Made by a program: the position numbers and the translations under genes
The notes under the pieces: generated by a model
The model's input: the letters and a program-made list of their open reading frames with translations, nothing else
The model's database searches: none
What the model was told of the DNA's origin: nothing
Source: Bifidobacterium aquikefiri
Lineage (GTDB): Bacteria > Actinomycetota > Actinomycetes > Actinomycetales > Bifidobacteriaceae
Reading direction: 5' to 3'
Assembly: GCF_002259795.1 (NCBI RefSeq)
Contig: NZ_MWXA01000005.1
Coordinates: forward strand, 248,001 to 312,000
Length of the DNA stretch: 64,000 bases
Shown here: one piece after another, positions 1 to 64,000 of the stretch
Layout of the letters: each line of letters starts with the position of its first letter
Position numbering within the stretch: position 1 is the first letter of the stretch

Positions 1-525
1 TATGGTCAGGTTGTCAGATTGCGCAAGTGCCGTTTCCGCTCCGATTGACTGCGTTGCTGTGGCCTCGTAATTCAATGGATTGCTGGCCTGCGTCATGATT
101 GTCAACAGCAGACACGATGTGACTGCCATCATCACTGCTGCCATGAGTGTGAGAAAGGAAGGAATCAGTCTCACAAGGTGGGTACAGCGCCAATGTTTTC
201 GTGCTTGCAGCACGATGAGGACGATGATGAGTGACGAGATACACAGCATCAGTGGCATTGATCCGAGTCCGTGCGCTTGAGCAATGCCAAAAGTTCTGGA
301 TGAATCCCGTTCCGTGACATCGTAATTGAGTATCAGCGGCAGAAGCAGCTCAGTCAACCAGATGGTAATGGCTATGGGCAGCATGCGTAGATCATGATTG
401 CCGTTGATGCGATCTTCAACGCTGCTCAATAACGAGCTGAATCGGTGCCGCTGCTCGGCCTTTTCATTGTATGATCGGTGCCTTCGCTTCCGAAGCATTG
501 CATCGTCAGGAAACGCATGCTTCAT
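1..525 (-). CDS. comEC: ComEC/Rec2-family DNA-uptake channel protein, N-terminal part (cut by window edge)
   Basis: The reading frame is open from an ATG at 525 down to base 1, giving 175 codons with no stop, so the gene continues outside the window. The start overlaps the comEA stop as ATGA, a sign of translational coupling. The first 50 residues are charged and polar, followed by hydrophobic stretches near residues 53-71 and 100-120 and a third near 133-150, fitting the N-terminal membrane part of ComEC. ComEC forms the inner-membrane channel that passes single-stranded DNA into the cell. The identity rests mainly on position directly after comEA and on the membrane pattern, because the diagnostic competence and metallo-beta-lactamase-like domains lie beyond the edge. 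Confidence 0.72.
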   Translation of the reverse strand, partial: MKHAFPDDAMLRKRRHRSYNEKAEQRHRFSSLLSSVEDRINGNHDLRMLPIAITIWLTELLLPLILNYDVTERDSSRTFGIAQAHGLGSMPLMLCISSLIIVLIVLQARKHWRCTHLVRLIPSFLTLMAAVMMAVTSCLLLTIMTQASNPLNYEATATQSIGAETALAQSDNLTI

Positions 526-1313
526 TGGATTCTCACTTGAGGACGCAATTTTTCCAACGTTTTCGCACCTATGCCACTGACTTCGAGGAGTTCATCAACG
601 CTACGGAATGAACCGACGCTTTTTCTGTATTCGAGAATGCGTTCTGCCATAACAGGACCCACACCATTGAGAGTCATCAGTTGCGTTGCATCTGCCATAT
701 TGAGATTGATTCGATTGTCAATGTCGGATGGGTTCTGCGCTTGTGCATCTTGCACCGATTCACCTGAAGCATTGGCATCAGGCTCTGTGCTAATTTCTGT
801 GTCTTGTGAGTTGGAAATCTGAGCATCATGTGCTTGAGGCTCTATGTCGTCGCTTTCGGTCGATTCGTCAGATTCAGCATCGACACCCTGTGCCTCATCT
901 GGTGAGGCATTGCCCATGTCTTGAACAAGTTCCGCAAGATTCTCGCTGTTTCCATAGTTGATTCTCTGCCGAATGAGCAAGGTCAGACTTGTAGCCAAGG
1001 CGCAGCTGAGAATCAAAATCACCATGATCGCCTGCGCCTGATTCAACACAAGACGTGGCCGGTCTCGTATTGTCTCTGCTAGAGGTGATAACGGACCAGA
1101 CGCACCAGTGATGCGTGTGCCGTCAACCTGTGCATAATCCTCGCCAGACAACACAGGCAGGGAGGTTAACTCGCTGAGAAAGATATCGGAATCATCCGAA
1201 GGATGATTGTCCACTGAACCATTGGTTACAATGTTGCATCGTTCATTGATGCGATTGAGTCGTATTGTGTGAGGGTCCATCGTTTCATCGTCATCGAAAG
1301 CCCCTGCATGCAC
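522..1313 (-). CDS. comEA: ComEA-like membrane-anchored helix-hairpin-helix DNA-binding protein
   Basis: A 263-residue protein with a cytoplasmic N-terminus, one membrane segment at about 94-114, an acidic Asp/Glu/Ser/Gln-rich linker at about 128-200 and two C-terminal helix-hairpin-helix motifs at about 203-263 (key pieces NLNMADATQLMTLNGVG and LLEVSGIGAKTLEKL). ComEA binds incoming double-stranded DNA outside the membrane and hands it to ComEC, encoded immediately downstream with an ATGA overlap. The SLBB domain often found before the HhH in Gram-positive ComEA is not evident; the acidic linker takes its place. The frame opens at a GTG (1313) with no clear ribosome site, and an ATG at 1280 is an alternative start. 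Confidence 0.82.
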   Translation of the reverse strand: MHAGAFDDDETMDPHTIRLNRINERCNIVTNGSVDNHPSDDSDIFLSELTSLPVLSGEDYAQVDGTRITGASGPLSPLAETIRDRPRLVLNQAQAIMVILILSCALATSLTLLIRQRINYGNSENLAELVQDMGNASPDEAQGVDAESDESTESDDIEPQAHDAQISNSQDTEISTEPDANASGESVQDAQAQNPSDIDNRINLNMADATQLMTLNGVGPVMAERILEYRKSVGSFRSVDELLEVSGIGAKTLEKLRPQVRIQ

Positions 1314-1394
1314 AAATGTTCACGACATTGTGGTCAAATGTGACGTGTGTGGCCTGGAAATCTGAAATTATCAGGCCAGATTGAACGAAATATC

Positions 1395-1497
1395 GAGTTG
1401 TGTGGCAATTGCGGAGCATAAAATCCGCATTTGCGTTAATTTATAAGGCCAAACCAACGTTTTTCACGATGGATGCCTCGCAATTGCCACAAAACTC
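1395..1497. repeat. Family A palindromic intergenic element, copy A1
   Basis: The 103-bp element starts GAGTTGTGTGGCAATTGC (1395-1412) and ends with the near-perfect inverse GCAATTGCCACAAAACTC (1480-1497). It lies 28 bases after the leuS stop and before comEA. The arms match copies A2, A4 and A5; the interior differs between copies. No poly-U follows on the leuS side, so it is not a standard intrinsic terminator, though it could fold into a long hairpin. Confidence 0.8.
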
Positions 1498-1525
1498 AAA
1501 ATCTCGGCAATGATTTGTCACTGAT

Positions 1526-4507
1526 TCAGAGTTGAGGCACCACGGAGACAATCTTTGGAGCCTTGACGATTACCTTGCGCGGCGGCTTGCCACCAAGGTG
1601 ATCCTGTACAGCAGGAAGTGCCAACGCCAAAGCCTGCAGCTCATCTGCCGAAATGTCGGGTGAAACCTCAAGCTTTCCACGGATCTTGCCTTTCACCTGT
1701 ACAACGGCAGTGACATTGTCCTTACCGAGATATTGCTCTTTGGCGACTGGCCACTGTGTTGAGGAAAGAGAATCGGCATGACCAAGCTTCTCCCAAAGCT
1801 CCTCACAGATATGCGGTGCAACCGGGGCAAGCATGACCACCAATGGCTCAACGACTGAACGCGGAACAGCCTTCAGTGAGGTCAGATGATTGTTCAGCAC
1901 GATGAGTCGAGAGATGGCGGTATTGGGCCGCATTGCCTCCATCTCTTCAGTCACGTCATGAATCGTGTTGTGCAGTAGCTTCAAGGTCTTGAGATCAGGC
2001 TGTTCATCGACGACCTTCACCTCACCGGAATTCTCATCAAGTACGTTACGCCACAAACGCTGCAAGAACCTCATGCCACCTATGACATTGCGAGTATTCC
2101 ACGGGCGCGACTCTGAAAGGGGTCCCATGCTCATTTCATAGAGACGGAACGTGTCGGCACCATAGGTGCCATACATCTCATCTGGTGTAATGATGTTCTT
2201 AAGGCTCTTGCCCATCTTGCCGAATTCACGGAAAGCGGGCTCGCCATTCCACGTGTATGTGGTGTCCGAACCATCCTGATGTTCTTCAACTTCCGCAGCT
2301 GGAACATATTGACCACGGCTGTCGGTATACGCATACGCTTGAATCATGCCCTGATTGAAGAGCTTGTGGAATGGTTCCATCGAATCAACGAAGCCCAAGT
2401 CATAGAGTATCTTGTGCCAGAATCGTGAATAGAGCAAGTGAAGTACGGCATGTTCAACGCCGCCGACATACAGGTCGACGCCACCGGACGTACCCGCTGT
2501 CTCGTTGTGATGTGGTCCAAGCCAGTACTCACATTCAGCAGGATCAACCATATGCCGGCTGTCGTCCGGATCGATATATCGCAGGTAGTACCAGCAGGAA
2601 CCCGCCCAATTGGGCATCGTATTCGTATCGCGGTGATAGCGCTTGGGACCGTCGCCAAGGTCGAGCGTGACATGGACCCACTCATCATTGCGACTCAACG
2701 GTGCTTCAGGGTTGGTCTCAGCATCCTCAGGATCATAGGTCTTTGGCGTGTAATCCGGAACTTCAGGCAGATTCACCGGCAGCATGTTGTCTGGAAGCGT
2801 GTGTGGGATATTGTCATCGTCATACACGACAGGGAACGGTTCACCCCAATAGCGCTGACGCGAAAACAGCCAGTCCCGCAGACGGTACGAAACCGTACCC
2901 TCACCTACATGAGCCTTCTGCAACCATGCGGTCACCCGAGCGATGGCATCGTCGACGCGCAGCCCATCGAGCGACAATGCATCGCCAAGCCTCTCGGTTC
3001 GTTCAGTCGAAGAGTTGATGACGATGCCATCATGGGACACGAACGCCGACTTGCCTTCATAATTGCTCAGATCATCGTCTGCATCGGCCAACGGCTTGAC
3101 GGTATAGACCACGGGAAGCCCATACTTCGTAGCGAAATCATAATCGCGATCATCACCACCAGGCACAGCCATGATTGCGCCGGTGCCATAATCCATCAGC
3201 ACATAGTCTGCGGTGAATATTGGCAGTTTTGCACCAGTGATCGGATTAGTTGCGTAGAGACCGGTGAACAGTCCGGTCTTTTCATTCTGCTCGTCGACAC
3301 GGTCCTTCGATGTCTTCTTTTCAGCTTCGAGACGGTATGCGTGCACCGCCTCGGCAGGCGTTGCATATCCTCCCGTCCAGAGCGCTCTATGCTCGGATGG
3401 GATGTCACTGGGCCAGTCCTCAGGGACACTGTCAAGCAAGGAATGCTCCGGCGAAACGACTGCAAAGGTGGTGCCGAACAAGGTATCAGGGCGGGTTGTG
3501 TAGACCTTCATATCCTTGGGCTCAGAAGGCGTTTCGACTTCGAAATGTACCGAAGCGCCATGGGATTCGCCTATCCAGTTGCGTTGCATGAGCTTGACCT
3601 TCTCAGGCCAGTCAAGCATATCCAAGTCCGCAATCAGGCGGTGACCGTAAGCAGTGATTCGCATTGACCACTGACGAAGTTCGCGTTGGAATACGGGGAA
3701 GTTTCCGCGTTCGGAACGCCCTTCGGAAGTGACTTCCTCGTTGGCGAGCACAGTTCCCAGACCGGGGCACCAGTTCACCGGGGACTTGGAAATATAAGCC
3801 AGACGGAAGTCGTTGAGCACATCACTCTGTTCCAAAGCATCCAAGGATTCCCAGGACTCGGTTTCATGGCCGGGAATCGTGCGCTTGCCACTCTTGAAGG
3901 CACCGACAAGCTCGTCAATCGGACGGGCGGAACCTGTGCCCCCATCCTTGCGCACGAACTCGGGGTCATACCAGGAGTTGTATATCTTCGTGAAGATCCA
4001 CTGCGTCCAACGCATGTATCCTGGATCGATTGTGGCGAACGAGCGGCGATCATCAAAGCTGAGGCCCAGACGGTGCAGCTGACGGCGCATGTTGGCGATA
4101 TTCTGCTCGGTCGTGATTCTCGGATGTTGACCAGTCTGTACCGCGTACTGCTCGGCAGGCAAACCGAAGGCATCGTAGCCCATTGCGTGCAGCACGTTCT
4201 CGCCCTTCATGCGGTGATATCGACTCACCACATCGGTTGCTATATATCCCAGAGGATGCCCGACATGCAGACCCTTCCCCGAGGGGTATGGGAACATGTC
4301 CATGACAAAATATGGAGTGCGACCATCGGCATGTTTGCCACTGCCGTCCGTTAACTTGCCATCAAGATTCGCTGCCCAGAAACTACCCTGCTGCTGCCAG
4401 CGGTTCTGCCACTTGTCTTCAATTTTTTGAGCAAGTTCTGCGTTATACCGATATTCGGGTTCGGCTGGAACGTCAGCTTGTCCGTTATTACCCTGTTCAA
4501 AAGCCAT
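1526..4507 (-). CDS. leuS: Leucyl-tRNA synthetase
   Basis: Class I aminoacyl-tRNA synthetase charging tRNA-Leu. With the chosen start the protein has 993 residues. The HIGH-type signature is PYPSGKGLHVGH (HVGH at about 81-84) and the KMSKS loop is read as KMGKS at about 764-768, as in many actinobacterial LeuRS. The editing domain inserts between them, and the C-terminus ends with the usual LeuRS C-terminal domain. The frame extends upstream to 4603, but family similarity begins only around residue 50 of that longer frame. Two close ATGs (4516 and 4507) follow a GGAG; the start at 4507 is my choice and is uncertain by a few codons. No T-box motif was seen upstream. Confidence 0.95.
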   Translation of the reverse strand: MAFEQGNNGQADVPAEPEYRYNAELAQKIEDKWQNRWQQQGSFWAANLDGKLTDGSGKHADGRTPYFVMDMFPYPSGKGLHVGHPLGYIATDVVSRYHRMKGENVLHAMGYDAFGLPAEQYAVQTGQHPRITTEQNIANMRRQLHRLGLSFDDRRSFATIDPGYMRWTQWIFTKIYNSWYDPEFVRKDGGTGSARPIDELVGAFKSGKRTIPGHETESWESLDALEQSDVLNDFRLAYISKSPVNWCPGLGTVLANEEVTSEGRSERGNFPVFQRELRQWSMRITAYGHRLIADLDMLDWPEKVKLMQRNWIGESHGASVHFEVETPSEPKDMKVYTTRPDTLFGTTFAVVSPEHSLLDSVPEDWPSDIPSEHRALWTGGYATPAEAVHAYRLEAEKKTSKDRVDEQNEKTGLFTGLYATNPITGAKLPIFTADYVLMDYGTGAIMAVPGGDDRDYDFATKYGLPVVYTVKPLADADDDLSNYEGKSAFVSHDGIVINSSTERTERLGDALSLDGLRVDDAIARVTAWLQKAHVGEGTVSYRLRDWLFSRQRYWGEPFPVVYDDDNIPHTLPDNMLPVNLPEVPDYTPKTYDPEDAETNPEAPLSRNDEWVHVTLDLGDGPKRYHRDTNTMPNWAGSCWYYLRYIDPDDSRHMVDPAECEYWLGPHHNETAGTSGGVDLYVGGVEHAVLHLLYSRFWHKILYDLGFVDSMEPFHKLFNQGMIQAYAYTDSRGQYVPAAEVEEHQDGSDTTYTWNGEPAFREFGKMGKSLKNIITPDEMYGTYGADTFRLYEMSMGPLSESRPWNTRNVIGGMRFLQRLWRNVLDENSGEVKVVDEQPDLKTLKLLHNTIHDVTEEMEAMRPNTAISRLIVLNNHLTSLKAVPRSVVEPLVVMLAPVAPHICEELWEKLGHADSLSSTQWPVAKEQYLGKDNVTAVVQVKGKIRGKLEVSPDISADELQALALALPAVQDHLGGKPPRKVIVKAPKIVSVVPQL

Positions 4508-4623
4508 ATGTCGCATTATCTCCATGTATGTGGACACTGTTGCCCTAACAACAACCATTTCGGCGATAATCCTCCGTACTCGATTGCACAACGCATTCGA
4601 CACGACGAATCAACGCTCAATAC

Positions 4624-4651
4624 AAAAGACGCCCACTGAAAAGCGGACGCC
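4624..4651 (-). terminator. Rho-independent terminator after gluD
   Basis: On the minus strand a 9-bp stem (4651-4643 with 4636-4628), which uses three G-U pairs, closes a 6-base loop and is followed by UUUUGU. It lies 23 bases after the gluD stop and separates the glu operon from leuS. Confidence 0.6.
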
Positions 4652-4674
4652 TTCTTTGGTCATGTCACAGAACC

Positions 4675-5817
4675 TTACTCCTTCGGATCCGAACGCATGG
4701 GTTCGTGTCCATGTTCCTGATGACTTGTTCTCCAATGCCCGGACACTGCATTTGAACCATGGTAGTGATCATGGAAGTCAGGTTCAGTGCCGCTCAAAGG
4801 CAACTCGCGTTCCTCGGCACGCTCGATCATACTCGTATTTGATGGATCCAGGATGGCGATTGGTGCCTGCACCGGTTCGACGGCAAATCCAGCTGTGCGT
4901 CTCTGCATTCTGTTTGGCAGTCCTTCTGCAAGACGAGACAGCAAATAGCTGAGCACAAAATAGATTACAGCGGCAACAACCAGAGCCTGCAACATATTGA
5001 AATATGACGATCCAAGTCGACGTGATTCCTGAAGCAGCTCGGTATAGGTAATGATCGAACCCAAGGCCGTGTCCTTCAACACCACAACAAGCTGTGTGAT
5101 CAGAGCTGGAAGCATTGCGATCAGGGCCTGAGGAACCTCTACGGACATGAGCGAACGCACAGGACTCATTCCCAGTGCCAGAGCTGCCTCACGCTGACCG
5201 TGAGGAAGATTGCCCACTCCAGAGCGAACAAGCTCAGCTACGACCGAACCATTATAGAGAATCAGACCCCATGTGACTGCCAGAAATGCAGAATTGTCAG
5301 CGAATCCGAAGGCTGCGAAGGCCTGCCACAGAAAGATCATGAACAGCAGCACGGGAACCGCACGGCAGAATTCAACGATAATTGACGATAACCAACGAAT
5401 TGGTCCGAAATTGAGCAACCGTCCTATGCCGAAAACAATACCGAACAGGACTGAGCCGATGACAGCTAGAATCGTAGCCTTGACTGTACTCAGCAATCCC
5501 GGCAGGTAGAAGTCCTGCCACGCTTGCCAATCCAGTGCCGGCTTCCACAGTGACCAGCTCAGTTGATTCTGCCCTTGTGGCGGGTTTGCCAGACGACGCA
5601 GCACCAAGGCAATAAGGACGATGAAGACTATCGCACCAATGGTATTGGCGATGGCAATCTTACGACGTGCCTTGGGACCAGGTTCATCGAAGAGCACCGA
5701 ACGTTTGTCGTCAGGAGCTCGACGCGTCAATTTTGGTTGATTTTCTGCGGAATCTGGTGCTGACGATGGTGTTGGCGACCCTGACAATGAGGATATGGCC
5801 GATGTTGTTGCACTCAT
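4675..5817 (-). CDS. gluD: Glutamate-type amino acid ABC transporter permease (GluD-like)
   Basis: A 380-residue inner-membrane permease of the His/Glu/Gln/Arg subfamily. The first 55 residues are polar, then come membrane helices and the BPD_transp_1 domain with an EAA loop (HGQREAALALGMSPV) that contacts the ATPase. The last 60 residues are polar and His/Glu-rich with no predicted membrane segment, which makes it longer than the partner permease. The start follows GGGAGA with good spacing and lies 13 bases after the gluC stop. The order gluA-B-C-D matches the glutamate uptake operon of Corynebacterium; the substrate is inferred from that synteny, and aspartate or glutamine is possible. Confidence 0.82.
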   Translation of the reverse strand: MSATTSAISSLSGSPTPSSAPDSAENQPKLTRRAPDDKRSVLFDEPGPKARRKIAIANTIGAIVFIVLIALVLRRLANPPQGQNQLSWSLWKPALDWQAWQDFYLPGLLSTVKATILAVIGSVLFGIVFGIGRLLNFGPIRWLSSIIVEFCRAVPVLLFMIFLWQAFAAFGFADNSAFLAVTWGLILYNGSVVAELVRSGVGNLPHGQREAALALGMSPVRSLMSVEVPQALIAMLPALITQLVVVLKDTALGSIITYTELLQESRRLGSSYFNMLQALVVAAVIYFVLSYLLSRLAEGLPNRMQRRTAGFAVEPVQAPIAILDPSNTSMIERAEERELPLSGTEPDFHDHYHGSNAVSGHWRTSHQEHGHEPMRSDPKE

Positions 5818-5830
5818 GTATCGCTCTCCC

Positions 5831-6508
5831 TTATCTTCTCACCGCAAGTTTGTTTGACAACCACGTGGTAAGCAAACCGATTGGAATGATCATGATGACG
5901 TATCCGATGGCAAAGATGAGGAAGATGTATATGATCATCGAACCGTTGTTTTCAATCATCGAACTCATGAGGCTCGATGTCTCTGTGCCGACAGAAGCCG
6001 CAGCGGCAACCGTTGAGTTTTTCAGCAATGCAATAAGCGTGTTGCCAAGGGGCGCAACCGCACCTCTGAACGCCTGAGGCAGAATAACGATGCCGGCAGA
6101 TTGCATGAACCCCAAGCCAAGGGAACGGGCGGCTTCCGCCTGACCGATGGGGACGGTGTTGATGCCCGAACGAAGCGATTCGCAGACGAAGGCAGCCGTA
6201 TACAGCGAAAGCCCGCTCACAGCGAGCCAGAAGAAGTTGGTATCGAAGTTATTGGAGAACTGGAACTTGAGCTGTCCGAAAGCTCCAAGCACCATGAATA
6301 CCATGATGATGGTCAGCGGCATATTTTTGAACAGTTCGACATATCCAGTTGCAAATCCGCGCAGACTGGACACAGGACTGATACGCATCATCACCAATAC
6401 GAGACCGATGATCAGCGAGAACAGCGCACTCCACAGTGTGAGTTCAACATTGACCTTGAATGCGCCCAGCACATCGTATGAAGTCAACAATGTTACAAAA
6501 TCCGACAT
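5831..6508 (-). CDS. gluC: Glutamate-type amino acid ABC transporter permease (GluC-like)
   Basis: A 225-residue permease with about five membrane helices and the ABC EAA loop IGQAEAARSLGLGFMQ near residue 130, followed by a proline (LPQAFRG), as expected for polar amino acid permeases. It would pair with GluD to form the channel for the periplasm-facing lipoprotein GluB and the ATPase GluA. The gene is compact and lacks the long tails of GluD. It follows gluB after a 196-base gap that begins with a strong hairpin, and precedes gluD by 13 bases, so the two permeases are probably co-translated. Confidence 0.85.
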   Translation of the reverse strand: MSDFVTLLTSYDVLGAFKVNVELTLWSALFSLIIGLVLVMMRISPVSSLRGFATGYVELFKNMPLTIIMVFMVLGAFGQLKFQFSNNFDTNFFWLAVSGLSLYTAAFVCESLRSGINTVPIGQAEAARSLGLGFMQSAGIVILPQAFRGAVAPLGNTLIALLKNSTVAAAASVGTETSSLMSSMIENNGSMIIYIFLIFAIGYVIMIIPIGLLTTWLSNKLAVRR

Positions 6509-6664
6509 ACTTCATCACTTTCCACAAGTCGTATGAACTTGGTGCCAATTCATGCAATGTCTCGAAAGAACCAATGAATGGATCGACTCTGCTGATGTCT
6601 ATCCATGGTTGCCGAGCCTGTGTATTGAGTCAGCACAGTCATGATGGACACACACAATCAATGG

Positions 6665-6696
6665 AGTTCGCAATGCCATGAGAGGCATTGCGAACT
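6665..6696 (-). other. Perfect 13-bp hairpin immediately after gluB
   Basis: AGTTCGCAATGCC (6665-6677) and GGCATTGCGAACT (6684-6696) pair perfectly over 13 bp with a 6-base loop, starting 8 bases after the gluB stop on the minus strand. No U-tract follows, so it is better read as an mRNA-stabilising or processing hairpin that protects the gluB message than as a full terminator. Confidence 0.7.
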
Positions 6697-6704
6697 ATCG
6701 AATC

Positions 6705-7556
6705 CTAGAAATCAGTGGTACTCGACTTGGCATCGAATACTGTCGGTGGGTTGTACTTCGCATTAGGCGTGTAACCTGTACCCTTGGTTGCGGAATCAAT
6801 ATACTTCTTCCACGATCCGTCACTCACCATATCTTTGAGAGCGGCATTGATCTTCTTGACCAACTTCGTGTCGCCCTTCTTCACACCGATGCCATAACGT
6901 TCCTCGGTGAATGGCTTGCCAATGACCTTGAGCTGACCGTCACCCTTTGCTGCAGCAAGTCCTGCAAGAATGATGTCATCGGTAGTTACTGCATCGACCG
7001 TGCCGGAAATCAAAGCGGTCACGCATTCAGCATAACCAGTTTGTTCCATGAGCTGCACCTTGTTGGCGAATTGCTTCTGAATGGTCTGAGCGGATGTCGA
7101 ACCGGTCACTGAACAGAGTTTCTTGCCGTTCAGGGACGTCGGTCCTGTAATTGACTTGTCGTTTGCACGTACCAGCAGATCTTGTCCGGCCACGAAGTAT
7201 GGTCCAGCAAAGTCGACGACCTTCTTGCGATCATCAGATATGGAATACGTGGCGACTACCATGTCGACATCACCGTTTTGGATCATGGTCTCGCGCTGTT
7301 TGGAAGGAGCTTCCTTCCAAACGATCTGATTGGCTGAATAGCCTAGCTTCTTGGCGACATATTTTGCGACGTCCACGTCAAAGCCGGTATAGGTGCTGCC
7401 CTGCTTAAATCCAAGTCCCGGCTGATCAAACTTGATGCCAATCTTAAGCTGTGGGCCACTGGATGAGCTGCTTGAAGAGCTGCCGCATGCTGCCAGGGAC
7501 CCCAGCGCAGCCACGGAGACTGCAGCTGCAAGAATCTTACGCATTACTCTTTTCAT
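6705..7556 (-). CDS. gluB: Amino acid ABC transporter substrate-binding lipoprotein (GluB-like)
   Basis: A 283-residue extracellular solute-binding protein of family 3. The start at 7556 follows AAGGAAG at good spacing; the N-terminus has KR residues, a hydrophobic core and the lipobox LAAC with the lipidated cysteine at residue 24, then a Ser-rich linker. The mature part carries SBP_bac_3 features (YTGFDVDVAKYVAKKLGY; YSISDDRKKVVDFAGPY). It should bind the amino acid outside the cell and deliver it to GluCD. Hairpins flank the gene on both sides, suggesting it is expressed more strongly than the permeases, as is usual for binding proteins. Glutamate specificity is inferred from operon order. 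Confidence 0.87.
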   Translation of the reverse strand: MKRVMRKILAAAVSVAALGSLAACGSSSSSSSSGPQLKIGIKFDQPGLGFKQGSTYTGFDVDVAKYVAKKLGYSANQIVWKEAPSKQRETMIQNGDVDMVVATYSISDDRKKVVDFAGPYFVAGQDLLVRANDKSITGPTSLNGKKLCSVTGSTSAQTIQKQFANKVQLMEQTGYAECVTALISGTVDAVTTDDIILAGLAAAKGDGQLKVIGKPFTEERYGIGVKKGDTKLVKKINAALKDMVSDGSWKKYIDSATKGTGYTPNAKYNPPTVFDAKSSTTDF

Positions 7557-7641
7557 CGGGTTCTTCCTTCTCTTAAATGTACCGAGCATTCCACTACGAT
7601 CGATAAGGCAATAGTGGGAATGCAATTCAAACTACAGGTCA

Positions 7642-7694
7642 GTTGTTTCAGCTTTTGAAACAACGACTACATGCTGAGACAAAAAATGTCTCAG
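7642..7694 (-). other. Two tandem perfect hairpins between gluA and gluB
   Basis: The first is a 9-bp stem GTTGTTTCA/TGAAACAAC (7642-7650, 7656-7664). The second is an 8-bp stem CTGAGACA/TGTCTCAG (7674-7681, 7687-7694) with a 5-base A/T-only loop. They are 9 bases apart, in the 212-base gap after gluA. Neither is followed by a convincing U-tract on the minus strand. Confidence 0.6.
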
Positions 7695-7768
7695 GCTTCA
7701 CCAACTTGCGAGCAAGAAATGTTGCACCAAGCATCGAAAACTTCACCGAAGGCACCAGGATATGGATA

Positions 7769-8566
7769 TCAGTGATCAAGAATCTTGCTGAGGAAGTCCT
7801 TGGCACGGTCGGTCTTGGTATGAGTAAAGAACTCTTCTGGAGTTCCATCCTCAAGAATTTCACCATCAGCCATGAATACGACTCGATTAGCTGCCTGACG
7901 CGCGAAGCCCATCTCGTGGGTGACTACGATCATGGTCATGCCCTGCTTGGCAAGATCAACCATGACGTCAAGCACTTCGTTGATCATCTCAGGATCGAGA
8001 GCGCTGGTTGGCTCGTCGAAGAGCATAACCTTCGGATGCATTGCCAGGGAGCGGGCGATGGCGACGCGCTGCTGCTGCCCACCGGAAAGCTGTGCAGGAA
8101 GCTTGTTGGCCTGAGAATCGACGCCTACGCGGGCGAGCAGTTCCATCGCCTCTTTCTCGGCAGCAGCCTTGCTTAAACCCCTCACCTTGCGTGGTGCAAG
8201 AGTGACGTTGTCAAGAATCGTCTTGTGTGAGAACAGATTGAATGACTGGAATACCATGCCAACCTCAGCACGGAGCTTGGTCAATTGCTTGCCCTCTTCA
8301 GGAAGCGGCACTCCATCAATCGTTATGGTACCGGAGTCAATGGTCTCGAGACGATTGATGGTACGGCAAAGCGTTGATTTTCCAGATCCCGAAGGACCGA
8401 TAATAACAAGAACTTCGCCCTTGGTGACCTTGAGATTGATGTCCTTGAGAACATGAAGATCACCAAAATATTTCTCTACATGGCTCATTTCCAACAATGG
8501 TCTGTTCTCATCCGTCACTGGGCGATCAATTGCATCCAGTAATACAGGTGCAGTACTTGTTGTCAT
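7769..8566 (-). CDS. gluA: Amino acid ABC transporter ATP-binding protein (GluA-like)
   Basis: A 265-residue ABC ATPase of the polar amino acid class, the first gene of the gluABCD operon. Walker [10 protein letters not shown] lies at 57-65, the signature LSGGQQQR at about 160-167, Walker B VMLFDEP at about 180-186, and the switch histidine in [10 protein letters not shown]. Residues 1-25 precede the domain and are not conserved. The start follows AAAGGA with slightly long spacing. It energises uptake through GluC and GluD. The gene is separated from corA upstream by 125 bases, where the operon promoter should lie; I could not pick one confidently. Confidence 0.9.
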
Positions 8567-8691
8567 ATCGGAGCGATCCTTTCTATGTGGTCATGCGACC
8601 ATCAGAGATCATGAACAAATAAGGTCATAGATTACCTGATTATGGTCGATAACTTAGCACAGCATTGTAACGTTTAGATTCCGATGCTCAG

Positions 8692-9642
8692 TTACTTGAA
8701 CAATCTCGAGCGCGTCAGGAACCAGGTGACAACGACTGAAAGTACCATGGAGACTATCACAATTGCGGCGAATCCCCAAGGCTTTCCAGTCAGAGGCATC
8801 CCGAACATACCATTCTGGAAGTTCATGCCGTACATGGAAAAAATAAGCGTTGGAATGGAAAGTGTAATTGAAATGATGGTGAAAATGCGCATCACATTGC
8901 TTACATTGTTCGACACGATCGAGGCAAAGGCATCGGTCATTCCCGAGAGAACCCCGGAATAGATGTTAGCCATCTCGATGGCCTGTTTGTTTTCGGTGAT
9001 GACGTCGCCAAGCAAATCCTCATCGTCGGGATATTGCCGAATGCGTTCAAGACTGGTGAGTTTTTCAAGCACTATTTCATTCGACTTCAAGCTGGTCGCG
9101 AAGTAGACCAATGTCTTGCTTAATTCCAACAGCATGACAATTTCGCGATTCTGCATCGAGTGCCGCAACTTAAGCTCGAGCTTGTCCGATTCCTTGTCAA
9201 TGAATCTCAGATATCGCAAATACGTTGTGGCATTGCGGTAGAGAACCTGAAGAATGAACCGCGACTTCATGTAGGTATTGAATCCGCGAATCGATCCTTC
9301 CATGAAAGGATGGAGAAGATTCGTATCCTGAATGCAAACCGTGATGATGAGATCCTCGGTGACAATGATCGAAAGAGGGATTGTCTCGTACCAATCGCGG
9401 CCGCCACGTTCTTCAACCGTTGGAATGTCCACGATAATCATCGTGTATGCATCCTCGACATCGACACGCGAACGTTCCTCATCATCAAGAGGAGCACGTA
9501 GATCTGCAAGGTCAATGCCGGCAGATTGAGAGACGTTGGCAAGCTCGACATCTGATGGATTGCTCAGGCATAACCATGATCCAGGTTCTGGTTTGTCTAT
9601 CTGTTCGATTTGTCCGCTGACGGTACTGAATACCCTCATCAT
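8692..9642 (-). CDS. corA: CorA-family divalent cation (magnesium) transporter
   Basis: A 316-residue protein with a large cytoplasmic N-terminal alpha/beta and helical domain and two C-terminal membrane helices. The signature YGMN is at about residues 271-274, at the end of the first helix, and the protein ends in a short basic tail (RSRLFK). CorA forms a pentameric Mg2+/Co2+ channel. The frame opens earlier at 9828, but the conserved part begins at MMRVFS and an AGGTGA ribosome site precedes the ATG at 9642, so that start is chosen. The typical acidic MPEL-type loop is replaced by QNGMFGMPL, which still fits the family. Confidence 0.88.
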   Translation of the reverse strand: MMRVFSTVSGQIEQIDKPEPGSWLCLSNPSDVELANVSQSAGIDLADLRAPLDDEERSRVDVEDAYTMIIVDIPTVEERGGRDWYETIPLSIIVTEDLIITVCIQDTNLLHPFMEGSIRGFNTYMKSRFILQVLYRNATTYLRYLRFIDKESDKLELKLRHSMQNREIVMLLELSKTLVYFATSLKSNEIVLEKLTSLERIRQYPDDEDLLGDVITENKQAIEMANIYSGVLSGMTDAFASIVSNNVSNVMRIFTIISITLSIPTLIFSMYGMNFQNGMFGMPLTGKPWGFAAIVIVSMVLSVVVTWFLTRSRLFK

Positions 9643-9844
9643 CGCTATCACCTGCCTCTCATGCATAACGTCACATACAACGCTGCTGTTCGGTTCGGTT
9701 ACATATAGTGCGGCTTGCAGTCGCGCAACCTCAATAAGGATAGTCGAGCCACTGACAAAAGGCGACTTTTGTGACTTTGCTGAACGCCTTCTTTTCGAAA
9801 AGCATGCAATACCAATGCGAAGATGCACTTCTCACCGAGATTGT

Positions 9845-9949
9845 GAGTTTTGCGGCAATTCCGGAGTATAGCCAATGTTTTTTTGCTTGCCACCGGACGA
9901 AATTTCAATGGTTTTGGCTTCGTATACTTCACTACTGCCGCAAAACTCA
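9845..9949. repeat. Family A palindromic intergenic element, copy A2
   Basis: The 105-bp element starts GAGTTTTGCGGCAATTCC (9845-9862) and ends TGCCGCAAAACTC. Both arms read TGCGGCA where other copies read TGTGGCA, a paired change. It lies 28 bases after the stop of the downstream-numbered dehydrogenase gene and about 200 bases upstream of corA. Confidence 0.78.
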
Positions 9950-9977
9950 AAAAATCCAACGAGGCATATCAAACTTG

Positions 9978-10949
9978 TTATTTGCTCTCGTTGAGCAGTG
10001 GCTCCCCCGCAGCATAGCGCTTCATATTTTCTAAAACGATGCTCAGAACCTTGCGGCTTGTCGCTTCAAGATGACTTCCACCTGCGACATGAGGAGTGAT
10101 AAGGCAATTGGGCTCGTTCCACAGTGGATGATCTTCGGGCAAAGGCTCAGGCTCCGTAACATCTATGCCGGCAGCCTGGATCGTCTTGTCATGCAATGCA
10201 GCTGCCAAGGCATCCGAATCTATGGCATCTCCCCTACCGACATTGAGCACTATGGCATTGGGCTTCATCAGGCTCAGAGTATGCCGATTGATCAGATGCC
10301 TGGTATCTGGTGTGGAGGGAAGACTCATGGCTATCACGTCAGACTGTGGAAGCAGGGATTCAAGCTCTTCAAAACCATGCATGTCATCAATGCCTGGTGC
10401 AGATTGAGAAGCATTTCTGCGAACACCAGCGGTGTAGCAACCGACGGCCTTAGATAAGACGGCAAAATGCGAACCAATGTCACCAGTTCCCAATACGAGG
10501 ACCTTCACCTCATCCGGTGTAGAAACGGGACCTTCATCCTGCCATAGATGTTTATTTTGATTGTCGCGATACAGGTGGATGTTTTTCAATAAAGTCCACA
10601 TCATGGCGAACATGTGCTCACCTACAGCCTGCCCATAAGCACCGGATGCACCAGAGAGCTTTGCCCCTTTGGCAAGGATGCCTTCACCCGTATACGAATT
10701 GACACCGGCGCTGAAAGTCTGCAGCCATTTCAGATTCTTGCATTCCTTGATTTCAGATGCGGGTGCATTGCCAATGACCACAGTAGCCTTTTCACGAAGC
10801 TCCTGCGGGACATGGCAGAGCCAGACCATGTCGTTTCTTTGTTTCGCATCCCCAACGAATTCCTGGTGAATTTCAGGAACCGCAGACCGAAATGACTGTT
10901 GCTCGGCATCGGTCAACGGCAAGCAGTTTACAATACATTCTTCGACCAT
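9978..10949 (-). CDS. D-isomer specific 2-hydroxyacid dehydrogenase
   Basis: A 323-residue NAD(P)-dependent dehydrogenase of the phosphoglycerate/glyoxylate reductase group. The Rossmann motif is VLGTGDIGSHFA near residue 145; catalytic features follow as NVGRGDAID (Arg region), GIDVTEPEPLPEDHPLW (Glu region) and ITPHVAGGS (catalytic His). A start at 10949 is preceded by GGGGAGGA at good spacing; the frame continues upstream to 11066 without family similarity. The short N-terminal domain and lack of a C-terminal ACT domain argue against the biosynthetic SerA. The exact substrate cannot be told from sequence alone. The gene seems monocistronic, followed by element A2. Confidence 0.83.
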   Translation of the reverse strand: MVEECIVNCLPLTDAEQQSFRSAVPEIHQEFVGDAKQRNDMVWLCHVPQELREKATVVIGNAPASEIKECKNLKWLQTFSAGVNSYTGEGILAKGAKLSGASGAYGQAVGEHMFAMMWTLLKNIHLYRDNQNKHLWQDEGPVSTPDEVKVLVLGTGDIGSHFAVLSKAVGCYTAGVRRNASQSAPGIDDMHGFEELESLLPQSDVIAMSLPSTPDTRHLINRHTLSLMKPNAIVLNVGRGDAIDSDALAAALHDKTIQAAGIDVTEPEPLPEDHPLWNEPNCLITPHVAGGSHLEATSRKVLSIVLENMKRYAAGEPLLNESK

Positions 10950-11112
10950 ATAGTCCTCCCCAAACTGAGACATGGTACGTTGAGTCAGTAATACAATTCC
11001 TCGTCCATATTCGCGCATTGCCCAGACGATGATCGAGCGAAGTCTGCGACACTCAGCATAACCCAAAAAACCGGCAATTGCAGAGGTGGAGAAGAAACAG
11101 AGAAAAACATAA

Positions 11113-11148
11113 AAGGCTGAATCGTTGAAATTTCAACGATTCAGCCTT
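11113..11148 (-). terminator. Terminator of the tRNA-Ala transcript (18-bp perfect palindrome)
   Basis: AAGGCTGAATCGTTGAAA (11113-11130) is followed directly by its exact inverse (11131-11148). On the minus strand the hairpin begins 7 bases past the tRNA 3' end and is followed by UUUU, so it should end the tRNA transcript. The 18-bp stem is unusually long and uninterrupted; the central bases must form the loop. Confidence 0.8.
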
Positions 11149-11155
11149 GCTTTTG

Positions 11156-11228
11156 TGGAGCTAAGGGGATTCGAACCCCTGACCCTCTCCATGCCATGGA
11201 GATGCGCTACCAGCTGCGCCATAGCCCC
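11156..11228 (-). tRNA. tRNA-Ala (anticodon GGC)
   Basis: A complete cloverleaf on the minus strand. The acceptor stem GGGGCTA pairs with TAGCTCC with one G-T pair, discriminator base A. The anticodon stem ends flank the 7-base loop ATGGCAT, giving anticodon GGC, which reads GCC/GCT alanine codons. The T-loop is TTCGAAT. The 3' CCA is not encoded, as in many actinobacteria. A strong terminator follows. Confidence 0.96.
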
Positions 11229-11377
11229 AAAAAACGAACCTTTGATAGGTTACACCATGTGTAGCGGAGTTGCAAACTGTGTGTTGAATCAATGGATCTC
11301 AATTGCATGTTCATGATTCGCGCACAGCTTGCAATATGTACGGCCATCACCCCTTCACAGTGGCAATGGTAACGATG

Positions 11378-12505
11378 TTACTTGACTCTCCACATCCAGT
11401 TGTGCTTATCCTCGACTTCGCCGAGCTGAATGCCCAGAAGCTCATTGCGAAGGTCGAGCGTAACCTTGCCGGTTTCGCCGGCGCCGACCGTCACATCGAA
11501 TTTCTCAGACTTGAAACGACCGATCGGTGTGATGATTGCGGCAGTACCGCACGCAAAGACCTCGGTGACCTCGCCCGACTTGATGTCTTCAAGCAGATCG
11601 TCAAGCTTGATCATGGTTTCGACAACGTCGCGGCCGTGATCTTGTGCGAGCTGAATGATGGACTTGCGCGTGATGCCAGGAAGAATGCTGCCAGTGAGGC
11701 TTGGCGTTTCCATGTGGCCATCCTTATGCACAGCAAACATGTTCATTCCACCAAGCTCCTCAAGGTAGGTCTTGGTTGCTGCATCAACGAAGCAGACTTG
11801 CTCGCATCCGTTTTCGAGACCGCGGTATTCTCCAAGCAGCGATGCCGCATAGTTGCCGCCGCACTTGGCGAAACCTGTGCCGCCAGGACCAGTGCGGAAC
11901 CACTTGTCTTCAACCCAAATGCTCACTGGCTTGACCCCACCCGGGAAGTATGGGCCGGATGGAGATGCGATGACGCAGTAATCCACCTCTTCCGGCGCAC
12001 GCACACCAAGGAAAGCCTCGGACGCAAACATAAACGGGCGCATGTACAGTGTGTATTCACGTCGGGTCGGAACCCATTGATAGTCCTTCTTGACCAGTGC
12101 AGCGACTGATCCGAGGAAATCATCCATCGAAAGTTCAGGAAGATAGAGACGCTTGGCAGAGTTCTGGAAACGCTCGGCATTGGCATCTGGACGGAACAGC
12201 CACACCGAACCGTCATCATGATGATATGCTTTCAGGCCTTCGAAAACCTCCTGAGCATAATGCAGAACGGAAGCGCCCGGTTCCAGCTTCAGGGGCGCAT
12301 AAGGTTCAATTCGACGATCGGACCATCCCTCCCCTTTAGTCCAAGTCATATGCGTCATGTTGTCAGAAAAGACCTGTCCAAAGGCAGGCTTGTCAATCAA
12401 TTCCTGACGCTTGGCGTCTGTTGCAGGATTTGGATTCTGCAAAACAGTGAATGGCTCGGTGAGTTTATCCAACGCTTGCCGATCATGATGTGATTGCTGT
12501 GTCAT
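11378..12505 (-). CDS. ilvE: Branched-chain amino acid aminotransferase
   Basis: A 375-residue class IV (fold type IV) PLP-dependent aminotransferase that transfers the amino group between glutamate and the keto acids of leucine, isoleucine and valine. The PLP lysine lies in GTGFAKCGGNYAAS. Other family features are EVFEGLKAYHHDDGSVWLFR in the N-terminal part and EVFACGTAAIITPIG near the C-terminus. The length fits the long actinobacterial IlvE form. The start codon is preceded only by a weak AAGAAG. The 230-base leader up to rplY contains short hairpins, for example AGCACT/AGTGCT at 12602-12620, but no clear leader peptide. Confidence 0.93.
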   Translation of the reverse strand: MTQQSHHDRQALDKLTEPFTVLQNPNPATDAKRQELIDKPAFGQVFSDNMTHMTWTKGEGWSDRRIEPYAPLKLEPGASVLHYAQEVFEGLKAYHHDDGSVWLFRPDANAERFQNSAKRLYLPELSMDDFLGSVAALVKKDYQWVPTRREYTLYMRPFMFASEAFLGVRAPEEVDYCVIASPSGPYFPGGVKPVSIWVEDKWFRTGPGGTGFAKCGGNYAASLLGEYRGLENGCEQVCFVDAATKTYLEELGGMNMFAVHKDGHMETPSLTGSILPGITRKSIIQLAQDHGRDVVETMIKLDDLLEDIKSGEVTEVFACGTAAIITPIGRFKSEKFDVTVGAGETGKVTLDLRNELLGIQLGEVEDKHNWMWRVK

Positions 12506-12661
12506 ACTGTATGCTTCTTCTTGACTTATGCTGCCGATATGTTCTACGCGAGCAGCTTTTCGTAATCGAGAACAAGAAACCTAGGGCTTCTCGCCTTACA
12601 GAGCACTATGTCACAGTGCTGCGACCGTTGTGTGCCCTATATCACATTATGGCCGTATACA

Positions 12662-12703
12662 GAAAAAAGCGGTTGCATATATCTCGGCGATATATGCAAC
12701 CGC
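12662..12703 (-). terminator. Rho-independent terminator of rplY
   Basis: A 15-bp perfect stem (12703-12689 pairing 12683-12669) with a 5-base loop is followed on the minus strand by TTTTTT (12668-12663). It starts about 31 bases past the rplY stop. Confidence 0.88.
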
Positions 12704-12734
12704 AGATGTTTCACGAAACTACGTGATTGATTCC

Positions 12735-13379
12735 TCAGGCAGCAGTTGGCGTGGCCTGATCTGGAGCAGCATCAGTCTCATCGCTTGTTGCAGTCGCCTC
12801 AGGAGTGGTCTGGTCAAGCTGTGGCTCAAGCGACTCTTCCTTAGGAATTTCGACGGTCACGACTGAATCCTCAGGATCGTCGATAACAAGTTCAGAGCCT
12901 TCTGGAAGTGCAACATCCTTGGCAAGAACCTTGTCACCGTCGCCGAGACCTTCAACGCTAATGGTGATGCGCTCTGGAAGATTCGTGACATCTGCACGAA
13001 CCTGCAGATTCTGCATATCCACAAATGCAACAGAAGCCCCCTTGGTCTCGCCTTCAACGAAGACAGGAACCTCAACGACAACCTTCTCGCCAGCGCGGAC
13101 CTCAAAGAAATCGATGTGTTCGACGCGGCGCTTCACTGGGTTGCGCTGCACATCCTTGACAACGGCCATCTTCTTGCCTGTGCCATAGGCAATCTCAAAG
13201 AGAGCGTTGGTACGACGCAGGGCGTTCGTTGTTTCCTTCAAAGGAAGCTTGATGAATGTTGGCTCAACTCCACCTGCATAAATGGTTGCAGGAATAAGGT
13301 TGGCAACGCGCATACGCCGAGCAGCACCCTTACCAAATTGGTCGCGTACTGCGCCTTCGATCTTAACTGTGTTAGCCAT
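12735..13379 (-). CDS. rplY: 50S ribosomal protein L25/Ctc-type
   Basis: A 214-residue long form of L25 (Ctc/TL5 type), which binds 5S rRNA in the large subunit. The N-terminal 5S-binding domain (about 1-95) includes RDQFGKGAARRMR and HIDFFEV; a C-terminal beta domain (about 96-185) follows, and the last 30 residues are an acidic Ala/Thr/Pro tail typical of actinobacterial L25. The start follows AGGAG. A good terminator follows the stop and a promoter candidate lies upstream, so it is probably a single-gene unit. Many L25/Ctc proteins are linked to general stress; nothing here shows that directly. Confidence 0.92.
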   Translation of the reverse strand: MANTVKIEGAVRDQFGKGAARRMRVANLIPATIYAGGVEPTFIKLPLKETTNALRRTNALFEIAYGTGKKMAVVKDVQRNPVKRRVEHIDFFEVRAGEKVVVEVPVFVEGETKGASVAFVDMQNLQVRADVTNLPERITISVEGLGDGDKVLAKDVALPEGSELVIDDPEDSVVTVEIPKEESLEPQLDQTTPEATATSDETDAAPDQATPTAA

Positions 13380-13512
13380 GTGTGTTTCTCCTAATCATGT
13401 CCTTCGTTCGGCGCATCAACGCACCGCAAGACAAACCAAGAAACTGGCCATCAAACGCCGAGTCGATCACGGATACACATCGTGCATATCCCTCGCCAAA
13501 GCAACGTCCGCC

Positions 13513-13540
13513 AGTGTAGCACACTTTTAGATATTGGCAC
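13513..13540 (-). promoter_or_regulatory. Candidate promoter of rplY
   Basis: On the minus strand GTGCCA (13540-13535) and TACACT (13518-13513) are 16 bases apart, about 130 bases upstream of the rplY start. The -10 in the context GCTACACTGG is good; the -35 is weak. This is a pattern call without other support. Confidence 0.35.
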
Positions 13541-13570
13541 TCTTGCCATCCGCAGTTTTTGCTTGAGATG

Positions 13571-13670
13571 CAAATTTTGCGAACTTGTCAAGGCATAGCT
13601 TCTTTCTCAAGTGAGCATCAATCATCTTTTCGACGATTACGAGGTAATACCTTGTCAAAGTTCGCAAAAC
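13571..13670. repeat. Family A palindromic element, divergent copy A3
   Basis: A 100-bp element bounded by TTTTGCGAACTTGTCAAGG (from 13575) and CCTTGTCAAAGTTCGCAAAA (13650-13669), which are inverted repeats differing by a small indel. Size, TTTTG start, the AAGG after the arm and position 26 bases after the pntB stop match family A, but the arm core reads CGAAC where others read TGGCA. I treat it as a divergent member. Confidence 0.55.
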
Positions 13671-13696
13671 TGGAAAACTTGCACCTTGGAGCTCAA

Positions 13697-15106
13697 TTAT
13701 TGGATGAGTTCCTTGACCGAGGCGATGATCGACTGCAGTTCCTTCTTGGCATCACCGAACAGCATCTGGGTGTTGTCATTGAAGTAGAGCTCATTTTCAA
13801 TGCCGGCATATCCCTTGCCTCGACCACGCTTGATGACAACAACATGCTCGGACTTATCCACATCGAGAATGGGCATTCCAGAAACAGGCGTTCCCGGCTT
13901 GCGTGCCGCAGGATTGGTGACATCATTCGCGCCAACCACCAGAGAAATCGAAGCTGCAGGGAACTGTGGATTGATATCGTCAAGGTCCACGAGTTCTTCG
14001 TAGGGGACGTTTGCCTCTGCAAGGAGAACATTCATATGACCAGGCATACGACCCGCAACTGGATGAATTGCATAATTCACATCGATGCCACGATTCTTCA
14101 GAAGATCGCCAAGATCGGCCAGTTCACGCTGAGCCTGTGCCTGCGCGAGACCAAACCCTGGCACAAAGATGACCTTTTGCGCATAGACGAGTTGCACCGC
14201 AACATCGTCAGCAGTGGTCTCCTTCATCACACCTTCTGGACCTTCGGCAGCAGCTGTGGCATCGGCACCTCCGAAACCACCGATGAGCACACTGGAGAGT
14301 GGTCGGTTCATGGCCTGGGCCATCAATACCGAGAGTGTTACACCTGCTGCGCCGACCAGTGCGCCGGCTACGATCAGAGCTACATTGTCGATCGCAAGGC
14401 CGCTCATGGCAACTGCCGTACCCGTGCATGCGTTCAATACTGAAATGACGACCGGCATGTCTGCGCCACCGATAGGAAGCACAAACAGTAATCCATAAAG
14501 CAGTGCGAACAACGTGGTGAGCAAGCTCCACAGTTCTCTATGTGGCTGGTCAACGATCAGCATGATGAAGGAAACAATGGTAAGGATGATGGAAAGTATC
14601 ATCCATACATCTTTGAATGGCAATGAAATCGGTTTTCCAGGAAGAACGCCCTGCAACTTGCCGGCGGCGACGAGAGAACCAGTAAAGGTGACTGAACCGA
14701 TGATGATTCCAAGTCCTGCGGTTATCAGAACAACAAGCGTTGGAATCTTCTCGGATGTCAGAATATCGTTCAATGCCACCAGCGCAGCAGCGCCACCACC
14801 GACCGTGTTGAACACGGAAACCAGTTGAGGCATGTCGGTCATCTTCACCTTTTTCGCAGAGTAAAGACCAGCAATCGCACCAATGGCGATGCCAACGAGC
14901 AGCACTATGAGTACTGTCGTTGAAAGATAGCCAGTGACAAAGAATCTTATGAATGCCATGACCACAGCAATGAGCATACCGATTGCAGAGATCTGGTTGC
15001 CTTTGCGAGCGGTCTTCGGCGAATTCATGAAGTGCAGTCCAACTACGAAGAGAACTGCAGAACTCAGGTATAGGTACGAGGCGACAACGTCAATCGTGCT
15101 CATCAC
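13697..15106 (-). CDS. pntB: NAD(P) transhydrogenase subunit beta
   Basis: A 469-residue subunit of the proton-translocating transhydrogenase, which uses the proton gradient to move hydride from NADH to NADP+. About eight to nine membrane helices occupy residues 1-280. The cytoplasmic dIII domain (about 290-469) binds NADP(H): VPGFGLAQAQAQ, then VAGRMPGHMNVLLAEANVPY and VGANDVTNPAARKPGTPVSG, the family signatures. The start overlaps the pntAB stop by 4 bases. In a phosphoketolase organism lacking oxidative NADPH sources this enzyme is a plausible NADPH supply. Confidence 0.96.
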   Translation of the reverse strand: MMSTIDVVASYLYLSSAVLFVVGLHFMNSPKTARKGNQISAIGMLIAVVMAFIRFFVTGYLSTTVLIVLLVGIAIGAIAGLYSAKKVKMTDMPQLVSVFNTVGGGAAALVALNDILTSEKIPTLVVLITAGLGIIIGSVTFTGSLVAAGKLQGVLPGKPISLPFKDVWMILSIILTIVSFIMLIVDQPHRELWSLLTTLFALLYGLLFVLPIGGADMPVVISVLNACTGTAVAMSGLAIDNVALIVAGALVGAAGVTLSVLMAQAMNRPLSSVLIGGFGGADATAAAEGPEGVMKETTADDVAVQLVYAQKVIFVPGFGLAQAQAQRELADLGDLLKNRGIDVNYAIHPVAGRMPGHMNVLLAEANVPYEELVDLDDINPQFPAASISLVVGANDVTNPAARKPGTPVSGMPILDVDKSEHVVVIKRGRGKGYAGIENELYFNDNTQMLFGDAKKELQSIIASVKELIQ

Positions 15107-15465
15107 TTTGCTCCCTCATTGGTCTTCTTCGCCCGGGCATCATCGGATATTGCCTGTTCACTTTCAGACTTCGTCTTTTTGGTAGATTTGGCGGACTTGA
15201 ACATCTCAAGCATGCGGTCAGTGACTACATAACCGCCCACAACATTCATCGTTCCCAGTACCGCAGCAAGGAAAATGAAAACATAGGCAAGAGGCGTATG
15301 AGCCTGCGAGGCCACGATGATGACACCGACAATAACGATGCCATGAATGGAATTTGCACCGCTCATCAGAGGCGTATGCAAGGTAGCCGGTACCTTGCCG
15401 ATAACCTCCACCCCAATAAGCAGAGCAAGAACGAATAGGGTAATCGGGGTAACAAGCTCACTCAT
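15103..15465 (-). CDS. pntAB: NAD(P) transhydrogenase subunit alpha, membrane part (PntAB)
   Basis: A 120-residue protein carrying the membrane portion of the alpha subunit as a separate gene. The N-terminal half has hydrophobic helices with GVEVIGKVPATLHTPLMSGAN, the conserved start of this domain, followed by a loop and another helix pair. A Lys/Ser/Glu-rich tail covers the last 30 residues. The chosen ATG at 15465 has AGGAG nine bases upstream and overlaps the pntAA stop region; the frame is open to 15513 without similarity. The split alpha subunit (three-gene pnt) is the arrangement found in many actinobacteria and alphaproteobacteria. Confidence 0.93.
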   Translation of the reverse strand: MSELVTPITLFVLALLIGVEVIGKVPATLHTPLMSGANSIHGIVIVGVIIVASQAHTPLAYVFIFLAAVLGTMNVVGGYVVTDRMLEMFKSAKSTKKTKSESEQAISDDARAKKTNEGAK

Positions 15466-16600
15466 TGCCACCATCTCCTTCTTTACGACCGGAAACAACA
15501 AGGGCATCATCAAGTTCCAGAGAAAGATCGAACTTCATGCCTCCCGCAGATGCGAAATGCGAAACGACGTCCGCCAGATTTCGCGCAGCAAGATTCGATG
15601 CCGTGGTGGCGACTCCACTGGCCGAATCTGGAGTACCGAATATGGTCACACCATTGTCGGTAACCGTCTTTCCCGGCTGTGAACCTTCAACATTGCCACC
15701 AAGCTCACTCGACGCGCAGTCAATAATGACCGCACCACGGTGAAGCCCATCGACACCAGCCTTGGTCAGCAGCATTGGAGGACGACGCCCAGGAACCTTT
15801 GCCGTAGTGATGACAACATCGAAGGCCGCAGCCTTGGAATCGACGGCAGCCTGTTGCTGCGCCTGTTCATCCGGCGTGAGCTGTCGAGCATAGCCGCCCT
15901 CGCCCTGCCCCTTGGAAAAGTCAAGGCCAAGATCAAGAAACTTGGCTCCCAACGATTCAACCTCTTGCTGAGAAGCGGGACGCACATCATATCCCGTAAC
16001 GATTGCGCCAAGTCTCTTGGCTGTGCCAATGGCCTGCAAGCCTGCAATACCGGTTCCAAGAACAAGTACCTTGGCCGGACGAATCGTTCCTGCAGCCGTT
16101 GTCATCATAGGAAAGAAAGAACCATAGCTATCGGCCGCCAACAACGCAGCCTTGTATCCCATAACTGAATTTTGCGATGTCATCTCATCCATTGATTGCG
16201 CGGAGCTCAGCTGACGAGGAAGCTTCTCCATCGCCAGAGCCGTCAGCCCAGCCTGATCAAGCCTCTTCACATAGTTCGGATCATTGAAGGAACCAAGCAT
16301 GCCGACGACCCACGACCCACGTGGCAACGCTGCCAAATCGGCGTCTTGAGGACGATTGATGAATCCAAAAACATTCGCTCTGCGGAAAACTTCATCGCGC
16401 GATACGACTGTTGCACCCACCTTTTCATACTGGTCATCAGAGAACTGCGATGCATCGCCTGCACCTTGCTCGATGACACATGCGATATTCGATTTTTTGA
16501 GTCTGGTGACAATTTCTGGCGTTAATGCAACTCTTGATTCCTGTTGATTGGATTCTTTGATGACTCCATACGTCACTGAGCCATGCTCTTGCTGAACCAT
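15458..16600 (-). CDS. pntAA: NAD(P) transhydrogenase subunit alpha part 1 (PntAA, NAD-binding)
   Basis: A 380-residue soluble dI domain related to alanine dehydrogenase that binds NAD(H). The N-terminal AlaDh/PNT domain has GVIKESNQQESRVALTPE; the nucleotide-binding part has VLVLGTGIAGLQAIGTAKRL and GYDVRPASQQEVESLGA, and TAKVPGRRPPMLLT follows. It is the first gene of pntAA-pntAB-pntB. AAGGGA precedes two in-frame ATGs (16606 and 16600); the second has better spacing. It is divergent from the acyl-CoA ligase gene, with about 145 bases between them where both promoters should lie. Confidence 0.95.
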   Translation of the reverse strand: MVQQEHGSVTYGVIKESNQQESRVALTPEIVTRLKKSNIACVIEQGAGDASQFSDDQYEKVGATVVSRDEVFRRANVFGFINRPQDADLAALPRGSWVVGMLGSFNDPNYVKRLDQAGLTALAMEKLPRQLSSAQSMDEMTSQNSVMGYKAALLAADSYGSFFPMMTTAAGTIRPAKVLVLGTGIAGLQAIGTAKRLGAIVTGYDVRPASQQEVESLGAKFLDLGLDFSKGQGEGGYARQLTPDEQAQQQAAVDSKAAAFDVVITTAKVPGRRPPMLLTKAGVDGLHRGAVIIDCASSELGGNVEGSQPGKTVTDNGVTIFGTPDSASGVATTASNLAARNLADVVSHFASAGGMKFDLSLELDDALVVSGRKEGDGGNE

Positions 16601-16748
16601 TTGCATCCCTTCTCACTACTTTGTTGAGAATTCGACACTTTCGAATCTAGATAGAGTGTATAAGCCATTGGCGACAGAGACCCTCGCCGAGCTCCTCATT
16701 CTCCCATCCACAGGATAGTCTTTACAGGTACGAATTAAAGGAGAAAAA

Positions 16749-18782
16749 TTGGGATTGTTCAATTCAGCGAAATCATATCTGGTTTCCACCGCGAAACGTG
16801 CAGCAACCCTGGGTCGTTACCACGACGATGATCTTGACGAAGAGGTCGTGTCATCCGAGGAAGCCGACTCCGAATCCAATGAAAATCAGCAAGACGCATC
16901 TGATCAGTTCCCCAGCATTCATGAGTGGTCAGAAGGCTATCCATCAACTACCTTCATTGATAAGGCTTCAGGGCTGCTGACAACCTCCACTGCCGATGCT
17001 GGCAAGGTTCCTGAAAGCATGACCTTGTACGACATATATCGCGATCGTGCAACGCGTCTGGGCGATGAACCGATGTATCACTTCAAGTCCAATGGCGAAT
17101 GGGTGGTGCGCACCGCCAACGAGATGCTGCAGGACATACGTTCCGCTGCGAAGGGTTTGCTTCATGCAGGTCTCAAGAAAGGCGATGCAGTTGCCTTCAT
17201 GTGTCATACAAGCTATCAGTGGAACGTTGTCGATGCGGCAGTGGTGTCGATTGGCGGAATAATCGCAACGGTGTATGACACCGATTCTGCTGAGCAGATC
17301 CGCTATATCGTCAATAATTCGGATGCCACAAGCCTTATCGTCGAGACCCGTGACATGCGTGAGAAGGCGGATGGGGCCATTGAGGACTGCCCTTCGCTCA
17401 AACGCATCTCATGCATGGAAAATGGAGCTCTTGAGGAGCTGCAGGCATATGGCAAGACAGTCAGTGACGAGGAGCTCGATGCCCGCATAGCTTCGATTTC
17501 AACCAAGGATCTCTGCTCGGTCGTCTATACTTCCGGTTCGACTGCTGCGCCAAAGGGCGTCGAGATGACGCATGAGCATTATTGCACGCTCGCTCACAAT
17601 CTTCGTGAATACATTCCAGACCTGCTTCAGGATCCAAAGGGATCGGTTCTGCTCTTCCTCCCGCAGGCACACTCGTTTGCACGCGCCATCAACTACGCAT
17701 GCGCGTACAGCTCGATTCAGATTTATATTGCCGAAGGCATCAAGAGCCTCATCGCTGATCTGCAGGTAGCTCGGCCTACCGTCATGATTGGTGTACCCCG
17801 CGTGTTTGAAAAGGTATATAACGCAGCCTCTCAAAAGGCAGGTCACGGAATGAAAGGCATGGTATTCGCCTCGGCAGTCGTTGCTGCACAGGATTACATG
17901 GCCGAGGTTTCCGAGAAAGGCAGAGCTGGTCATGTCAGTGCTGCCAGACGTCAGGCTTTTGATCCTCTTGTCTATAGCTCATTGCGCCAAGCTCTGGGTG
18001 GTCGCGCACGATGGATCGTGTCGGGTGGAGCGCCACTGGACCCCTCGCTGCTCAGCTTCTTCCGAGGAGCAAAGGTACCGGTATACGAAGGATATGGGTT
18101 GACTGAAACTACAGCCCCCTGTGCCTTCAACCCATTGGGTACGCCGTTCCATGAAGGCTCGGTAGGCATCGCATTCCCAGGATTCTCAATTCGCATCTCA
18201 CAAAGCGGCGAGATACAGATCAAGGGCACCAGCGTATTTGCCAAGTATCACAAGAATGATAAGGCTACGGCAGAATCCTTCACGAAGGATGGCTGGTATG
18301 CCACAGGCGATTTGGGCAGACTCTCCGATGACGGCTTTCTCTTCATCACTGGCCGCAAGAAAGATCTCATCATCACGGCCGGTGGAAAGAACGTCTCCCC
18401 TGGTCCGATTGAAGAGGTGATTCAGCGCTCTGAAATCGTTGAGAATGCTCTGGTTTTGGGAGACAAGCGACCTTTCATCTCAGCTCTCATCACCTTGGAC
18501 GGCGAGACCTTGGCCTCTTGGCTCGAATCAAAGGGACTGAACCCCATGACACCCCGCGAGGCTGCAAACAACGCGGCTGTCCGCGCTGAGATACAGCAGT
18601 ATGTTGACGAGGCGAATGAGGGTGTTTCACGAGCTGAGTCGGTTCGCAAGTTCATCATTCTTCCCGAAGGCTTCACCCAGGAAAACGGCTTGATGACCGC
18701 GTCCATGAAAGTCATTCGACCCAAGGTCATTGCCCGCTACGCCAATCTGCTCAACACGCAGATGTATGTTCCGCGTCGGTAG
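16749..18782 (+). CDS. Long-chain fatty acid-CoA ligase (AMP-dependent synthetase)
   Basis: A 677-residue adenylate-forming enzyme of the long-chain acyl-CoA synthetase group (FadD15-like). The start is TTG with AAAGGAG 5 bases upstream. The phosphate-binding motif VVYTSGSTAAPKGVEMTH is near residue 260, the second motif VYEGYGLTETTAPCAF near 450, and the hinge region DGWYATGDLGRLSDDGFLFITGRKKD near 520 shown in parts as DGWYATGDLGRLS and ITGRKKDLI. An N-terminal acidic extension of about 60 residues is outside the domain. It would activate fatty acids with ATP and CoA for incorporation or turnover. No beta-oxidation genes are nearby, so membrane lipid recycling is the likely role. Confidence 0.88.
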   Translation: MGLFNSAKSYLVSTAKRAATLGRYHDDDLDEEVVSSEEADSESNENQQDASDQFPSIHEWSEGYPSTTFIDKASGLLTTSTADAGKVPESMTLYDIYRDRATRLGDEPMYHFKSNGEWVVRTANEMLQDIRSAAKGLLHAGLKKGDAVAFMCHTSYQWNVVDAAVVSIGGIIATVYDTDSAEQIRYIVNNSDATSLIVETRDMREKADGAIEDCPSLKRISCMENGALEELQAYGKTVSDEELDARIASISTKDLCSVVYTSGSTAAPKGVEMTHEHYCTLAHNLREYIPDLLQDPKGSVLLFLPQAHSFARAINYACAYSSIQIYIAEGIKSLIADLQVARPTVMIGVPRVFEKVYNAASQKAGHGMKGMVFASAVVAAQDYMAEVSEKGRAGHVSAARRQAFDPLVYSSLRQALGGRARWIVSGGAPLDPSLLSFFRGAKVPVYEGYGLTETTAPCAFNPLGTPFHEGSVGIAFPGFSIRISQSGEIQIKGTSVFAKYHKNDKATAESFTKDGWYATGDLGRLSDDGFLFITGRKKDLIITAGGKNVSPGPIEEVIQRSEIVENALVLGDKRPFISALITLDGETLASWLESKGLNPMTPREAANNAAVRAEIQQYVDEANEGVSRAESVRKFIILPEGFTQENGLMTASMKVIRPKVIARYANLLNTQMYVPRR

Positions 18783-18829
18783 TCTCGACCCTCACACGCA
18801 ACCGATGCAGACGTGGGGGTTCGGTGCGT

Positions 18830-19855
18830 CTAGAATCCCATGCGCTGAAGCTGCTTGGGATTCGACTGCCAATCCTTTGCGACTTTGACATGCAGATCGA
18901 GCTGTGATTTAGCCCCTATGATGCGATTCACCGGAGTTCGCAGTCGCTTCTTGACATGCACCAGATGCTCGGCGCGATGACCGATGATGATTGGCTTCTG
19001 CGAATTTCTCTCCACGTAGAGAGAAACGTGAACCGTCACCTTGCCGGTAGACGGTTGTGACACGTGTACAGCGCTATCTTCATCAAGGTTGAAATCATCA
19101 TCGGGATAGCTTATTGAATCGACGATGACAGCCAAGGAGTGAGGCAGTTCATCATCGAGTTCCTCAAGGAATGCTCCACGAATGATCTCGGCAATGGTAT
19201 CTTCAGGTGATTCCTCGCTGATCTGGTCTTCTGGATACATCTGGGGACCTTCGGGGGTGGCATTGACCAAAACATCGCGCAGTTCATCAATGTTGTCGCC
19301 GTCCTGTGCACTGATGGGTACAAGCTCTGCAAAGTTCGCAAACTGCTGGACCTCAACCAGCTTTGCAACAAGCTGTTCCCTATCGAGCATGTCAATCTTG
19401 GTAATAACAGCGATCACAGGAATCTTCCACTGCGGGTCTGACTCGTCGCCATGCTTCTCACGCGCATACTGTTCTTTGAGCCGAGCAAGAATGCGCCTAT
19501 CTCCTGGACCAATCTCTTGGTCTGCAGGAAGGACGAAGGCAATGACATCCACCTCGCTCAATGATTCATCGACGACATCATTCAAACGCTGCCCCAGTAG
19601 CGTTCGCGGCTTGTGAATGCCAGGTGTATCAACCAGCACCAACTGCGCATGGTCAAGTGTAAGAATCCCTCGGATCGCCTTGCGTGTGGTTTCCGGCCGG
19701 GACGAAGCGATAGCAACCTGTTTGCCGATGATGGCATTGATGAGCGTCGATTTCCCAACATTCGGCCGTCCAACGACGGCAATAAACCCCGAACGATACG
19801 GTTGCGAGTCCCCTGCTTCGCTGACTGAATTGTCATTCGTCTGTTGCTGTGTCAT
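18830..19855 (-). CDS. era: GTPase Era
   Basis: A 341-residue Era GTPase needed for 16S rRNA processing and 30S assembly. G1 is GRPNVGKS, G3 DTPGIHK, G4 TKID, and the C-terminal KH domain carries VERNSQKPIIIGHRAEHLVHVKK in pieces (VERNSQKPIIIGH). The start at 19855 has AGGAGA with good spacing and lies inside the end of the upstream CBS-domain gene (23-base overlap), so the two are probably coupled. A Gln/Asn/Ser-rich stretch of about 20 residues precedes the G1 motif. It is the last gene of the ribosome-maturation cluster and converges with the acyl-CoA ligase gene. Confidence 0.95.
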   Translation of the reverse strand: MTQQQTNDNSVSEAGDSQPYRSGFIAVVGRPNVGKSTLINAIIGKQVAIASSRPETTRKAIRGILTLDHAQLVLVDTPGIHKPRTLLGQRLNDVVDESLSEVDVIAFVLPADQEIGPGDRRILARLKEQYAREKHGDESDPQWKIPVIAVITKIDMLDREQLVAKLVEVQQFANFAELVPISAQDGDNIDELRDVLVNATPEGPQMYPEDQISEESPEDTIAEIIRGAFLEELDDELPHSLAVIVDSISYPDDDFNLDEDSAVHVSQPSTGKVTVHVSLYVERNSQKPIIIGHRAEHLVHVKKRLRTPVNRIIGAKSQLDLHVKVAKDWQSNPKQLQRMGF

Positions 19856-21305
19856 CGGCTCTCCTGGTCTGATTCTCATAAGGCATCTCATGTTGGTTTG
19901 GATTGTCATGTTGTGCAGAAGTCCGTGCCGACAAATCCGATTCATTGTTCTCCTGCTCTGCACGACTCGGCTCAGTCGCTGGTTCGACGAGTATTGTCGA
20001 TACCTTCTTTCGACGACCAGCGGAATCCACAGCAGTCAGGCGTAATCCTCTGGTCACTCCCGAAGCACCGACAATGGGCACACGGCCAAGAATCTTGGTC
20101 AACAACCCGTAGACGGTGTCTACGTCATCCTCGTCGATATCTATTTCGAAGAGTTCCTCCAGATCGGCAATGGGAGTTCTGGCTGGAAGCTTCCATGTGT
20201 GTTCATCGATCTGCTCGGGTTGCGAGTGCTGAGTACGGTCATGCTCATCCTCAAGCTCGCCGACGATCTGCTCGATGGCATCTTCAATCGTTACCAGACC
20301 GGCAATGCCACCATACTCGTCAACAACCACAGCAATATGCTGACGTGTCTGCTGCATGTGGTGGAAGAGATCGTCAACCGCCTTGGATTCGGGTACCAAC
20401 ATGGGCGTACGGCAGATCGAGGCAATATCACGAGATTCTGCCGCGGGGTTGAATGCCACGGCTCGAACGACATCTTTGAGATATGCCATACCCACCAGAT
20501 CATCGACGTCGTCACCGATCACTGGAATTCGAGAGAATCCCGAGCGAGAAAAGAGCTTCATTGCCGTCCCCAGGCTTGCATCCTTCTCGATGCATATCAT
20601 GTCAGTTCTGGGAACCATAATTTCGCGTGTAAGCGTATCGGAAAGCATCAGAACATTCCTCAGCATCTCTGATACCTCTGGATCGAAATCGTTGGCCTCG
20701 ACCATGCGGTCGATCATTGCCCGACCCTGTTCGAGCTGAATCTTGTCAAGTTCCTCTTCATCCGAAAGTGTCAGATCTCGGTGCCCACGCTTACCTTGCG
20801 CGAAGCCGCTGGCATGTGAGAACGGCGTCACCAGCGATGCAATGGTAGTGATGGTCGCATGCTTGAACATGATGTCGAGAGGCTTCTTGGCACCCGCAAC
20901 ACGAGGACGCAGCAGCACGGAAAGTGTAGCGATGATCAATGCGGCGACGATTCCCGAGACGAGCACCAGCCACAGAGGTAACCCTAGGACACCGGCTATC
21001 ATCGCGATCAGTACGCCATCGAGGACATTGCAGGTTACTCGGAAGAATGCACAGGCACCGGCCGTTGCGAATCTGTCGGCAAGAAGTCTTTGAACTCGCT
21101 GGATACGATCGATTTTTTTCATTCGTGAGAACTGGCTCAGCCCGGCATCGGTCTGAATCTCGAGCATCAAATTGTTCAGGCTCGCACGAGTCACCCGGGA
21201 CATTGCACCTTCCGTTGAAGCCATCACGAGCGAAACCCAGACGAAAATCACCGCTACAACAACCATGGCCAGTATCAGCAGCATTGAATCCACGCTCATT
21301 ATCAC
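19833..21305 (-). CDS. CNNM/CorC-type membrane protein with CBS pair (HlyC/CorC family)
   Basis: A 490-residue protein: four N-terminal membrane segments (DUF21/CNNM domain, about 1-190), two CBS domains (about 215-335, with [13 protein letters not shown] and [20 protein letters not shown]) and a C-terminal CorC_HlyC transporter-associated domain (about 350-430). The last 60 residues are polar. Such proteins are tied to Mg2+/Co2+ efflux or resistance. The start is GTG at 21305, overlapping the ybeY stop as GTGA. This family gene sits between ybeY and era in many actinobacteria, so the position supports the call. Confidence 0.9.
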
Positions 21306-21874
21306 CGCTTCACACTCCCAGAATCATTGGAACTCGAGTCATCCTTGTGATTGCTCAACGCAGTGCGATGCTCCGACTCGCTAATCTCGTAGTGCGATGG
21401 TGCAACCGCCGGCGGTTCCGCTCCCTGACGCTGAGCAAGAAATGTCAATAGCAGCTGCCGTTGCAGTCCGAACATCTCATGTTCCTGTTCATGACCGATA
21501 TGGTCGTATCCCAGGAGATGCAGCATACCGTGAATGGCAAGCAACATCATCTCCTGCATGGTGGAGTGGCCTGCTGCCGATGCCTGCTTACTGGCCACAT
21601 CCGGGCAGATGACTATGTCTCCGAGAATCCCGTCTGCGGCTGCCTTTCCATCCCCCGGGCGCAATTCATCCATGGGAAAGCTCATAACGTCTGTAGGCCC
21701 CTTTAAATCCATCCAGCGCTCGTGCAGATCAGCTATCGCCGCTGGCTCACAGAAAAGCACTGCCACATCGCAATCCGTGCTGACACGCATCTGGCTGAGT
21801 ACCCAGGTCCCAAGATCGGAGAATACCTTCGGCTCGATTCCCCACGGGCTTTCATTCGTGACTTCAACGCTCAT
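21302..21874 (-). CDS. ybeY: Endoribonuclease YbeY (rRNA maturation)
   Basis: A 190-residue UPF0054 metalloenzyme required for 16S rRNA 3'-end processing and ribosome quality control. The zinc motif [11 protein letters not shown] (HxxxHxxxxxH) is near residue 120. The ATG at 21874 has AGGGGA 6 bases upstream and overlaps the end of phoH by 11 bases; the frame is open far upstream but only within phoH. The last 35 residues are a His/Ser-rich extension beyond the usual family end ([18 protein letters not shown]), without known function. Confidence 0.94.
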
Positions 21875-23045
21875 GAGCAATCCCCTGAACATCTCTCTCA
21901 TTACCTGGTGCTGCATGAGCATCAGTACCGCCGTGGGATTCCCCACGCCTTGCACGCTTTCTGGATTTGGATTCATCTGCCTTTTCGTATGCCTCGACGA
22001 TTTTGGCCACAAGCTTGTGCCGCACCACATCGGCGGCATCAAGCTGGATGAAGGCTATATCCTCAACATCTTTGAGTATGCGCTCGATTCCAATCAATCC
22101 CGAGTTGGGAACCGTGAGATCTATCTGGGTGATGTCACCGGTAATGACCATGGTCGTGTTGAATCCCAAGCGAGTCAGAAACATTTTCATCTGCTGTGCT
22201 GTCGTGTTCTGAGCCTCGTCAAGTATCACGAACGCATCATTCAGGGTACGGCCACGCATATACGCAAGCGGAGCGACTTCTATGGTGCCGTCATCCATAT
22301 AATGCTTCATCTGATCCGCCCCCAGCATGTCAGAAAGAGCATCATAGAGTGGGCGAAGATATGGATCCACCTTCTCATTCAACGTTCCTGGAAGAAAGCC
22401 AAGATTTTCACCGGCCTCAACTGCTGGCCTGGTGAGAATAATCTTGCGTATTTCCTTATTCTGGAATGCCCGAACCGCCTTGGCAACGGCGAGATATGTT
22501 TTTCCTGTGCCCGCCGGACCAATTGCGAATGTGATGGTGTGTGTACTGATCGCATTGACATAGGCAATCTGCCCTCCTGTCTTTGCACGAACAGGAACTC
22601 CAAGAGCGAATGTGATCACTCCAGGGACATCATGCCTATGACCTTCACGCTCACGAAGAGCGGCAGCTCGCATTGAGGCATCACGGGCGAATGAAGAAGC
22701 ATTCCCGCTGTTTCCGCTGCCTTTCCTTGATCCCTCATGTTCGGCAAATCGCAACGTTCCCTGCCTTCGCAAACCTTCCCTTTCAAGCATTCTGCGAACC
22801 GTATCGGCATCCATGGGTGCCGTATAGGCCGCTCTGACAATGGTTTCGATAACGTCTTGAGCCTTTTGCGCATCGCGCTCAGTCCCCCGCGTAGTGGACA
22901 TGATCGCTATGCGATTGCCACGAACAATGATCGTCACATCAGGGAAGGCACGCTCCACCTCTCTGATAACCTCATCAACCGGTCCCAGGACATTGACAGG
23001 ATTCAACTCCGTAGGAATCGTGATGGTGCGAGTAGTGGTAGCCAC
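21864..23045 (-). CDS. phoH: PhoH-family ATPase
   Basis: A 393-residue PhoH-like protein. An N-terminal domain of about 130 residues is followed by the P-loop domain: Walker [16 protein letters not shown] near residue 182, a [20 protein letters not shown] helicase-like stretch, and Walker [12 protein letters not shown]. The C-terminus ends in a basic, Arg/His-rich tail. The function is not settled; in this position, next to ybeY and era, it is thought to act in RNA metabolism. Start GTG at 23045 after AAAGG. The gene is 36 bases downstream of the HIT gene and overlaps ybeY, fitting one operon. Confidence 0.94.
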
Positions 23046-23081
23046 AGAACCCTTTCTCTTAAGAATTGACTAACGAAGATT

Positions 23082-23420
23082 CTACTCCGCCAGAACCTCA
23101 CCGGTGAGCACATGCGCATGAACGTGGAAAACACTTTGCCCGGCATCCTCGCCTGTGTTGAATATCAGGCGGTATGCGCCGTGAAACTCCTTGTCGGCAA
23201 TCGATTTTGCAATGCCAACCATATGGGAAAGCTCACTGGGATCCCGCTGCGCCAATTCAGCGACAGTGGCATAATGCTTTTTCGGAACGATAAGAACATG
23301 CACCTTTGCCTTCGGATGAATGTCGGAAAAGGCTATCGTTGAATCGTCCTCAAATACTGTGTTACTTGGGATTTCTCCGGCAATGATCTTGCAGAATAGG
23401 CACTCGTTTGCTTCGCTCAT
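23082..23420 (-). CDS. HIT-family nucleotide-binding hydrolase
   Basis: A 112-residue histidine triad protein. The N-terminal CLFCKIIAGEIPSNTVFEDD is the usual start of the family and the catalytic triad is HVHAHVL near residue 100 (HxHxHxx). The two cysteines of CxxC (CLFCK) and DIHPKAKVHVLIVPKKHY match the HinT/PKCI branch, which hydrolyses AMP-lysine-type phosphoramidates. The start at 23420 has GGGAGA four bases upstream; the frame runs up to 23468 without similarity. It lies between rsmE and phoH, an actinobacterial arrangement. Confidence 0.93.
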   Translation of the reverse strand: MSEANECLFCKIIAGEIPSNTVFEDDSTIAFSDIHPKAKVHVLIVPKKHYATVAELAQRDPSELSHMVGIAKSIADKEFHGAYRLIFNTGEDAGQSVFHVHAHVLTGEVLAE

Positions 23421-23567
23421 CGAATCTCCCTTCGAGACATGAATGATAAATACCGTTGGTATGGCCATCGTATTGCCTCATTTGGATAAATGACCATGAG
23501 TCGAAAACAGCGCGGATGGTGAGGTCCCCATGACGGATGCAACGCCTTCAGGAGAAGCCATGCACTG

Positions 23568-24365
23568 CTATGCAAATCGTCCGAGCATTTCGCTCAGGAG
23601 AGCAATCGTGGCTGGCCCCGCCAAAGAAGCCCTCAGAATATTGTGTCCCAGCACGCACGAGACTGCACCTGCGGCAACAAAGGATTTGACCTCGTCTTCA
23701 CCAATTCCCCCTTCGGGTCCGACAATGACATATACGCTTCTTGCCTTGCCATCTTCAAGACTTGCATCGCCAAGCCTGGCTATGGATTCCCGTATCCGTG
23801 ACCAAGTGGTGGTCGCATCCTGATGAAGCACTATGACGATGTCTCCATGAACCGATGCTCTACGGCATATGGCAATGACGTCGTCATCGTCGGCGACTTC
23901 ACCAAGTTGTGGCAGCCATGCTCTGCGAGATTGTTCCAAGGCTCCAGCGAGCACATTATGCCATTTCCGGTCGGTTCTCCCTGGTTTCCACTTGGCAATC
24001 GAACGGTGGGCTTGCCAGGGAATGACTGTGTCGACTCCCAGCTGTGTAGCCATATCAATGGCCTGCTCATCATGCCCCGTTTTGGCGAGTGCCTGTATCA
24101 ATGCCAGTCGCGTTACAGGCTGAGGCTCCTTGCCGACTGAGAGAATCTCGACCAATCCGGCACTTGCATCGTCAATTGCAGCATAGATACGCAATCCCTG
24201 GCCATCGGAAAGCTGAAGCGTGTCTCCCGTCTTCAACCGCATCGATTGCAAGGCATGCCGTCTCATGCCCTGCGGCAGTGTGAGTTTCCATCCCGTATGT
24301 GCCTCATCGCAGTTCAACGGGGTGTCGTCACTGTTGGGATCGAAAAGAAAGAGTGGATCGGTCAT
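23568..24365 (-). CDS. rsmE: 16S rRNA (uracil(1498)-N(3))-methyltransferase
   Basis: A 265-residue SPOUT-class methyltransferase. An N-terminal PUA-like domain (about 1-80, with HALQSMRLKTGDTLQLSDG) precedes the knotted domain: ALIQALAKTGHDEQAIDMATQLGV, YVIVGPEGGIGEDEVKSF and LGHNILRASLAGPATIALL, shown here in short parts, are the family motifs (GPEGG and LRAxLAxPA). It methylates U1498 in the decoding region. The ATG at 24365 has no obvious ribosome site and the frame extends to 24485, but similarity begins here. It is the first gene of the cluster running to era. Confidence 0.93.
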   Translation of the reverse strand: MTDPLFLFDPNSDDTPLNCDEAHTGWKLTLPQGMRRHALQSMRLKTGDTLQLSDGQGLRIYAAIDDASAGLVEILSVGKEPQPVTRLALIQALAKTGHDEQAIDMATQLGVDTVIPWQAHRSIAKWKPGRTDRKWHNVLAGALEQSRRAWLPQLGEVADDDDVIAICRRASVHGDIVIVLHQDATTTWSRIRESIARLGDASLEDGKARSVYVIVGPEGGIGEDEVKSFVAAGAVSCVLGHNILRASLAGPATIALLSEMLGRFA

Positions 24366-24492
24366 GCGGACTAGACTACCGCGAGGTGTGCGACACACCA
24401 TTCGCACAGTTTGCATGAGCCGATTTTTCCTTGAAATACAGGGTTTCTTGTCAAAAACACGGGAGAAGAACACTGAAATCTGCAAATGGTGT

Positions 24493-24498
24493 TATAGT
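24493..24498 (+). promoter_or_regulatory. Candidate -10 box of the tRNA-Leu gene
   Basis: TATAGT lies 26 bases upstream of the tRNA 5' end. No good -35 was found at standard spacing (ACACTG at 17 bases is poor). Confidence 0.3.
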
Positions 24499-24524
24499 TT
24501 TATCCGTTGTCTGTTTGCAACCTT

Positions 24525-24612
24525 GTCCGGGTGGCGGAATGGTAGACGCGCTAGCTTGAGGTGCTAGTGCCTATTTTAAACGGGCGTGCGGGTTCAAGTC
24601 CCGCTCCGGACA
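24525..24612 (+). tRNA. tRNA-Leu (anticodon GAG)
   Basis: An 88-base class II tRNA with a long variable arm. The acceptor GTCCGGG pairs TCCGGAC with one terminal G-T pair, discriminator A. The anticodon stem CTAGC/GCTAG encloses loop TTGAGGT, anticodon GAG, reading CTC/CTT leucine codons. The variable arm and T-arm (GTTCAAG loop) are intact. No CCA is encoded. No hairpin terminator was seen before the methyltransferase gene 160 bases downstream. Confidence 0.96.
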
Positions 24613-24774
24613 CGATCAGGGAGTCGTACTCATGGTTTCATGAGTCACGTTCTCCCTTTTATTTTTTGCACTCTGATGTTGCTGATGTCTGCCGTGGTGA
24701 CCTTTTCACTCCTCCGGATGCCGATAGGCCAGCGAACCCAGAATGATTGCAGGCATGTTTGGAGGGCTGCACGA

Positions 24775-25638
24775 TTGAAATTCATTGCTCTTGAGGACCT
24801 TAACGACGAACGGGTGGCAGCCTATACGCATTTGACAGAATTGCAACTCAGGAATCGCCTTGAGCCTGCAAAAGGACTGTTCATAGCCGAATCTCCAAAG
24901 GTAATTGTCAGAGCGCTTGATGCCGGTATCAAGCCCATGTCGTTCCTCGTTGAAGAGCCCTGGATTGAAGGCATGGCTGATACCTTTGCCTATGTAGATG
25001 CACATTGGGGCGATGAAGTACCGGTTTTTGTGGCCAAGCCCGAATTGCTCAAGACAATCACCGGATATAGGCTGCATCGCGGAGCTTTGAGCGCCATGCA
25101 CCGTTGGGCTCTGCCAAGCGTGGAGGAAATCTGTGCCAGCGCAACTCGCATTGCAGTTATGGAGAACATCGTTGACCACACCAATGTCGGTGCGCTGATG
25201 CGCTCAGCCGCCGCCTTGAATGTTGACGCGGTTTTGGTCACCCCCTCATGTGGGGATCCGCTCTATCGTCGTGCCGCGCGTGTTTCTATGGGAACCGTCT
25301 TCCAGGTGCCGTGGACTCGTATCTGTGATGACGAGAACGAGCACTGGCCGACAGATGGCATCAAGGAATTGCACCGACTTGGGTTCATCACAGCTTCCAT
25401 GGCGCTTTCGGATGATTCGATATCCCTGGATGAACTTGTCGCCCGACTTGGCAGTTCGGCCGATGAAGCCGACCATATCGGCAAGTTGGCCCTGATATTC
25501 GGTACCGAAGGCGACGGGCTATCGCATAAAACAATTGCAGATAGCGATCTCACGGTGAAAATCCCCATGAGTGGAGGCGTAGATAGCCTGAACGTTGCCG
25601 CTTCAAGCGCTGTAGCCTTTTGGGCAACGAAACGATAG
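24775..25638 (+). CDS. TrmH/SpoU-family RNA 2'-O-methyltransferase
   Basis: A 287-residue SPOUT methyltransferase. The N-terminal substrate-binding domain has LRNRLEPAKGLFIAESPKV; the SpoU domain has VMENIVDHTNVGALMRSAAA (motif 1, N-N-GA-R), ALIFGTEGDGLS (motif 2) and IPMSGGVDSLNVAASSAVA (motif 3). TTG at 24775 is taken as start because GGAGGG lies eight bases upstream and similarity begins just after; no suitable ATG is close. The frame is open back into the tRNA, which is coincidental. Whether the target is rRNA or tRNA cannot be decided. Confidence 0.87.
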   Translation: MKFIALEDLNDERVAAYTHLTELQLRNRLEPAKGLFIAESPKVIVRALDAGIKPMSFLVEEPWIEGMADTFAYVDAHWGDEVPVFVAKPELLKTITGYRLHRGALSAMHRWALPSVEEICASATRIAVMENIVDHTNVGALMRSAAALNVDAVLVTPSCGDPLYRRAARVSMGTVFQVPWTRICDDENEHWPTDGIKELHRLGFITASMALSDDSISLDELVARLGSSADEADHIGKLALIFGTEGDGLSHKTIADSDLTVKIPMSGGVDSLNVAASSAVAFWATKR

Positions 25639-25699
25639 CTCAGATTGGGGCAGATATGCAGGACACCCATGAGTGGACCCAGTGGTTGGAACAAGCAAA

Positions 25700-25744
25700 A
25701 GTCCACTGTTCTCTGACATCATGCTGCAGAACAGTGGACTTTTT
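25700..25744. terminator. Bidirectional terminator between the RNA methyltransferase and uracil permease genes
   Basis: A 13-bp perfect stem AGTCCACTGTTCT/AGAACAGTGGACT (25700-25712, 25728-25740) with a 15-base loop is followed by TTTT on the plus strand and by TTTTGCTTG on the minus strand. The flanking genes converge, so it can serve both. Confidence 0.85.
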
Positions 25745-25780
25745 CAAGCAGACGCACTCATAGAGTGTGATTTCAACACA

Positions 25781-27055
25781 TCACTTGTCGTATGTGGTTC
25801 CGGTGGCTTTCCCGATGGCGGTGAGACCGTGGTAAAGCACGAGCACGGCAATGGAGCCAATCGCAATCCCGTTGAAGCTGATACCCGAGAAGGTGAAGGA
25901 GAAGTTCGCAATACCAATGATCATCGTTATGGCGGCCACCATGACGTTGATCGGCTTGCTGAACTCAACCTTATTCTCAACCCAGATACGCACGCCCAGC
26001 ATGCCAATCATGCCGTAGAGCAGCGTGGTCACTCCCCCAAGGACGCCGGTGGGAATGGAATTGATCACTGCACCAAACTTTGGGCACAGGGAAAGAATAA
26101 AGGCAAAGATTGCAGCGCACCAGTAAGCGGCAGTCGAATAGACCTTGGTTGCAGCCATGACACCGATGTTCTCTGCATATGTAGTTGTGCCTGAGCCACC
26201 GCCAATTCCGGCAAGTATCGTCCCGATACCATCTGAGAAGAGAGCCGAACCAATCTGGCCGTCATAGTTTCGGCCAGTCATCAGTGCAACGGACTTCACA
26301 TGGCCGATATTTTCTGCAATGAGAATCAAGACAACGGGCAGGAACATCACCACAATGCTCATATCTGGCTTGGGTGTATGGAATTGGGGAAGACCGATCC
26401 ATGCCGCTTCCTTGATGCTGTCCCACTTGATCTGGCCTTGAGAGGCCGCAAACGCGTAGCCGACAATCACGCCAAGGAGGATGTTGAGTCGCCCAATCAT
26501 GCCTTTAAAGAGCACTGCAATCAGCACTACGGCAAGCAGCGTCACACATGCGGTGATGGGGAAGGTCTTGAAGTTAGCCCATGCCGATGGTGCAAGATTG
26601 AAGCCAATGATGGCAACAACCGCACCATTGACGACTGGAGGCATCAGCATGTCAATCCACTTTGCCCCAGCAAAATGAACGATAACGCCGACGAGGGCCA
26701 GCAGAACGCCCGTAACGAGAATACCGAAGCTTGCAACCGCCAAGCCCTTGTGAGCTGATGTCACGGCGGCTATTGGGGCTATAAAACCAAAAGAGCTGCC
26801 CAAATAACTTGGCAGCCGATTTTGATTGATTAGAAGGAACAACGCCGTTGCAATGGCAGTAAAGAACAGCGTCGTCGAGGGATCAAATCCAGTGAGAATT
26901 GGAACAAGGAATGTAGCTCCAAACATTGCAATCACATGCTGGGCACCAATACCAGCGGTTCTGCTCCACGTTAGTCGTTCATCAGGCTCAACCACCTCGC
27001 CCGGTGCAAGGGTCTTACCATCCCCATGTAATTTCCAACTGACCAACAATGCCAT
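25781..27055 (-). CDS. Uracil-xanthine permease (NCS2 family)
   Basis: A 424-residue membrane protein with about 12-14 hydrophobic segments. NCS2 marks include SSFGFIAPIAAVTSAHKG, the QH-like region AQHVIAMFGATFLVPILTG at the N-terminus, IGLPQFHTP and the signature GGGSGTTTYAENIGVMAATKVYS, which fits uracil (UraA/PyrP) rather than xanthine carriers. It takes up uracil by proton symport. The start at 27055 is chosen from similarity; the ribosome site (AGGAG) is rather far. pyrG lies 8 kb away and is not in the same unit. No PyrR-type attenuator was seen in the 290-base gap before glgC. Confidence 0.88.
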   Translation of the reverse strand: MALLVSWKLHGDGKTLAPGEVVEPDERLTWSRTAGIGAQHVIAMFGATFLVPILTGFDPSTTLFFTAIATALFLLINQNRLPSYLGSSFGFIAPIAAVTSAHKGLAVASFGILVTGVLLALVGVIVHFAGAKWIDMLMPPVVNGAVVAIIGFNLAPSAWANFKTFPITACVTLLAVVLIAVLFKGMIGRLNILLGVIVGYAFAASQGQIKWDSIKEAAWIGLPQFHTPKPDMSIVVMFLPVVLILIAENIGHVKSVALMTGRNYDGQIGSALFSDGIGTILAGIGGGSGTTTYAENIGVMAATKVYSTAAYWCAAIFAFILSLCPKFGAVINSIPTGVLGGVTTLLYGMIGMLGVRIWVENKVEFSKPINVMVAAITMIIGIANFSFTFSGISFNGIAIGSIAVLVLYHGLTAIGKATGTTYDK

Positions 27056-27344
27056 TATCTTCTCTTTCTCCTGTGCATGTGCCAATCACAATGCGCTCAG
27101 ATTAGGGTAGCCGCTCTTTGTAACACGCAATGTGACGAAAGGCCAACTGAGACAAACCCCACAAAAATGAACGAAAATCGGCGTGAAGTTAAATAACTGA
27201 ACAAATTATGACTCGCCGGAAACAATATTCGCCCAATTCCTGAACTCTATGCAATGATGGTGGTGTGACTCGAAGCGTGATGGAGCGCTCAATGCAATGC
27301 GACAGAAGTCTCAATGCATTACAGCCGAGGAAAGGATGGCAAAC

Positions 27345-28589
27345 ATGTCTAAGAATCCTAAGATACTATCCATAGTTTTGGCAGGTGGCGAAGGAACTCG
27401 CCTGATGCCCCTCACCAGAGATCGTGCCAAACCAGCGGTTCCTTTCGGCGGCGTGTTCCGTCTCATCGACTTTCCTCTGAGCAATCTTGTAAACTCTGAC
27501 TACCGTCAGATCGTTGTGCTGACTCAGTACAAATCGCACTCTCTTGATCGGCACATTTCGAGAATGTGGCGATTCTCCCCGATGTTGGGAAGTTATGTCT
27601 CCCCTGTCCCAGCACAGCAGAGACTGGGAAAGCATTGGTATCTGGGGTCGGCGGATGCAATCTATCAGACGATTAACATCATCGAGGATGTAAAACCTGA
27701 CATCGTTGTGATTCTTGGCGCAGACCATGTCTACCGTATGGACTTTGAGCAGATGGTTCGTCAGCACATTGAATCAGGAGCGGAATTCACGGTTGCAGGA
27801 ATTCGTCAGCCTGCATCCTCTTCCAATCAATTTGGCGTGATTCAGGTGGATCCCAATCAGCATAATATGATCAGAAACTTCCAGGAAAAGCCGGAACACA
27901 CCGATGGCTTGCCGAATGATCCAAATACAATCCTTGCTTCGATGGGCAACTACGTAGCCAATACCGATGCGTTGTTCGACGCATTGGCCATCGATGAAAA
28001 GAATGAGGACACCAAGCACGACATGGGCGGAGACATCGCTCCATTCTTCGCTGCAAAGCATCAGGCCGGTGTCTACGATTTCAATGAAAACGATGTTCCC
28101 GGAGCAACAGAACAGGATCACGCTTATTGGCGTGATGTGGGAACGATCAAGCAATTCTATGATGCACACATGGATTTGATAGCATATGTGCCAGATTTCA
28201 ATCTGTATAACACTGATTGGCCGATTTATACCGATTCTGGATCGTTACCACCGGCAAAGTTCGTTCATTCCGGTCAGGATAGGCTCGGACATGCAACTGA
28301 CTCAATTGTTTCTCCGGGCGTCATCGTTTCCGGGGGTGAAGTACATCATTCTGTGATTTCACCGAACGTTCGTATCCATTCCTGGGCGCAGGTCATTGAT
28401 TCGGTGCTATTCAACAATGTGACCATTAATCGTCGCGCTCGTGTGTACAAGGCAATTCTCGACAAGAATGTTGTTCTCAAGGAGAATTCGACAGTTGGAA
28501 TCGACACGCAGCATGATTTGGAACGCGGATTCACGGTGTCCCCCGAAGGCATCACCGTTGTTCCGAAAGGAACGATTGTTGAGGACTGA
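27345..28589 (+). CDS. glgC: Glucose-1-phosphate adenylyltransferase
   Basis: A 414-residue ADP-glucose pyrophosphorylase, the committed step of glycogen synthesis. The N-terminal nucleotidyltransferase domain has [21 protein letters not shown], then [20 protein letters not shown] and [12 protein letters not shown]; the C-terminal left-handed beta-helix includes [20 protein letters not shown] in hexapeptide style. Two ATGs (27336, 27345) follow GAGGAAAGG; the second gives better spacing and the usual N-terminus. No other glg genes are adjacent. The stop is followed 36 bases later by element B1. Confidence 0.94.
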
Positions 28590-28625
28590 ATCGACTGTGA
28601 GCCGAGAGAAATTGCAACATTCCCA

Positions 28626-28727
28626 TTCATTGTGAACTCACTCAAGTATATAAACCGCGAATAGCTCAATTCGAGCCGTCCATCCCTTGCAAAAAAGGCT
28701 TTTATACTCGAATGAGTTCACAATGAA
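28626..28727. repeat. Family B palindromic intergenic element, copy B1
   Basis: A 102-bp element with inverted termini TTCATTGTGAACTCACTCAA and its partner TTGAGT-like arm ending CAATGAA (28721-28727); the arms match over about 25 positions with three differences. It fills the gap between the converging glgC and sufT stops, 36 and 10 bases away. Each arm contains its own small palindrome TTCAttgTGAA. Confidence 0.8.
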
Positions 28728-28737
28728 CACAGGGCGA

Positions 28738-29289
28738 CTACGTATTGGGCATGGGGCCATTGAAATTGAAACCGATTGCAGCCAACTGATCTCTTCCGTC
28801 GGGGGTGATCATCTCCATTGTCCAACGTGGTATCCAAGTCCAGTCGATTCTAAACTCTTCGACAAGCCCGGCCAGCATGCTGGCACATTCGTCTTCGAGC
28901 ACATCAGTCAGCGGGCATGCAGGCGTTGTAAGCGTCATCGTAATGATCGCTCGTTGCTGATCATCAATTTCAATTTTGTAAACAAGGCCCAGATCTATCA
29001 CATCAATGCCCAGTTCGGGATCAATCACCTGGTGCAGCGCTTCCTGAACATCCTTGGCCGTAGCTAGACCAATATCATTCGCTGCAATCAATGGAATATC
29101 GTGATCGCCTTCTGCAGTTTGAGCTGCAGCAGCCAAGCCATCAGGGTCATCCATGCTCGCCTTGTTCAGCAACGCCGCTCGTTCTGGGTGAGCAAGAACC
29201 TGCTGAGCCGTCTCTTTGCTGCCAACAGCCTCTTCCACCGCATCGAAAATTGAATCAGCTGGTGGGACCAAATTTGATTCGTCTGCCAT
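28738..29289 (-). CDS. SufT/DUF59 metal-sulphur cluster assembly factor
   Basis: A 183-residue protein whose C-terminal 105 residues form a DUF59/MIP18 domain (ALHQVIDPELGIDVIDLGLV at about 84-103; conserved cysteine C125 in TTPACPLTD). Such proteins help Fe-S cluster maturation. The N-terminal 75 residues are Ala/Asp/Glu-rich and not part of the domain. The start ATG has AAGGAG upstream and comes one base after the sufU stop, so it is co-translated as the last gene of the suf operon. Confidence 0.88.
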   Translation of the reverse strand: MADESNLVPPADSIFDAVEEAVGSKETAQQVLAHPERAALLNKASMDDPDGLAAAAQTAEGDHDIPLIAANDIGLATAKDVQEALHQVIDPELGIDVIDLGLVYKIEIDDQQRAIITMTLTTPACPLTDVLEDECASMLAGLVEEFRIDWTWIPRWTMEMITPDGRDQLAAIGFNFNGPMPNT

Positions 29290-29290
29290 C

Positions 29291-29938
29291 TCACTCCTTC
29301 ACGTTCGAAAAAGCAGATTGCCGTTGCAACGCAAGGAAATCGCCTTCCTGCGAATCAGAGTCACTCATGTTTGCCAATGCCTGGGCTATCGAAGCCTTCA
29401 ACCCGACCCAACCCAGCAATGCACATTTGATACGCATGGGATATCGCGAAACGCCTCGAAATACTATAGCATCGCCAAGATCATCTTCGACAGATTCATC
29501 GTGTATGCCGGCACCACGAGATTCCATCAATGTGTGGAAATCATCACTCAGCTTCATTGCCCTTTCCACGGTCTGATTCTCAACGAGATCCACCATGACG
29601 GACAAGCTCGCCTGAGAAATCGAACAGCCCTGGCCATCCCAGACCACTCGTTGCACCATGTGAGGTTCCTGCTGCGAAATCTCTACATGAATGGTAACCT
29701 CATCGCCGCAGGTTGGATTGAACTGATGAGATTGCGCAGCGAGGCATGCCTCGTGTTCGGCAAGCACAGACGTATCTCCCGCCGATGTCTGATTTACATG
29801 GCCATCAATATCTGCCCGCAACGACTGCGTTCTGGTATCCTCGAGAAAATGCTCCTTGCCATGTGGAGCTCTTGCAGCATCAAGGATGACTTCCTGATAC
29901 ATCTGTTGAAGATCGTCGTCACTCATTTCCATCGCCAT
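29291..29938 (-). CDS. sufU: SufU-type Fe-S scaffold or sulphur-transfer protein
   Basis: A 215-residue SufU/NifU-N protein. The three zinc/cluster cysteines are C77 (NPTCGDE), C105 (GQGCSISQAS) and C172 (IKCALLGW), with the usual N-terminal motif as DAARAPHGKEHF. SufU accepts sulphur from SufS. The protein is longer than the usual 140-160 residues because about 40 residues (32-72), rich in Asp/Thr/Ser, are inserted between HGKEHF and NPTCGD and a C-terminal extension follows C172. The gene lies after sufS (117-base gap) and directly before sufT. Confidence 0.9.
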   Translation of the reverse strand: MAMEMSDDDLQQMYQEVILDAARAPHGKEHFLEDTRTQSLRADIDGHVNQTSAGDTSVLAEHEACLAAQSHQFNPTCGDEVTIHVEISQQEPHMVQRVVWDGQGCSISQASLSVMVDLVENQTVERAMKLSDDFHTLMESRGAGIHDESVEDDLGDAIVFRGVSRYPMRIKCALLGWVGLKASIAQALANMSDSDSQEGDFLALQRQSAFSNVKE

Positions 29939-30055
29939 GTTGCTTAGCCTACCTGCTTACCTCTCTGGTTTCCATTTTCTCTGGTATCGAAATCCGATGT
30001 TGCACTCGTATGAGCTGCCCATCTAGCGCCTGACGCTCAGCGAGCATTGAGCCTG

Positions 30056-31339
30056 CTAACGAACCTGGAAAAAAGAACGAATGTTCTTGACTGTTTCGAC
30101 CAATAGCCGCGCCTCGTCTGCAGTGTTGTACACGCCCGTGGACGCTCTATTCGAAGCAAAGAGACCGAAATGGCGATGAACGGGTTGCGCGCAATGATGA
30201 CCAACGCGTATGGCTATGCCCTGAGAATCAATGAACTGGCCCACATCATGTGGGTGAACTCCCGCGACATCGAATGCCACCGTTCCGATTCTGTGATTGC
30301 CATCGGTAGGGCCAAGAATCCTCACGCCCTCTATATCGCCAATTTTCAGCAGTTCCTGAGTGATTGAGCTCTCATGCGCGGCAACATGCTCCATACCAAT
30401 GGATCGAAGCCAATCAGCCGCCACACCCGCAGCGACCACTTGGGCAACGGGCTGCGTCCCTGCTTCGAATCGTGCAGGTGGCATGCTGTATTCTGCGGGT
30501 TTATCGAGATATGCCAAATCGACCATTGAACCACCAAAACTAGCTGGCGGCAACGCTTCAAGCAATTCACGCCTGCCGTAAAGAAAGCCAACGCCAGTTG
30601 GACCATACATCTTATGAGCACTCCAAGCGGCAAAATCAACATCAAGGGCATGAAAATCCACGGGAATATGTGGCACGGATTGACATGCATCAAGGATCAT
30701 CAGAGCACCCACTTCATGGGCGCGCTTCACGATCGGTGCAATGTCGGTGATTGCGCCCGTCACATTCGCAATATGGGCGATGGCTACAAGCTTTGTGCGA
30801 TTGGTGATCACTTCGTCTGCTGTGTCGGAAAGCACGCGGCCCTCCTGGTCGAGGTCAAACCACCGCAGGGTTGCACCAGTGCGGTACGCAAGTTCCTGGA
30901 ATGGCAACAGCACCGAATGGTGATCTGCCTTGCTCACGACGATTTCATCACCAGGTTTCAGTGCAAATCGTTTCGCCGCTGCCCCCCCACGACCAAGAGA
31001 TGCGTTGGAAAATGCAGTCGCAAGCAGATTTAATGCTGCCGTTGCGCCAGCTGTCACGACGACTTCTTCGTGTCCCTCTTCACTGTGCGCACCAACGAGT
31101 CCCGCTACCTTGGCTCGCGCCTCTTCGAAGGCAACCGTGCTTCTGGCTGCCAACTCATGCGCACCTCGATGGACCCCAGCGTTGATGGTGCGATAGAACT
31201 CGGCTTCTGCATCAATCACGCATTCCGGTTTCTGGGCAGTGGCAGCAGAGTCAAGGTACACCAGAGGATGGCCGTGAATCTGCTGGTTCAGAATCGGGAA
31301 CTGACTACGAATAGTAGCGAAATCAACCATACTGCCCAT
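30056..31339 (-). CDS. sufS: Cysteine desulfurase SufS
   Basis: A 427-residue class V aminotransferase-fold PLP enzyme that removes sulphur from cysteine and passes it to SufU. The PLP lysine is in FAAWSAHKMYGPTGVGFLYG, and the active cysteine is in IRVGHHCAQPVHRHFG near the C-terminus, in the short-loop group II (SufS) form. The start at 31339 follows AAGGTGT; an ATG three codons later is possible. It follows sufC after 56 bases that contain a short hairpin. Confidence 0.95.
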   Translation of the reverse strand: MGSMVDFATIRSQFPILNQQIHGHPLVYLDSAATAQKPECVIDAEAEFYRTINAGVHRGAHELAARSTVAFEEARAKVAGLVGAHSEEGHEEVVVTAGATAALNLLATAFSNASLGRGGAAAKRFALKPGDEIVVSKADHHSVLLPFQELAYRTGATLRWFDLDQEGRVLSDTADEVITNRTKLVAIAHIANVTGAITDIAPIVKRAHEVGALMILDACQSVPHIPVDFHALDVDFAAWSAHKMYGPTGVGFLYGRRELLEALPPASFGGSMVDLAYLDKPAEYSMPPARFEAGTQPVAQVVAAGVAADWLRSIGMEHVAAHESSITQELLKIGDIEGVRILGPTDGNHRIGTVAFDVAGVHPHDVGQFIDSQGIAIRVGHHCAQPVHRHFGLFASNRASTGVYNTADEARLLVETVKNIRSFFQVR

Positions 31340-31362
31340 ACACCTTGCCTTAATGTGACATT

Positions 31363-31379
31363 CCCGCTTTTTCAGCGGG
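31363..31379 (-). other. Hairpin between sufC and sufS
   Basis: CCCGCT (31363-31368) and AGCGGG (31374-31379) form a 6-bp GC-rich stem with a 5-base loop in the 56-base sufC-sufS gap. No U-tract follows, so it may be a processing or attenuation point rather than a terminator. Confidence 0.45.
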
Positions 31380-31395
31380 CCTTACTTCGTGGAAA

Positions 31396-32175
31396 CTATG
31401 CCAGAGCCGATTCTGAATCCGCACCCTGAGGAAGATAGCGGTCATAGCCAGTTTCTTCAAGCTCATCCGCCAGTTCAGGACCACCGGTCTTGACAAAGTG
31501 GCCATCAGAAAAAACGTGAACGATGTCAGGCTTGATATAGCGCAGAATTCTGGTGTAGTGGGTAACCATCAGAATGCCGAGATCGGTATTTTCCTTTGCG
31601 CGATTCACGCCTTCAGAGACGATTCGCAGAGCATCGACATCGAGACCTGAATCGGTCTCGTCCATAATCGCAAACTTTGGTTTCAGCAGCTCGAGCTGAA
31701 GCACCTCTGCACGCTTCTTCTCACCTCCGGAGAAACCTTCATTTACCGAACGCTGTGCAAATTTGGAATCCATGCGCAGACGCTTCATGGATGCATTAAG
31801 ATCTTTTGTCCACTGACGGATAGCAGGAGCCTTGCCTTCAATCTCGGTCTTCGCGGTACGCAGGAAGTTGGTCATGGACACACCCGGAACCTCGACTGGG
31901 TACTGCATGGCAAGGAAGAGCCCAGCCTTGGCTCGTTCATCAGGTGTCATCTTGAGAATGTCCTGACCATCAAGCAGCGCCTGACCCGAATCGACCTCAT
32001 ACTTGGGGTGACCGGCGAGCGTATATGCCAAGGTGGACTTCCCCGAACCATTAGGCCCCATGATTGCATGGGTCTCACCAGAGTGAACGGTCAGATTCAC
32101 ACCTTTAAGAATCTGTTTCTTGCCTTCCTTCGTTTCCACGGAAGCATACAGATCTTTTATTTCCAGGGTTGCCAT
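31396..32175 (-). CDS. sufC: Fe-S cluster assembly ATPase SufC
   Basis: A 259-residue ABC-type ATPase that works with SufB and SufD to build Fe-S clusters. Walker A is GPNGSGKST near residue 38, the signature FSGGEKKR near 150, Walker B FAIMDETDSGLD and the H-loop MVTHYTRIL. FSGGEKKRAEV and MDETDSGLD are specific for SufC. The ATG at 32175 has GGAGG nine bases upstream and overlaps the sufD stop region closely, so sufD and sufC are coupled. Confidence 0.96.
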   Translation of the reverse strand: MATLEIKDLYASVETKEGKKQILKGVNLTVHSGETHAIMGPNGSGKSTLAYTLAGHPKYEVDSGQALLDGQDILKMTPDERAKAGLFLAMQYPVEVPGVSMTNFLRTAKTEIEGKAPAIRQWTKDLNASMKRLRMDSKFAQRSVNEGFSGGEKKRAEVLQLELLKPKFAIMDETDSGLDVDALRIVSEGVNRAKENTDLGILMVTHYTRILRYIKPDIVHVFSDGHFVKTGGPELADELEETGYDRYLPQGADSESALA

Positions 32176-32176
32176 A

Positions 32177-33487
32177 TCAGTTTTCCTCCAACACATGTCG
32201 CATTTGTTCGTCTTCCCCACGAGAGAGTCGTCGATCGATGACTCCCATCAGATGGTCACGGATTGCCGTAATTCCAATTTCCTCAACAAGCTCTCCAAAG
32301 AAGCCACGAACCACGAGTTTGCGTGCCTCTCGTTCGGATACGCCACGAGATTCCAGATAGAAGAGTTCCTCATCGTCAAAACGGCCGACGGAGCTTGCAT
32401 GACCGGCTCCAATGATGTTGCCATTCTCAATTTCTAGGTTTGGCTCAGAATCAGCGATTGCGCCAGGGGTTAGCACCAGATTGCGGTTGAGCTCATAGGA
32501 ATCAGTGACAGGAGCCGATGGCAGAATCAACGCATTGCCAACCCATGTCGAATGCGCCCCCTTGCCATCGAGGGCACCTTTATATACCACACGGGACTTG
32601 CATTCAGGGTAGTTGTGGACAACCATCGTACGATGCTCAACGTGTTCGCCAGGATCAACGAAATAGATGCCAAGCATATTCAGATCGCCCTTGTTTCCTC
32701 CGAATTCCTGATCCATGCGAATTCGGACGAAGCTTCCACCCAGTGTCACCATGGAATGACGGAGACTGGCCCCCTCGCCCACATGAATGCGGTGATTGCC
32801 TACGTGCTTGGAATCTGGAGTCCACTCCTGAACGAAAGTGGTGCTGACATGAGAATCCTTGCCTGTAGTGATTTCGACGCCCTCAGCGATGCGTGCCTGA
32901 CCTTCATGCTCGATCACGATATCCGCATGGGTACGATCATCGGCGACGATTACCAGATGCAGGGCATCCATATCCAATCCGCCGCCGGTGATCTTCACCA
33001 GAACTGGCGTGGGATTCTCACCTTTGACGTGCACAACATGCGCGGTTGCCTGACTTGCCCATTCAACCGCTGAGACACGATCATTCGGTTTCAGAATGGT
33101 GCCGCTAGGCGCCTGTGTCTTGGGAACCTCGCTGACCTCGACCAGATCAGGATCGAGATTCGAGCCGTCGATGCCACTGACCTCGACTTTGGTCTTGCCA
33201 CTGGGTTCAAAGACGTGGAAGAACTCATCGATACGGTCGATCGGCGTGAATCTCCAATCGTCCTGAGCCTTCGTCGGAATGCTGAACGCGTCCGGAGAAA
33301 AGGAACGGATCGCCTTGTCGGCGCTTGAAGGCATCAAAGCGGGGAATGCATAGGGATTGTTCGGGTCGCGATGGGGCATTGTTACTTCCCGTTCCCTCAC
33401 CTTGGTACCAGAACCCGCCTCGGAAGTGTCCGACGCAGTTTGTCCGGGCTGTTCGACGCTGCCGGTTTGCTTTGTGTTGTCTTTCAT
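32177..33487 (-). CDS. sufD: Fe-S cluster assembly protein SufD
   Basis: A 436-residue member of the SufB/SufD beta-helix family. The C-terminal part carries RNLVLTPGAIADSEPNLEIE in part and the family ending GHASSVGRFDDEELFYLESRG (H of GHAS), followed by EARKLVVRGFF. It partners SufB and SufC in the SufBC2D scaffold. The N-terminal 50 residues are polar and poorly conserved. The ATG at 33487 shares one base with the sufB stop (TGATG), showing translational coupling; a GTG one codon earlier is an alternative. Confidence 0.94.
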   Translation of the reverse strand: MKDNTKQTGSVEQPGQTASDTSEAGSGTKVREREVTMPHRDPNNPYAFPALMPSSADKAIRSFSPDAFSIPTKAQDDWRFTPIDRIDEFFHVFEPSGKTKVEVSGIDGSNLDPDLVEVSEVPKTQAPSGTILKPNDRVSAVEWASQATAHVVHVKGENPTPVLVKITGGGLDMDALHLVIVADDRTHADIVIEHEGQARIAEGVEITTGKDSHVSTTFVQEWTPDSKHVGNHRIHVGEGASLRHSMVTLGGSFVRIRMDQEFGGNKGDLNMLGIYFVDPGEHVEHRTMVVHNYPECKSRVVYKGALDGKGAHSTWVGNALILPSAPVTDSYELNRNLVLTPGAIADSEPNLEIENGNIIGAGHASSVGRFDDEELFYLESRGVSEREARKLVVRGFFGELVEEIGITAIRDHLMGVIDRRLSRGEDEQMRHVLEEN

Positions 33488-35049
33488 CACCCGACCGAGC
33501 CTTCCATCTGAAGTTCAACAAGTCTATTCAATTCCAACGCATATTCCATTGGCAACTGTCGGGAGATCGGCTCGACGAAGCCGCGCACGATCATGCCCAT
33601 GGCTTCTTTCTCCTCAAGTCCGCGACTCATCAGATAGAAGAGCTGATCCTCGGAGACCTTGGACACGGTTGCCTCATGCGCCATGGACACGTCATCTTCG
33701 CGAACATCCACATGCGGATAGGTATCAGAACGCGAATAGTCATCGACAAGCAATGCATCGCACACCACCGAGGAACTTGATCCCTCTGCTCCTTTGAGTA
33801 TCTTGACAAGGCCTCGGTACGCGGACCGACCACCGGAACGTGAAATGGATTTAGCGACGATGGTCGAACTTGTGTGCGGCGCAAGATGAATCATCTTTGC
33901 ACCCGTATCCTGATATTGTCCTTTGCCTGCAAACCCAAGTGAAAGCGTCTCACCCTTGGCATAGGGCTCAGCAAGAATGCATGCAGGGTATTTCATCGTC
34001 GCCTTTGAACCGATGTTGCCATCGACCCATTCCATCGTGCCGCCCTCACGCACATAGGCGCGTTGTGTCACCAGATTGTAGACGTTGTTTGACCAGTTCT
34101 GAACGGTCGTGTAACGCACGCGGGCATGAGGCTCAACGATGATCTCGACGATCGCCGCATGCAGCGAATCTGTCGAATAGATAGGAGCGGTGCAACCCTC
34201 GACGTAATGAACGTACGACCCTTCGTCCGCGATGATGAGTGTGCGCTCGAACTGCCCCATATTTGGCGTGTTGATGCGGAAATATGCTTGCAACGGTATG
34301 TCGACATGAACGCCCTTGGGCACGTACACGAACGACCCACCCGACCACGCTGCAGTGTTCAGTGCGCCGAACTTGTTGTCTTCGGGAGGAATCACGGTGC
34401 CGAAGTATTTCTTCACCAGATCTGGATAATCGCGTACGGCTGTGTCCGTGTCGACGAAGATGACACCTTGTTCCTTGAGATCGTCACGTATCGAGTTGTA
34501 TATGACCTCAGACTCATACTGCGCCGCCACCCCGGAGACAAGACGCTTCTTCTCGGCCTCTGGTATGCCAAGACGGTCGTATGTGTTACGGATGCTATCG
34601 GGCAGGTCTTCCCAACGCTTGGCCTGCTCCTTCAACGGCTTCACATAATATTTGAAGTCCTGAGCCTTGAATCCACTCAGATCGACTCCCCAATTGGGCA
34701 TAGGCTTCTCAAGAAAGGCCTTGTACCCACGCAACCGGTATTGAAGCATCCAATCAGGCTCATGCTTGTCCGCCGAAATATCGCGCACGACCTGCTCGCT
34801 GATACCCTTCTTCGCTGATTCTCCAAAGGAATCCTTGTCATGCCAACCATATTCGTAGTCGCCAAACTGGGAGATGATGTCGTCGTCCTTCTTGATCTTC
34901 TCCTCGTTGACCCGTTCCCGGTCGGCCACATACTGGCTCATCTCAACATCTTGAGATGACTGCGAAGCATTCACGGATGTTCCCGCTGCTGAACTGCTTC
35001 CAACGGTTTTGTCTGTTGCGGCACTCTCTGTCACAGTTTCATCGGCCAT
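33487..35049 (-). CDS. sufB: Fe-S cluster assembly protein SufB
   Basis: A 520-residue scaffold subunit, first gene of sufB-D-C-S-U-T. Family marks include [13 protein letters not shown]-like text ([12 protein letters not shown]), [33 protein letters not shown] with a conserved cysteine, and [20 protein letters not shown] near the C-terminus. The first 55 residues are a Thr/Ser/Ala-rich extension before the conserved part. The start has GGAGGG six bases upstream. No SufR repressor gene is next to it. No intein-like insertion is present. Confidence 0.96.
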
Positions 35050-35078
35050 TCATGACCCTCCTCTCAATGCTCGCGATA

Positions 35079-35106
35079 TTCATATACAACGCCTGACAAT
35101 AATCAA
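35079..35106 (-). promoter_or_regulatory. Candidate promoter of the suf operon
   Basis: On the minus strand TTGATT (35106-35101) and TATGAA (35084-35079) are 16 bases apart, 29 bases before the sufB start. Further upstream a hairpin-like TTCGTGA/TCACGAA (35170-35189) could be an operator. Pattern-based call only. Confidence 0.35.
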
Positions 35107-35306
35107 GCGTGCCACGAAGCGCCAGACAAGTCTGCATGCTTCGTAAAGAGCGAAACTGAGATTGACACATTCGTGATGTTGCTCACGAAACATTCATCAA
35201 TCGTTGCAGAGCTGCTGGCGCTTCAGTGAAAGAACGTACTCGTCTTGAACGTTACCCCAGAATTCGAAGCTAGCTGACTGCATCTCGAAAAGTGGGCATT
35301 GGCTCA

Positions 35307-36965
35307 TTATTTGGCGTCGCGATGATCGATCGCGGCCTTGACGAGTCCCGCGAACAATGGGTGAGGCTTGGTTGGACGTGACTTGAATTCGGGGTGAGCC
35401 TGGGTTCCGACGTAGAACGGATGCACGGACTGTGGCAGCTCAACGAATTCGGTGAGCTCGCCGTTCGGGCTGGTTCCAGAAATATGAAGTCCGGCTTCGT
35501 TCAGGCGATCCTTATATGCAACGTTAACCTCGTAACGATGGCGATGCCGCTCGGTGACGTTGGTGGTGCCATAGAGCTTGGAGACCAGGGACTTTGGATC
35601 CAGAACGGCCGGGTACGAGCCGAGCCGCATCGTATGGCCCATATCGCCGTTGCCCTCAACGATCGACTTCTGCTCTTCCATCGTGGCTATGACAGGGTTT
35701 TCGCAATCAGGCTCAAATTCAGAGGAGTTGGCATCTTCAAGTCCGAGAACGTGACGCGAGTACTCGATGACCATCGATTGCAATCCGAGACACAGTCCCA
35801 GAGCAGGTATCTTGTTCTCCCTTGCCCAGCGGAGCGCTCCAATCTTGCCCTCGATGCCTCGAATGCCAAAACCTCCAGGAATCACGATGCCGTCCATCTG
35901 TCCGAGTGCGGCCTGTGCTCCCTCATTGGTTGCGCACACGTCGGCGGTGACCCATTTGACGTTTACCTTGGCCCAGTTGGCAAAACCACCAGCCTTGATC
36001 GCCTCGGTCACGGAGAGATATGCGTCGGGAAGATCGATGTACTTCCCAACAATCGCGATATTGACCTCGTTGCGTGGATGATGCACGCGTTCAAGCAGAT
36101 CCTCCCACTCATTCCAATCCACATCATGGAAGGGCAACCCGAGCTCACGGACGACATATGCATCAAGACCTTCGGAGAAGAGAATCTTCGGAACGTCATA
36201 GATGCTAGGCGCATCGACGCAGTTCACGACACCTTCTTCGTCGACATCGCACATCAGTGAGATCTTGTCCTTGATGGACTGATTGAGCGGACGATCCGAG
36301 CGAAGCACCAGAGCATCAGGTGTAATGCCTAACTGACGAAGCATCATGACGGAATGCTGTGTTGGCTTTGTCTTGAGCTCGTGTGCAGCGGCGATGTATG
36401 GCACGAGAGAGACATGCACGAAGATGCAGTTTTCCGGACCGATATCACGGCGAACCTCTCGCGCTGCCTCAAGGAATGGCTGGGATTCAATGTCACCAAC
36501 GGTTCCACCGATTTCAGTGATGATGACATCAACGTCATCAGATGCCTGAGCACGCATTCTGCTCTTGATTTCGTTGGTGATGTGAGGAATCACCTGAACG
36601 CATTGGCCAAGGTACTCACCAGCACGCTCCTTGCGAAGCACGCTCTGATAAATCTGACCGGTGGTGACATTTGCCTTCTGCGAAAGAAATACATCCAAGA
36701 ATCGCTCGTAGTGCCCAATATCGAGATCTGTTTCAGCGCCGTCTTCAGTGACATACACTTCACCATGCTGGAAAGGATTCATCGTTCCAGGGTCTACGTT
36801 GATGTATGGATCAAGCTTCTGCTGAAGTACGTGGATGCCACGACTGCGAAGCAATCTTCCCAATGATGAAGCGGTAAGTCCTTTACCTAAGGAAGATACA
36901 ACACCGCCGGTGACGAAAATATGTTTTGTGATGTGTTCCTGTGATGTTCCATGTTGTCTAACCAT
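35307..36965 (-). CDS. pyrG: CTP synthase
   Basis: A 552-residue enzyme that aminates UTP to CTP using glutamine. The synthetase domain (about 12-280) starts [20 protein letters not shown] with the P-loop; the class I glutamine amidotransferase domain (about 300-545) has the oxyanion strand PGGFGIRG, the nucleophile LGLCLGLQ and HPEFKSRP with the catalytic His. The ribosome site before the chosen ATG is weak and the first 12 residues may be untranslated. The gene is transcribed toward the suf genes but separated by 256 bases. Confidence 0.96.
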
Positions 36966-37040
36966 GGAACTTCAGCCTATCATCAACGAACGACGCTTTG
37001 TATTACGAGATCCGTCCTCGAACGAGCAAATTCCATCGAA

Positions 37041-37154
37041 AATTCGAGTTTTGTGACAATTGCAAGGCACACACTGATCAAATCGTTGATATCTCGACCG
37101 AAAATACTGGGAAAACAGATAGCTGTACTTTGCAATTGCCACAAAACTCGAATT
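37041..37154. repeat. Family A palindromic intergenic element, copy A4 (best preserved arms)
   Basis: A 114-bp element with terminal inverted repeats of about 25 bp: it begins AATTCGAGTTTTGTGACAAT and ends with the inverse, last bases CACAAAACTCGAATT. One clear mismatch in the arms (A versus G in GTGAC/GTGGC). It starts 5 bases after the aroQ stop and ends 76 bases before the pyrG start. Confidence 0.85.
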
Positions 37155-37159
37155 CCTGA

Positions 37160-37609
37160 TTATTTTTCAAGTTCGCCAATGGCTTCAAGGGCAAGTTTGT
37201 AGCCCACAAAGCCCAGACCGGTGATGGTTGATGTAGCTACCGGTGAAATGACGGAGTGTCTTCGGAAAGCTTCGCGTGAAGCGGGATTGGAGATATGCAC
37301 CTCGATAAGGGGAAGATCTGCAGTGTGAAGCTGAGCTGCCGCATCGGCCAGTCCATAGCTGTAATGGGTGAAGGCAGCAGGATTAAGTATCACAGGATTG
37401 TGGTTATCAACGGCTTCGTGGATCCAATGGATTACCTCGGCTTCGTCATCGCTCTGGCGCACTTCAACACTGAAACCAAGATCGTTCGCCCATTGAGTGC
37501 ACTGCCGCGCAAGCTGATGGAGATTCTGATGCCCATACACATCTGGTTCCCGCACACCGAGACGCCCAAGATTAGGCCCATTCAACACGAGAACTTTCAT
37601 TTTTGCCAT
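37160..37609 (-). CDS. aroQ: 3-dehydroquinate dehydratase, type II
   Basis: A 149-residue type II dehydroquinase of the shikimate pathway. The start of the fold reads KVLVLNGPNLGRLGVREPDV with the loop carrying the catalytic Tyr/Arg region, then VILNPAAFTHYSYGLADA and LIEVHISNPASREAFRRHS with the conserved His. The ATG at 37609 has GGA at short distance; a second ATG three codons later is possible. It follows aroKB by 66 bases within the cluster aroC-aroKB-aroQ and is followed at once by element A4. Confidence 0.94.
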   Translation of the reverse strand: MAKMKVLVLNGPNLGRLGVREPDVYGHQNLHQLARQCTQWANDLGFSVEVRQSDDEAEVIHWIHEAVDNHNPVILNPAAFTHYSYGLADAAAQLHTADLPLIEVHISNPASREAFRRHSVISPVATSTITGLGFVGYKLALEAIGELEK

Positions 37610-37699
37610 ATCATTCCAATCATGTTCAACCACCCAAAGTTGAGTGGCATCTAACGGACGTTCATACCAGTTGCACAGGATTCATCAGGTAGATTAGCG

Positions 37700-39367
37700 T
37701 CAATTGCTACGAATTCTTTCGAAGGCTTCGCGCACTGCCGATTCCGGTGGATTGTCAAGATGAATCGGGTGGCCAATACGATCCAGGATCACGAAGCGCA
37801 AGGTATTGCCACGAGCTTTCTTATCGCGATGCATTAACGCGAGCACCGAAGTGAAGTCTCCACCGTCCCAATGTGTTTTGAGACCGACCGAAGAAAGAAT
37901 TGAACGATGCAATTCGACAGTCCGGTCGTCTATGTATCCAAGAATGTTCGCAAGCTCAGCCGCGTACACCATGCCGACGGCGACGGCCTGACCATGGCGC
38001 CAGCGGAAGTGCTCGATCTGCTCGATTGCATGAGCGAGAGTGTGACCATAATTGAGAAACTCGCGCATGCCAGATTCCTTCAAATCGGTTGAAACATGCT
38101 TGGATTTGACGCTGACGGTGCGTTCTATAAGCTCAGCAATGACATCATGCATCTGAGGGGTAATGTTTGCACAGTCAATGGTTCGCAGTTCATCCGCATG
38201 GTCTTCCACAATGTCAAGAATGTGCGTGTCCATGATAAAACCTGACTTGACGACCTCTCCCAATCCTTCGATAAAAATATCGTTGGGAAGTGTGGAAAGG
38301 AATCGCGTGTCCGCCACAACGCCCAACGGCGTATAGAAGCTGCCAACCAGATTCTTGCCCTCAGGAATATTGACTCCGGTCTTGCCTCCGGTAGAGGCAT
38401 CAACCATGGCAAGAAGCGAGGTCGGGCAATTCACATAGGCAATGCCCCGCATCCAAGTTGCTGCAACAAAGCCAGCGACATCAGTCGCGGCACCGCCTCC
38501 AAGACCAACTACCGCATCCGAACGGGTAAATCCCTCATCGGCCAGCCGCTTCCATATACCGTTGGCGACCTGTACTGTCTTGCCTGCCTCCGCATCGGGA
38601 ATGCTGATATCCAACACCTGGTAACCCCAGGTTCGCAACTGTGCCCTCGCTGCATCACTGTGACGCTGCACAGGAGCAGTGTGAATCAGCGCAACCCGCA
38701 CGGGTGTGCTACCCAACAAGGCGTGTACGTGTTCCAGCACACCATCACCAATGAGAACGTCATATGGATCGGTTCCGGAAACGTGCACAATCCGCTCTTG
38801 CATGGCATTGATCAATTTATGTGCTCCCACTGAAGGCGCCGCTCTGTGAGTGCTAATCACAATGTTTGCCAACTGTTCAAAAACAGGTCTACGCTCATCA
38901 TAGAGCCTGAGCCATGTTCCACGCGCATCGCCCGACAATAATGGTCTATTCTGCGAGCGTAAGGCGCGCTCCATCATCTCTTCGGGATCTGCATCCAGAT
39001 AGGCGATCAGGCCACCATTGTCACGATATCGCTCCAACGCTTGACGGGTACGCCTCTGCATCGGCGCTCCCCCTCCGAGCGAAAGTATACCTTCGTGATC
39101 AAGTAGGGCGTTGACTATCAGATCGCACTCTATGCCTCTGAATTCATCCTCACCAAGATCCTCAAAGATGGCGGGGATACTCGTACCCTCCTGCCGCTCG
39201 ATTGCAACATCAGAGTCCATGAAGGGTAGTTTCAGAAGATGGGATACCTCCTTGCCTATACGGGTTTTTCCAGCCCCAGGCATACCGATGATTACGACGC
39301 GAGGCCCTCTGTGTTTCCTCTTCGACTTGAAACTATCGTCCACATTGCTTTCGTTCATTTGATGCAT
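37700..39367 (-). CDS. aroKB: Bifunctional shikimate kinase / 3-dehydroquinate synthase
   Basis: A 555-residue fusion. Residues about 20-185 are shikimate kinase (P-loop GMPGAGKT at 28-35; [13 protein letters not shown] lid region). Residues about 190-555 are 3-dehydroquinate synthase ([10 protein letters not shown] start, [22 protein letters not shown]-binding and metal region, [18 protein letters not shown] with metal histidines, [10 protein letters not shown]). The two enzymes catalyse steps five and two of the shikimate pathway. A GGGG lies six bases before the ATG at 39367. The frame is uninterrupted, so this is a genuine fusion and not two genes. Confidence 0.95.
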
Positions 39368-39410
39368 TCTCTTCCCCACTGCCCAGCAAATTCAAGTAAT
39401 GTGTTATCGA

Positions 39411-40601
39411 TCACTGCAAGTGTTCCGGCCAGGACTTGAGATAATTCTGCGCATTGCGCTTCGTTTCCTCAAGTGAATCACCGCCGAATTTCTCAATCAC
39501 GAAACGGGCCAGTGTAAGCTTCATCATGGCTTCCCCGACAACCGCAGCAGCGGGAACCGCTGTCGTATCAGATCGCTGATGTATGGCGGTCGCCTCTTCA
39601 CCAGTTGAGACGTCGACGGTACGCAGCGCACGTGGCAGCGATGAAATCGGTTTCATGGCGGCACGAACCCGAATGGGTTCACCATTCGACATGCTGCCTT
39701 CAAGTCCTCCAGCGCGATTGGAAAGTCTGGAAATATGGCCATCGCTCTCAACGATTTCATCATGTGCTTCAGAGCCAAAACGCATCGCCTCTTGGAAACC
39801 ATCGCCAATTTCGATTCCCTTGATCGCCTGAATGCTCATGAACGCAGATGCGAGCGCAGCATCGAGTCTTCTATCGGATTCAACGTAGGTGCCGAGTCCT
39901 GCAGGAACGTTATATGCGACAACTTCTATGACGCCGCCAAGGGTGTCTCCTTGCCTGTGCGCCTCATCAATGCGTGCAACCATGCGCTCCTCTGCCTGCT
40001 TGTCAAGTGTACGAACAGGAGACTCGTCGATGGCATCCCTGTCTTCCGGTCTTGGCAATGGGGCATGTTCGTCGACACCGACACCGCCCATCAACACAAC
40101 CTGAGAAACCACTTCGATGCCAAGCACCTGCTTCAGGAAGTTCCCGGCAACCGCACCCAAAGCTACACGCGAGGCCGTCTCCCGAGCACTGGAACGCTCG
40201 AGAACCTGGCGCGCATCGGTAAAGCCATACTTGCGCATACCGGTAAGGTCCGCATGACCGGGACGGGGTCTGCTCAGCGGAGCATTCCGGCTGGAGTTGC
40301 GAATCTGTGTACCTTCTGGAAGCGGGTCCGCACTCATGACTTCAACCCATTTTGGCCATTCAGTGTTGGCAATTTCTATGGAAATCGGTGAGCCCAGTGT
40401 ACTTCCGTGCCGAACACCGGTCAGCATGCGAACGCGGTCACGTTCGAACTTCATGCGAGCGCCACGTCCGTAGCCAAGGCGTCGCCGAGCCAATGCGTCA
40501 GATATCTCGTCCGACGTGATCCGTATTCCGGCCGGAAGACCTTCGATCATCGCAACCAAGGCTTCTCCGTGCGACTCCCCTGCCGTTTGCCAACGCAACA
40601 T
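39411..40601 (-). CDS. aroC: Chorismate synthase
   Basis: A 396-residue FMN-dependent enzyme making chorismate from EPSP. Signatures: [18 protein letters not shown] at the N-terminus, [14 protein letters not shown] (one of the three family patterns) and the C-terminal [24 protein letters not shown] is well spaced before the start. It is the first gene of aroC-aroKB-aroQ on the minus strand and is divergent from the prepilin-type peptidase gene, with only 46 bases between the two starts. Confidence 0.96.
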
Positions 40602-40647
40602 GCTTGCTCCTTTGATGTTCTTGAGGTACTCCGGTATATCTTACGGA

Positions 40648-41091
40648 ATGCCCTACCTTGTGTTGCTTCCCAGTCTTATAGTAGGCCTTGCTGTGAGCGT
40701 GCACGATGTTCAATGCCGACGAATACCACGACTGTGGATCCTGTGCGGTTTTCTTGCGCAATTGCTAGCCTATGCGATTTGGATGATTCAGGGCGGCAGC
40801 ATGGCTGTAATCGTAGAGGCACTTCTGATTTCCCTGCTGAGTGCGCTGGTTCAGTTGCTGCTTGCATTGCTTCGCCCTGGCGCTCTTGGATTCGGCGATG
40901 TCACGTGCACACTGCTGATTGGGCTGGCAGTTGGTTCGCAGGGAATCTTCCGGTCTGCGCTCTGGTGGCTGATCATGGGATTGCTTGGCTGCTGCTGTCT
41001 TGTCTGGGCGCATATGCGCGGTTTGGATTCCATTGCCTATGCACCGGTCATCGTGTCATCAGGATTGATTGCCACGGTGCTGAATTTCTGA
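40648..41091 (+). CDS. Prepilin-type A24 peptidase-like membrane protein
   Basis: A 147-residue, very hydrophobic protein with five to six membrane segments. The two aspartates expected for A24 peptidases are present: D at about 20 in SVHDVQCRRIPRLW and D in GALGFGDVTCTLL near 84 (GxGD motif). It lacks the N-terminal methylase domain, like TadV/CpaA/FlpK enzymes that mature Flp pilins. The ATG at 40648 follows a poor ribosome site (GGA). The gene is the only plus-strand gene between aroC and mltG; no pilus genes lie in the window, so its substrates must be encoded elsewhere or it has another role. Confidence 0.78.
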   Translation: MPYLVLLPSLIVGLAVSVHDVQCRRIPRLWILCGFLAQLLAYAIWMIQGGSMAVIVEALLISLLSALVQLLLALLRPGALGFGDVTCTLLIGLAVGSQGIFRSALWWLIMGLLGCCCLVWAHMRGLDSIAYAPVIVSSGLIATVLNF

Positions 41092-41107
41092 CCAAGAGCT
41101 GCTTTAC

Positions 41108-42460
41108 TCAGCCGTTTTTCTCTTCCCAGTCCTTGTATTCGTTGACATATTGCTGGAATTGTGCGGCATCGTTGGTGAATTTCGTTTCACCGGTATCAAG
41201 GTTTACCGTCACGAAGTAGATCCAATTCCCTGATTCTGGGTTGAGCGCCGCCTTGATTGCATTATCGCCAGGAATTGATATCGGCGTTGGAGGAAGTCCC
41301 TTATGAATTCGCGAATTGTATAGGTTCGAAGCGTCCTCGAGCATCTTGGTGGTCAGCTCCGAAGCAGAGACTCCCTCACCGTATGCAATCGTCGAGTCCA
41401 TGCCAAGAGGCATGTCCTGGGCCAATCGATTGTCAATCACTCGTGAGACCTTGCCGTAATATTGTTCCTGATTGACCTCAGCCTCGGCTATGGACGCGAT
41501 TTTCAATACATCCTCGCGCTTGCTGCCAGTGGGAACCCCGAGTTCATCGAGATGGCTGATGCGTCTGTTGACAAGATCGGAGACAATGGTCTTGGCTGAG
41601 CCTGCATCCTTGACGTTGTAGCTCCCCGGTTCAAGCCAGCCCTCAAAGCTCCCGTTCGCCTCGGCAGGGAGGATTCCCGCTCCCTTGTCATTGATCAGCG
41701 CAGTAAAGTCCTTCAATGGCAGACCGGACATATTCGAAGCCTTTTTGAAGGTATCGGATGCCTTGTCTCCAGCCTTGACTTCCAAGAATCCGCCTGCCTT
41801 CGACTGGTCGGTAAGAATGGTCAGAACATCAGCCGCCTTCATGCGAAGCTTCAACGTGAAGGTACCGGGATAAATTGTACTCTGTGCACCAGTTGCTGCC
41901 ACTGCCTGAGTGAACGCCGCCTTTGATTTGATGATGCCTGCCTTGACAAGTCCCGCTGCAACGGTATCGGCACTATCGCCGTCATTTACGGTGAAATCGA
42001 CGACAACCCTACCAGGCCCCGGATAGTCTGCAGCGTACTCACGCGAATTCTCGATCTGTGGAGCCAAATTCCTGACTTTCAACGTCACAAAGATTGCGGC
42101 TACAGCTATCACAATTACTATTGAAATCGCGAGAATGATTGAAATAAGCCTGCGCTGTTTGACACGACTGCGTTTGCGGCGCATGTCCTTACGCGATTTC
42201 GGCGGCTTTGGCGGTTGAGCGACGAACAGCGAATTCTCAAAGGCATCATCCTCGTCGAAATCATCACGCTCTTCGGCGATGTCATTATTCAGAGACGATT
42301 GACCACTGCTGGAAACCTGAGCATCACCTGAAACGTCATTGTTCCCTGAATCATCGCTACCCCCTGAATTCTCGTCATCATGAGAAAGGTCAGCGCCGCC
42401 GGTCTGCGTTATTCGTTTGTCTGTGTCATCAGAGAAAAAATCCTCAAATTTCTGATTCAC
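41108..42460 (-). CDS. mltG: Endolytic murein transglycosylase MltG (YceG-like)
   Basis: A 450-residue bitopic protein. The first 105 residues are cytoplasmic and acidic, ending in a basic KSRKDMRRKRSRVKQRR patch; one membrane helix lies at about 109-131; the extracellular part has a LysM-like/YceG N-domain and the YceG catalytic domain with IASIAEAEVNQEQY, holding the catalytic glutamate, and MPLGMDSTIAYG. MltG cuts nascent glycan chains and sets their length. The start is GTG at 42460 with AAGGAG seven bases upstream, inside the end of ruvX (17-base overlap). Confidence 0.92.
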   Translation of the reverse strand: MNQKFEDFFSDDTDKRITQTGGADLSHDDENSGGSDDSGNNDVSGDAQVSSSGQSSLNNDIAEERDDFDEDDAFENSLFVAQPPKPPKSRKDMRRKRSRVKQRRLISIILAISIVIVIAVAAIFVTLKVRNLAPQIENSREYAADYPGPGRVVVDFTVNDGDSADTVAAGLVKAGIIKSKAAFTQAVAATGAQSTIYPGTFTLKLRMKAADVLTILTDQSKAGGFLEVKAGDKASDTFKKASNMSGLPLKDFTALINDKGAGILPAEANGSFEGWLEPGSYNVKDAGSAKTIVSDLVNRRISHLDELGVPTGSKREDVLKIASIAEAEVNQEQYYGKVSRVIDNRLAQDMPLGMDSTIAYGEGVSASELTTKMLEDASNLYNSRIHKGLPPTPISIPGDNAIKAALNPESGNWIYFVTVNLDTGETKFTNDAAQFQQYVNEYKDWEEKNG

Positions 42461-42944
42461 GCGTTACTCCTTGTTGGCGGAGGGCAGATTTGGCATCGAT
42501 CGCTGATTGCAAGATCACCACTGCTGACTGCTGGTCTACTTTCGGACGGTGGGCGCGGCTACTCACATGTGCATCCAAAAGCATTGCATGCGCGGTTACA
42601 GTAGTTAACCGTTCATCAGAAAGTGTGATCACCGGCACCTCATCCAAGGCAAAATCGTCATCATGCCTCAATGATTCTATTCTCGCACGGATTGACTTGA
42701 CCCAGCGCATGGCCTTCTTTGCACTTTTTCCAGGCTTGCCATCGAGCAGCAGCGGATATCCGACGATTACACGTGCAACGTGATTGTCTTCGATGATCTG
42801 GATAACCCGCTCAATGGCTTCAAAACTGTCACGCTGGACTTCAACGTTACCTGCCGGGTGAGCAAAGCTCACCTCTAGATCTGATAACGCGAGTCCAACG
42901 CGAGCATTGCCCAAATCGACGCCTAACCATACGGTATTCGTCAT
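42444..42944 (-). CDS. ruvX: Putative pre-16S rRNA nuclease / Holliday junction resolvase-like YqgF
   Basis: A 166-residue RNase H-fold protein of the YqgF/RuvX family. The N-terminus WLGVDLGNARVGLALSD holds the first catalytic Asp; VIVGYPLLLDGKPGKSAK and DERLTTVTAHAMLLDAHV with the second acidic residue follow. YqgF acts in 16S rRNA 5' maturation. The start lies 3 bases after the alaS stop, and the end overlaps mltG, so alaS-ruvX-mltG is a tight operon, a common actinobacterial arrangement. Start codon selection is by position; the ribosome site is weak. Confidence 0.92.
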   Translation of the reverse strand: MTNTVWLGVDLGNARVGLALSDLEVSFAHPAGNVEVQRDSFEAIERVIQIIEDNHVARVIVGYPLLLDGKPGKSAKKAMRWVKSIRARIESLRHDDDFALDEVPVITLSDERLTTVTAHAMLLDAHVSSRAHRPKVDQQSAVVILQSAIDAKSALRQQGVTRESEI

Positions 42945-42947
42945 GGA

Positions 42948-45638
42948 TCAGGCTCTCATTGCCTCGTTTTGCAACTGCTCAAGAGCGTTGTCGATCGCAG
43001 TGGCATCCTGACCACCGCCCTGAGCAAAGTCGGGCTTGCCACCGCCACCGCCACCAAGAACCTTCGAAGCGCCGCGCACAAGATCACCCGCCTTGATTCC
43101 CAAATCTCGGGCAGCCTGATTGGTGGCAACCACGATAATCGGTCGACCTGCATCATTCACACCTGCAAGTGCCACAACCGAAGCCTTGTCTTCACCAAGT
43201 CTCGCGCGAATGTCCGTTGCAGTCTTGCGCAAAGTTTCCACAGTGCCGAAGTGACCGACGTTCTTCACCGCCAATTGTACAGATGCGGGCGATTGCCTTG
43301 CAGATGAAACAAGTTCAGGAACCGCTTGCGCCAGCTGCGCCTCATACATCGCTGAAAGTCTACGATCGGATTCCTTCAGCTTGGCAAGCAGGGTACTGAT
43401 ACGATCCTGAAGTTCGTCCGGACGCGCATTCAACCTATCCGAGAGCTGCGAAACAAGGGCATGCTCGCGTGCATTGTACTGGTATGCACCCTGCGCAACC
43501 AAAGCATCGACACGGCGAACTCCCGTACCGACAGAAGCTTCGGAAATGATTGAAAGCGAGCCAATCTTGCCAACATGATCGACGTGTGTGCCGCCGCAAA
43601 GCTCACGGCTCCAACCATCCTGCCCGATGGACACGACCCTGACCACATCGCCATACTTCTCCCCGAACAGATGCATTGCTCCCAGAGCAATGGCATCGTC
43701 AAACTTCATCTCTGTTGTTGTCACGGCAAGATTCTCACGCATGCGTTCGTTCACACGAGCCTCGACCTCTTCCATGGCGTTTCTGCTCGGAGCGGCAGAC
43801 CACTGGAAATCGAAGCGAAGCCTATTCGGAGCATCCTCGGAACCGCGCTGCGTTGCGCGTGGTCCCAGCTCTTCTCTCAGAGCCTTGTGAACCATATGCG
43901 TAGCGGTATGGGAGCGAGCGATCGCGCCACGGCGTTCGATATCGATTGTGGCAGTGACCTCGGCTCCAATACTCAGCGTTCCCTCTGTCAGACGGCACTG
44001 ATGCACGGTCAGACCCTTGACGGGATGCTGGACGTCATCAACTTCGAGCACCGCACCATCATCGGCAAGAATCTCACCCTGATCAGCCAGCTGTCCGCCT
44101 GCCTCTGCGTAGAATGGAGTGCGATCCAGAATTACTTCAACGGTTGCAGGTGCCTTGACAACAGGGACACCGCCCTTGCCCTCTTCAATAAGACCAATGA
44201 CACGCGAACGGCTTGAGAAATCGGTATACCCAAGGAACGAAATTGGCTGAGTCAAGGTCTTCTTGAAGTCGTCATATACACTCAAGTCAACGTTGTGGCG
44301 CTTCTTCAACGCATCGGCGCGTGCACGTGACTTCTGCTCGGCCATGAGTTCGCGGAACTTGGGCTCGTCAACCTTGACACCCTGCTCGGCAGCCATTTCC
44401 AAAGTCAGCTCGATAGGGAATCCATAGGTATCATGCAGAGTGAATGCGTCCTGTCCGCTTACCACGCCACCGTCGGTGGAGTCCTCGACCCGCTTGGCCT
44501 TCTTAACCGCGACATCAAGAATGGACGTTCCATTATCCAAGGTGCGACGGAACGCATCTTCCTCGCCATAGGCCACTTCAGATATTTCTTTGAAGCGGTC
44601 GTTGAGCTCTGGATAGCTCGGAGCCATCGCCGCCTTGGAAACTGGCAGCAGATCAGGCAGAACCTCATCCTGCACACCGAGCGTACGCATGGAGCGAACC
44701 GAACGGCGAAGCAGGCGGCGAAGTACATAGCCACGGCCTTCGTTGCTGGGACGCACACCATCACTCATGATCATCAAAGCGCTGCGAACATGGTCGGCTA
44801 CCACTCGGAAACGCACGTCATCCTCTTCATTGTCGCCATAGCTGCGTCCGGAGACACGCTCGGCAGCCTCAATGACCGGATAGACCTCGTCGGTTTCGTA
44901 GATGTTGTTCTTGCCCTGCATCAGATACGCCAGACGCTCAAGGCCGGCACCGGTATCAATGTTCTTATGCTGCAGTTCGCCGACAATGTGAAGATCGGTC
45001 TTGGACTTTACATTGTCAACCTCGTAATTTTCGAACACGAGGTCCCAAATTTCGATATAGCGACTTTCGTCAGCAGCGGGGCCACCCTCGATGCCATACT
45101 GCGGTCCACGATCCACATAGATCTCCGAGCACGGTCCACCAGGACCAGGACCACCGGTAGTCCAGAAGTTGTCTTCCATGCCCATGATCTGCATGTGGGC
45201 AGGATCCATGCCCTCATTACGCCACAAAGATCGAGCTTCCTCATCATCGGTATAGGTGGTCACCCAAAGCGTTTCAGGGTCGAATCCATACCCGCCCTTG
45301 TTCTGCGGTGTTGTCAGGAGTTCCCACGCGTAATGAATGGCTTCTGCCTTGAAATAATCACCGAAGGAGAAGTTTCCCAACATCTGGAAGAAAGTCCCGT
45401 GACGAGTGGTCTTACCTACCTCGTCAATGTCGAGAGTTCGTACACACTTCTGGTTGCTGGCCATTCTGTGGCTCGGAGGAGTCTGTTCACCAAGAAGATA
45501 GGGAATGAAGGGAACCATTCCAGCTATCGTGAAAAGTGTTGTTGGGTTTGGCGATATCAATGATGCCGATGGCACCACCATATGACCATGATTGGCGAAA
45601 TAATCCAAATAGCGCTTCGCTATGACTGAAGTGCGCAT
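42948..45638 (-). CDS. alaS: Alanyl-tRNA synthetase
   Basis: An 896-residue class II synthetase. The aminoacylation domain (1 to about 450) includes [11 protein letters not shown] and [10 protein letters not shown]; the editing domain has the metal motif [12 protein letters not shown] and [10 protein letters not shown]; the C-terminal C-Ala domain ends with [15 protein letters not shown]. It charges tRNA-Ala and hydrolyses Ser- or Gly-tRNA-Ala. AAGGAG lies 11 bases before the ATG, somewhat far. A hairpin separates it from the small gene upstream. Confidence 0.97.
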
Positions 45639-45670
45639 ACTAACTGTTGACTCCTTATAAATACATGGTT

Positions 45671-45696
45671 AAAGCCGCCTGTTACAAGGCGGCTTT
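45671..45696 (-). terminator. Hairpin terminator-like structure between the small membrane protein gene and alaS
   Basis: AAAGCCGCC (45671-45679) pairs with GGCGGCTTT (45688-45696) with an 8-base loop. The U-run is only UUUAA on the minus strand, so it may terminate partly. It lies 32 bases after the stop at 45729 and would lower read-through into alaS. Confidence 0.5.
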
Positions 45697-45728
45697 GCAC
45701 TCACGCGTGTCCGCTGTTGTACTCCTTG

Positions 45729-45968
45729 CTATGCGCGGAAACGCTCTGCATACTGAGCATTCAACTGATTCTCCCGCTGAATGCGAGTCTGCTGAAATTC
45801 ATGGAACAAACCATTGAGCGTTCGAGCCGTCACATTGTTCTGATCAGGGCCAAGAATGAATTCTCGGGCAGCCTTGGGAGTATTCGCCTTCACATAGGAC
45901 TGCGCCTTGCTCACGGCCACGACCCCTATTGCGACGCCTAGGCCGATCCAGAATAATCGTTTGACCAT
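45729..45968 (-). CDS. Small single-pass protein of the alaS region (DUF6167-like)
   Basis: A 79-residue protein with an N-terminal hydrophobic segment at about 4-22 (LFWIGLGVAIGVVAVSKAQ) and a polar helical tail (LNGLFHEFQQTRIQRENQ). It follows the DUF948 gene by 3 bases with a GAGGAG ribosome site and precedes alaS. Small membrane proteins of this kind accompany alaS in actinobacteria; the family name is from memory and the function is unknown. Confidence 0.75.
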   Translation of the reverse strand: MVKRLFWIGLGVAIGVVAVSKAQSYVKANTPKAAREFILGPDQNNVTARTLNGLFHEFQQTRIQRENQLNAQYAERFRA

Positions 45969-45971
45969 GTC

Positions 45972-46421
45972 TTACTCCTCGGTAACGTGTGTTGCTGCTG
46001 CAGGTGTATCGGCTGCTAGATCCGATGTGGCAAATGTCGGCTGCGTTGCTGAAGACTTACTGTGCTTCTTACGCGACATAAACGACGTTGCCGTTGTTTT
46101 GGCAGCGTAGAAAGCTGCTGCAACCTTGATGATCGGCTTTCCAAGCATGGACGTATACAGATCGGTCAAAGCGCCAACATTGTTCACCGTCGTTGATGCC
46201 GCCGATGAAATCTTGTTCACGTCTGCGAGCGTATCATTCACCTGTTTCACGGTCGTTGTAGTCTCATCGATGGTCGGCATGACATGATCACCCGCCTGTT
46301 TCACAGTGTCGGATATCTGATCAAGCAGTCTGCCCAGTCGGATGAGTGGATAAATCAAAAAACCTGCCAGGACCGCAAAAGCGATGGCAGCAATAAGACC
46401 GGCGATTTCACCAACACCCAT
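45972..46421 (-). CDS. DUF948 family protein
   Basis: A 149-residue protein: N-terminal membrane segment at about 5-28 (GLIAAIAFAVLAGFLIYPLI), then a helical, coiled-coil-like region with spaced Asp/Val/Thr residues (TIDETTTTVKQVNDTLADVN) and a Thr/Ala/Ser-rich tail. This is the usual DUF948 layout; the role is unknown, with a general-stress or envelope function assumed from relatives. The start has AGGTAGGGG. The gene is the first of DUF948-small protein-alaS-ruvX-mltG. Confidence 0.82.
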   Translation of the reverse strand: MGVGEIAGLIAAIAFAVLAGFLIYPLIRLGRLLDQISDTVKQAGDHVMPTIDETTTTVKQVNDTLADVNKISSAASTTVNNVGALTDLYTSMLGKPIIKVAAAFYAAKTTATSFMSRKKHSKSSATQPTFATSDLAADTPAAATHVTEE

Positions 46422-46606
46422 ACCCCTACCTCTTTCTCAGTTAAATCTCGTACTCGCTCAAGGCTACCACCACGAATCGAAGTAGCCTGCTTTGACCCGT
46501 CAATTTCATGTCTCAGCATGATTGTTCATGATGCATATGAGTGAATAGTGATCTGTTGTCTCCCTTGGTTTGCCATGGTGCACACCACATCAATATCTCA
46601 AGTGTT

Positions 46607-47278
46607 TCATTGATTGTATGAAATGATGGAAAGAGCGTGCTCAATATCCTTGCTGGTATCGAAATCCAATCGAGTAACGCTACCATTGTGTGGTCTTTCA
46701 CTGAGGTCGTAGCCTTGAGGGGCAAAGCGATGCATGATGCTGAGCAAGGTATTGCCATGCGAAATCAACAGCACGTGATCGCCGTCCTGCAGCTTGGGAT
46801 AGCTTGCAATAACAGAGAAACCGCCTTCAATGCGCTTCCAATATTCGGCATCGGATTCTGCATCATGAAATGGATCTGCCTGCTTGAGAAAGTCCTTCGT
46901 TGCCGAAAGCCCGAAATGCTCAACAATCGCGTTGTAGGAACCAGCTCCATGGGGTGCACCTGCAGCCCACCATGCCGTTGCCATGTCCTGGCCTTCAAAA
47001 TACCCATAGAACTGCTCACGGAAGTGCATGTCCTGAATCACGTTGGGTTGATTGACCTGAGCCGTATTCTTCTTGAGAATTGTAAAGGCCGTTGTTGCAG
47101 CCCGTGTGGTATCTGAACAGAATGCAGCCGCGAAAGCAACGTGTTTCAGTTTTTCTGCAGCATTTTCGGCGTCCTGATAACCACTTTCAGTCAGCGGAGA
47201 ATTGGACCAACCCTGAAGACGGTTATATCTATTGAAATATGTTTGACCGTGTCGAACCAGATGCAAATGAAGAATCAT
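46607..47278 (-). CDS. Histidine phosphatase (phosphoglycerate mutase-like) family protein
   Basis: A 223-residue branch 1 histidine phosphatase. The phosphohistidine motif is LVRHGQTYFNRYNRLQGWS (RHG with catalytic His near residue 9); a second conserved piece is SDTTRAATTAF with Arg, and VLLISHGNTLLSIM carries the second His. Members include glycolytic mutases and broad phosphatases; the substrate cannot be told, and the sequence between is unlike true PGAM. The ATG at 47278 sits unusually close to GGAGG, so the exact start is uncertain. It is divergent from the holin-like gene. Confidence 0.87.
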   Translation of the reverse strand: MILHLHLVRHGQTYFNRYNRLQGWSNSPLTESGYQDAENAAEKLKHVAFAAAFCSDTTRAATTAFTILKKNTAQVNQPNVIQDMHFREQFYGYFEGQDMATAWWAAGAPHGAGSYNAIVEHFGLSATKDFLKQADPFHDAESDAEYWKRIEGGFSVIASYPKLQDGDHVLLISHGNTLLSIMHRFAPQGYDLSERPHNGSVTRLDFDTSKDIEHALSIISYNQ

Positions 47279-47370
47279 ACCTCCATTATTGCACCGCACG
47301 AACTGTTTGTTTGGTGAAGTGATGGCGGACTGGCTGTTATCACTCGGCTTCGTCGTGCACAATAATAGAT

Positions 47371-47736
47371 ATGGGACATTTCATAGGACGTTGGTTCACT
47401 CTTACCGTTGCTGCTGGAGTTATGGTATGGCTTTTGCCCGGAACCGTTATCATCGGGTCGAGCAATGTGCTGGCATTGCTCAGCTTTGCCTTGTTCATGG
47501 CGCTGATTAACGCCTCAATCAAGCCCATTGTGCATGTGCTTGCACTTCCGATAACGATTCTGACTCTAGGCCTTGCTGCACTGGTGATAAACGTCATCTT
47601 CATGGAGCTTGCCTCTTGGCTTTCTCTGGCAATCTTCCATACTGGCGTTTATATCGCGGGTTTCTGGTGGGCCGTCATCGGAGGCTTCATCATGATGGTC
47701 GTCAACGGCATCGTCAGCGCAATCATCGGTGATTAA
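47371..47736 (+). CDS. Small four-helix membrane protein, phage holin family IV/YvlD-like
   Basis: A 121-residue, strongly hydrophobic protein with four membrane segments (about 4-24, 28-52, 56-80 and 88-115). NASIKPIVHVLALPITILTL matches the pattern of the chromosomal YvlD/phage holin IV family (N-x-x-L/I-P-x-L), common in actinobacteria. No phage genes are nearby, so it is a chromosomal membrane protein and not a lysis holin. The ribosome site is weak. It is read opposite to its neighbours and converges on rpsD. Confidence 0.85.
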   Translation: MGHFIGRWFTLTVAAGVMVWLLPGTVIIGSSNVLALLSFALFMALINASIKPIVHVLALPITILTLGLAALVINVIFMELASWLSLAIFHTGVYIAGFWWAVIGGFIMMVVNGIVSAIIGD

Positions 47737-47770
47737 CCATTCATAGGAAGCATTGTTCAGACACGATTTT

Positions 47771-47873
47771 GAGTTTTGTTGCCTTTCTTTGGGGTCAAAG
47801 CTCAAAAACGCTGATATGGCGAACAGATGAAGCCAAAAAGTGGCATTGATACTTTCGAATTGCCACAAAACTC
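47771..47873. repeat. Family A palindromic intergenic element, copy A5
   Basis: A 103-bp element starting GAGTTTTGTTGCC (47771) and ending AATTGCCACAAAACTC (47858-47873). It lies 34 bases after the holin-like gene stop and 90 bases after the rpsD stop, in a convergent gap. The left arm is the weaker one (TTGCC for TGGCA). Confidence 0.75.
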
Positions 47874-47902
47874 GCAATCTCGAATACACAATCTCGAATA
47901 CA

Positions 47903-47946
47903 CAGTGGCGTTGGCATGGGGGAATTCCTCCATACCAACGCCACTG
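47903..47946 (-). terminator. 12-bp hairpin after rpsD
   Basis: CAGTGGCGTTGG (47903-47914) and CCAACGCCACTG (47935-47946) pair perfectly, with extra pairing inside the 20-base loop. It lies 17 bases after the rpsD stop. No U-tract follows on the minus strand, so termination is only presumed. Confidence 0.5.
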
Positions 47947-47963
47947 TTGACGAAAACCAGTAA

Positions 47964-48590
47964 TCAGCGAGCGTAGTACTCGACAACGTACTGGATATTG
48001 ACCTGAACTGGAATCTCTTCCGGTTCTGGCTGACGAGTCAATGTTGCCTTCAATGAAGCGAGCTCAACATCAAGGTATCCTGGGACTGCAGGAAGAACAT
48101 CGCGGTGGACGCCTTCGGCTGCGATCTGGAATGGAACGGTGGTCTGGCTCTTTGGCTTGACCTGAATGGTCTGGCCAGGACGAACGTGGTAGCTAGGACG
48201 ATCAACGATGTTGCCATCAACAAGAATGTGACGGTGAACGACGTACTGACGAGCCTGAGCTGTGGTGCGGGCAATACCTGCACGAAGAACCAAAGCATCG
48301 AGACGGCACTCAAGGTCACGCATCATGGCGTTACCAGTCTGGCCTGCCTCATGGGTACCCTTCTCGTATACTGCACGAAGCTGCTTCTCCGAAACGCCAT
48401 ACTGAGCGCGCAGACGCTGCTTCTCACGCAGACGAACGGCATAATCCGATTCGGTGCGACGACGTGTGCGGCCATGCTCGCCTGGAGCATATGGACGCTT
48501 TTCAAAAATGCGCTGAGCCTTAGGCGTCAGTGCAATGCCCAGTGCGCGCGACAGGCGAACCTGACGGCGTGAACGCTGTACTTTTGTCAT
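47964..48590 (-). CDS. rpsD: 30S ribosomal protein S4
   Basis: A 208-residue primary 16S rRNA-binding protein. The N-terminus TKVQRSRRQVRLSRALGIAL, without the zinc-type CxxC set, and the S4 RNA-binding domain (LDALVLRAGIARTTAQARQ, HRHILVDGNIVDRPSY) are typical. The frame runs upstream to 48659, but the standard N-terminus and GGAATAAC ribosome site favour the ATG at 48590. A GC-rich leader with several short inverted repeats precedes it; S4 often regulates its own translation, but no known leader motif could be assigned. Confidence 0.96.
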   Translation of the reverse strand: MTKVQRSRRQVRLSRALGIALTPKAQRIFEKRPYAPGEHGRTRRRTESDYAVRLREKQRLRAQYGVSEKQLRAVYEKGTHEAGQTGNAMMRDLECRLDALVLRAGIARTTAQARQYVVHRHILVDGNIVDRPSYHVRPGQTIQVKPKSQTTVPFQIAAEGVHRDVLPAVPGYLDVELASLKATLTRQPEPEEIPVQVNIQYVVEYYAR

Positions 48591-48854
48591 GTTATTCCTT
48601 ATAACTTCTGTCGTTATCTGAACGAAAGGAGGATCACTCCCCCGAGTCGGCCTCTCCAATGCTTCACCGTGACAAGCACGAACGGCGCGAAACGCCGCCG
48701 ACCCATTGATGGGCTATGACTCCAGATAAGTTTCCGCTGATGCGGACACCGAGAGAACAGCATACACGAAAGCATGTATAACTCTCTCTTCACCGCCGAG
48801 CGTCTCTTTGCCTCGTCTATTGCTCAGCATTGATGCATCGGCATTCCCATACAC

Positions 48855-51488
48855 TCAGAGCTTTTCGATCGGTGCCATGCGCAGCAGCAGACGCTTGACA
48901 CCATCGCTACCGAAGTCAACGGTGATTATTGAGTTTGGACCTTTGTCATGGAGTTCAGTCACCGTTCCAAGACCATATTTATCGTGCGCTATTTTATCTC
49001 CTACGGCGAAGTCCTCGACCCTCAATCCAGACTTGTTTGTCACCGACGGACTGGATGTGGTCGAGTGCAATCCCAAAGGCTTCGAACCCGCCGCTGCAGC
49101 CGTGGAACGTCGCCTTGTCGTCACGCCTGATGAATGACTGCCAGCCTGTCTCGAAGAGGCATTGCCGTACGAACCATATGAGGAACCACCGGAACGACGG
49201 CCTGAGCCATACGATGAACCATATCTTGAACCATACGATGCTGTCGAAGACCCAAATGCCGAACCGCCATTGCGTGACGAGCCACGACGAGATTCATGGA
49301 AATGTGCGGATCCATCTGCAGCTCCAAATGCCGGGGAGAAATCATCGTCTTCAAAGCCGCCAAATTCATCGTCATCGCCATGACCCCAAGAATTCTGCAT
49401 TCTCTCCATGTTCGATTCCCGACGCTTCCAGTCAATCAGCTGCTCTGGAATGTCATCCAGGAATTGGCTGGGAAGCATGTCATTCGACTGTCCCCACTGC
49501 GATCGCACCGAGGCGCGTGTCAGATACAACATTCTCCTGGCGCGGGTTATGCCAACATACGCGAGACGGCGCTCTTCCGCAAGCTCAGATGAATCCTCCA
49601 GGCTCCTCGAATGTGGGAAGGTGCCCTGTTCCATTCCGGTCAGGAACACGACTGGGTATTCCAAGCCCTTGGCAGTGTGCAAGGTCATCAAGGTCACCTT
49701 GCCAGAATCCTCGGATTCGGAGGGAAGCTGGTCGGAGTCTGCGACGAGCGCAGTGGTCTCCAGGAAGGACTGCAAGGTCGCATCTGGTGTATTCTGCTCG
49801 AATTCCGCAGCGACTGACTGGAGCTGCGAAAGATTCTCGACCCGTGATGCATCCTGAGGATCCTCGGACTGCTTCAGAGAGCTCAAAAGCCCCGACTTAT
49901 CAAGCATTTCACCAACGATTTCCGATGGTTTCCTAGATGACTGTGATATTCCACGCAAATCATTCATCAGATCTCTGAATTCAGCCAGCTTCGTCGCCGT
50001 GCGTTTGGGAACATCGGAAATCTCCCCAACATGAGATACTCCCGACCAGAAGCTTGCCCCATGCGATGCAGCGTATTCTGTGACAATACCCTCAGCCCTT
50101 GGGCCGAGTCCTCGTTTCGGGACATTCAGAATGCGCCTCATATTCACATCATCATCAGGATTCTCTATGGCCTGAAGGTAGGCAAGTGCGTCCTTGATCT
50201 CGCGCCGTTCATAGAATCTGGTGCCACCAACCAATTGGTATGGAATGCCTGCGTTGATCAGCGCTTCCTCCAGTGAACGCGACTGGGCGTTCGCACGGTA
50301 CATGATGGCAACATCCGAATACGAGATGCCCTGCTCTCCTGCAAGTCTCGCAATCTCTGTGGAAATCCAGGCAGCCTCCTGCTGCGCATTGTCGGCAGCG
50401 TAGCCGACGATCTGGCTGCCCTTGCCAAGCGCGGTCCAGAGTTTCTTAGGCTTGCGATCCTCGTTCTTGCTGATGACGGCATTCGCCGCATCGAGAATTG
50501 TCTGCGTCGAGCGATAGTTCTGCTCGAGCATGATGGTCTTCGCCTGTGGAAAATCCTTTTCGAAATCACGGATGTTGCTGATGTCCGCACCACGGAAGGC
50601 ATAGATGGATTGATCGGAATCGCCAACGACCGTAACCCATGCAGGTCCGGTTTTCCCGGCGCCTATGGCCGTGGGTGAAACTCGTTCATCGCCGTCGATT
50701 CCAGCGAGCTCACGTATCAAGACATATTGGGCATGATTGGTGTCCTGATATTCATCGACCAGAACGTAGCGGAACTTATGCCGATAATAATCCGCAACCA
50801 TCGAATCGCTGCGCAGCAATTCAACGGTTCGGACAATCAGATCGTCAAAGTCGACGGCATTGGCCATGGCAAGACGATGCTCATATTCCGCATAGAGCAC
50901 TGAATAGAGTTCCTCGACATTGCCGAAACGTCCTATCGAATGAGCGCGATCCCCGGGATGAAAGTCCGGCGCATATTCGCGGAGTTGAGACTTCCAGTCC
51001 TGCAGATTGTTCTTATAATCCGAGATTCTGCTCAACACGGCCCGTGGAGTGTAGCGTTTGACATCAACGTTGAATTCCGTTTCGATCATTTTCACCAGGC
51101 GCTCCGAATCCGCGGAATCATAGATTGAGAAGCCTGACTTCAAACCGATAGACTTTCCATCACGCCGCAAGATGCGGACGCATGCCGAATGGAACGTTGA
51201 TACCCACATGCGCTGGGCGACCGGTCCAATCAGATGCTGAAGACGCTCGCGCATTTCCGCCGCAGCCTTGTTGGTGAATGTAATTGCAAGAATCTGACTC
51301 GGCCAAGCTCCTATCTGGCTCAGAATCCAAGCGATTCTGCGAGTAAGTACGCGTGTCTTGCCGGATCCGGCACCCGCTCCTATCAGCAATGCGCCACCAT
51401 TGTATTGCACTGCCTGTGCTTGTTGAGGATTGAGGTCTCCAATGAGTTCCTCAGCTCGCCGTTGAATGACATCGGGGTCAGAAATCAC
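48855..51488 (-). CDS. pcrA: ATP-dependent DNA helicase UvrD/PcrA
   Basis: An 877-residue superfamily 1A 3'-5' helicase. Motif I is GAGAGSGKTRVLTRR near residue 37, motif II VDEYQDTNHAQ, motif III VGDSDQSIYAFRGAD, motif IV EQNYRSTQTIL, motif V LMTLHTAKGLEYPVVFL and motif VI VGITRARRMLYL. Residues about 735-790 are Gly/Ser/Tyr/Arg-rich with repeats of the GSSYGS type, followed by a C-terminal Tudor-like domain (VGDKIAHDKYGLGTVTEL) that contacts RNA polymerase in relatives. GTG start with AAGG upstream. It acts in repair and removal of protein blocks. Confidence 0.94.
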   Translation of the reverse strand: MISDPDVIQRRAEELIGDLNPQQAQAVQYNGGALLIGAGAGSGKTRVLTRRIAWILSQIGAWPSQILAITFTNKAAAEMRERLQHLIGPVAQRMWVSTFHSACVRILRRDGKSIGLKSGFSIYDSADSERLVKMIETEFNVDVKRYTPRAVLSRISDYKNNLQDWKSQLREYAPDFHPGDRAHSIGRFGNVEELYSVLYAEYEHRLAMANAVDFDDLIVRTVELLRSDSMVADYYRHKFRYVLVDEYQDTNHAQYVLIRELAGIDGDERVSPTAIGAGKTGPAWVTVVGDSDQSIYAFRGADISNIRDFEKDFPQAKTIMLEQNYRSTQTILDAANAVISKNEDRKPKKLWTALGKGSQIVGYAADNAQQEAAWISTEIARLAGEQGISYSDVAIMYRANAQSRSLEEALINAGIPYQLVGGTRFYERREIKDALAYLQAIENPDDDVNMRRILNVPKRGLGPRAEGIVTEYAASHGASFWSGVSHVGEISDVPKRTATKLAEFRDLMNDLRGISQSSRKPSEIVGEMLDKSGLLSSLKQSEDPQDASRVENLSQLQSVAAEFEQNTPDATLQSFLETTALVADSDQLPSESEDSGKVTLMTLHTAKGLEYPVVFLTGMEQGTFPHSRSLEDSSELAEERRLAYVGITRARRMLYLTRASVRSQWGQSNDMLPSQFLDDIPEQLIDWKRRESNMERMQNSWGHGDDDEFGGFEDDDFSPAFGAADGSAHFHESRRGSSRNGGSAFGSSTASYGSRYGSSYGSGRRSGGSSYGSYGNASSRQAGSHSSGVTTRRRSTAAAAGSKPLGLHSTTSSPSVTNKSGLRVEDFAVGDKIAHDKYGLGTVTELHDKGPNSIITVDFGSDGVKRLLLRMAPIEKL

Positions 51489-51570
51489 AACATATCCCTT
51501 CCTGCGTTGATTTCAGCATGAATTATGATGCATCTGGACTCATGAAATGCTCGCTCAACCAATCTAAGCC

Positions 51571-51673
51571 GTTCATTGTGAACTCGCTAAAGTACAACCG
51601 ACATTTTTTGAGCCGTATCGGGCTCAAAACACATAATTCTGTCAGTCTATACTTCAGCGAGTTCACAATGAAC
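51571..51673. repeat. Family B palindromic intergenic element, copy B2
   Basis: A 103-bp element starting GTTCATTGTGAACTCGCTAA and ending with its inverse GCGAGTTCACAATGAAC (to 51673); 24-bp arms with one mismatch. Inside is a second hairpin TTTTGAGCC/GGCTCAAAA. It lies 56 bases after the guaA stop and 82 bases upstream of the helicase gene. Confidence 0.82.
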
Positions 51674-51729
51674 AGTATCGATCGAGATTACAGCCACATG
51701 AAGTCTTTATAAAACGTCGAAAATGACGA

Positions 51730-53292
51730 TTATTCCCACTCGATCGTTGCTGGCGGCTTTGACGTGATATCGAGCGCAACTCGGTTGATGCCCTTGCATT
51801 CATTGGTGATGCGATTGGATATTTCTCCGAGAACATCATAGGGAACATGCGACCAATCTGCGGTCATGGCATCCTCCGAACTCACTGGACGCAGGATGAT
51901 AGGCGAACCATAGGTGCGCTCATCCCCCTGCACTCCCACCGAATGCACATGTGCAAGCAGCACGACCGGACACTGCCAGATGGTTCTGTCCAATCCAGCC
52001 TTGGTAAGTTCCTCACGAGCAATGGCATCGGCCTCGCGCAAGGTTTCAAGTCTCTCCCGCGTGATGTCTCCTATGATGCGGATACCCAGACCAGGACCAG
52101 GGAAAGGCTGACGCCAGACAATCTCATCCGGCAATCCCAGCTCAGTGCCGATTGCACGAACCTCATCCTTGAACAGGGTGCGAAGAGGTTCTATCAGCTT
52201 GAAATCGAGATCCTTGGGCAGCCCACCAACATTGTGATGCGACTTGATGTTCGCCGCGCCATCGCCGCCACCCGATTCCACGACATCGGGATACAGCGTC
52301 CCCTGAACCAGGAACTTGACCTTCTCGCCCTTCTCACCGGCCTTGGCAACGATGTCCCGAGCGGCTTTCTCAAAGGTACGAATGAAACGTTCACCTATGA
52401 TTTTGCGCTTGCGCTCAGGCTCACTCACACCCTTCAACGCGGAAAGAAAATCTTCCGATGCGTCAACGGCAATGAGCTTGATTCCCGTTGCCTTGACGAA
52501 ATCGTGCTTGACCTGTTCTACCTCGCCCTTGCGCAGCAGACCATGATCCACGAAGACGCAAGTCAGCTGGTCGCCGATGGCACGATGCACCAAAGCGGCA
52601 GCAACCGCAGAATCGACTCCGCCTGAGAGTCCGCAGATGACCTGGTGCCTACCCACCTGTGCCTTGATCTTTTCGATCTGTTCGTCAATGATGTTGGATG
52701 CATTCCAATCCGATGGAAGTCCGGCGCATTCATGGAGGAAGGAATTGATGAGTTCCTGACCGTGAACCGTGTGCTTCACCTCTGGATGCCATTGCACACC
52801 GTAAAGTTGTCGGGAGGTGTCTTCCATGGCTGCAACGGGAGCGGATGCCGTCTGTGCAAGCACCTTGAAGCCCTGAGGAGCCGTTTCGACTGCAACACCG
52901 TGGCTCATCCAAGTGGTCTGGGTGCGTGGAGAATCGTGCAGCAAACCTTCCGGGGCACTCACCGTAACTTCCGTCTTGCCATATTCTCCGGTTGCCGCTC
53001 GATCAACATTGCCGCCAAGCTCATGTGCCATGACTTGGAATCCATAACAGATGCCAAGCACGGGCACCCCCGCGTTGAATATGGAAGGATCTATGTCTGG
53101 AGCTCCGGGTTCGTATACCGATGCAGGACCGCCAGAAAGAATGATTGCACGAGGATCCTTGGCCAGCATCTCGTTCACTGGCATCGAATGAGGCACCAAC
53201 TCGGAATACACGTGCGCCTCACGCACCCTGCGCGCGATGAGTTGAGCGTATTGTGCACCGAAATCCACAACCAGAACTGGGCCCTTAGCCAT
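51730..53292 (-). CDS. guaA: GMP synthase (glutamine-hydrolysing)
   Basis: A 520-residue bifunctional enzyme converting XMP to GMP. The class I amidotransferase domain (about 5-195) has the nucleophile [16 protein letters not shown] and the catalytic pair in [11 protein letters not shown]. The PP-loop synthetase is [20 protein letters not shown] near residue 225, followed by the dimerisation domain ending IEWE, the normal C-terminus. GGAG is well spaced before the ATG at 53292. In bifidobacteria guaA commonly sits next to xfp, as here, on the opposite strand. Confidence 0.97.
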
Positions 53293-53298
53293 AAACAC

Positions 53299-53827
53299 TC
53301 CAAACCGTTAACCGTATATATATAGGTATGCTGCACACAGATGCCCGAGGCAGCTAACCATAACCATAGTTGAGCAACCATACTTGATGAACGTGGCGAA
53401 ACGATCGTAACCGTGTGCACGATACCAAGCAAACGGGCGAAGTCGAGCAATGCGTGGCATGGCTCGCAATCCACTCGCACACACCTATGTATTATGTGGT
53501 CCGTTTGCGACATACAGTTCCATGTTCATTAGTCGCAACATTTTTGTTCGAAACTGTTCATTCCGTCGGAACATGAAGTCAACACGCCGTTAAAAAAGGG
53601 ACTGCACAGACGATCGTAGCGATTCTCGATAAGAAAAAACCGTATACGATAAGCTTCCAATGCCTGTATTCCGCCCTTATTGCAAGCTCATAAACCTAAC
53701 AGAAACAAGCGCATTGCGAACAACATCTAACATTCACGATAAAAAACGTCCAAAAGTCGTCTCTACCTCGTAGCATGAGTGGCATTGGGAATGAGAACAT
53801 CCTGGCATCATAACGAGGTGGTAATCA
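53299..53827. other. Long non-coding region between divergent guaA and xfp
   Basis: About 530 bases with no supported gene. The region is AT-richer than its surroundings in the stretch 53520-53760 and holds several short palindromes, among them TGTTC-N9-GAACA (53555-53573). No tRNA, riboswitch or repeat of families A or B was found. It must carry the promoters of xfp and guaA, but I could not choose -35/-10 pairs with confidence. Confidence 0.6.
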
Positions 53828-53962
53828 ATGCCCACAACAAATAATCAATCGCACAACACAGTGCAGGAGTACAGGAGTACATATGACGAATCCTGTTATT
53901 GGCACCCCTTGGAAGAAGCTGGAAAACCCAGTATCCGAGGAGACTTTGGAAGCCGTCGATAG
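53828..53962 (+). other. Possible 44-codon leader reading frame overlapping the xfp start
   Basis: ATG at 53828 is preceded by GAGGTGG at good spacing and is followed by 43 sense codons, with a TAG at 53960-53962. It is out of frame with xfp (start 53883) and overlaps its first 80 bases. No similarity is recognised, so it may be chance or a leader that couples or limits xfp translation. Confidence 0.2.
53865..53877 (+). promoter_or_regulatory. Duplicated ribosome binding site of xfp
   Basis: CAGGAGTA occurs twice in direct tandem, giving AGGAG at 53865-53869 and 53873-53877. The second has 5 bases to the xfp ATG; the first is 13 bases away. A double site may raise ribosome loading for a highly expressed gene. 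Confidence 0.7.
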
Positions 53963-56360
53963 GTATTGGCGCGCAGCTAACTACCTCTCTATCGGCCAGA
54001 TTTACCTTCGCAGCAACCCGCTTATGAAGGAGCCTTTCACTCGGGACGACGTGAAGTACCGTCTCGTTGGTCACTGGGGCACAACACCAGGCCTTAACTT
54101 CCTTATCGGGCACATCAACAGACTCATTGCTGAGCATCAGCAGAACACCGTGATTATCATGGGACCTGGCCACGGCGGCCCAGCGGGCACGGCCCAGTCC
54201 TACCTCGACGGAACGTACACCGAGTACTATCCGCAGATCACGAACGATGAGTCCGGCATGCAGAAGTTCTTCCGTCAGTTCTCTTATCCTGGCGGCATTC
54301 CTTCTCACTTTGCACCTGAGACTCCTGGTTCGATCCATGAAGGTGGAGAGCTCGGATATGCACTGTCACACGCCTATGGCGCCGTGATGAACAACCCAAG
54401 CCTCTTCGTCCCAGCTATCGTCGGCGACGGCGAAGCCGAAACGGGCCCTCTGGCCACCGGTTGGCAGTCCAACAAGCTTGTGAACCCACGCACCGACGGC
54501 ATCGTTCTGCCAATCCTGCACCTCAACGGATACAAGATTGCCAACCCGACGATTCTTTCCCGTATTTCCGACGAAGAGCTGCATGACTTCTTCCACGGCA
54601 TGGGATATGAGCCATACGAGTTCGTCGCAGGATTCGATGACGAGGATCATCTCTCGATTCACCGTCGTTTCGCCGATCTCTTCGAGACCGTGTTCGACGA
54701 AATCTGCGAGATCAAGGCCACCGCGCAAACCGACGACATGACTCGTCCGTTCTACCCGATGATTATCTTCCGCACGCCAAAGGGCTGGACCTGCCCGAAG
54801 TTCATCGACGGCAAGAAGACCGAAGGTTCATGGCGCGCACACCAGGTTCCTCTGGTTTCCGCCCGCGACACCGAGGCTCACTTCGAGATCCTCAAGAACT
54901 GGCTCGAAAGCTACAAGCCTGCCGAGCTGTTCGATGAGAACGGATCGGTCCGCGCCGACGTCACCAGCTTCATGCCTGAGGGCGAACTGCGTATCGGCCA
55001 GAACCCGAACGCCAATGGCGGACGCATTCGCGAAGATCTCAAGCTTCCTAACCTCGACGACTATGCAGTTCGCGAGGTCGAGAAGTATGGTCACGGCTGG
55101 GGACAGCTTGAGGCGACACGTCGTCTTGGTGTCTACACCCGCGACATCATCAAGCTCAATCCTGATTCATTCCGTATCTTCGGACCAGACGAGACCGCTT
55201 CCAATCGTCTCTCGGCGGCTTATGAAGTTACCGACAAGCAGTGGGATGCCGGTTACCTCTCAAAGCAGGTCGACGAGCACATGTCCGTCAGCGGTCAGGT
55301 CACTGAGCAGCTCTCCGAACACCAGATGGAAGGCTTCCTCGAAGGCTACCTGCTCACCGGCCGTCATGGCATCTGGAGCTCCTATGAGTCCTTCGTCCAT
55401 GTGATTGATTCCATGTTGAACCAGCACGCCAAGTGGCTTGAGGCGACAGTTCGTGAGATTCCTTGGCGCAAGCCGATTTCCTCGATGAACTTGCTTGTCA
55501 GCTCCCACGTATGGCGTCAGGATCACAATGGCTTCAGCCACCAGGATCCGGGCGTGGTCGACATCCTGCTCAACAAGAACTTCAACAACGACCACGTCGT
55601 TGGAATCTACTTCCCAGCAGATTCCAACCTCCTGCTCGCCGTTGCAGAGCGCGCCTACAAGTCGACGAACAAGATCAACGCGATCATCGCCGGCAAGCAG
55701 CCAGCCGCCACATGGGTCTCCCTCGACGAGGCTCGTGCAGAGCTGGAGAAGGGTGCCGCTGAGTGGAAGTGGGCTTCCAACGTCGATAGCAATGACGACG
55801 TAGATGTTGTGCTCGGTTGCGCGGGCGACGTTCCTACCCAGGAAATTCTCGCTGCCGCAGACAAGCTCAACAAGTTGGGCGTCAAGTTCAAGGTCGTCAA
55901 CGTTGTGGATCTGTTGAAGATTCAGAACGCCTCCGAGAACAATGAAGCCCTCTCCGATGCAGAGTTCACTGATCTGTTCACCGCTGACAAGCCTGTCCTC
56001 TTCGCATATCACGCATATGCTCGTGAGATTCGCAGCCTTATCTGGGATCGTCCAAACCACGACAACTTCAATGTTCACGGCTACGAGGAGCAAGGTTCCA
56101 CAACCACTCCATACGACATGGTTCGTGTCAACAACATCGATCGTTACGAGCTCACCGCCGAGGCACTGCGTGCAGTCGACGCAGACAAGTTCTCCGACGA
56201 AATCGACAAGCTCGAACAATTCCGCAAGGATGCGTTCCAGTTCGCGGTTGACAAGGGCTATGACCACCCTGACTACACCGACTGGGTGTGGCCAGATGTC
56301 AAGACCGACGTTCCTGGAGCGGTCACCGCTACTGCAGCAACTGCAGGAGACAACGAGTAG
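53883..56360 (+). CDS. xfp: Xylulose-5-phosphate/fructose-6-phosphate phosphoketolase
   Basis: An 825-residue ThDP enzyme, the key enzyme of the bifid shunt. It splits fructose-6-P or xylulose-5-P with phosphate into acetyl-phosphate plus erythrose-4-P or glyceraldehyde-3-P. Seen are [40 protein letters not shown] and the ThDP-binding [18 protein letters not shown], with [18 protein letters not shown] in the C-terminal half and [12 protein letters not shown] later; all are phosphoketolase signatures. Length is that of bifidobacterial Xfp. Codon use is strongly biased to frequent C-ending codons, as in highly expressed genes. A strong terminator follows. Confidence 0.98.
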
Positions 56361-56381
56361 TTTTTATCTGCAACTCACCAG

Positions 56382-56411
56382 AAAGCCCCGAATCCAACGA
56401 TTCGGGGCTTT
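56382..56411 (+). terminator. Terminator of xfp
   Basis: AAAGCCCCGAATC (56382-56394) pairs perfectly over 13 bp with GATTCGGGGCTTT (56399-56411) around the 4-base loop CAAC, 21 bases after the xfp stop. The stem ends in UUU followed by CCC, a short U-run. Confidence 0.85.
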
Positions 56412-56636
56412 CCCGTATACATGCCGCTCCGCAATCTCATAAGCTCGCAATCTCATAAAGCATTCGGAATCATTTTTACAATAGATAAAATTTCGAGATA
56501 TCAGTAATGAAGTACATATAGACTGGATGCAAACACAACACGTGAACACGCCAATTGAGATTATTGGATTACAATTTGCTGTGGAACCATGCACATTGTA
56601 GTCATGGCTTAACCTAATCTCGAAGAGGAGAGACCA

Positions 56637-58313
56637 TTGAGTCTTACAACCAGCTTCACCCTATTGAGTCCTGAATCGGCAAACGGTCGCAACGTTGTTG
56701 CTTATGGCTTGGTCAATCTGTTGTCACACCACAAAAGAACGGCTGTTTTCCGCCCAATCGCCTGCCGTCATGAACAGTTCACCAACGATTTGATTGAAGC
56801 CACGGGAAACGACTTATCACTCGACAACGTCCGTGCCACCTGCCCCAAAGAGGCCCGACAAGACAGCGACAAGGCAAGAGGCACCATCGTGTCTGCCTAT
56901 TATCATCTGCTGAGCACCTACACTCCAGAAATCACCGTCATCGTTGGCACAGACAAATCAAAGATCGCCGATCCGACGCTGTTTAGCCTCAATGCAGAGA
57001 TAGCCGCAGATTTGAAATCCCCCGTGGTACTGGCCGTCTGCTCCATCGGCAGAACCGCCAAGCAGCTACTTGAAACCGTCAAGGCGCATATCAAGGCAGT
57101 GCAACAGGCAGGCAGCGCTGTAGTGGCATTGTTCATCACTGGCTGTACCGAAGACAATCTCGATGAAATGAAAGAGGCCGTACTCCCCCTCGATCTTCCA
57201 GCATGGTCCATTCCCGCCGTTTCCATCGAAGCTGGCAATGCCGAAGATCTAGGCAATGCACTTCAAGCCTTCAACAGCAATGTTGATAGCGATGCGATCC
57301 TTTCAGCTCTTGCATGCCCAGCAGCCCTTTCCGAAACTCCATGTTCATTCCAGTTCGGTCTCCTGACCAAGGCTCAGGAAACCCGCAAAACAATAGTCCT
57401 TCCAGAAGGTGAAGACGATAGGATCATCAGATCCGCGGACTTTTTGCTCTCTCGCTCGATTGTTGATTTGATCATTGTCGGTGAACGAGACGAGATTCTT
57501 GCTCGAGGCAAGAAACTGGGACTGCTGAATCTTGATCACGCAAAATTCCAATCCATGAATGATGAAACCATGTTGGAAACCATGGCATCAAAGCTGTGCG
57601 AACTCCGAGCGAAAAAAGGCATGACCGAAGAAAAGGCTCGTCTTGCGCTGAAGGATGCCTCATATTTCGGTACCATGCTTGTCGTTCTTGGACTTGCCGA
57701 TGGCCTTGTTTCAGGCGCCATCAATTCAACGGCAAATACTGTCCGCCCTGCCTTGCAGCTCATTAAGACAAAACCCAATGCTTCAATCGTTTCCGGTGCA
57801 TTCCTGATGTGTTTCAGGGATCACGTGGCTGTATTCGCTGATTGTGCCATCAATCTCAATCCGAATCCCGAACAATTGGCCGATATAGCCGCTCAGTCCG
57901 CCGAAACTGCTCGAGCATTCGGCATCGACCCCAAGGTTGGCATGCTCTCGTATTCAACCCTTGGCTCTGGAAAGGGACCCGATGTCGATCTGGTCGAGGA
58001 AGCCACGTCAATCCTGCACGAGAAGGAGCCCGACTTGCCTGTCGTTGGCCCCATCCAGTTCGATGCTGCGTGGTCACCTGAAGTTGCAGCATCAAAGGCC
58101 AAAGGCAATCCTGTCGCCGGGCATGTGAATGTATTCATATTCCCGAACCTGAGTGCCGGGAACATTGCATACAAGGCCGTGCAGCGCTCTTCGGGAGCTG
58201 TCGCTGTCGGACCGATTCTGCAGGGTCTCAACAAGCCGGTCAATGATCTCTCCCGCGGTGCCTTGGTGGAAGACATCATCAACACGGTCGCCCTCACAGC
58301 AATTTCTGCGTGA
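56637..58313 (+). CDS. pta: Phosphate acetyltransferase
   Basis: A 558-residue enzyme exchanging acetyl between CoA and phosphate. The C-terminal catalytic PTA_PTB domain covers about 235-555 (IVLPEGEDDRIIRSADFLL, FGTMLVVLGLADGLVSGA, KPNASIVSGAFLMCF, GKGPDVDLVEEA, FPNLSAGNIAYKAVQR in pieces). The N-terminal 230 residues form a degenerate P-loop/DRTGG-type region without a canonical Walker A, and the protein is shorter than the 700-residue enterobacterial form. The start is TTG at 56637 with GAGGAG six bases upstream. With ackA 167 bases downstream it links acetyl-phosphate, acetate and acetyl-CoA. Confidence 0.95.
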   Translation: MSLTTSFTLLSPESANGRNVVAYGLVNLLSHHKRTAVFRPIACRHEQFTNDLIEATGNDLSLDNVRATCPKEARQDSDKARGTIVSAYYHLLSTYTPEITVIVGTDKSKIADPTLFSLNAEIAADLKSPVVLAVCSIGRTAKQLLETVKAHIKAVQQAGSAVVALFITGCTEDNLDEMKEAVLPLDLPAWSIPAVSIEAGNAEDLGNALQAFNSNVDSDAILSALACPAALSETPCSFQFGLLTKAQETRKTIVLPEGEDDRIIRSADFLLSRSIVDLIIVGERDEILARGKKLGLLNLDHAKFQSMNDETMLETMASKLCELRAKKGMTEEKARLALKDASYFGTMLVVLGLADGLVSGAINSTANTVRPALQLIKTKPNASIVSGAFLMCFRDHVAVFADCAINLNPNPEQLADIAAQSAETARAFGIDPKVGMLSYSTLGSGKGPDVDLVEEATSILHEKEPDLPVVGPIQFDAAWSPEVAASKAKGNPVAGHVNVFIFPNLSAGNIAYKAVQRSSGAVAVGPILQGLNKPVNDLSRGALVEDIINTVALTAISA

Positions 58314-58479
58314 ACTGACTTCACATTGCACACACTCAAAGCAGCGCAGCAAACGATTCTCGGAGGTTGTACAGTCGCCATGAACTTTAGTCATAGCGAC
58401 TCGACTTGTTTCCCCCAGCGAGTAGTCTGAAACGGCAGGGAGCAGTAGCTCCATATCATCACATCAGGAGGATGCCACA

Positions 58480-59706
58480 ATGGCAAAAACCGTCCTTGTT
58501 ATCAATTCAGGTTCGAGTTCCATCAAATATCAGCTCGTTGACCTTGAAAGCGGAGAGGGACTTGCCTCTGGCCTCGTCGAGAAGATCGGCGAACCGTCAG
58601 ATGGTCATTACAAGCACGAATTCAATGGAGAAAAGCACGAGCTCGAAGAACCAATTCCAGATCACGAAGTTGGTTTGAAACGCGTTCTTGGTTTCTTCGA
58701 AGAGTATGGCCCAAGCTTGAAGAACTCGGGCATCGTTGCCGTTGGTCACCGCGTCGTTCAGGGCGGATCCGTATTCCCAAAGCCAGCCTTGGTCACCGAC
58801 AAGACCATCGCCCAGGTCAAGAACCTTGCCGTTCTTGCACCTCTGCACAATGGCCCTGAGGCGACGGGTGCCGAAGTTATGCGCGCCCTTCTGCCAGATA
58901 CCCCTCAGGTATTCGTGTTCGATAGTTCCTTCTTCTTCCAGCTGCCAAAGTATGCCAGCACCTATGCATTGAACAAGGAAATCGCCGACCAATATCATAT
59001 TCGTCGTTACGGCGCCCACGGCACCAGCCACGAATATGTCGGTTCACAGGTTCCAGATTTAATTGGCAAGCCTGCCGAAGGACTGAAGCAGATCGTGCTC
59101 CATATCGGCAACGGTGCTTCGGCCTCCGCTCAGATTTCCGGAAAGCCAGTCGAGACATCCATGGGTCTGACCCCACTCGAAGGTCTCGTCATGGGTGGAC
59201 GCACAGGCGATATCGATCCAGCCGTCGTCTTCCATCTCATTCGCAACGCGCACATGAGCGTCGACGAGCTTGATACCCTCTTCAACAAGCACTCAGGATT
59301 GATGGGCATGACCGGTCACGGCGATATGCGCGAAATTCACAAGATGATTGCCGCTGGCGATGAAAATGCCAAGCTGGCTCTTGATGTCTACGTACACCGC
59401 ATCGTTGGCTACATCGGCAATTACGCTGCCCAGATGGGTGGAGTAGATGTCATCACATTCACTGCAGGCGTTGGCGAGAATGATGAGATTGTGCGTCGCA
59501 TGGTTGCTCACAAACTCTCCCCGTTCGGTGTGAAACTTGACGAGAAGAAGAATGATACGCGTTCCAAGGAACCACGAATCATTTCTGAACCAGACAGCAA
59601 GATCACGCTCTGCATCATTCCAACCAATGAAGAACTCTCCATCGCACGCCAGTCCGCAACGATTGCAGATCAGGGCGACTCCTATGGCAACACCTTCACC
59701 AAGTAA
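58480..59706 (+). CDS. ackA: Acetate kinase
   Basis: A 408-residue ASKHA-fold kinase that makes ATP and acetate from acetyl-phosphate, the main energy step of the bifid shunt. Motifs: VLVINSGSSSIKYQLVD at the N-terminus, YHIRRYGAHGTSHEYV near residue 170, LHIGNGASASAQISGKPVET, then MGLTPLEGLVMGGRTGDIDP and FTAGVGENDEIVR. AGGAGG lies six to eight bases before the ATG. A strong terminator follows, so pta and ackA may share a transcript or be independent; no hairpin with U-run was found between them. Confidence 0.98.
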   Translation: MAKTVLVINSGSSSIKYQLVDLESGEGLASGLVEKIGEPSDGHYKHEFNGEKHELEEPIPDHEVGLKRVLGFFEEYGPSLKNSGIVAVGHRVVQGGSVFPKPALVTDKTIAQVKNLAVLAPLHNGPEATGAEVMRALLPDTPQVFVFDSSFFFQLPKYASTYALNKEIADQYHIRRYGAHGTSHEYVGSQVPDLIGKPAEGLKQIVLHIGNGASASAQISGKPVETSMGLTPLEGLVMGGRTGDIDPAVVFHLIRNAHMSVDELDTLFNKHSGLMGMTGHGDMREIHKMIAAGDENAKLALDVYVHRIVGYIGNYAAQMGGVDVITFTAGVGENDEIVRRMVAHKLSPFGVKLDEKKNDTRSKEPRIISEPDSKITLCIIPTNEELSIARQSATIADQGDSYGNTFTK

Positions 59707-59731
59707 GTTGTTGCAACGAATCCACTAGTTG

Positions 59732-59778
59732 AAACCCGTCTCAGTGCTTGATATGACTCGCATTGAGACGGGTTTTTT
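59732..59778 (+). terminator. Rho-independent terminator of ackA
   Basis: AAACCCGTCTCA (59732-59743) pairs with TGAGACGGGTTT (59764-59775), with extra TGC/GCA pairing inside, and is followed by a T-run to 59778. It starts 26 bases after the ackA stop. Confidence 0.92.
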
Positions 59779-59789
59779 CTATCATGTGA

Positions 59790-59930
59790 AATTCGCGGAC
59801 TGCTCCTGAGCGGAGCATAGCGGAGTCGAGAGATCCCATCTCAGCGATGCCGACGGATGAGATCCCTCGGCTCTGCTCGGGATGACGGGAAGGAATGCAG
59901 CTCGAAATGACGGGAGAGGAGCATGGCATC
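59790..59930. repeat. GC-rich intergenic block with internal repeats
   Basis: The stretch has GAGATCCC twice (near 59831 and 59868), GGGATGACGGGA and GAAATGACGGGA as a near-repeat, and small palindromes such as GCTCCtgagcGGAGC. It resembles the short GATCCCTCGGCTCTGCTCGG-type intergenic repeats found in several genomes, but only one block is in this window. No gene was found here. Confidence 0.45.
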
Positions 59931-60001
59931 AACTGGAACGAATTACACACCAGCGAAGACTAAAAGCCACGCTCCTGCCTATAACCCCGTTTCTCTGATG
60001 G

Positions 60002-61084
60002 TCACTGCGACAGTTTATCGGTCTTGCGCCACTGTTCGATGCCAAATTTGATGAAGAGAGCGAAGACATAGAACACTACGATTGCAGCGACAACGGTTTC
60101 GACTTTCTGAACGGTGAAAAGCCAGGTTGGAACCAACCAGCCGACACCACGAAACAGTGAAAGAGATTTGAGCAGGGCGGTTGCCGTGATCACGAAAGGA
60201 AATGTCATCGCCGCATATGATGGCGCGAAGGGCAGACGCAGCAGAGCAGGCATCTGGGTCAATACAAAGGCGAAGAGCAACTGTGCGCAGATAACCATGA
60301 TCAGAACGAATACCGGGTTGGGATGTGTTTCGGCTGTAGTATAGCCAGCGATCGAGAGGCTCATAGGCGCCGCATAGATGGCGATGGTCGGACGAGCGGC
60401 TTGTGCCACGGGAATCTTGGCCATGCGCAGGGTTACCACGACGAATGTGACTGCATAGAACACGAATCCGCACCAGAAGATGATAAGACCGAATGCTTGC
60501 TGTTCTACGGGCTGTGACGTCGCTGATGCTACGACAATGCCGACGAATCCCACGAACCATGTCGGGAAAACGTTCGCGAGATCGAAATGCTTGACAATGA
60601 AGCGGCTGGCGATGTGGACCATGAGCACGATGTTGCAGCTGACGGCAAAATACCATAGAGCCACGGCCAAGGTCTTGAGAATACCACCTGCTGGAGCGAT
60701 GTACGACGCATACTGCATGAGTGACATGAGAATGGTCGCCGAGACAGGCGCAACAACCGGATTTGACATATCTTCAGCCAAGACCACGCCCGGGTGCAAG
60801 AAAAATTTGGTGATGATCGTCATGAAGAGTGGAAGAGGAAGAATTCCAAAGATAATATGAAGTGCTATTGCCTGCGATGGAAACATGCCTGCCAGCAGGT
60901 TGCCCAGCGCGAGCACGGCGAGGGTCAGACCACCCTTAGGAAGCGGAATGCCTCGATGATATGCCACAATGCGTGACTCTTTACGAATTTCTTCGGATAA
61001 TACGGTGAACGGGTTGCGACTTGCTAAGCCCGCGGTTTGCATGGATCGTTGTGAAATGGACATAATGATACTGTGCAACACCAT
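60002..61084 (-). CDS. TDT-family (TehA/SLAC1-like) membrane transporter
   Basis: A 360-residue protein with about ten membrane segments and few charged residues between 45 and 345, the layout of the tellurite-resistance/dicarboxylate transporter family. KGGLTLAVLALGNLLAGMFP near the N-terminus and FPTWFVGFVGIVVAS are the parts most like the family. Members carry malate, sulfite or anions, or confer tellurite tolerance; the substrate is unknown. It is divergent from the LysR regulator, 85 bases away, which probably controls it. The start could be 61084 or the ATG at 61063. Confidence 0.78.
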   Translation of the reverse strand: MVLHSIIMSISQRSMQTAGLASRNPFTVLSEEIRKESRIVAYHRGIPLPKGGLTLAVLALGNLLAGMFPSQAIALHIIFGILPLPLFMTIITKFFLHPGVVLAEDMSNPVVAPVSATILMSLMQYASYIAPAGGILKTLAVALWYFAVSCNIVLMVHIASRFIVKHFDLANVFPTWFVGFVGIVVASATSQPVEQQAFGLIIFWCGFVFYAVTFVVVTLRMAKIPVAQAARPTIAIYAAPMSLSIAGYTTAETHPNPVFVLIMVICAQLLFAFVLTQMPALLRLPFAPSYAAMTFPFVITATALLKSLSLFRGVGWLVPTWLFTVQKVETVVAAIVVFYVFALFIKFGIEQWRKTDKLSQ

Positions 61085-61119
61085 TTACTATTCTTCAAAT
61101 TACTAATAAAGATGTAATA

Positions 61120-61147
61120 TATTCATGATCGGAATGTCAAATGAATA
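61120..61147. promoter_or_regulatory. Inverted repeat in the TDT-LysR intergenic gap, candidate operator
   Basis: TATTCAT (61120-61126) and ATGAATA (61141-61147) are perfect 7-bp inverted arms with 14 bases between, in the AT-rich 85-base gap. LysR-type regulators usually bind such interrupted dyads beside their own gene, so it is a candidate autoregulatory site. Pattern inference only. Confidence 0.4.
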
Positions 61148-61169
61148 GTGCGGATTAAGGATTGCTAAG

Positions 61170-62132
61170 GTGCAAGCGAATGATATAAATCTCACAGTAT
61201 TGAATACTCTGATTGCCGTGTTCGAAACGCGTGAATTCACCGCTGCGGCAGATGAGCTGAAAATCTCGCAATCCACCGTTTCCAAGCGCATCGCCGGATT
61301 GGAAACGGTGTTTGGGAAAGCACTATTTATTCGCCGTACCAAAGGAGAACTGCAGCCAACCGACGCTGGTCGCTCCCTGTATGCCGATGCAACACAACTT
61401 ATACAGATGTGGAATACGACCGTCTATCACATGACAGAAAAGAATTTTCAGAAAACTCCATTCACTCTCCTGCTTTCACACACGGCATCGAGCACACTGC
61501 TGCCACAGCTCATTCGTGGACTGAAATCCCAACTGGATACGACAAATTTTTCAATGCGCACCATGAATTCCGATCACATCATCAGCTCCGTGGTGAACAA
61601 GAGTGCACATATGGGAATCATCGAAAAGCCCATCACCACCGATCTGGTGAATCTGAAGATACTCTGCGAAGACCAACTGGTGTTGGCCGGTGATATCACA
61701 GGCGTTACCCAGACGACCCGCGAAGACATGAAACCCAATAGTCCACACAACTCTTCATCCGCGAACGAGAAGTCTCAGCTTGCAATGGATGGAATGAAAA
61801 AACGTAAAACCAGCAATCCTGTTCACAGTGGAGTCTGGTTAGTGAGAGAGTCGGGGTCAGGGGTCAGATATTTCACCGATTTGTTCCTTCAATCTGAAGG
61901 AATATCTCCCGAGAACATCGTGGAACTCGATAGCAACGAAAAAATCAAGGCAGTGCTGTCCGCTGGCATAGGATGTACGGTGATGTCACAGAACTCAGTC
62001 CCTGCCGGTGTTACCACGCGTAAGCTCGGTACACCGTTCATCCGCAATTTCTATGCTGTCACGCCAAAAAGTGGGTTGAACCCAGCGCAACATGAAATTG
62101 CCGATACGATAGTTTCCCTATTGCAGGCGTGA
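61170..62132 (+). CDS. LysR-family transcriptional regulator
   Basis: A 320-residue regulator. The N-terminal winged HTH reads LIAVFETREFTAAADELKIS and QSTVSKRIAGLETVFGKALF (in sequence), then RRTKGELQPTDAGRSL, all typical of LysR. The effector domain follows (about 95-320). Between about residues 185 and 225 there is a polar, Ser/Asn/Lys-rich stretch (PNSPHNSSSANEKSQLAM) that interrupts the usual core and looks like a linker insertion. The start is GTG at 61170 with AAGG upstream. The divergent TDT transporter is the obvious target. Confidence 0.88.
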   Translation: MQANDINLTVLNTLIAVFETREFTAAADELKISQSTVSKRIAGLETVFGKALFIRRTKGELQPTDAGRSLYADATQLIQMWNTTVYHMTEKNFQKTPFTLLLSHTASSTLLPQLIRGLKSQLDTTNFSMRTMNSDHIISSVVNKSAHMGIIEKPITTDLVNLKILCEDQLVLAGDITGVTQTTREDMKPNSPHNSSSANEKSQLAMDGMKKRKTSNPVHSGVWLVRESGSGVRYFTDLFLQSEGISPENIVELDSNEKIKAVLSAGIGCTVMSQNSVPAGVTTRKLGTPFIRNFYAVTPKSGLNPAQHEIADTIVSLLQA

Positions 62133-62152
62133 CTGCCATGGATCTCAAATCA

Positions 62153-63022
62153 TTACCGCAGATATTCGAGGACCTTCGCATGCAGTTGACCGTTCGTGGC
62201 CAATCCGCAGCCACCCCAAGGCCCTGGATTGCCTTCGAGATCGGTAAATTGGCCCCCGGCTTCCGTGACGATAGGAACGAGTGCCGCCATGTCATATAGG
62301 TCGAGTTCTGGCTCAGCAGCGATATCAATCGCGCCCTGAGCCACGAGCATGTATTGCCAGAAATCGCCAAAACCGCGCAATCTCCATAGATTGTCGGTGA
62401 GTTCGATAAGTTTATCCCTATCACCCCGCTCTTTCCAACCCGATAATGACGACAACGACATTGATGCATGCTTGAGTTCGTTCACATTCGAAACATGGAT
62501 CCTCGAAGCATGATCAATGTCCATTCCCATGTATGCGCCACCATCTCGCACCGCAAACCAGCGATTATGCAAGAATGGTGACGACACCACGCCGACGACC
62601 AACTCATGGTTGACTTCAAGACCGATCAGCGTCGCCCAGACGGGCACGCCACGTACAAAGTTCTTCGTCCCATCAATGGGATCGAGAATCCAGCGGCGAC
62701 CCGTTGATTCAGCCTTGCCGAGTTCCTCTCCATAGACACTATCTCCAGGTCTGTTCTCTGCGATGACGTTGCGAAGCGCTCGTTCGGTCGCACGGTCGGC
62801 ATCAGTGACGGGGGTGTGATCCGGCTTGTCCTCGACATGGAGATCCAGCGCACCGAAGCGTGCGGAGGTTACCTTGTCCGCAGCATTGGCCATGGAAAGC
62901 GCAAGAGTCAGATCATCGTAGTACGGATTGCCTACGAGTTCGCCAGCAAAGGATTCATGTTGATATTGTGGTCTGAAATACTCATTGTCAATGGATGAGC
63001 TGTTGGGTGAGGTCTGTGACAT
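62153..63022 (-). CDS. hisN: Histidinol-phosphatase, inositol monophosphatase family
   Basis: A 289-residue Mg2+-dependent phosphatase. The metal site motifs are GEELGKAESTGRRWILDPID (with Glu of GEEL), DPIDGTKNFVRGVP and DLYDMAALVPIVTEAGGQFT. In actinobacteria the closest members dephosphorylate histidinol phosphate, but inositol-phosphatase activity is possible. The ATG at 63022 is chosen; the one at 63034 is next to GGAG and too close to it. The gene follows aroA on the same strand with about 70 bases between. The function name is an inference from family position. Confidence 0.8.
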   Translation of the reverse strand: MSQTSPNSSSIDNEYFRPQYQHESFAGELVGNPYYDDLTLALSMANAADKVTSARFGALDLHVEDKPDHTPVTDADRATERALRNVIAENRPGDSVYGEELGKAESTGRRWILDPIDGTKNFVRGVPVWATLIGLEVNHELVVGVVSSPFLHNRWFAVRDGGAYMGMDIDHASRIHVSNVNELKHASMSLSSLSGWKERGDRDKLIELTDNLWRLRGFGDFWQYMLVAQGAIDIAAEPELDLYDMAALVPIVTEAGGQFTDLEGNPGPWGGCGLATNGQLHAKVLEYLR

Positions 63023-63094
63023 ATTCGCTTTCATCTCCAGAAGTTGGGACGATGGATACTTTTCCCGCTGCATGTACCTGTAACGATAGTGCAC

Positions 63095-64000
63095 TCAAGC
63101 GGACAGCGCGTTGGTCGGATCGCAGGAGAGCATATTCTTCCACATTCCGACGAAATCGGGAAGTGTCTTACGCGTGGTTTCAATGTTCTCGACCTGAATT
63201 CCACCGATGCGAAGCCCAAGCATAGCGCCAAATGTTGCCATACGATGATCGTGGTAGCTGCGAATGACCGCGCCGTGCAAACGCCGCGTATCGACCGGAC
63301 GAATGATGATGCCGTCTTCCATCTCTTCCGCATCTGCCCCAACTCTTCGAATCTCAGCGACCATGGCAGCGAGACGATTGGTCTCATGCCCTCTGAGATG
63401 TGCAATTCCGAGCATTGTGGTCTTGGAATCGGCAAACGTCAGCAGTGCCGCAAGAGAGGGTGCCAACTCCCCTGCCGCTTCAAGATCGAAGTTGCCCAAG
63501 CCATGGATGTCGCCGTGTGATACGACGCGACAATATCTGATGCCTGATTCTTCCGGAAAGTCAACAGTTGCCCCCATGCGACTCAGGAATCGCGGCAGTA
63601 GACCACCAGGCTGTGTCGTTGTCTGAGGCCAGAACGGAACACTCACTGTGCCCCCAGCCAATAGTGCCGCACCCAGAAACGGCGCGGCATTGGACAAGTC
63701 GGGTTCGACGGTGAGCGATTGAGGCAGGCACAGATCCCTATGCTCCACTGTCCATGTATTGGTCTGCCTATTTGTCATAACGGTTCCGCCAGCCTTTTCA
63801 ATGTCAGACACCGACATATTGATGTGTGGCAAACTCGGCAGGCTAGAACCTGAATGATGCAGTTCGATCCCGTTAGGCAGAGCGGACGCGGCAAGCAACA
63901 ATCCAGAGATGAATTGCGACGAACTTGAAGAATCAATGTCGACATGATGGGCGGCAAAGTGCTGTGGAGGTGTAATCGTGAAGGGAAGAAAGCCAGTCTG
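63095..64000 (-). CDS. aroA: 3-phosphoshikimate 1-carboxyvinyltransferase, C-terminal part (cut by window edge)
   Basis: The frame is open from base 64000 to the stop at 63095, giving the last 301 residues of EPSP synthase. The family motif DIDSSSSSQFISGLLL is near the cut, then VEPDLSNAAPFLGAALLAGG, LRGHETNRLAAMVAEIRRVG and SYHDHRMATFGAMLGLR (in pieces), which hold the substrate-binding Arg, Glu and Lys region. It condenses shikimate-3-P with PEP before chorismate synthase. The N-terminal part lies outside the window. It is next to hisN and unlinked to the other aro genes 22 kb away. Confidence 0.95.
   Translation of the reverse strand, partial: QTGFLPFTITPPQHFAAHHVDIDSSSSSQFISGLLLAASALPNGIELHHSGSSLPSLPHINMSVSDIEKAGGTVMTNRQTNTWTVEHRDLCLPQSLTVEPDLSNAAPFLGAALLAGGTVSVPFWPQTTTQPGGLLPRFLSRMGATVDFPEESGIRYCRVVSHGDIHGLGNFDLEAAGELAPSLAALLTFADSKTTMLGIAHLRGHETNRLAAMVAEIRRVGADAEEMEDGIIIRPVDTRRLHGAVIRSYHDHRMATFGAMLGLRIGGIQVENIETTRKTLPDFVGMWKNMLSCDPTNALSA

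Follow-up and report, generated by a model that had tools for sequence, protein, structure and literature searches.

MITEs are short, non-coding elements with terminal inverted repeats. DNA uptake sequences of the Neisseriaceae form species-specific dialects that differ by one base and often stand as inverted pairs behind genes. Another family of repeats is that of the REPIN-RAYT systems (Bertels and Rainey 2011, PMC3116915; PMC8049555): REPINs have two conserved inverted ends and a less conserved spacer, are extragenic, reach tens to hundreds of copies and come in flavours, each beside a single-copy gene, with long vertical persistence; PMC3116915 also describes MITEs. Among nucleases, the EDxHD homing endonuclease I-Bth0305I (PDB 3r3p) forms a dimer on a target that spans nearly 60 bp (PMC3943268).

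The present finding is anchored on a class A element at 37041-37154, behind aroQ, in a 64,000-nt window (the whole stretch of DNA that was analysed) of genome G000, which measures 2.41 Mb in 18 contigs. Like REPINs, elements of this kind have conserved inverted ends that can form a hairpin around a spacer. The probable owner of these non-autonomous two-armed DNA elements of ~100 bp is a Vsr/EDxHD-type endonuclease whose gene lies elsewhere in the same genome, and the whole looks like an undescribed selfish or domesticated repeat system. In a literature set mostly without subscription papers, no title among the matches listed describes such a nuclease-palindrome system; in the same literature, DUF559 combined with 'palindromic' gave off-topic matches only, and DUF559 combined with AbiEi gave none.

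Elements of the window

All five palindromes of the original prediction were found in place by direct sequence check, next to the genes named there (coding for LeuS, a D-2-hydroxyacid dehydrogenase-like protein, a PntB-like protein, AroQ and a Phage_holin_4_2 protein). The window holds six matches to the arm pattern with up to three mismatches (0.08 expected), and an inverted-repeat search recovers the arms as inverted repeats. No strand is assigned to any element. The class A element at 1395-1497, behind leuS, has arms GAGTTGTGTGGCAATTGC / GCAATTGCCACAAAACTC; an element also follows leuS in G016, with CGG arms, and in G005, with A2 arms. The class A element at 9845-9948, behind the dehydrogenase-like gene, has an ortholog in G016 and bears CGG arms, a minority type in G000. 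The arms of the anchor element are 31 nt long and 90% complementary, and its G016 ortholog (C1:598616) has CGG arms.

Two of the five elements depart from the single shared arm proposed earlier. The element at 13571-13670, behind pntB, is of another class (arms TTTTGCGAACTT...), of which it is the sole copy within the 294 kb of G000 examined. The element at 47771-47873, between the convergent holin-like gene and rpsD, is a hybrid of two arm classes (TTGCCTTT / AATTGCC), with one A2 arm GAGTTTTGTTGCCTTT and one A1 arm AATTGCCACAAAACTC; its ortholog, G016 C1:609447, has TGC-type arms. The count of five also needs extension, since two further elements of the same architecture belong to class B (TTCATTGTGAACT). 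One, at approximately 28626-28727 with arms TTCATTGTGAACTC, lies between convergent genes for NTP_transferase and FeS_assembly_P proteins and has a G005 ortholog; the other, at approximately 51572-51672 with arms TTCATTGTGAACTCGCT, lies behind a GMP synthase gene. An Rfam search of the whole window at gathering cut-offs returned two tRNAs only. As side observations, a loop-free 23-bp hairpin (47902-47947, 91% complementary) directly adjoins the hybrid, and a ComEA-like competence gene (522-1313, minus strand) lies just downstream of the leuS element.

Anatomy and arm classes

Thirty-two two-armed copies, read out with at most four mismatches per arm, have arms 84-87 bp apart. The inverted termini claimed originally are real, and pairing runs ~9 nt beyond the quoted arm, through an outermost paired flank of CGAGATTTC type. 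Inward of this come the tip box GAGTTTTG and then the class box, which reads TGGCAATT, CGGCAATT or TTGCCTTT, among others. A few paired but free positions lead on to the inner box AAGTATA, and the centre is a loop of ~50 nt. Across 34 copies, standard pairs make up 83.4% of stem cells (46.2% at most in slid registers), and 22 of the 35 stem pairs show changes on both sides. Alignment A1 omits element C13_104997, which has a one-base shift in its arm. The interiors differ, as had been noted, but the loops are not arbitrary: they have in common a weak oriented consensus around GGCTT...TTTCAACG, with a loop orientation fit of 9086 (200 starts) versus 2870-3638 in five shuffled sets (50 starts).

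The inner-box pattern AAGTATA-N46-56-TATACTT, which revealed the further arm classes B and D, finds 5 elements in G000, 11 in G005 and 12 in G016; the remaining 24 genomes of the genus have none (reversed control 0-2 per genome). In GTDB it occurs in at least 119 stretches, including one labelled Bifidobacterium breve that lacks the arms. Element lengths step by 10-11 bp, about one helical turn. When 88-112 bp were allowed, class B elements measured 97-98 (49/70) or 107-109 (21/70), with none between. The seven distinct class D elements measure 101-102 (six) or 112 (one). Elements of the G024 type, with 82-112 allowed, fall at 82 (1), 91-93 (17) and 101-104 (57), in a sample of 75 made up of 46/46 from G015 and 29/68 from G024. 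Class A is uniform at 102-105 (115/115, 96-112 allowed), plus one of 113 in G005. One orthologous locus is 97 long in G000 and 108 in G005. Part of this stepping could be due to the long forms going back to a small number of ancestors.

An unrelated palindromic repeat, TGTCATCTCGAGCGAGCGCAGCGAGTCGAGAGATCTC with variants, also recurs in G000 (C15:19927, 49894 and 69953). Copies of it lie inside two class A elements, L045 (the C15:19927 copy) and, in variant form, L039. The large-insert copy L045 was considered as an autonomous form and rejected, as its insert consists of other repeat DNA and holds no convincing gene.

Copy number and distribution

Searched across G000, the 18-base arm with up to three mismatches has 76 sites (39 + 37), against 2 (1 + 1) for the reversed arm, and copies are present in the relatives G005 and G016. 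The tens to hundreds of copies per genome anticipated from the window are borne out by 44 class A and 38 class B exact pairs in G000. With an outer-box pattern open to A and D tips, exact pairs number 44 in G000, 63 in G005 and 105 in G016 (the last including class D), and 0-2 in each of the other 24 genus genomes (controls 0-4). Exact class B pairs number 38 in G000, 32 in G005 and 0 in G016, as in the other 24 genus genomes. A covariance model gives 116 strand-matches in G000, at least 129 in each of G005 and G016, and two weak matches in G007 (E 5.7e-4); a 16-base arm with one mismatch allowed has single matches in G021 and G024. In a LeuS tree, G000, G005 and G016 form one clade (support 100/100) in which G000 and G005 are sisters (99/96); the rows G009 and G025 of this tree rest on a wrong frame and are to be disregarded.

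Outside the genus, G089, of another genus in the same family, has four exact elements; their loop is similar and their arms read AGTTTTGAGAACT. The two-arm pattern (GYGGCAATT) has no match in GTDB r220 contigs, a set that possibly leaves out near genomes, nor in IMG/VR. Separately, the outer-box pattern matches 14, 5 and 4 times in G160, G152 and G158, also of another genus in the family (control 0), and these matches may represent further families.

Predicted nuclease genes enclosed by palindromes

In G016, one close pair of D elements and one close pair of A elements each enclose an ORF of 275 aa, the two products being 54% identical. These are the closest pairs among the 7 D elements read and the 43 A elements listed in that genome; the second-closest A pair, 1.9 kb apart, encloses no nuclease homolog. 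Both genes came to light in a search between close elements and so cannot count as independent of the idea, unlike the five remaining full-length homologs.

At E 1e-6, 5 of the 27 genus genomes have a match to the nuclease, with full-length homologs in G016 (2), G005 (2), G000 (2) and G024 (1). All seven have palindromes on both sides, some of them imperfect copies, and for six the flanking class is dispersed in the genome concerned. The flanks are A/A and D/D in G016, A2/A2 and B/B in G005, B/B and a TTATTTTG-type pair in G000, and TTTGTGTAGGG-type on both sides in G024. As in REPIN-RAYT systems, a single-copy enzyme gene lies beside elements of its own flavour, though the enzyme is not a RAYT. 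Most arm classes appear to own a single-copy, element-wrapped nuclease gene.

The G024 gene provided a palindrome family beforehand unseen, predicted from its flanks: the pattern taken from them has 68 copies in G024 and 46 in G015, and none in the 25 other genus genomes (control 0). Several observations speak against the nuclease link. G015 has its 46 elements and no nuclease homolog at E 1e-6. In G000, TTATTTTG(CGG/TTG)CC palindromes stand on both sides of gene C16:51059 and were not found elsewhere within the 294 kb examined; since the flanks of this gene are of that class, the main TGTGG dialect of G000 has no gene found flanked by TGTGG.

More distant relatives follow the pattern in part or not at all. 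A G089 homolog (57%) adjoins one of the four elements of that genome, on one side only, and no such gene lies within 1.5 kb of the other three. G023 and G005 each add one weak or partial match without class-matched flanks; these shorter, distant relatives are at L400 (G023:C5, 1600-2205) and L404 (G005, 1366-1881), the former with a palindrome of CACATCTGAC type nearby (2228-2334). Plasmids gave no match at 1e-10, and IMG/VR gave four weak matches of 51 residues only.

One nuclease locus adjoins ORFs that we take to resemble rplQ and truA. At this locus, the nucleases of G000, G005 and G016 are 46-50% identical and the flanking arms differ as well; LeuS of the clade relatives is 92-94% identical to that of G000. 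The class B nuclease is 85% identical between G000 and G005.

The predicted enzyme

The 275-aa proteins are predicted, weakly by E-value, to be of the Vsr/EDxHD homing-endonuclease type. Across the seven full-length homologs, the C-terminal part matches PF18741 (REase_MTES_1575; E 2.9e-5 to 0.017), and DUF559 is matched in two of the seven (best E 5.9e-4), all Pfam scores being below gathering cut-offs. Among four proteins scanned with PADLOC, three match its homing-endonuclease model (E 6.4e-6 to 0.0047) and the fourth matches Vsr (E 0.01). A profile search of PDB sequences placed a designed protein first (0.003) and 3r3p second (0.006). With an AlphaFold2 model (pLDDT 83, pTM 0.80), Foldseek returned I-Bth0305I at ranks 2 and 3 (probability 1.00, E 0.03, TM 0.72-0.73 by target), behind an unrelated ribosomal chain, and nothing at E <=0.001. 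Residues E171, D204, H222 and D231 are invariant in the seven full-length homologs. Between classes, the N-terminal part is 29-45% identical versus 42-66% for the C-terminal part, as expected if the more divergent N-terminal 160 residues read the arms.

Evolution at orthologous loci

Flanking DNA defines 48 class A ortholog pairs, which overlap and comprise 75 distinct elements. G000 takes part in 32 of these pairs: in 23 of them it has two TGTG-type arms where the sister has two TGC-type arms, two pairs are TGC-type in both species, and seven are mixtures that include A1-A2 switches and hybrids. Of the G005-G016 pairs, 13/16 are TGC-type throughout. As TGC is common to G016 and G005, the arm change is most simply placed on the G000 branch. 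This concerted change was seen within one clade.

Loops also change orientation relative to their flanks. Among 23 class A pairs with a clear match (score >=47.5), eight, representing six loci, have inverted loops: the G000-G005 pairs are seven same and none inverted, and those with G016 are eight same and eight inverted. In class B, 13 of 17 G000-G005 pairs have the same loop orientation and four are inverted. A plain example of inversion is G000 C12:304879 versus G005 1918307. Inversion looks slow, since the clear class A inversions all involve G016, although some of class B separate G000 from G005. A site-specific inversion system would need a recombinase acting between the arms; tyrosine recombinases, all families pooled, occur in 27/27 genus genomes.

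Could the elements be classical MITEs or REPINs, moved by a DDE or Y1 transposase, with the nuclease as unrelated cargo? Terminal inverted repeats, a size of ~100 bp and many copies fit this idea, and so does one recent copy in G005: the B element C1:843006 nearly duplicates 837057, 6 kb away, the flanks being unrelated past ~14 bp, at a site where G016 has no element and G000 has other DNA, with borders that are not clean. Several observations make it unlikely. The Y1 tyrosine transposase (PF01797) is absent from 27/27 genus genomes by a search that was positive in 5/14 control genomes; thus the elements are not RAYT-REPIN, though organised alike. No arm-bounded transposase was seen in the stretches examined, and no clean target duplication was found. 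Orthologous sites are mostly occupied, with a gap of >=90 bp at 89/102 flank projections, a figure biased by the choice of loci, which were collected for having elements; a search for empty sites among these loci found few that are unoccupied, along with partial deletions in which one arm is left.

As a separate observation, G005 has three near-identical class B elements (L366-L368, at C1:174208, 373649 and 1867235), each presumably just 3' of a tRNA-Gly gene or of a 3' fragment of one, as if an integrative element had duplicated its attachment site along with the repeat.

Placement behind genes

Of 115 class A elements from G000, G005 and G016, 113 have genes called on both sides by a home-made hexamer gene caller, and two lack a called gene on one side. 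The preference for gene 3' ends suggested by the window extends to this set, as 107/113 lie downstream of at least one gene. Forty-eight are between convergent genes, six between divergent genes and 59 between tandem genes; 48 of these tandem elements are nearer the stop codon, at a median of 41 bp from it. Gaps of >=130 bp are occupied in 47/59 convergent, 57/136 tandem and 5/39 divergent cases, of which the ratio between gap classes alone is informative, because the loci were chosen for holding elements.

This placement, the fact that the five copies in the window fold strongly (z -2.9 to -7.9) and the compensatory stem pairs would suit 3'-UTR RNA hairpins that end or stabilise messages, selected for RNA pairing, with the nuclease gene as a hairpin-carrying bystander. 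We regard this account as quite unlikely. A T-tract, which completes an intrinsic terminator, follows the stem in 8/107 elements. In the mRNA sense of the 59 tandem elements, stem mismatches number 50 G-U versus 57 A-C, and therefore neither RNA strand is favoured. The loop points either way relative to the upstream gene (35/24) and is inverted between some orthologs. The length steps of 10-11 bp and the genome-wide dialects tied to one gene also argue against RNA hairpins. By mismatch balance, length steps and loop inversion, the palindromes look constrained as DNA. The original prediction had left a choice between MITE-like and REP-like elements and 3'-UTR hairpins: the organisation is REP-like, but the enzyme is not that of REP/REPIN, and the hairpin or terminator reading is weakened by the scarce T-tracts, the balance of G-U and A-C and the inverted ortholog loops.

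Proposed mechanism

Dispersal, class-specific arms, the association of gene and element, and the prediction of a family from the flanks of one gene are direct observations. In the mechanism that we propose, the predicted nuclease, probably a dimer, would read both arms on one helix face and would cut or nick at the element. Repair from another copy would rewrite the arms, spreading arm dialects through the genome, and would rarely yield new copies. Pairing between the inverted arms, in the course of repair or replication, would explain why loops are inverted and why the two arms match. The survival of elements behind genes would be due to the little damage that they cause in such places.

Two readings dispense with the nuclease. 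In one, a host architectural protein or gyrase has its sites in the elements, which host selection keeps behind genes, with arms that track a host DNA-binding protein; fixed spacing in steps of one helical turn and placement between convergent genes agree with it, and it is very unlikely in that it leaves both the class-matched nuclease flanks of each species and the several classes per genome unexplained. In the other, equally hard to credit, arm symmetry and loop inversion come from enzyme-free template switching at inverted repeats alone, which would suit slow loop inversion (0/7 in class A between G000 and G005) and is hard to square with the same two-arm change at 23/32 G000 pairs, the length steps and the gene association.

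Ownership of the elements by the nuclease remains the preferred reading. A more far-reaching version of it is put forward tentatively: a homing-endonuclease-like enzyme might target the whole 100-bp element and, by way of repair, drive the arm sequence that it owns across the genome, repeats and nuclease might co-evolve as lock and key, and many uncharacterised DUF559-type proteins might be keepers of such repeats.

The system would tie an uncharacterised nuclease family to dispersed repeats. It also offers a rule, to read the palindromes around a gene and then count them, by which one unseen family has already been predicted. Finally, a repeat family that changes sequence in concert at fixed loci amounts to a natural experiment.

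Comparison with known systems

The elements are short and non-coding with terminal inverted repeats, like MITEs; no parent transposon with these ends was found in the stretches examined. They differ from the uptake sequences of the Neisseriaceae by long paired arms at fixed spacing and by a class-matched nuclease gene. With I-Bth0305I the nuclease shares its predicted catalytic fold, as judged by profile search and overall structural comparison; unlike that enzyme, it is encoded outside an intron or phage and would act, if at all, on a dispersed family of ~100-bp palindromes. The REPIN-RAYT systems share with this one paired inverted ends, extragenic location, many copies, a flavour-matched single-copy gene and vertical persistence. 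Here, by contrast, the loops are inverted at some loci, spacing changes in steps of 10-11 bp, the arm dialect has been rewritten at fixed loci, and the enzyme is a predicted Vsr/EDxHD-like endonuclease instead of a Y1 tyrosine transposase. Relative to REPIN-RAYT, we therefore rate the system as a known organisation with a different enzyme.
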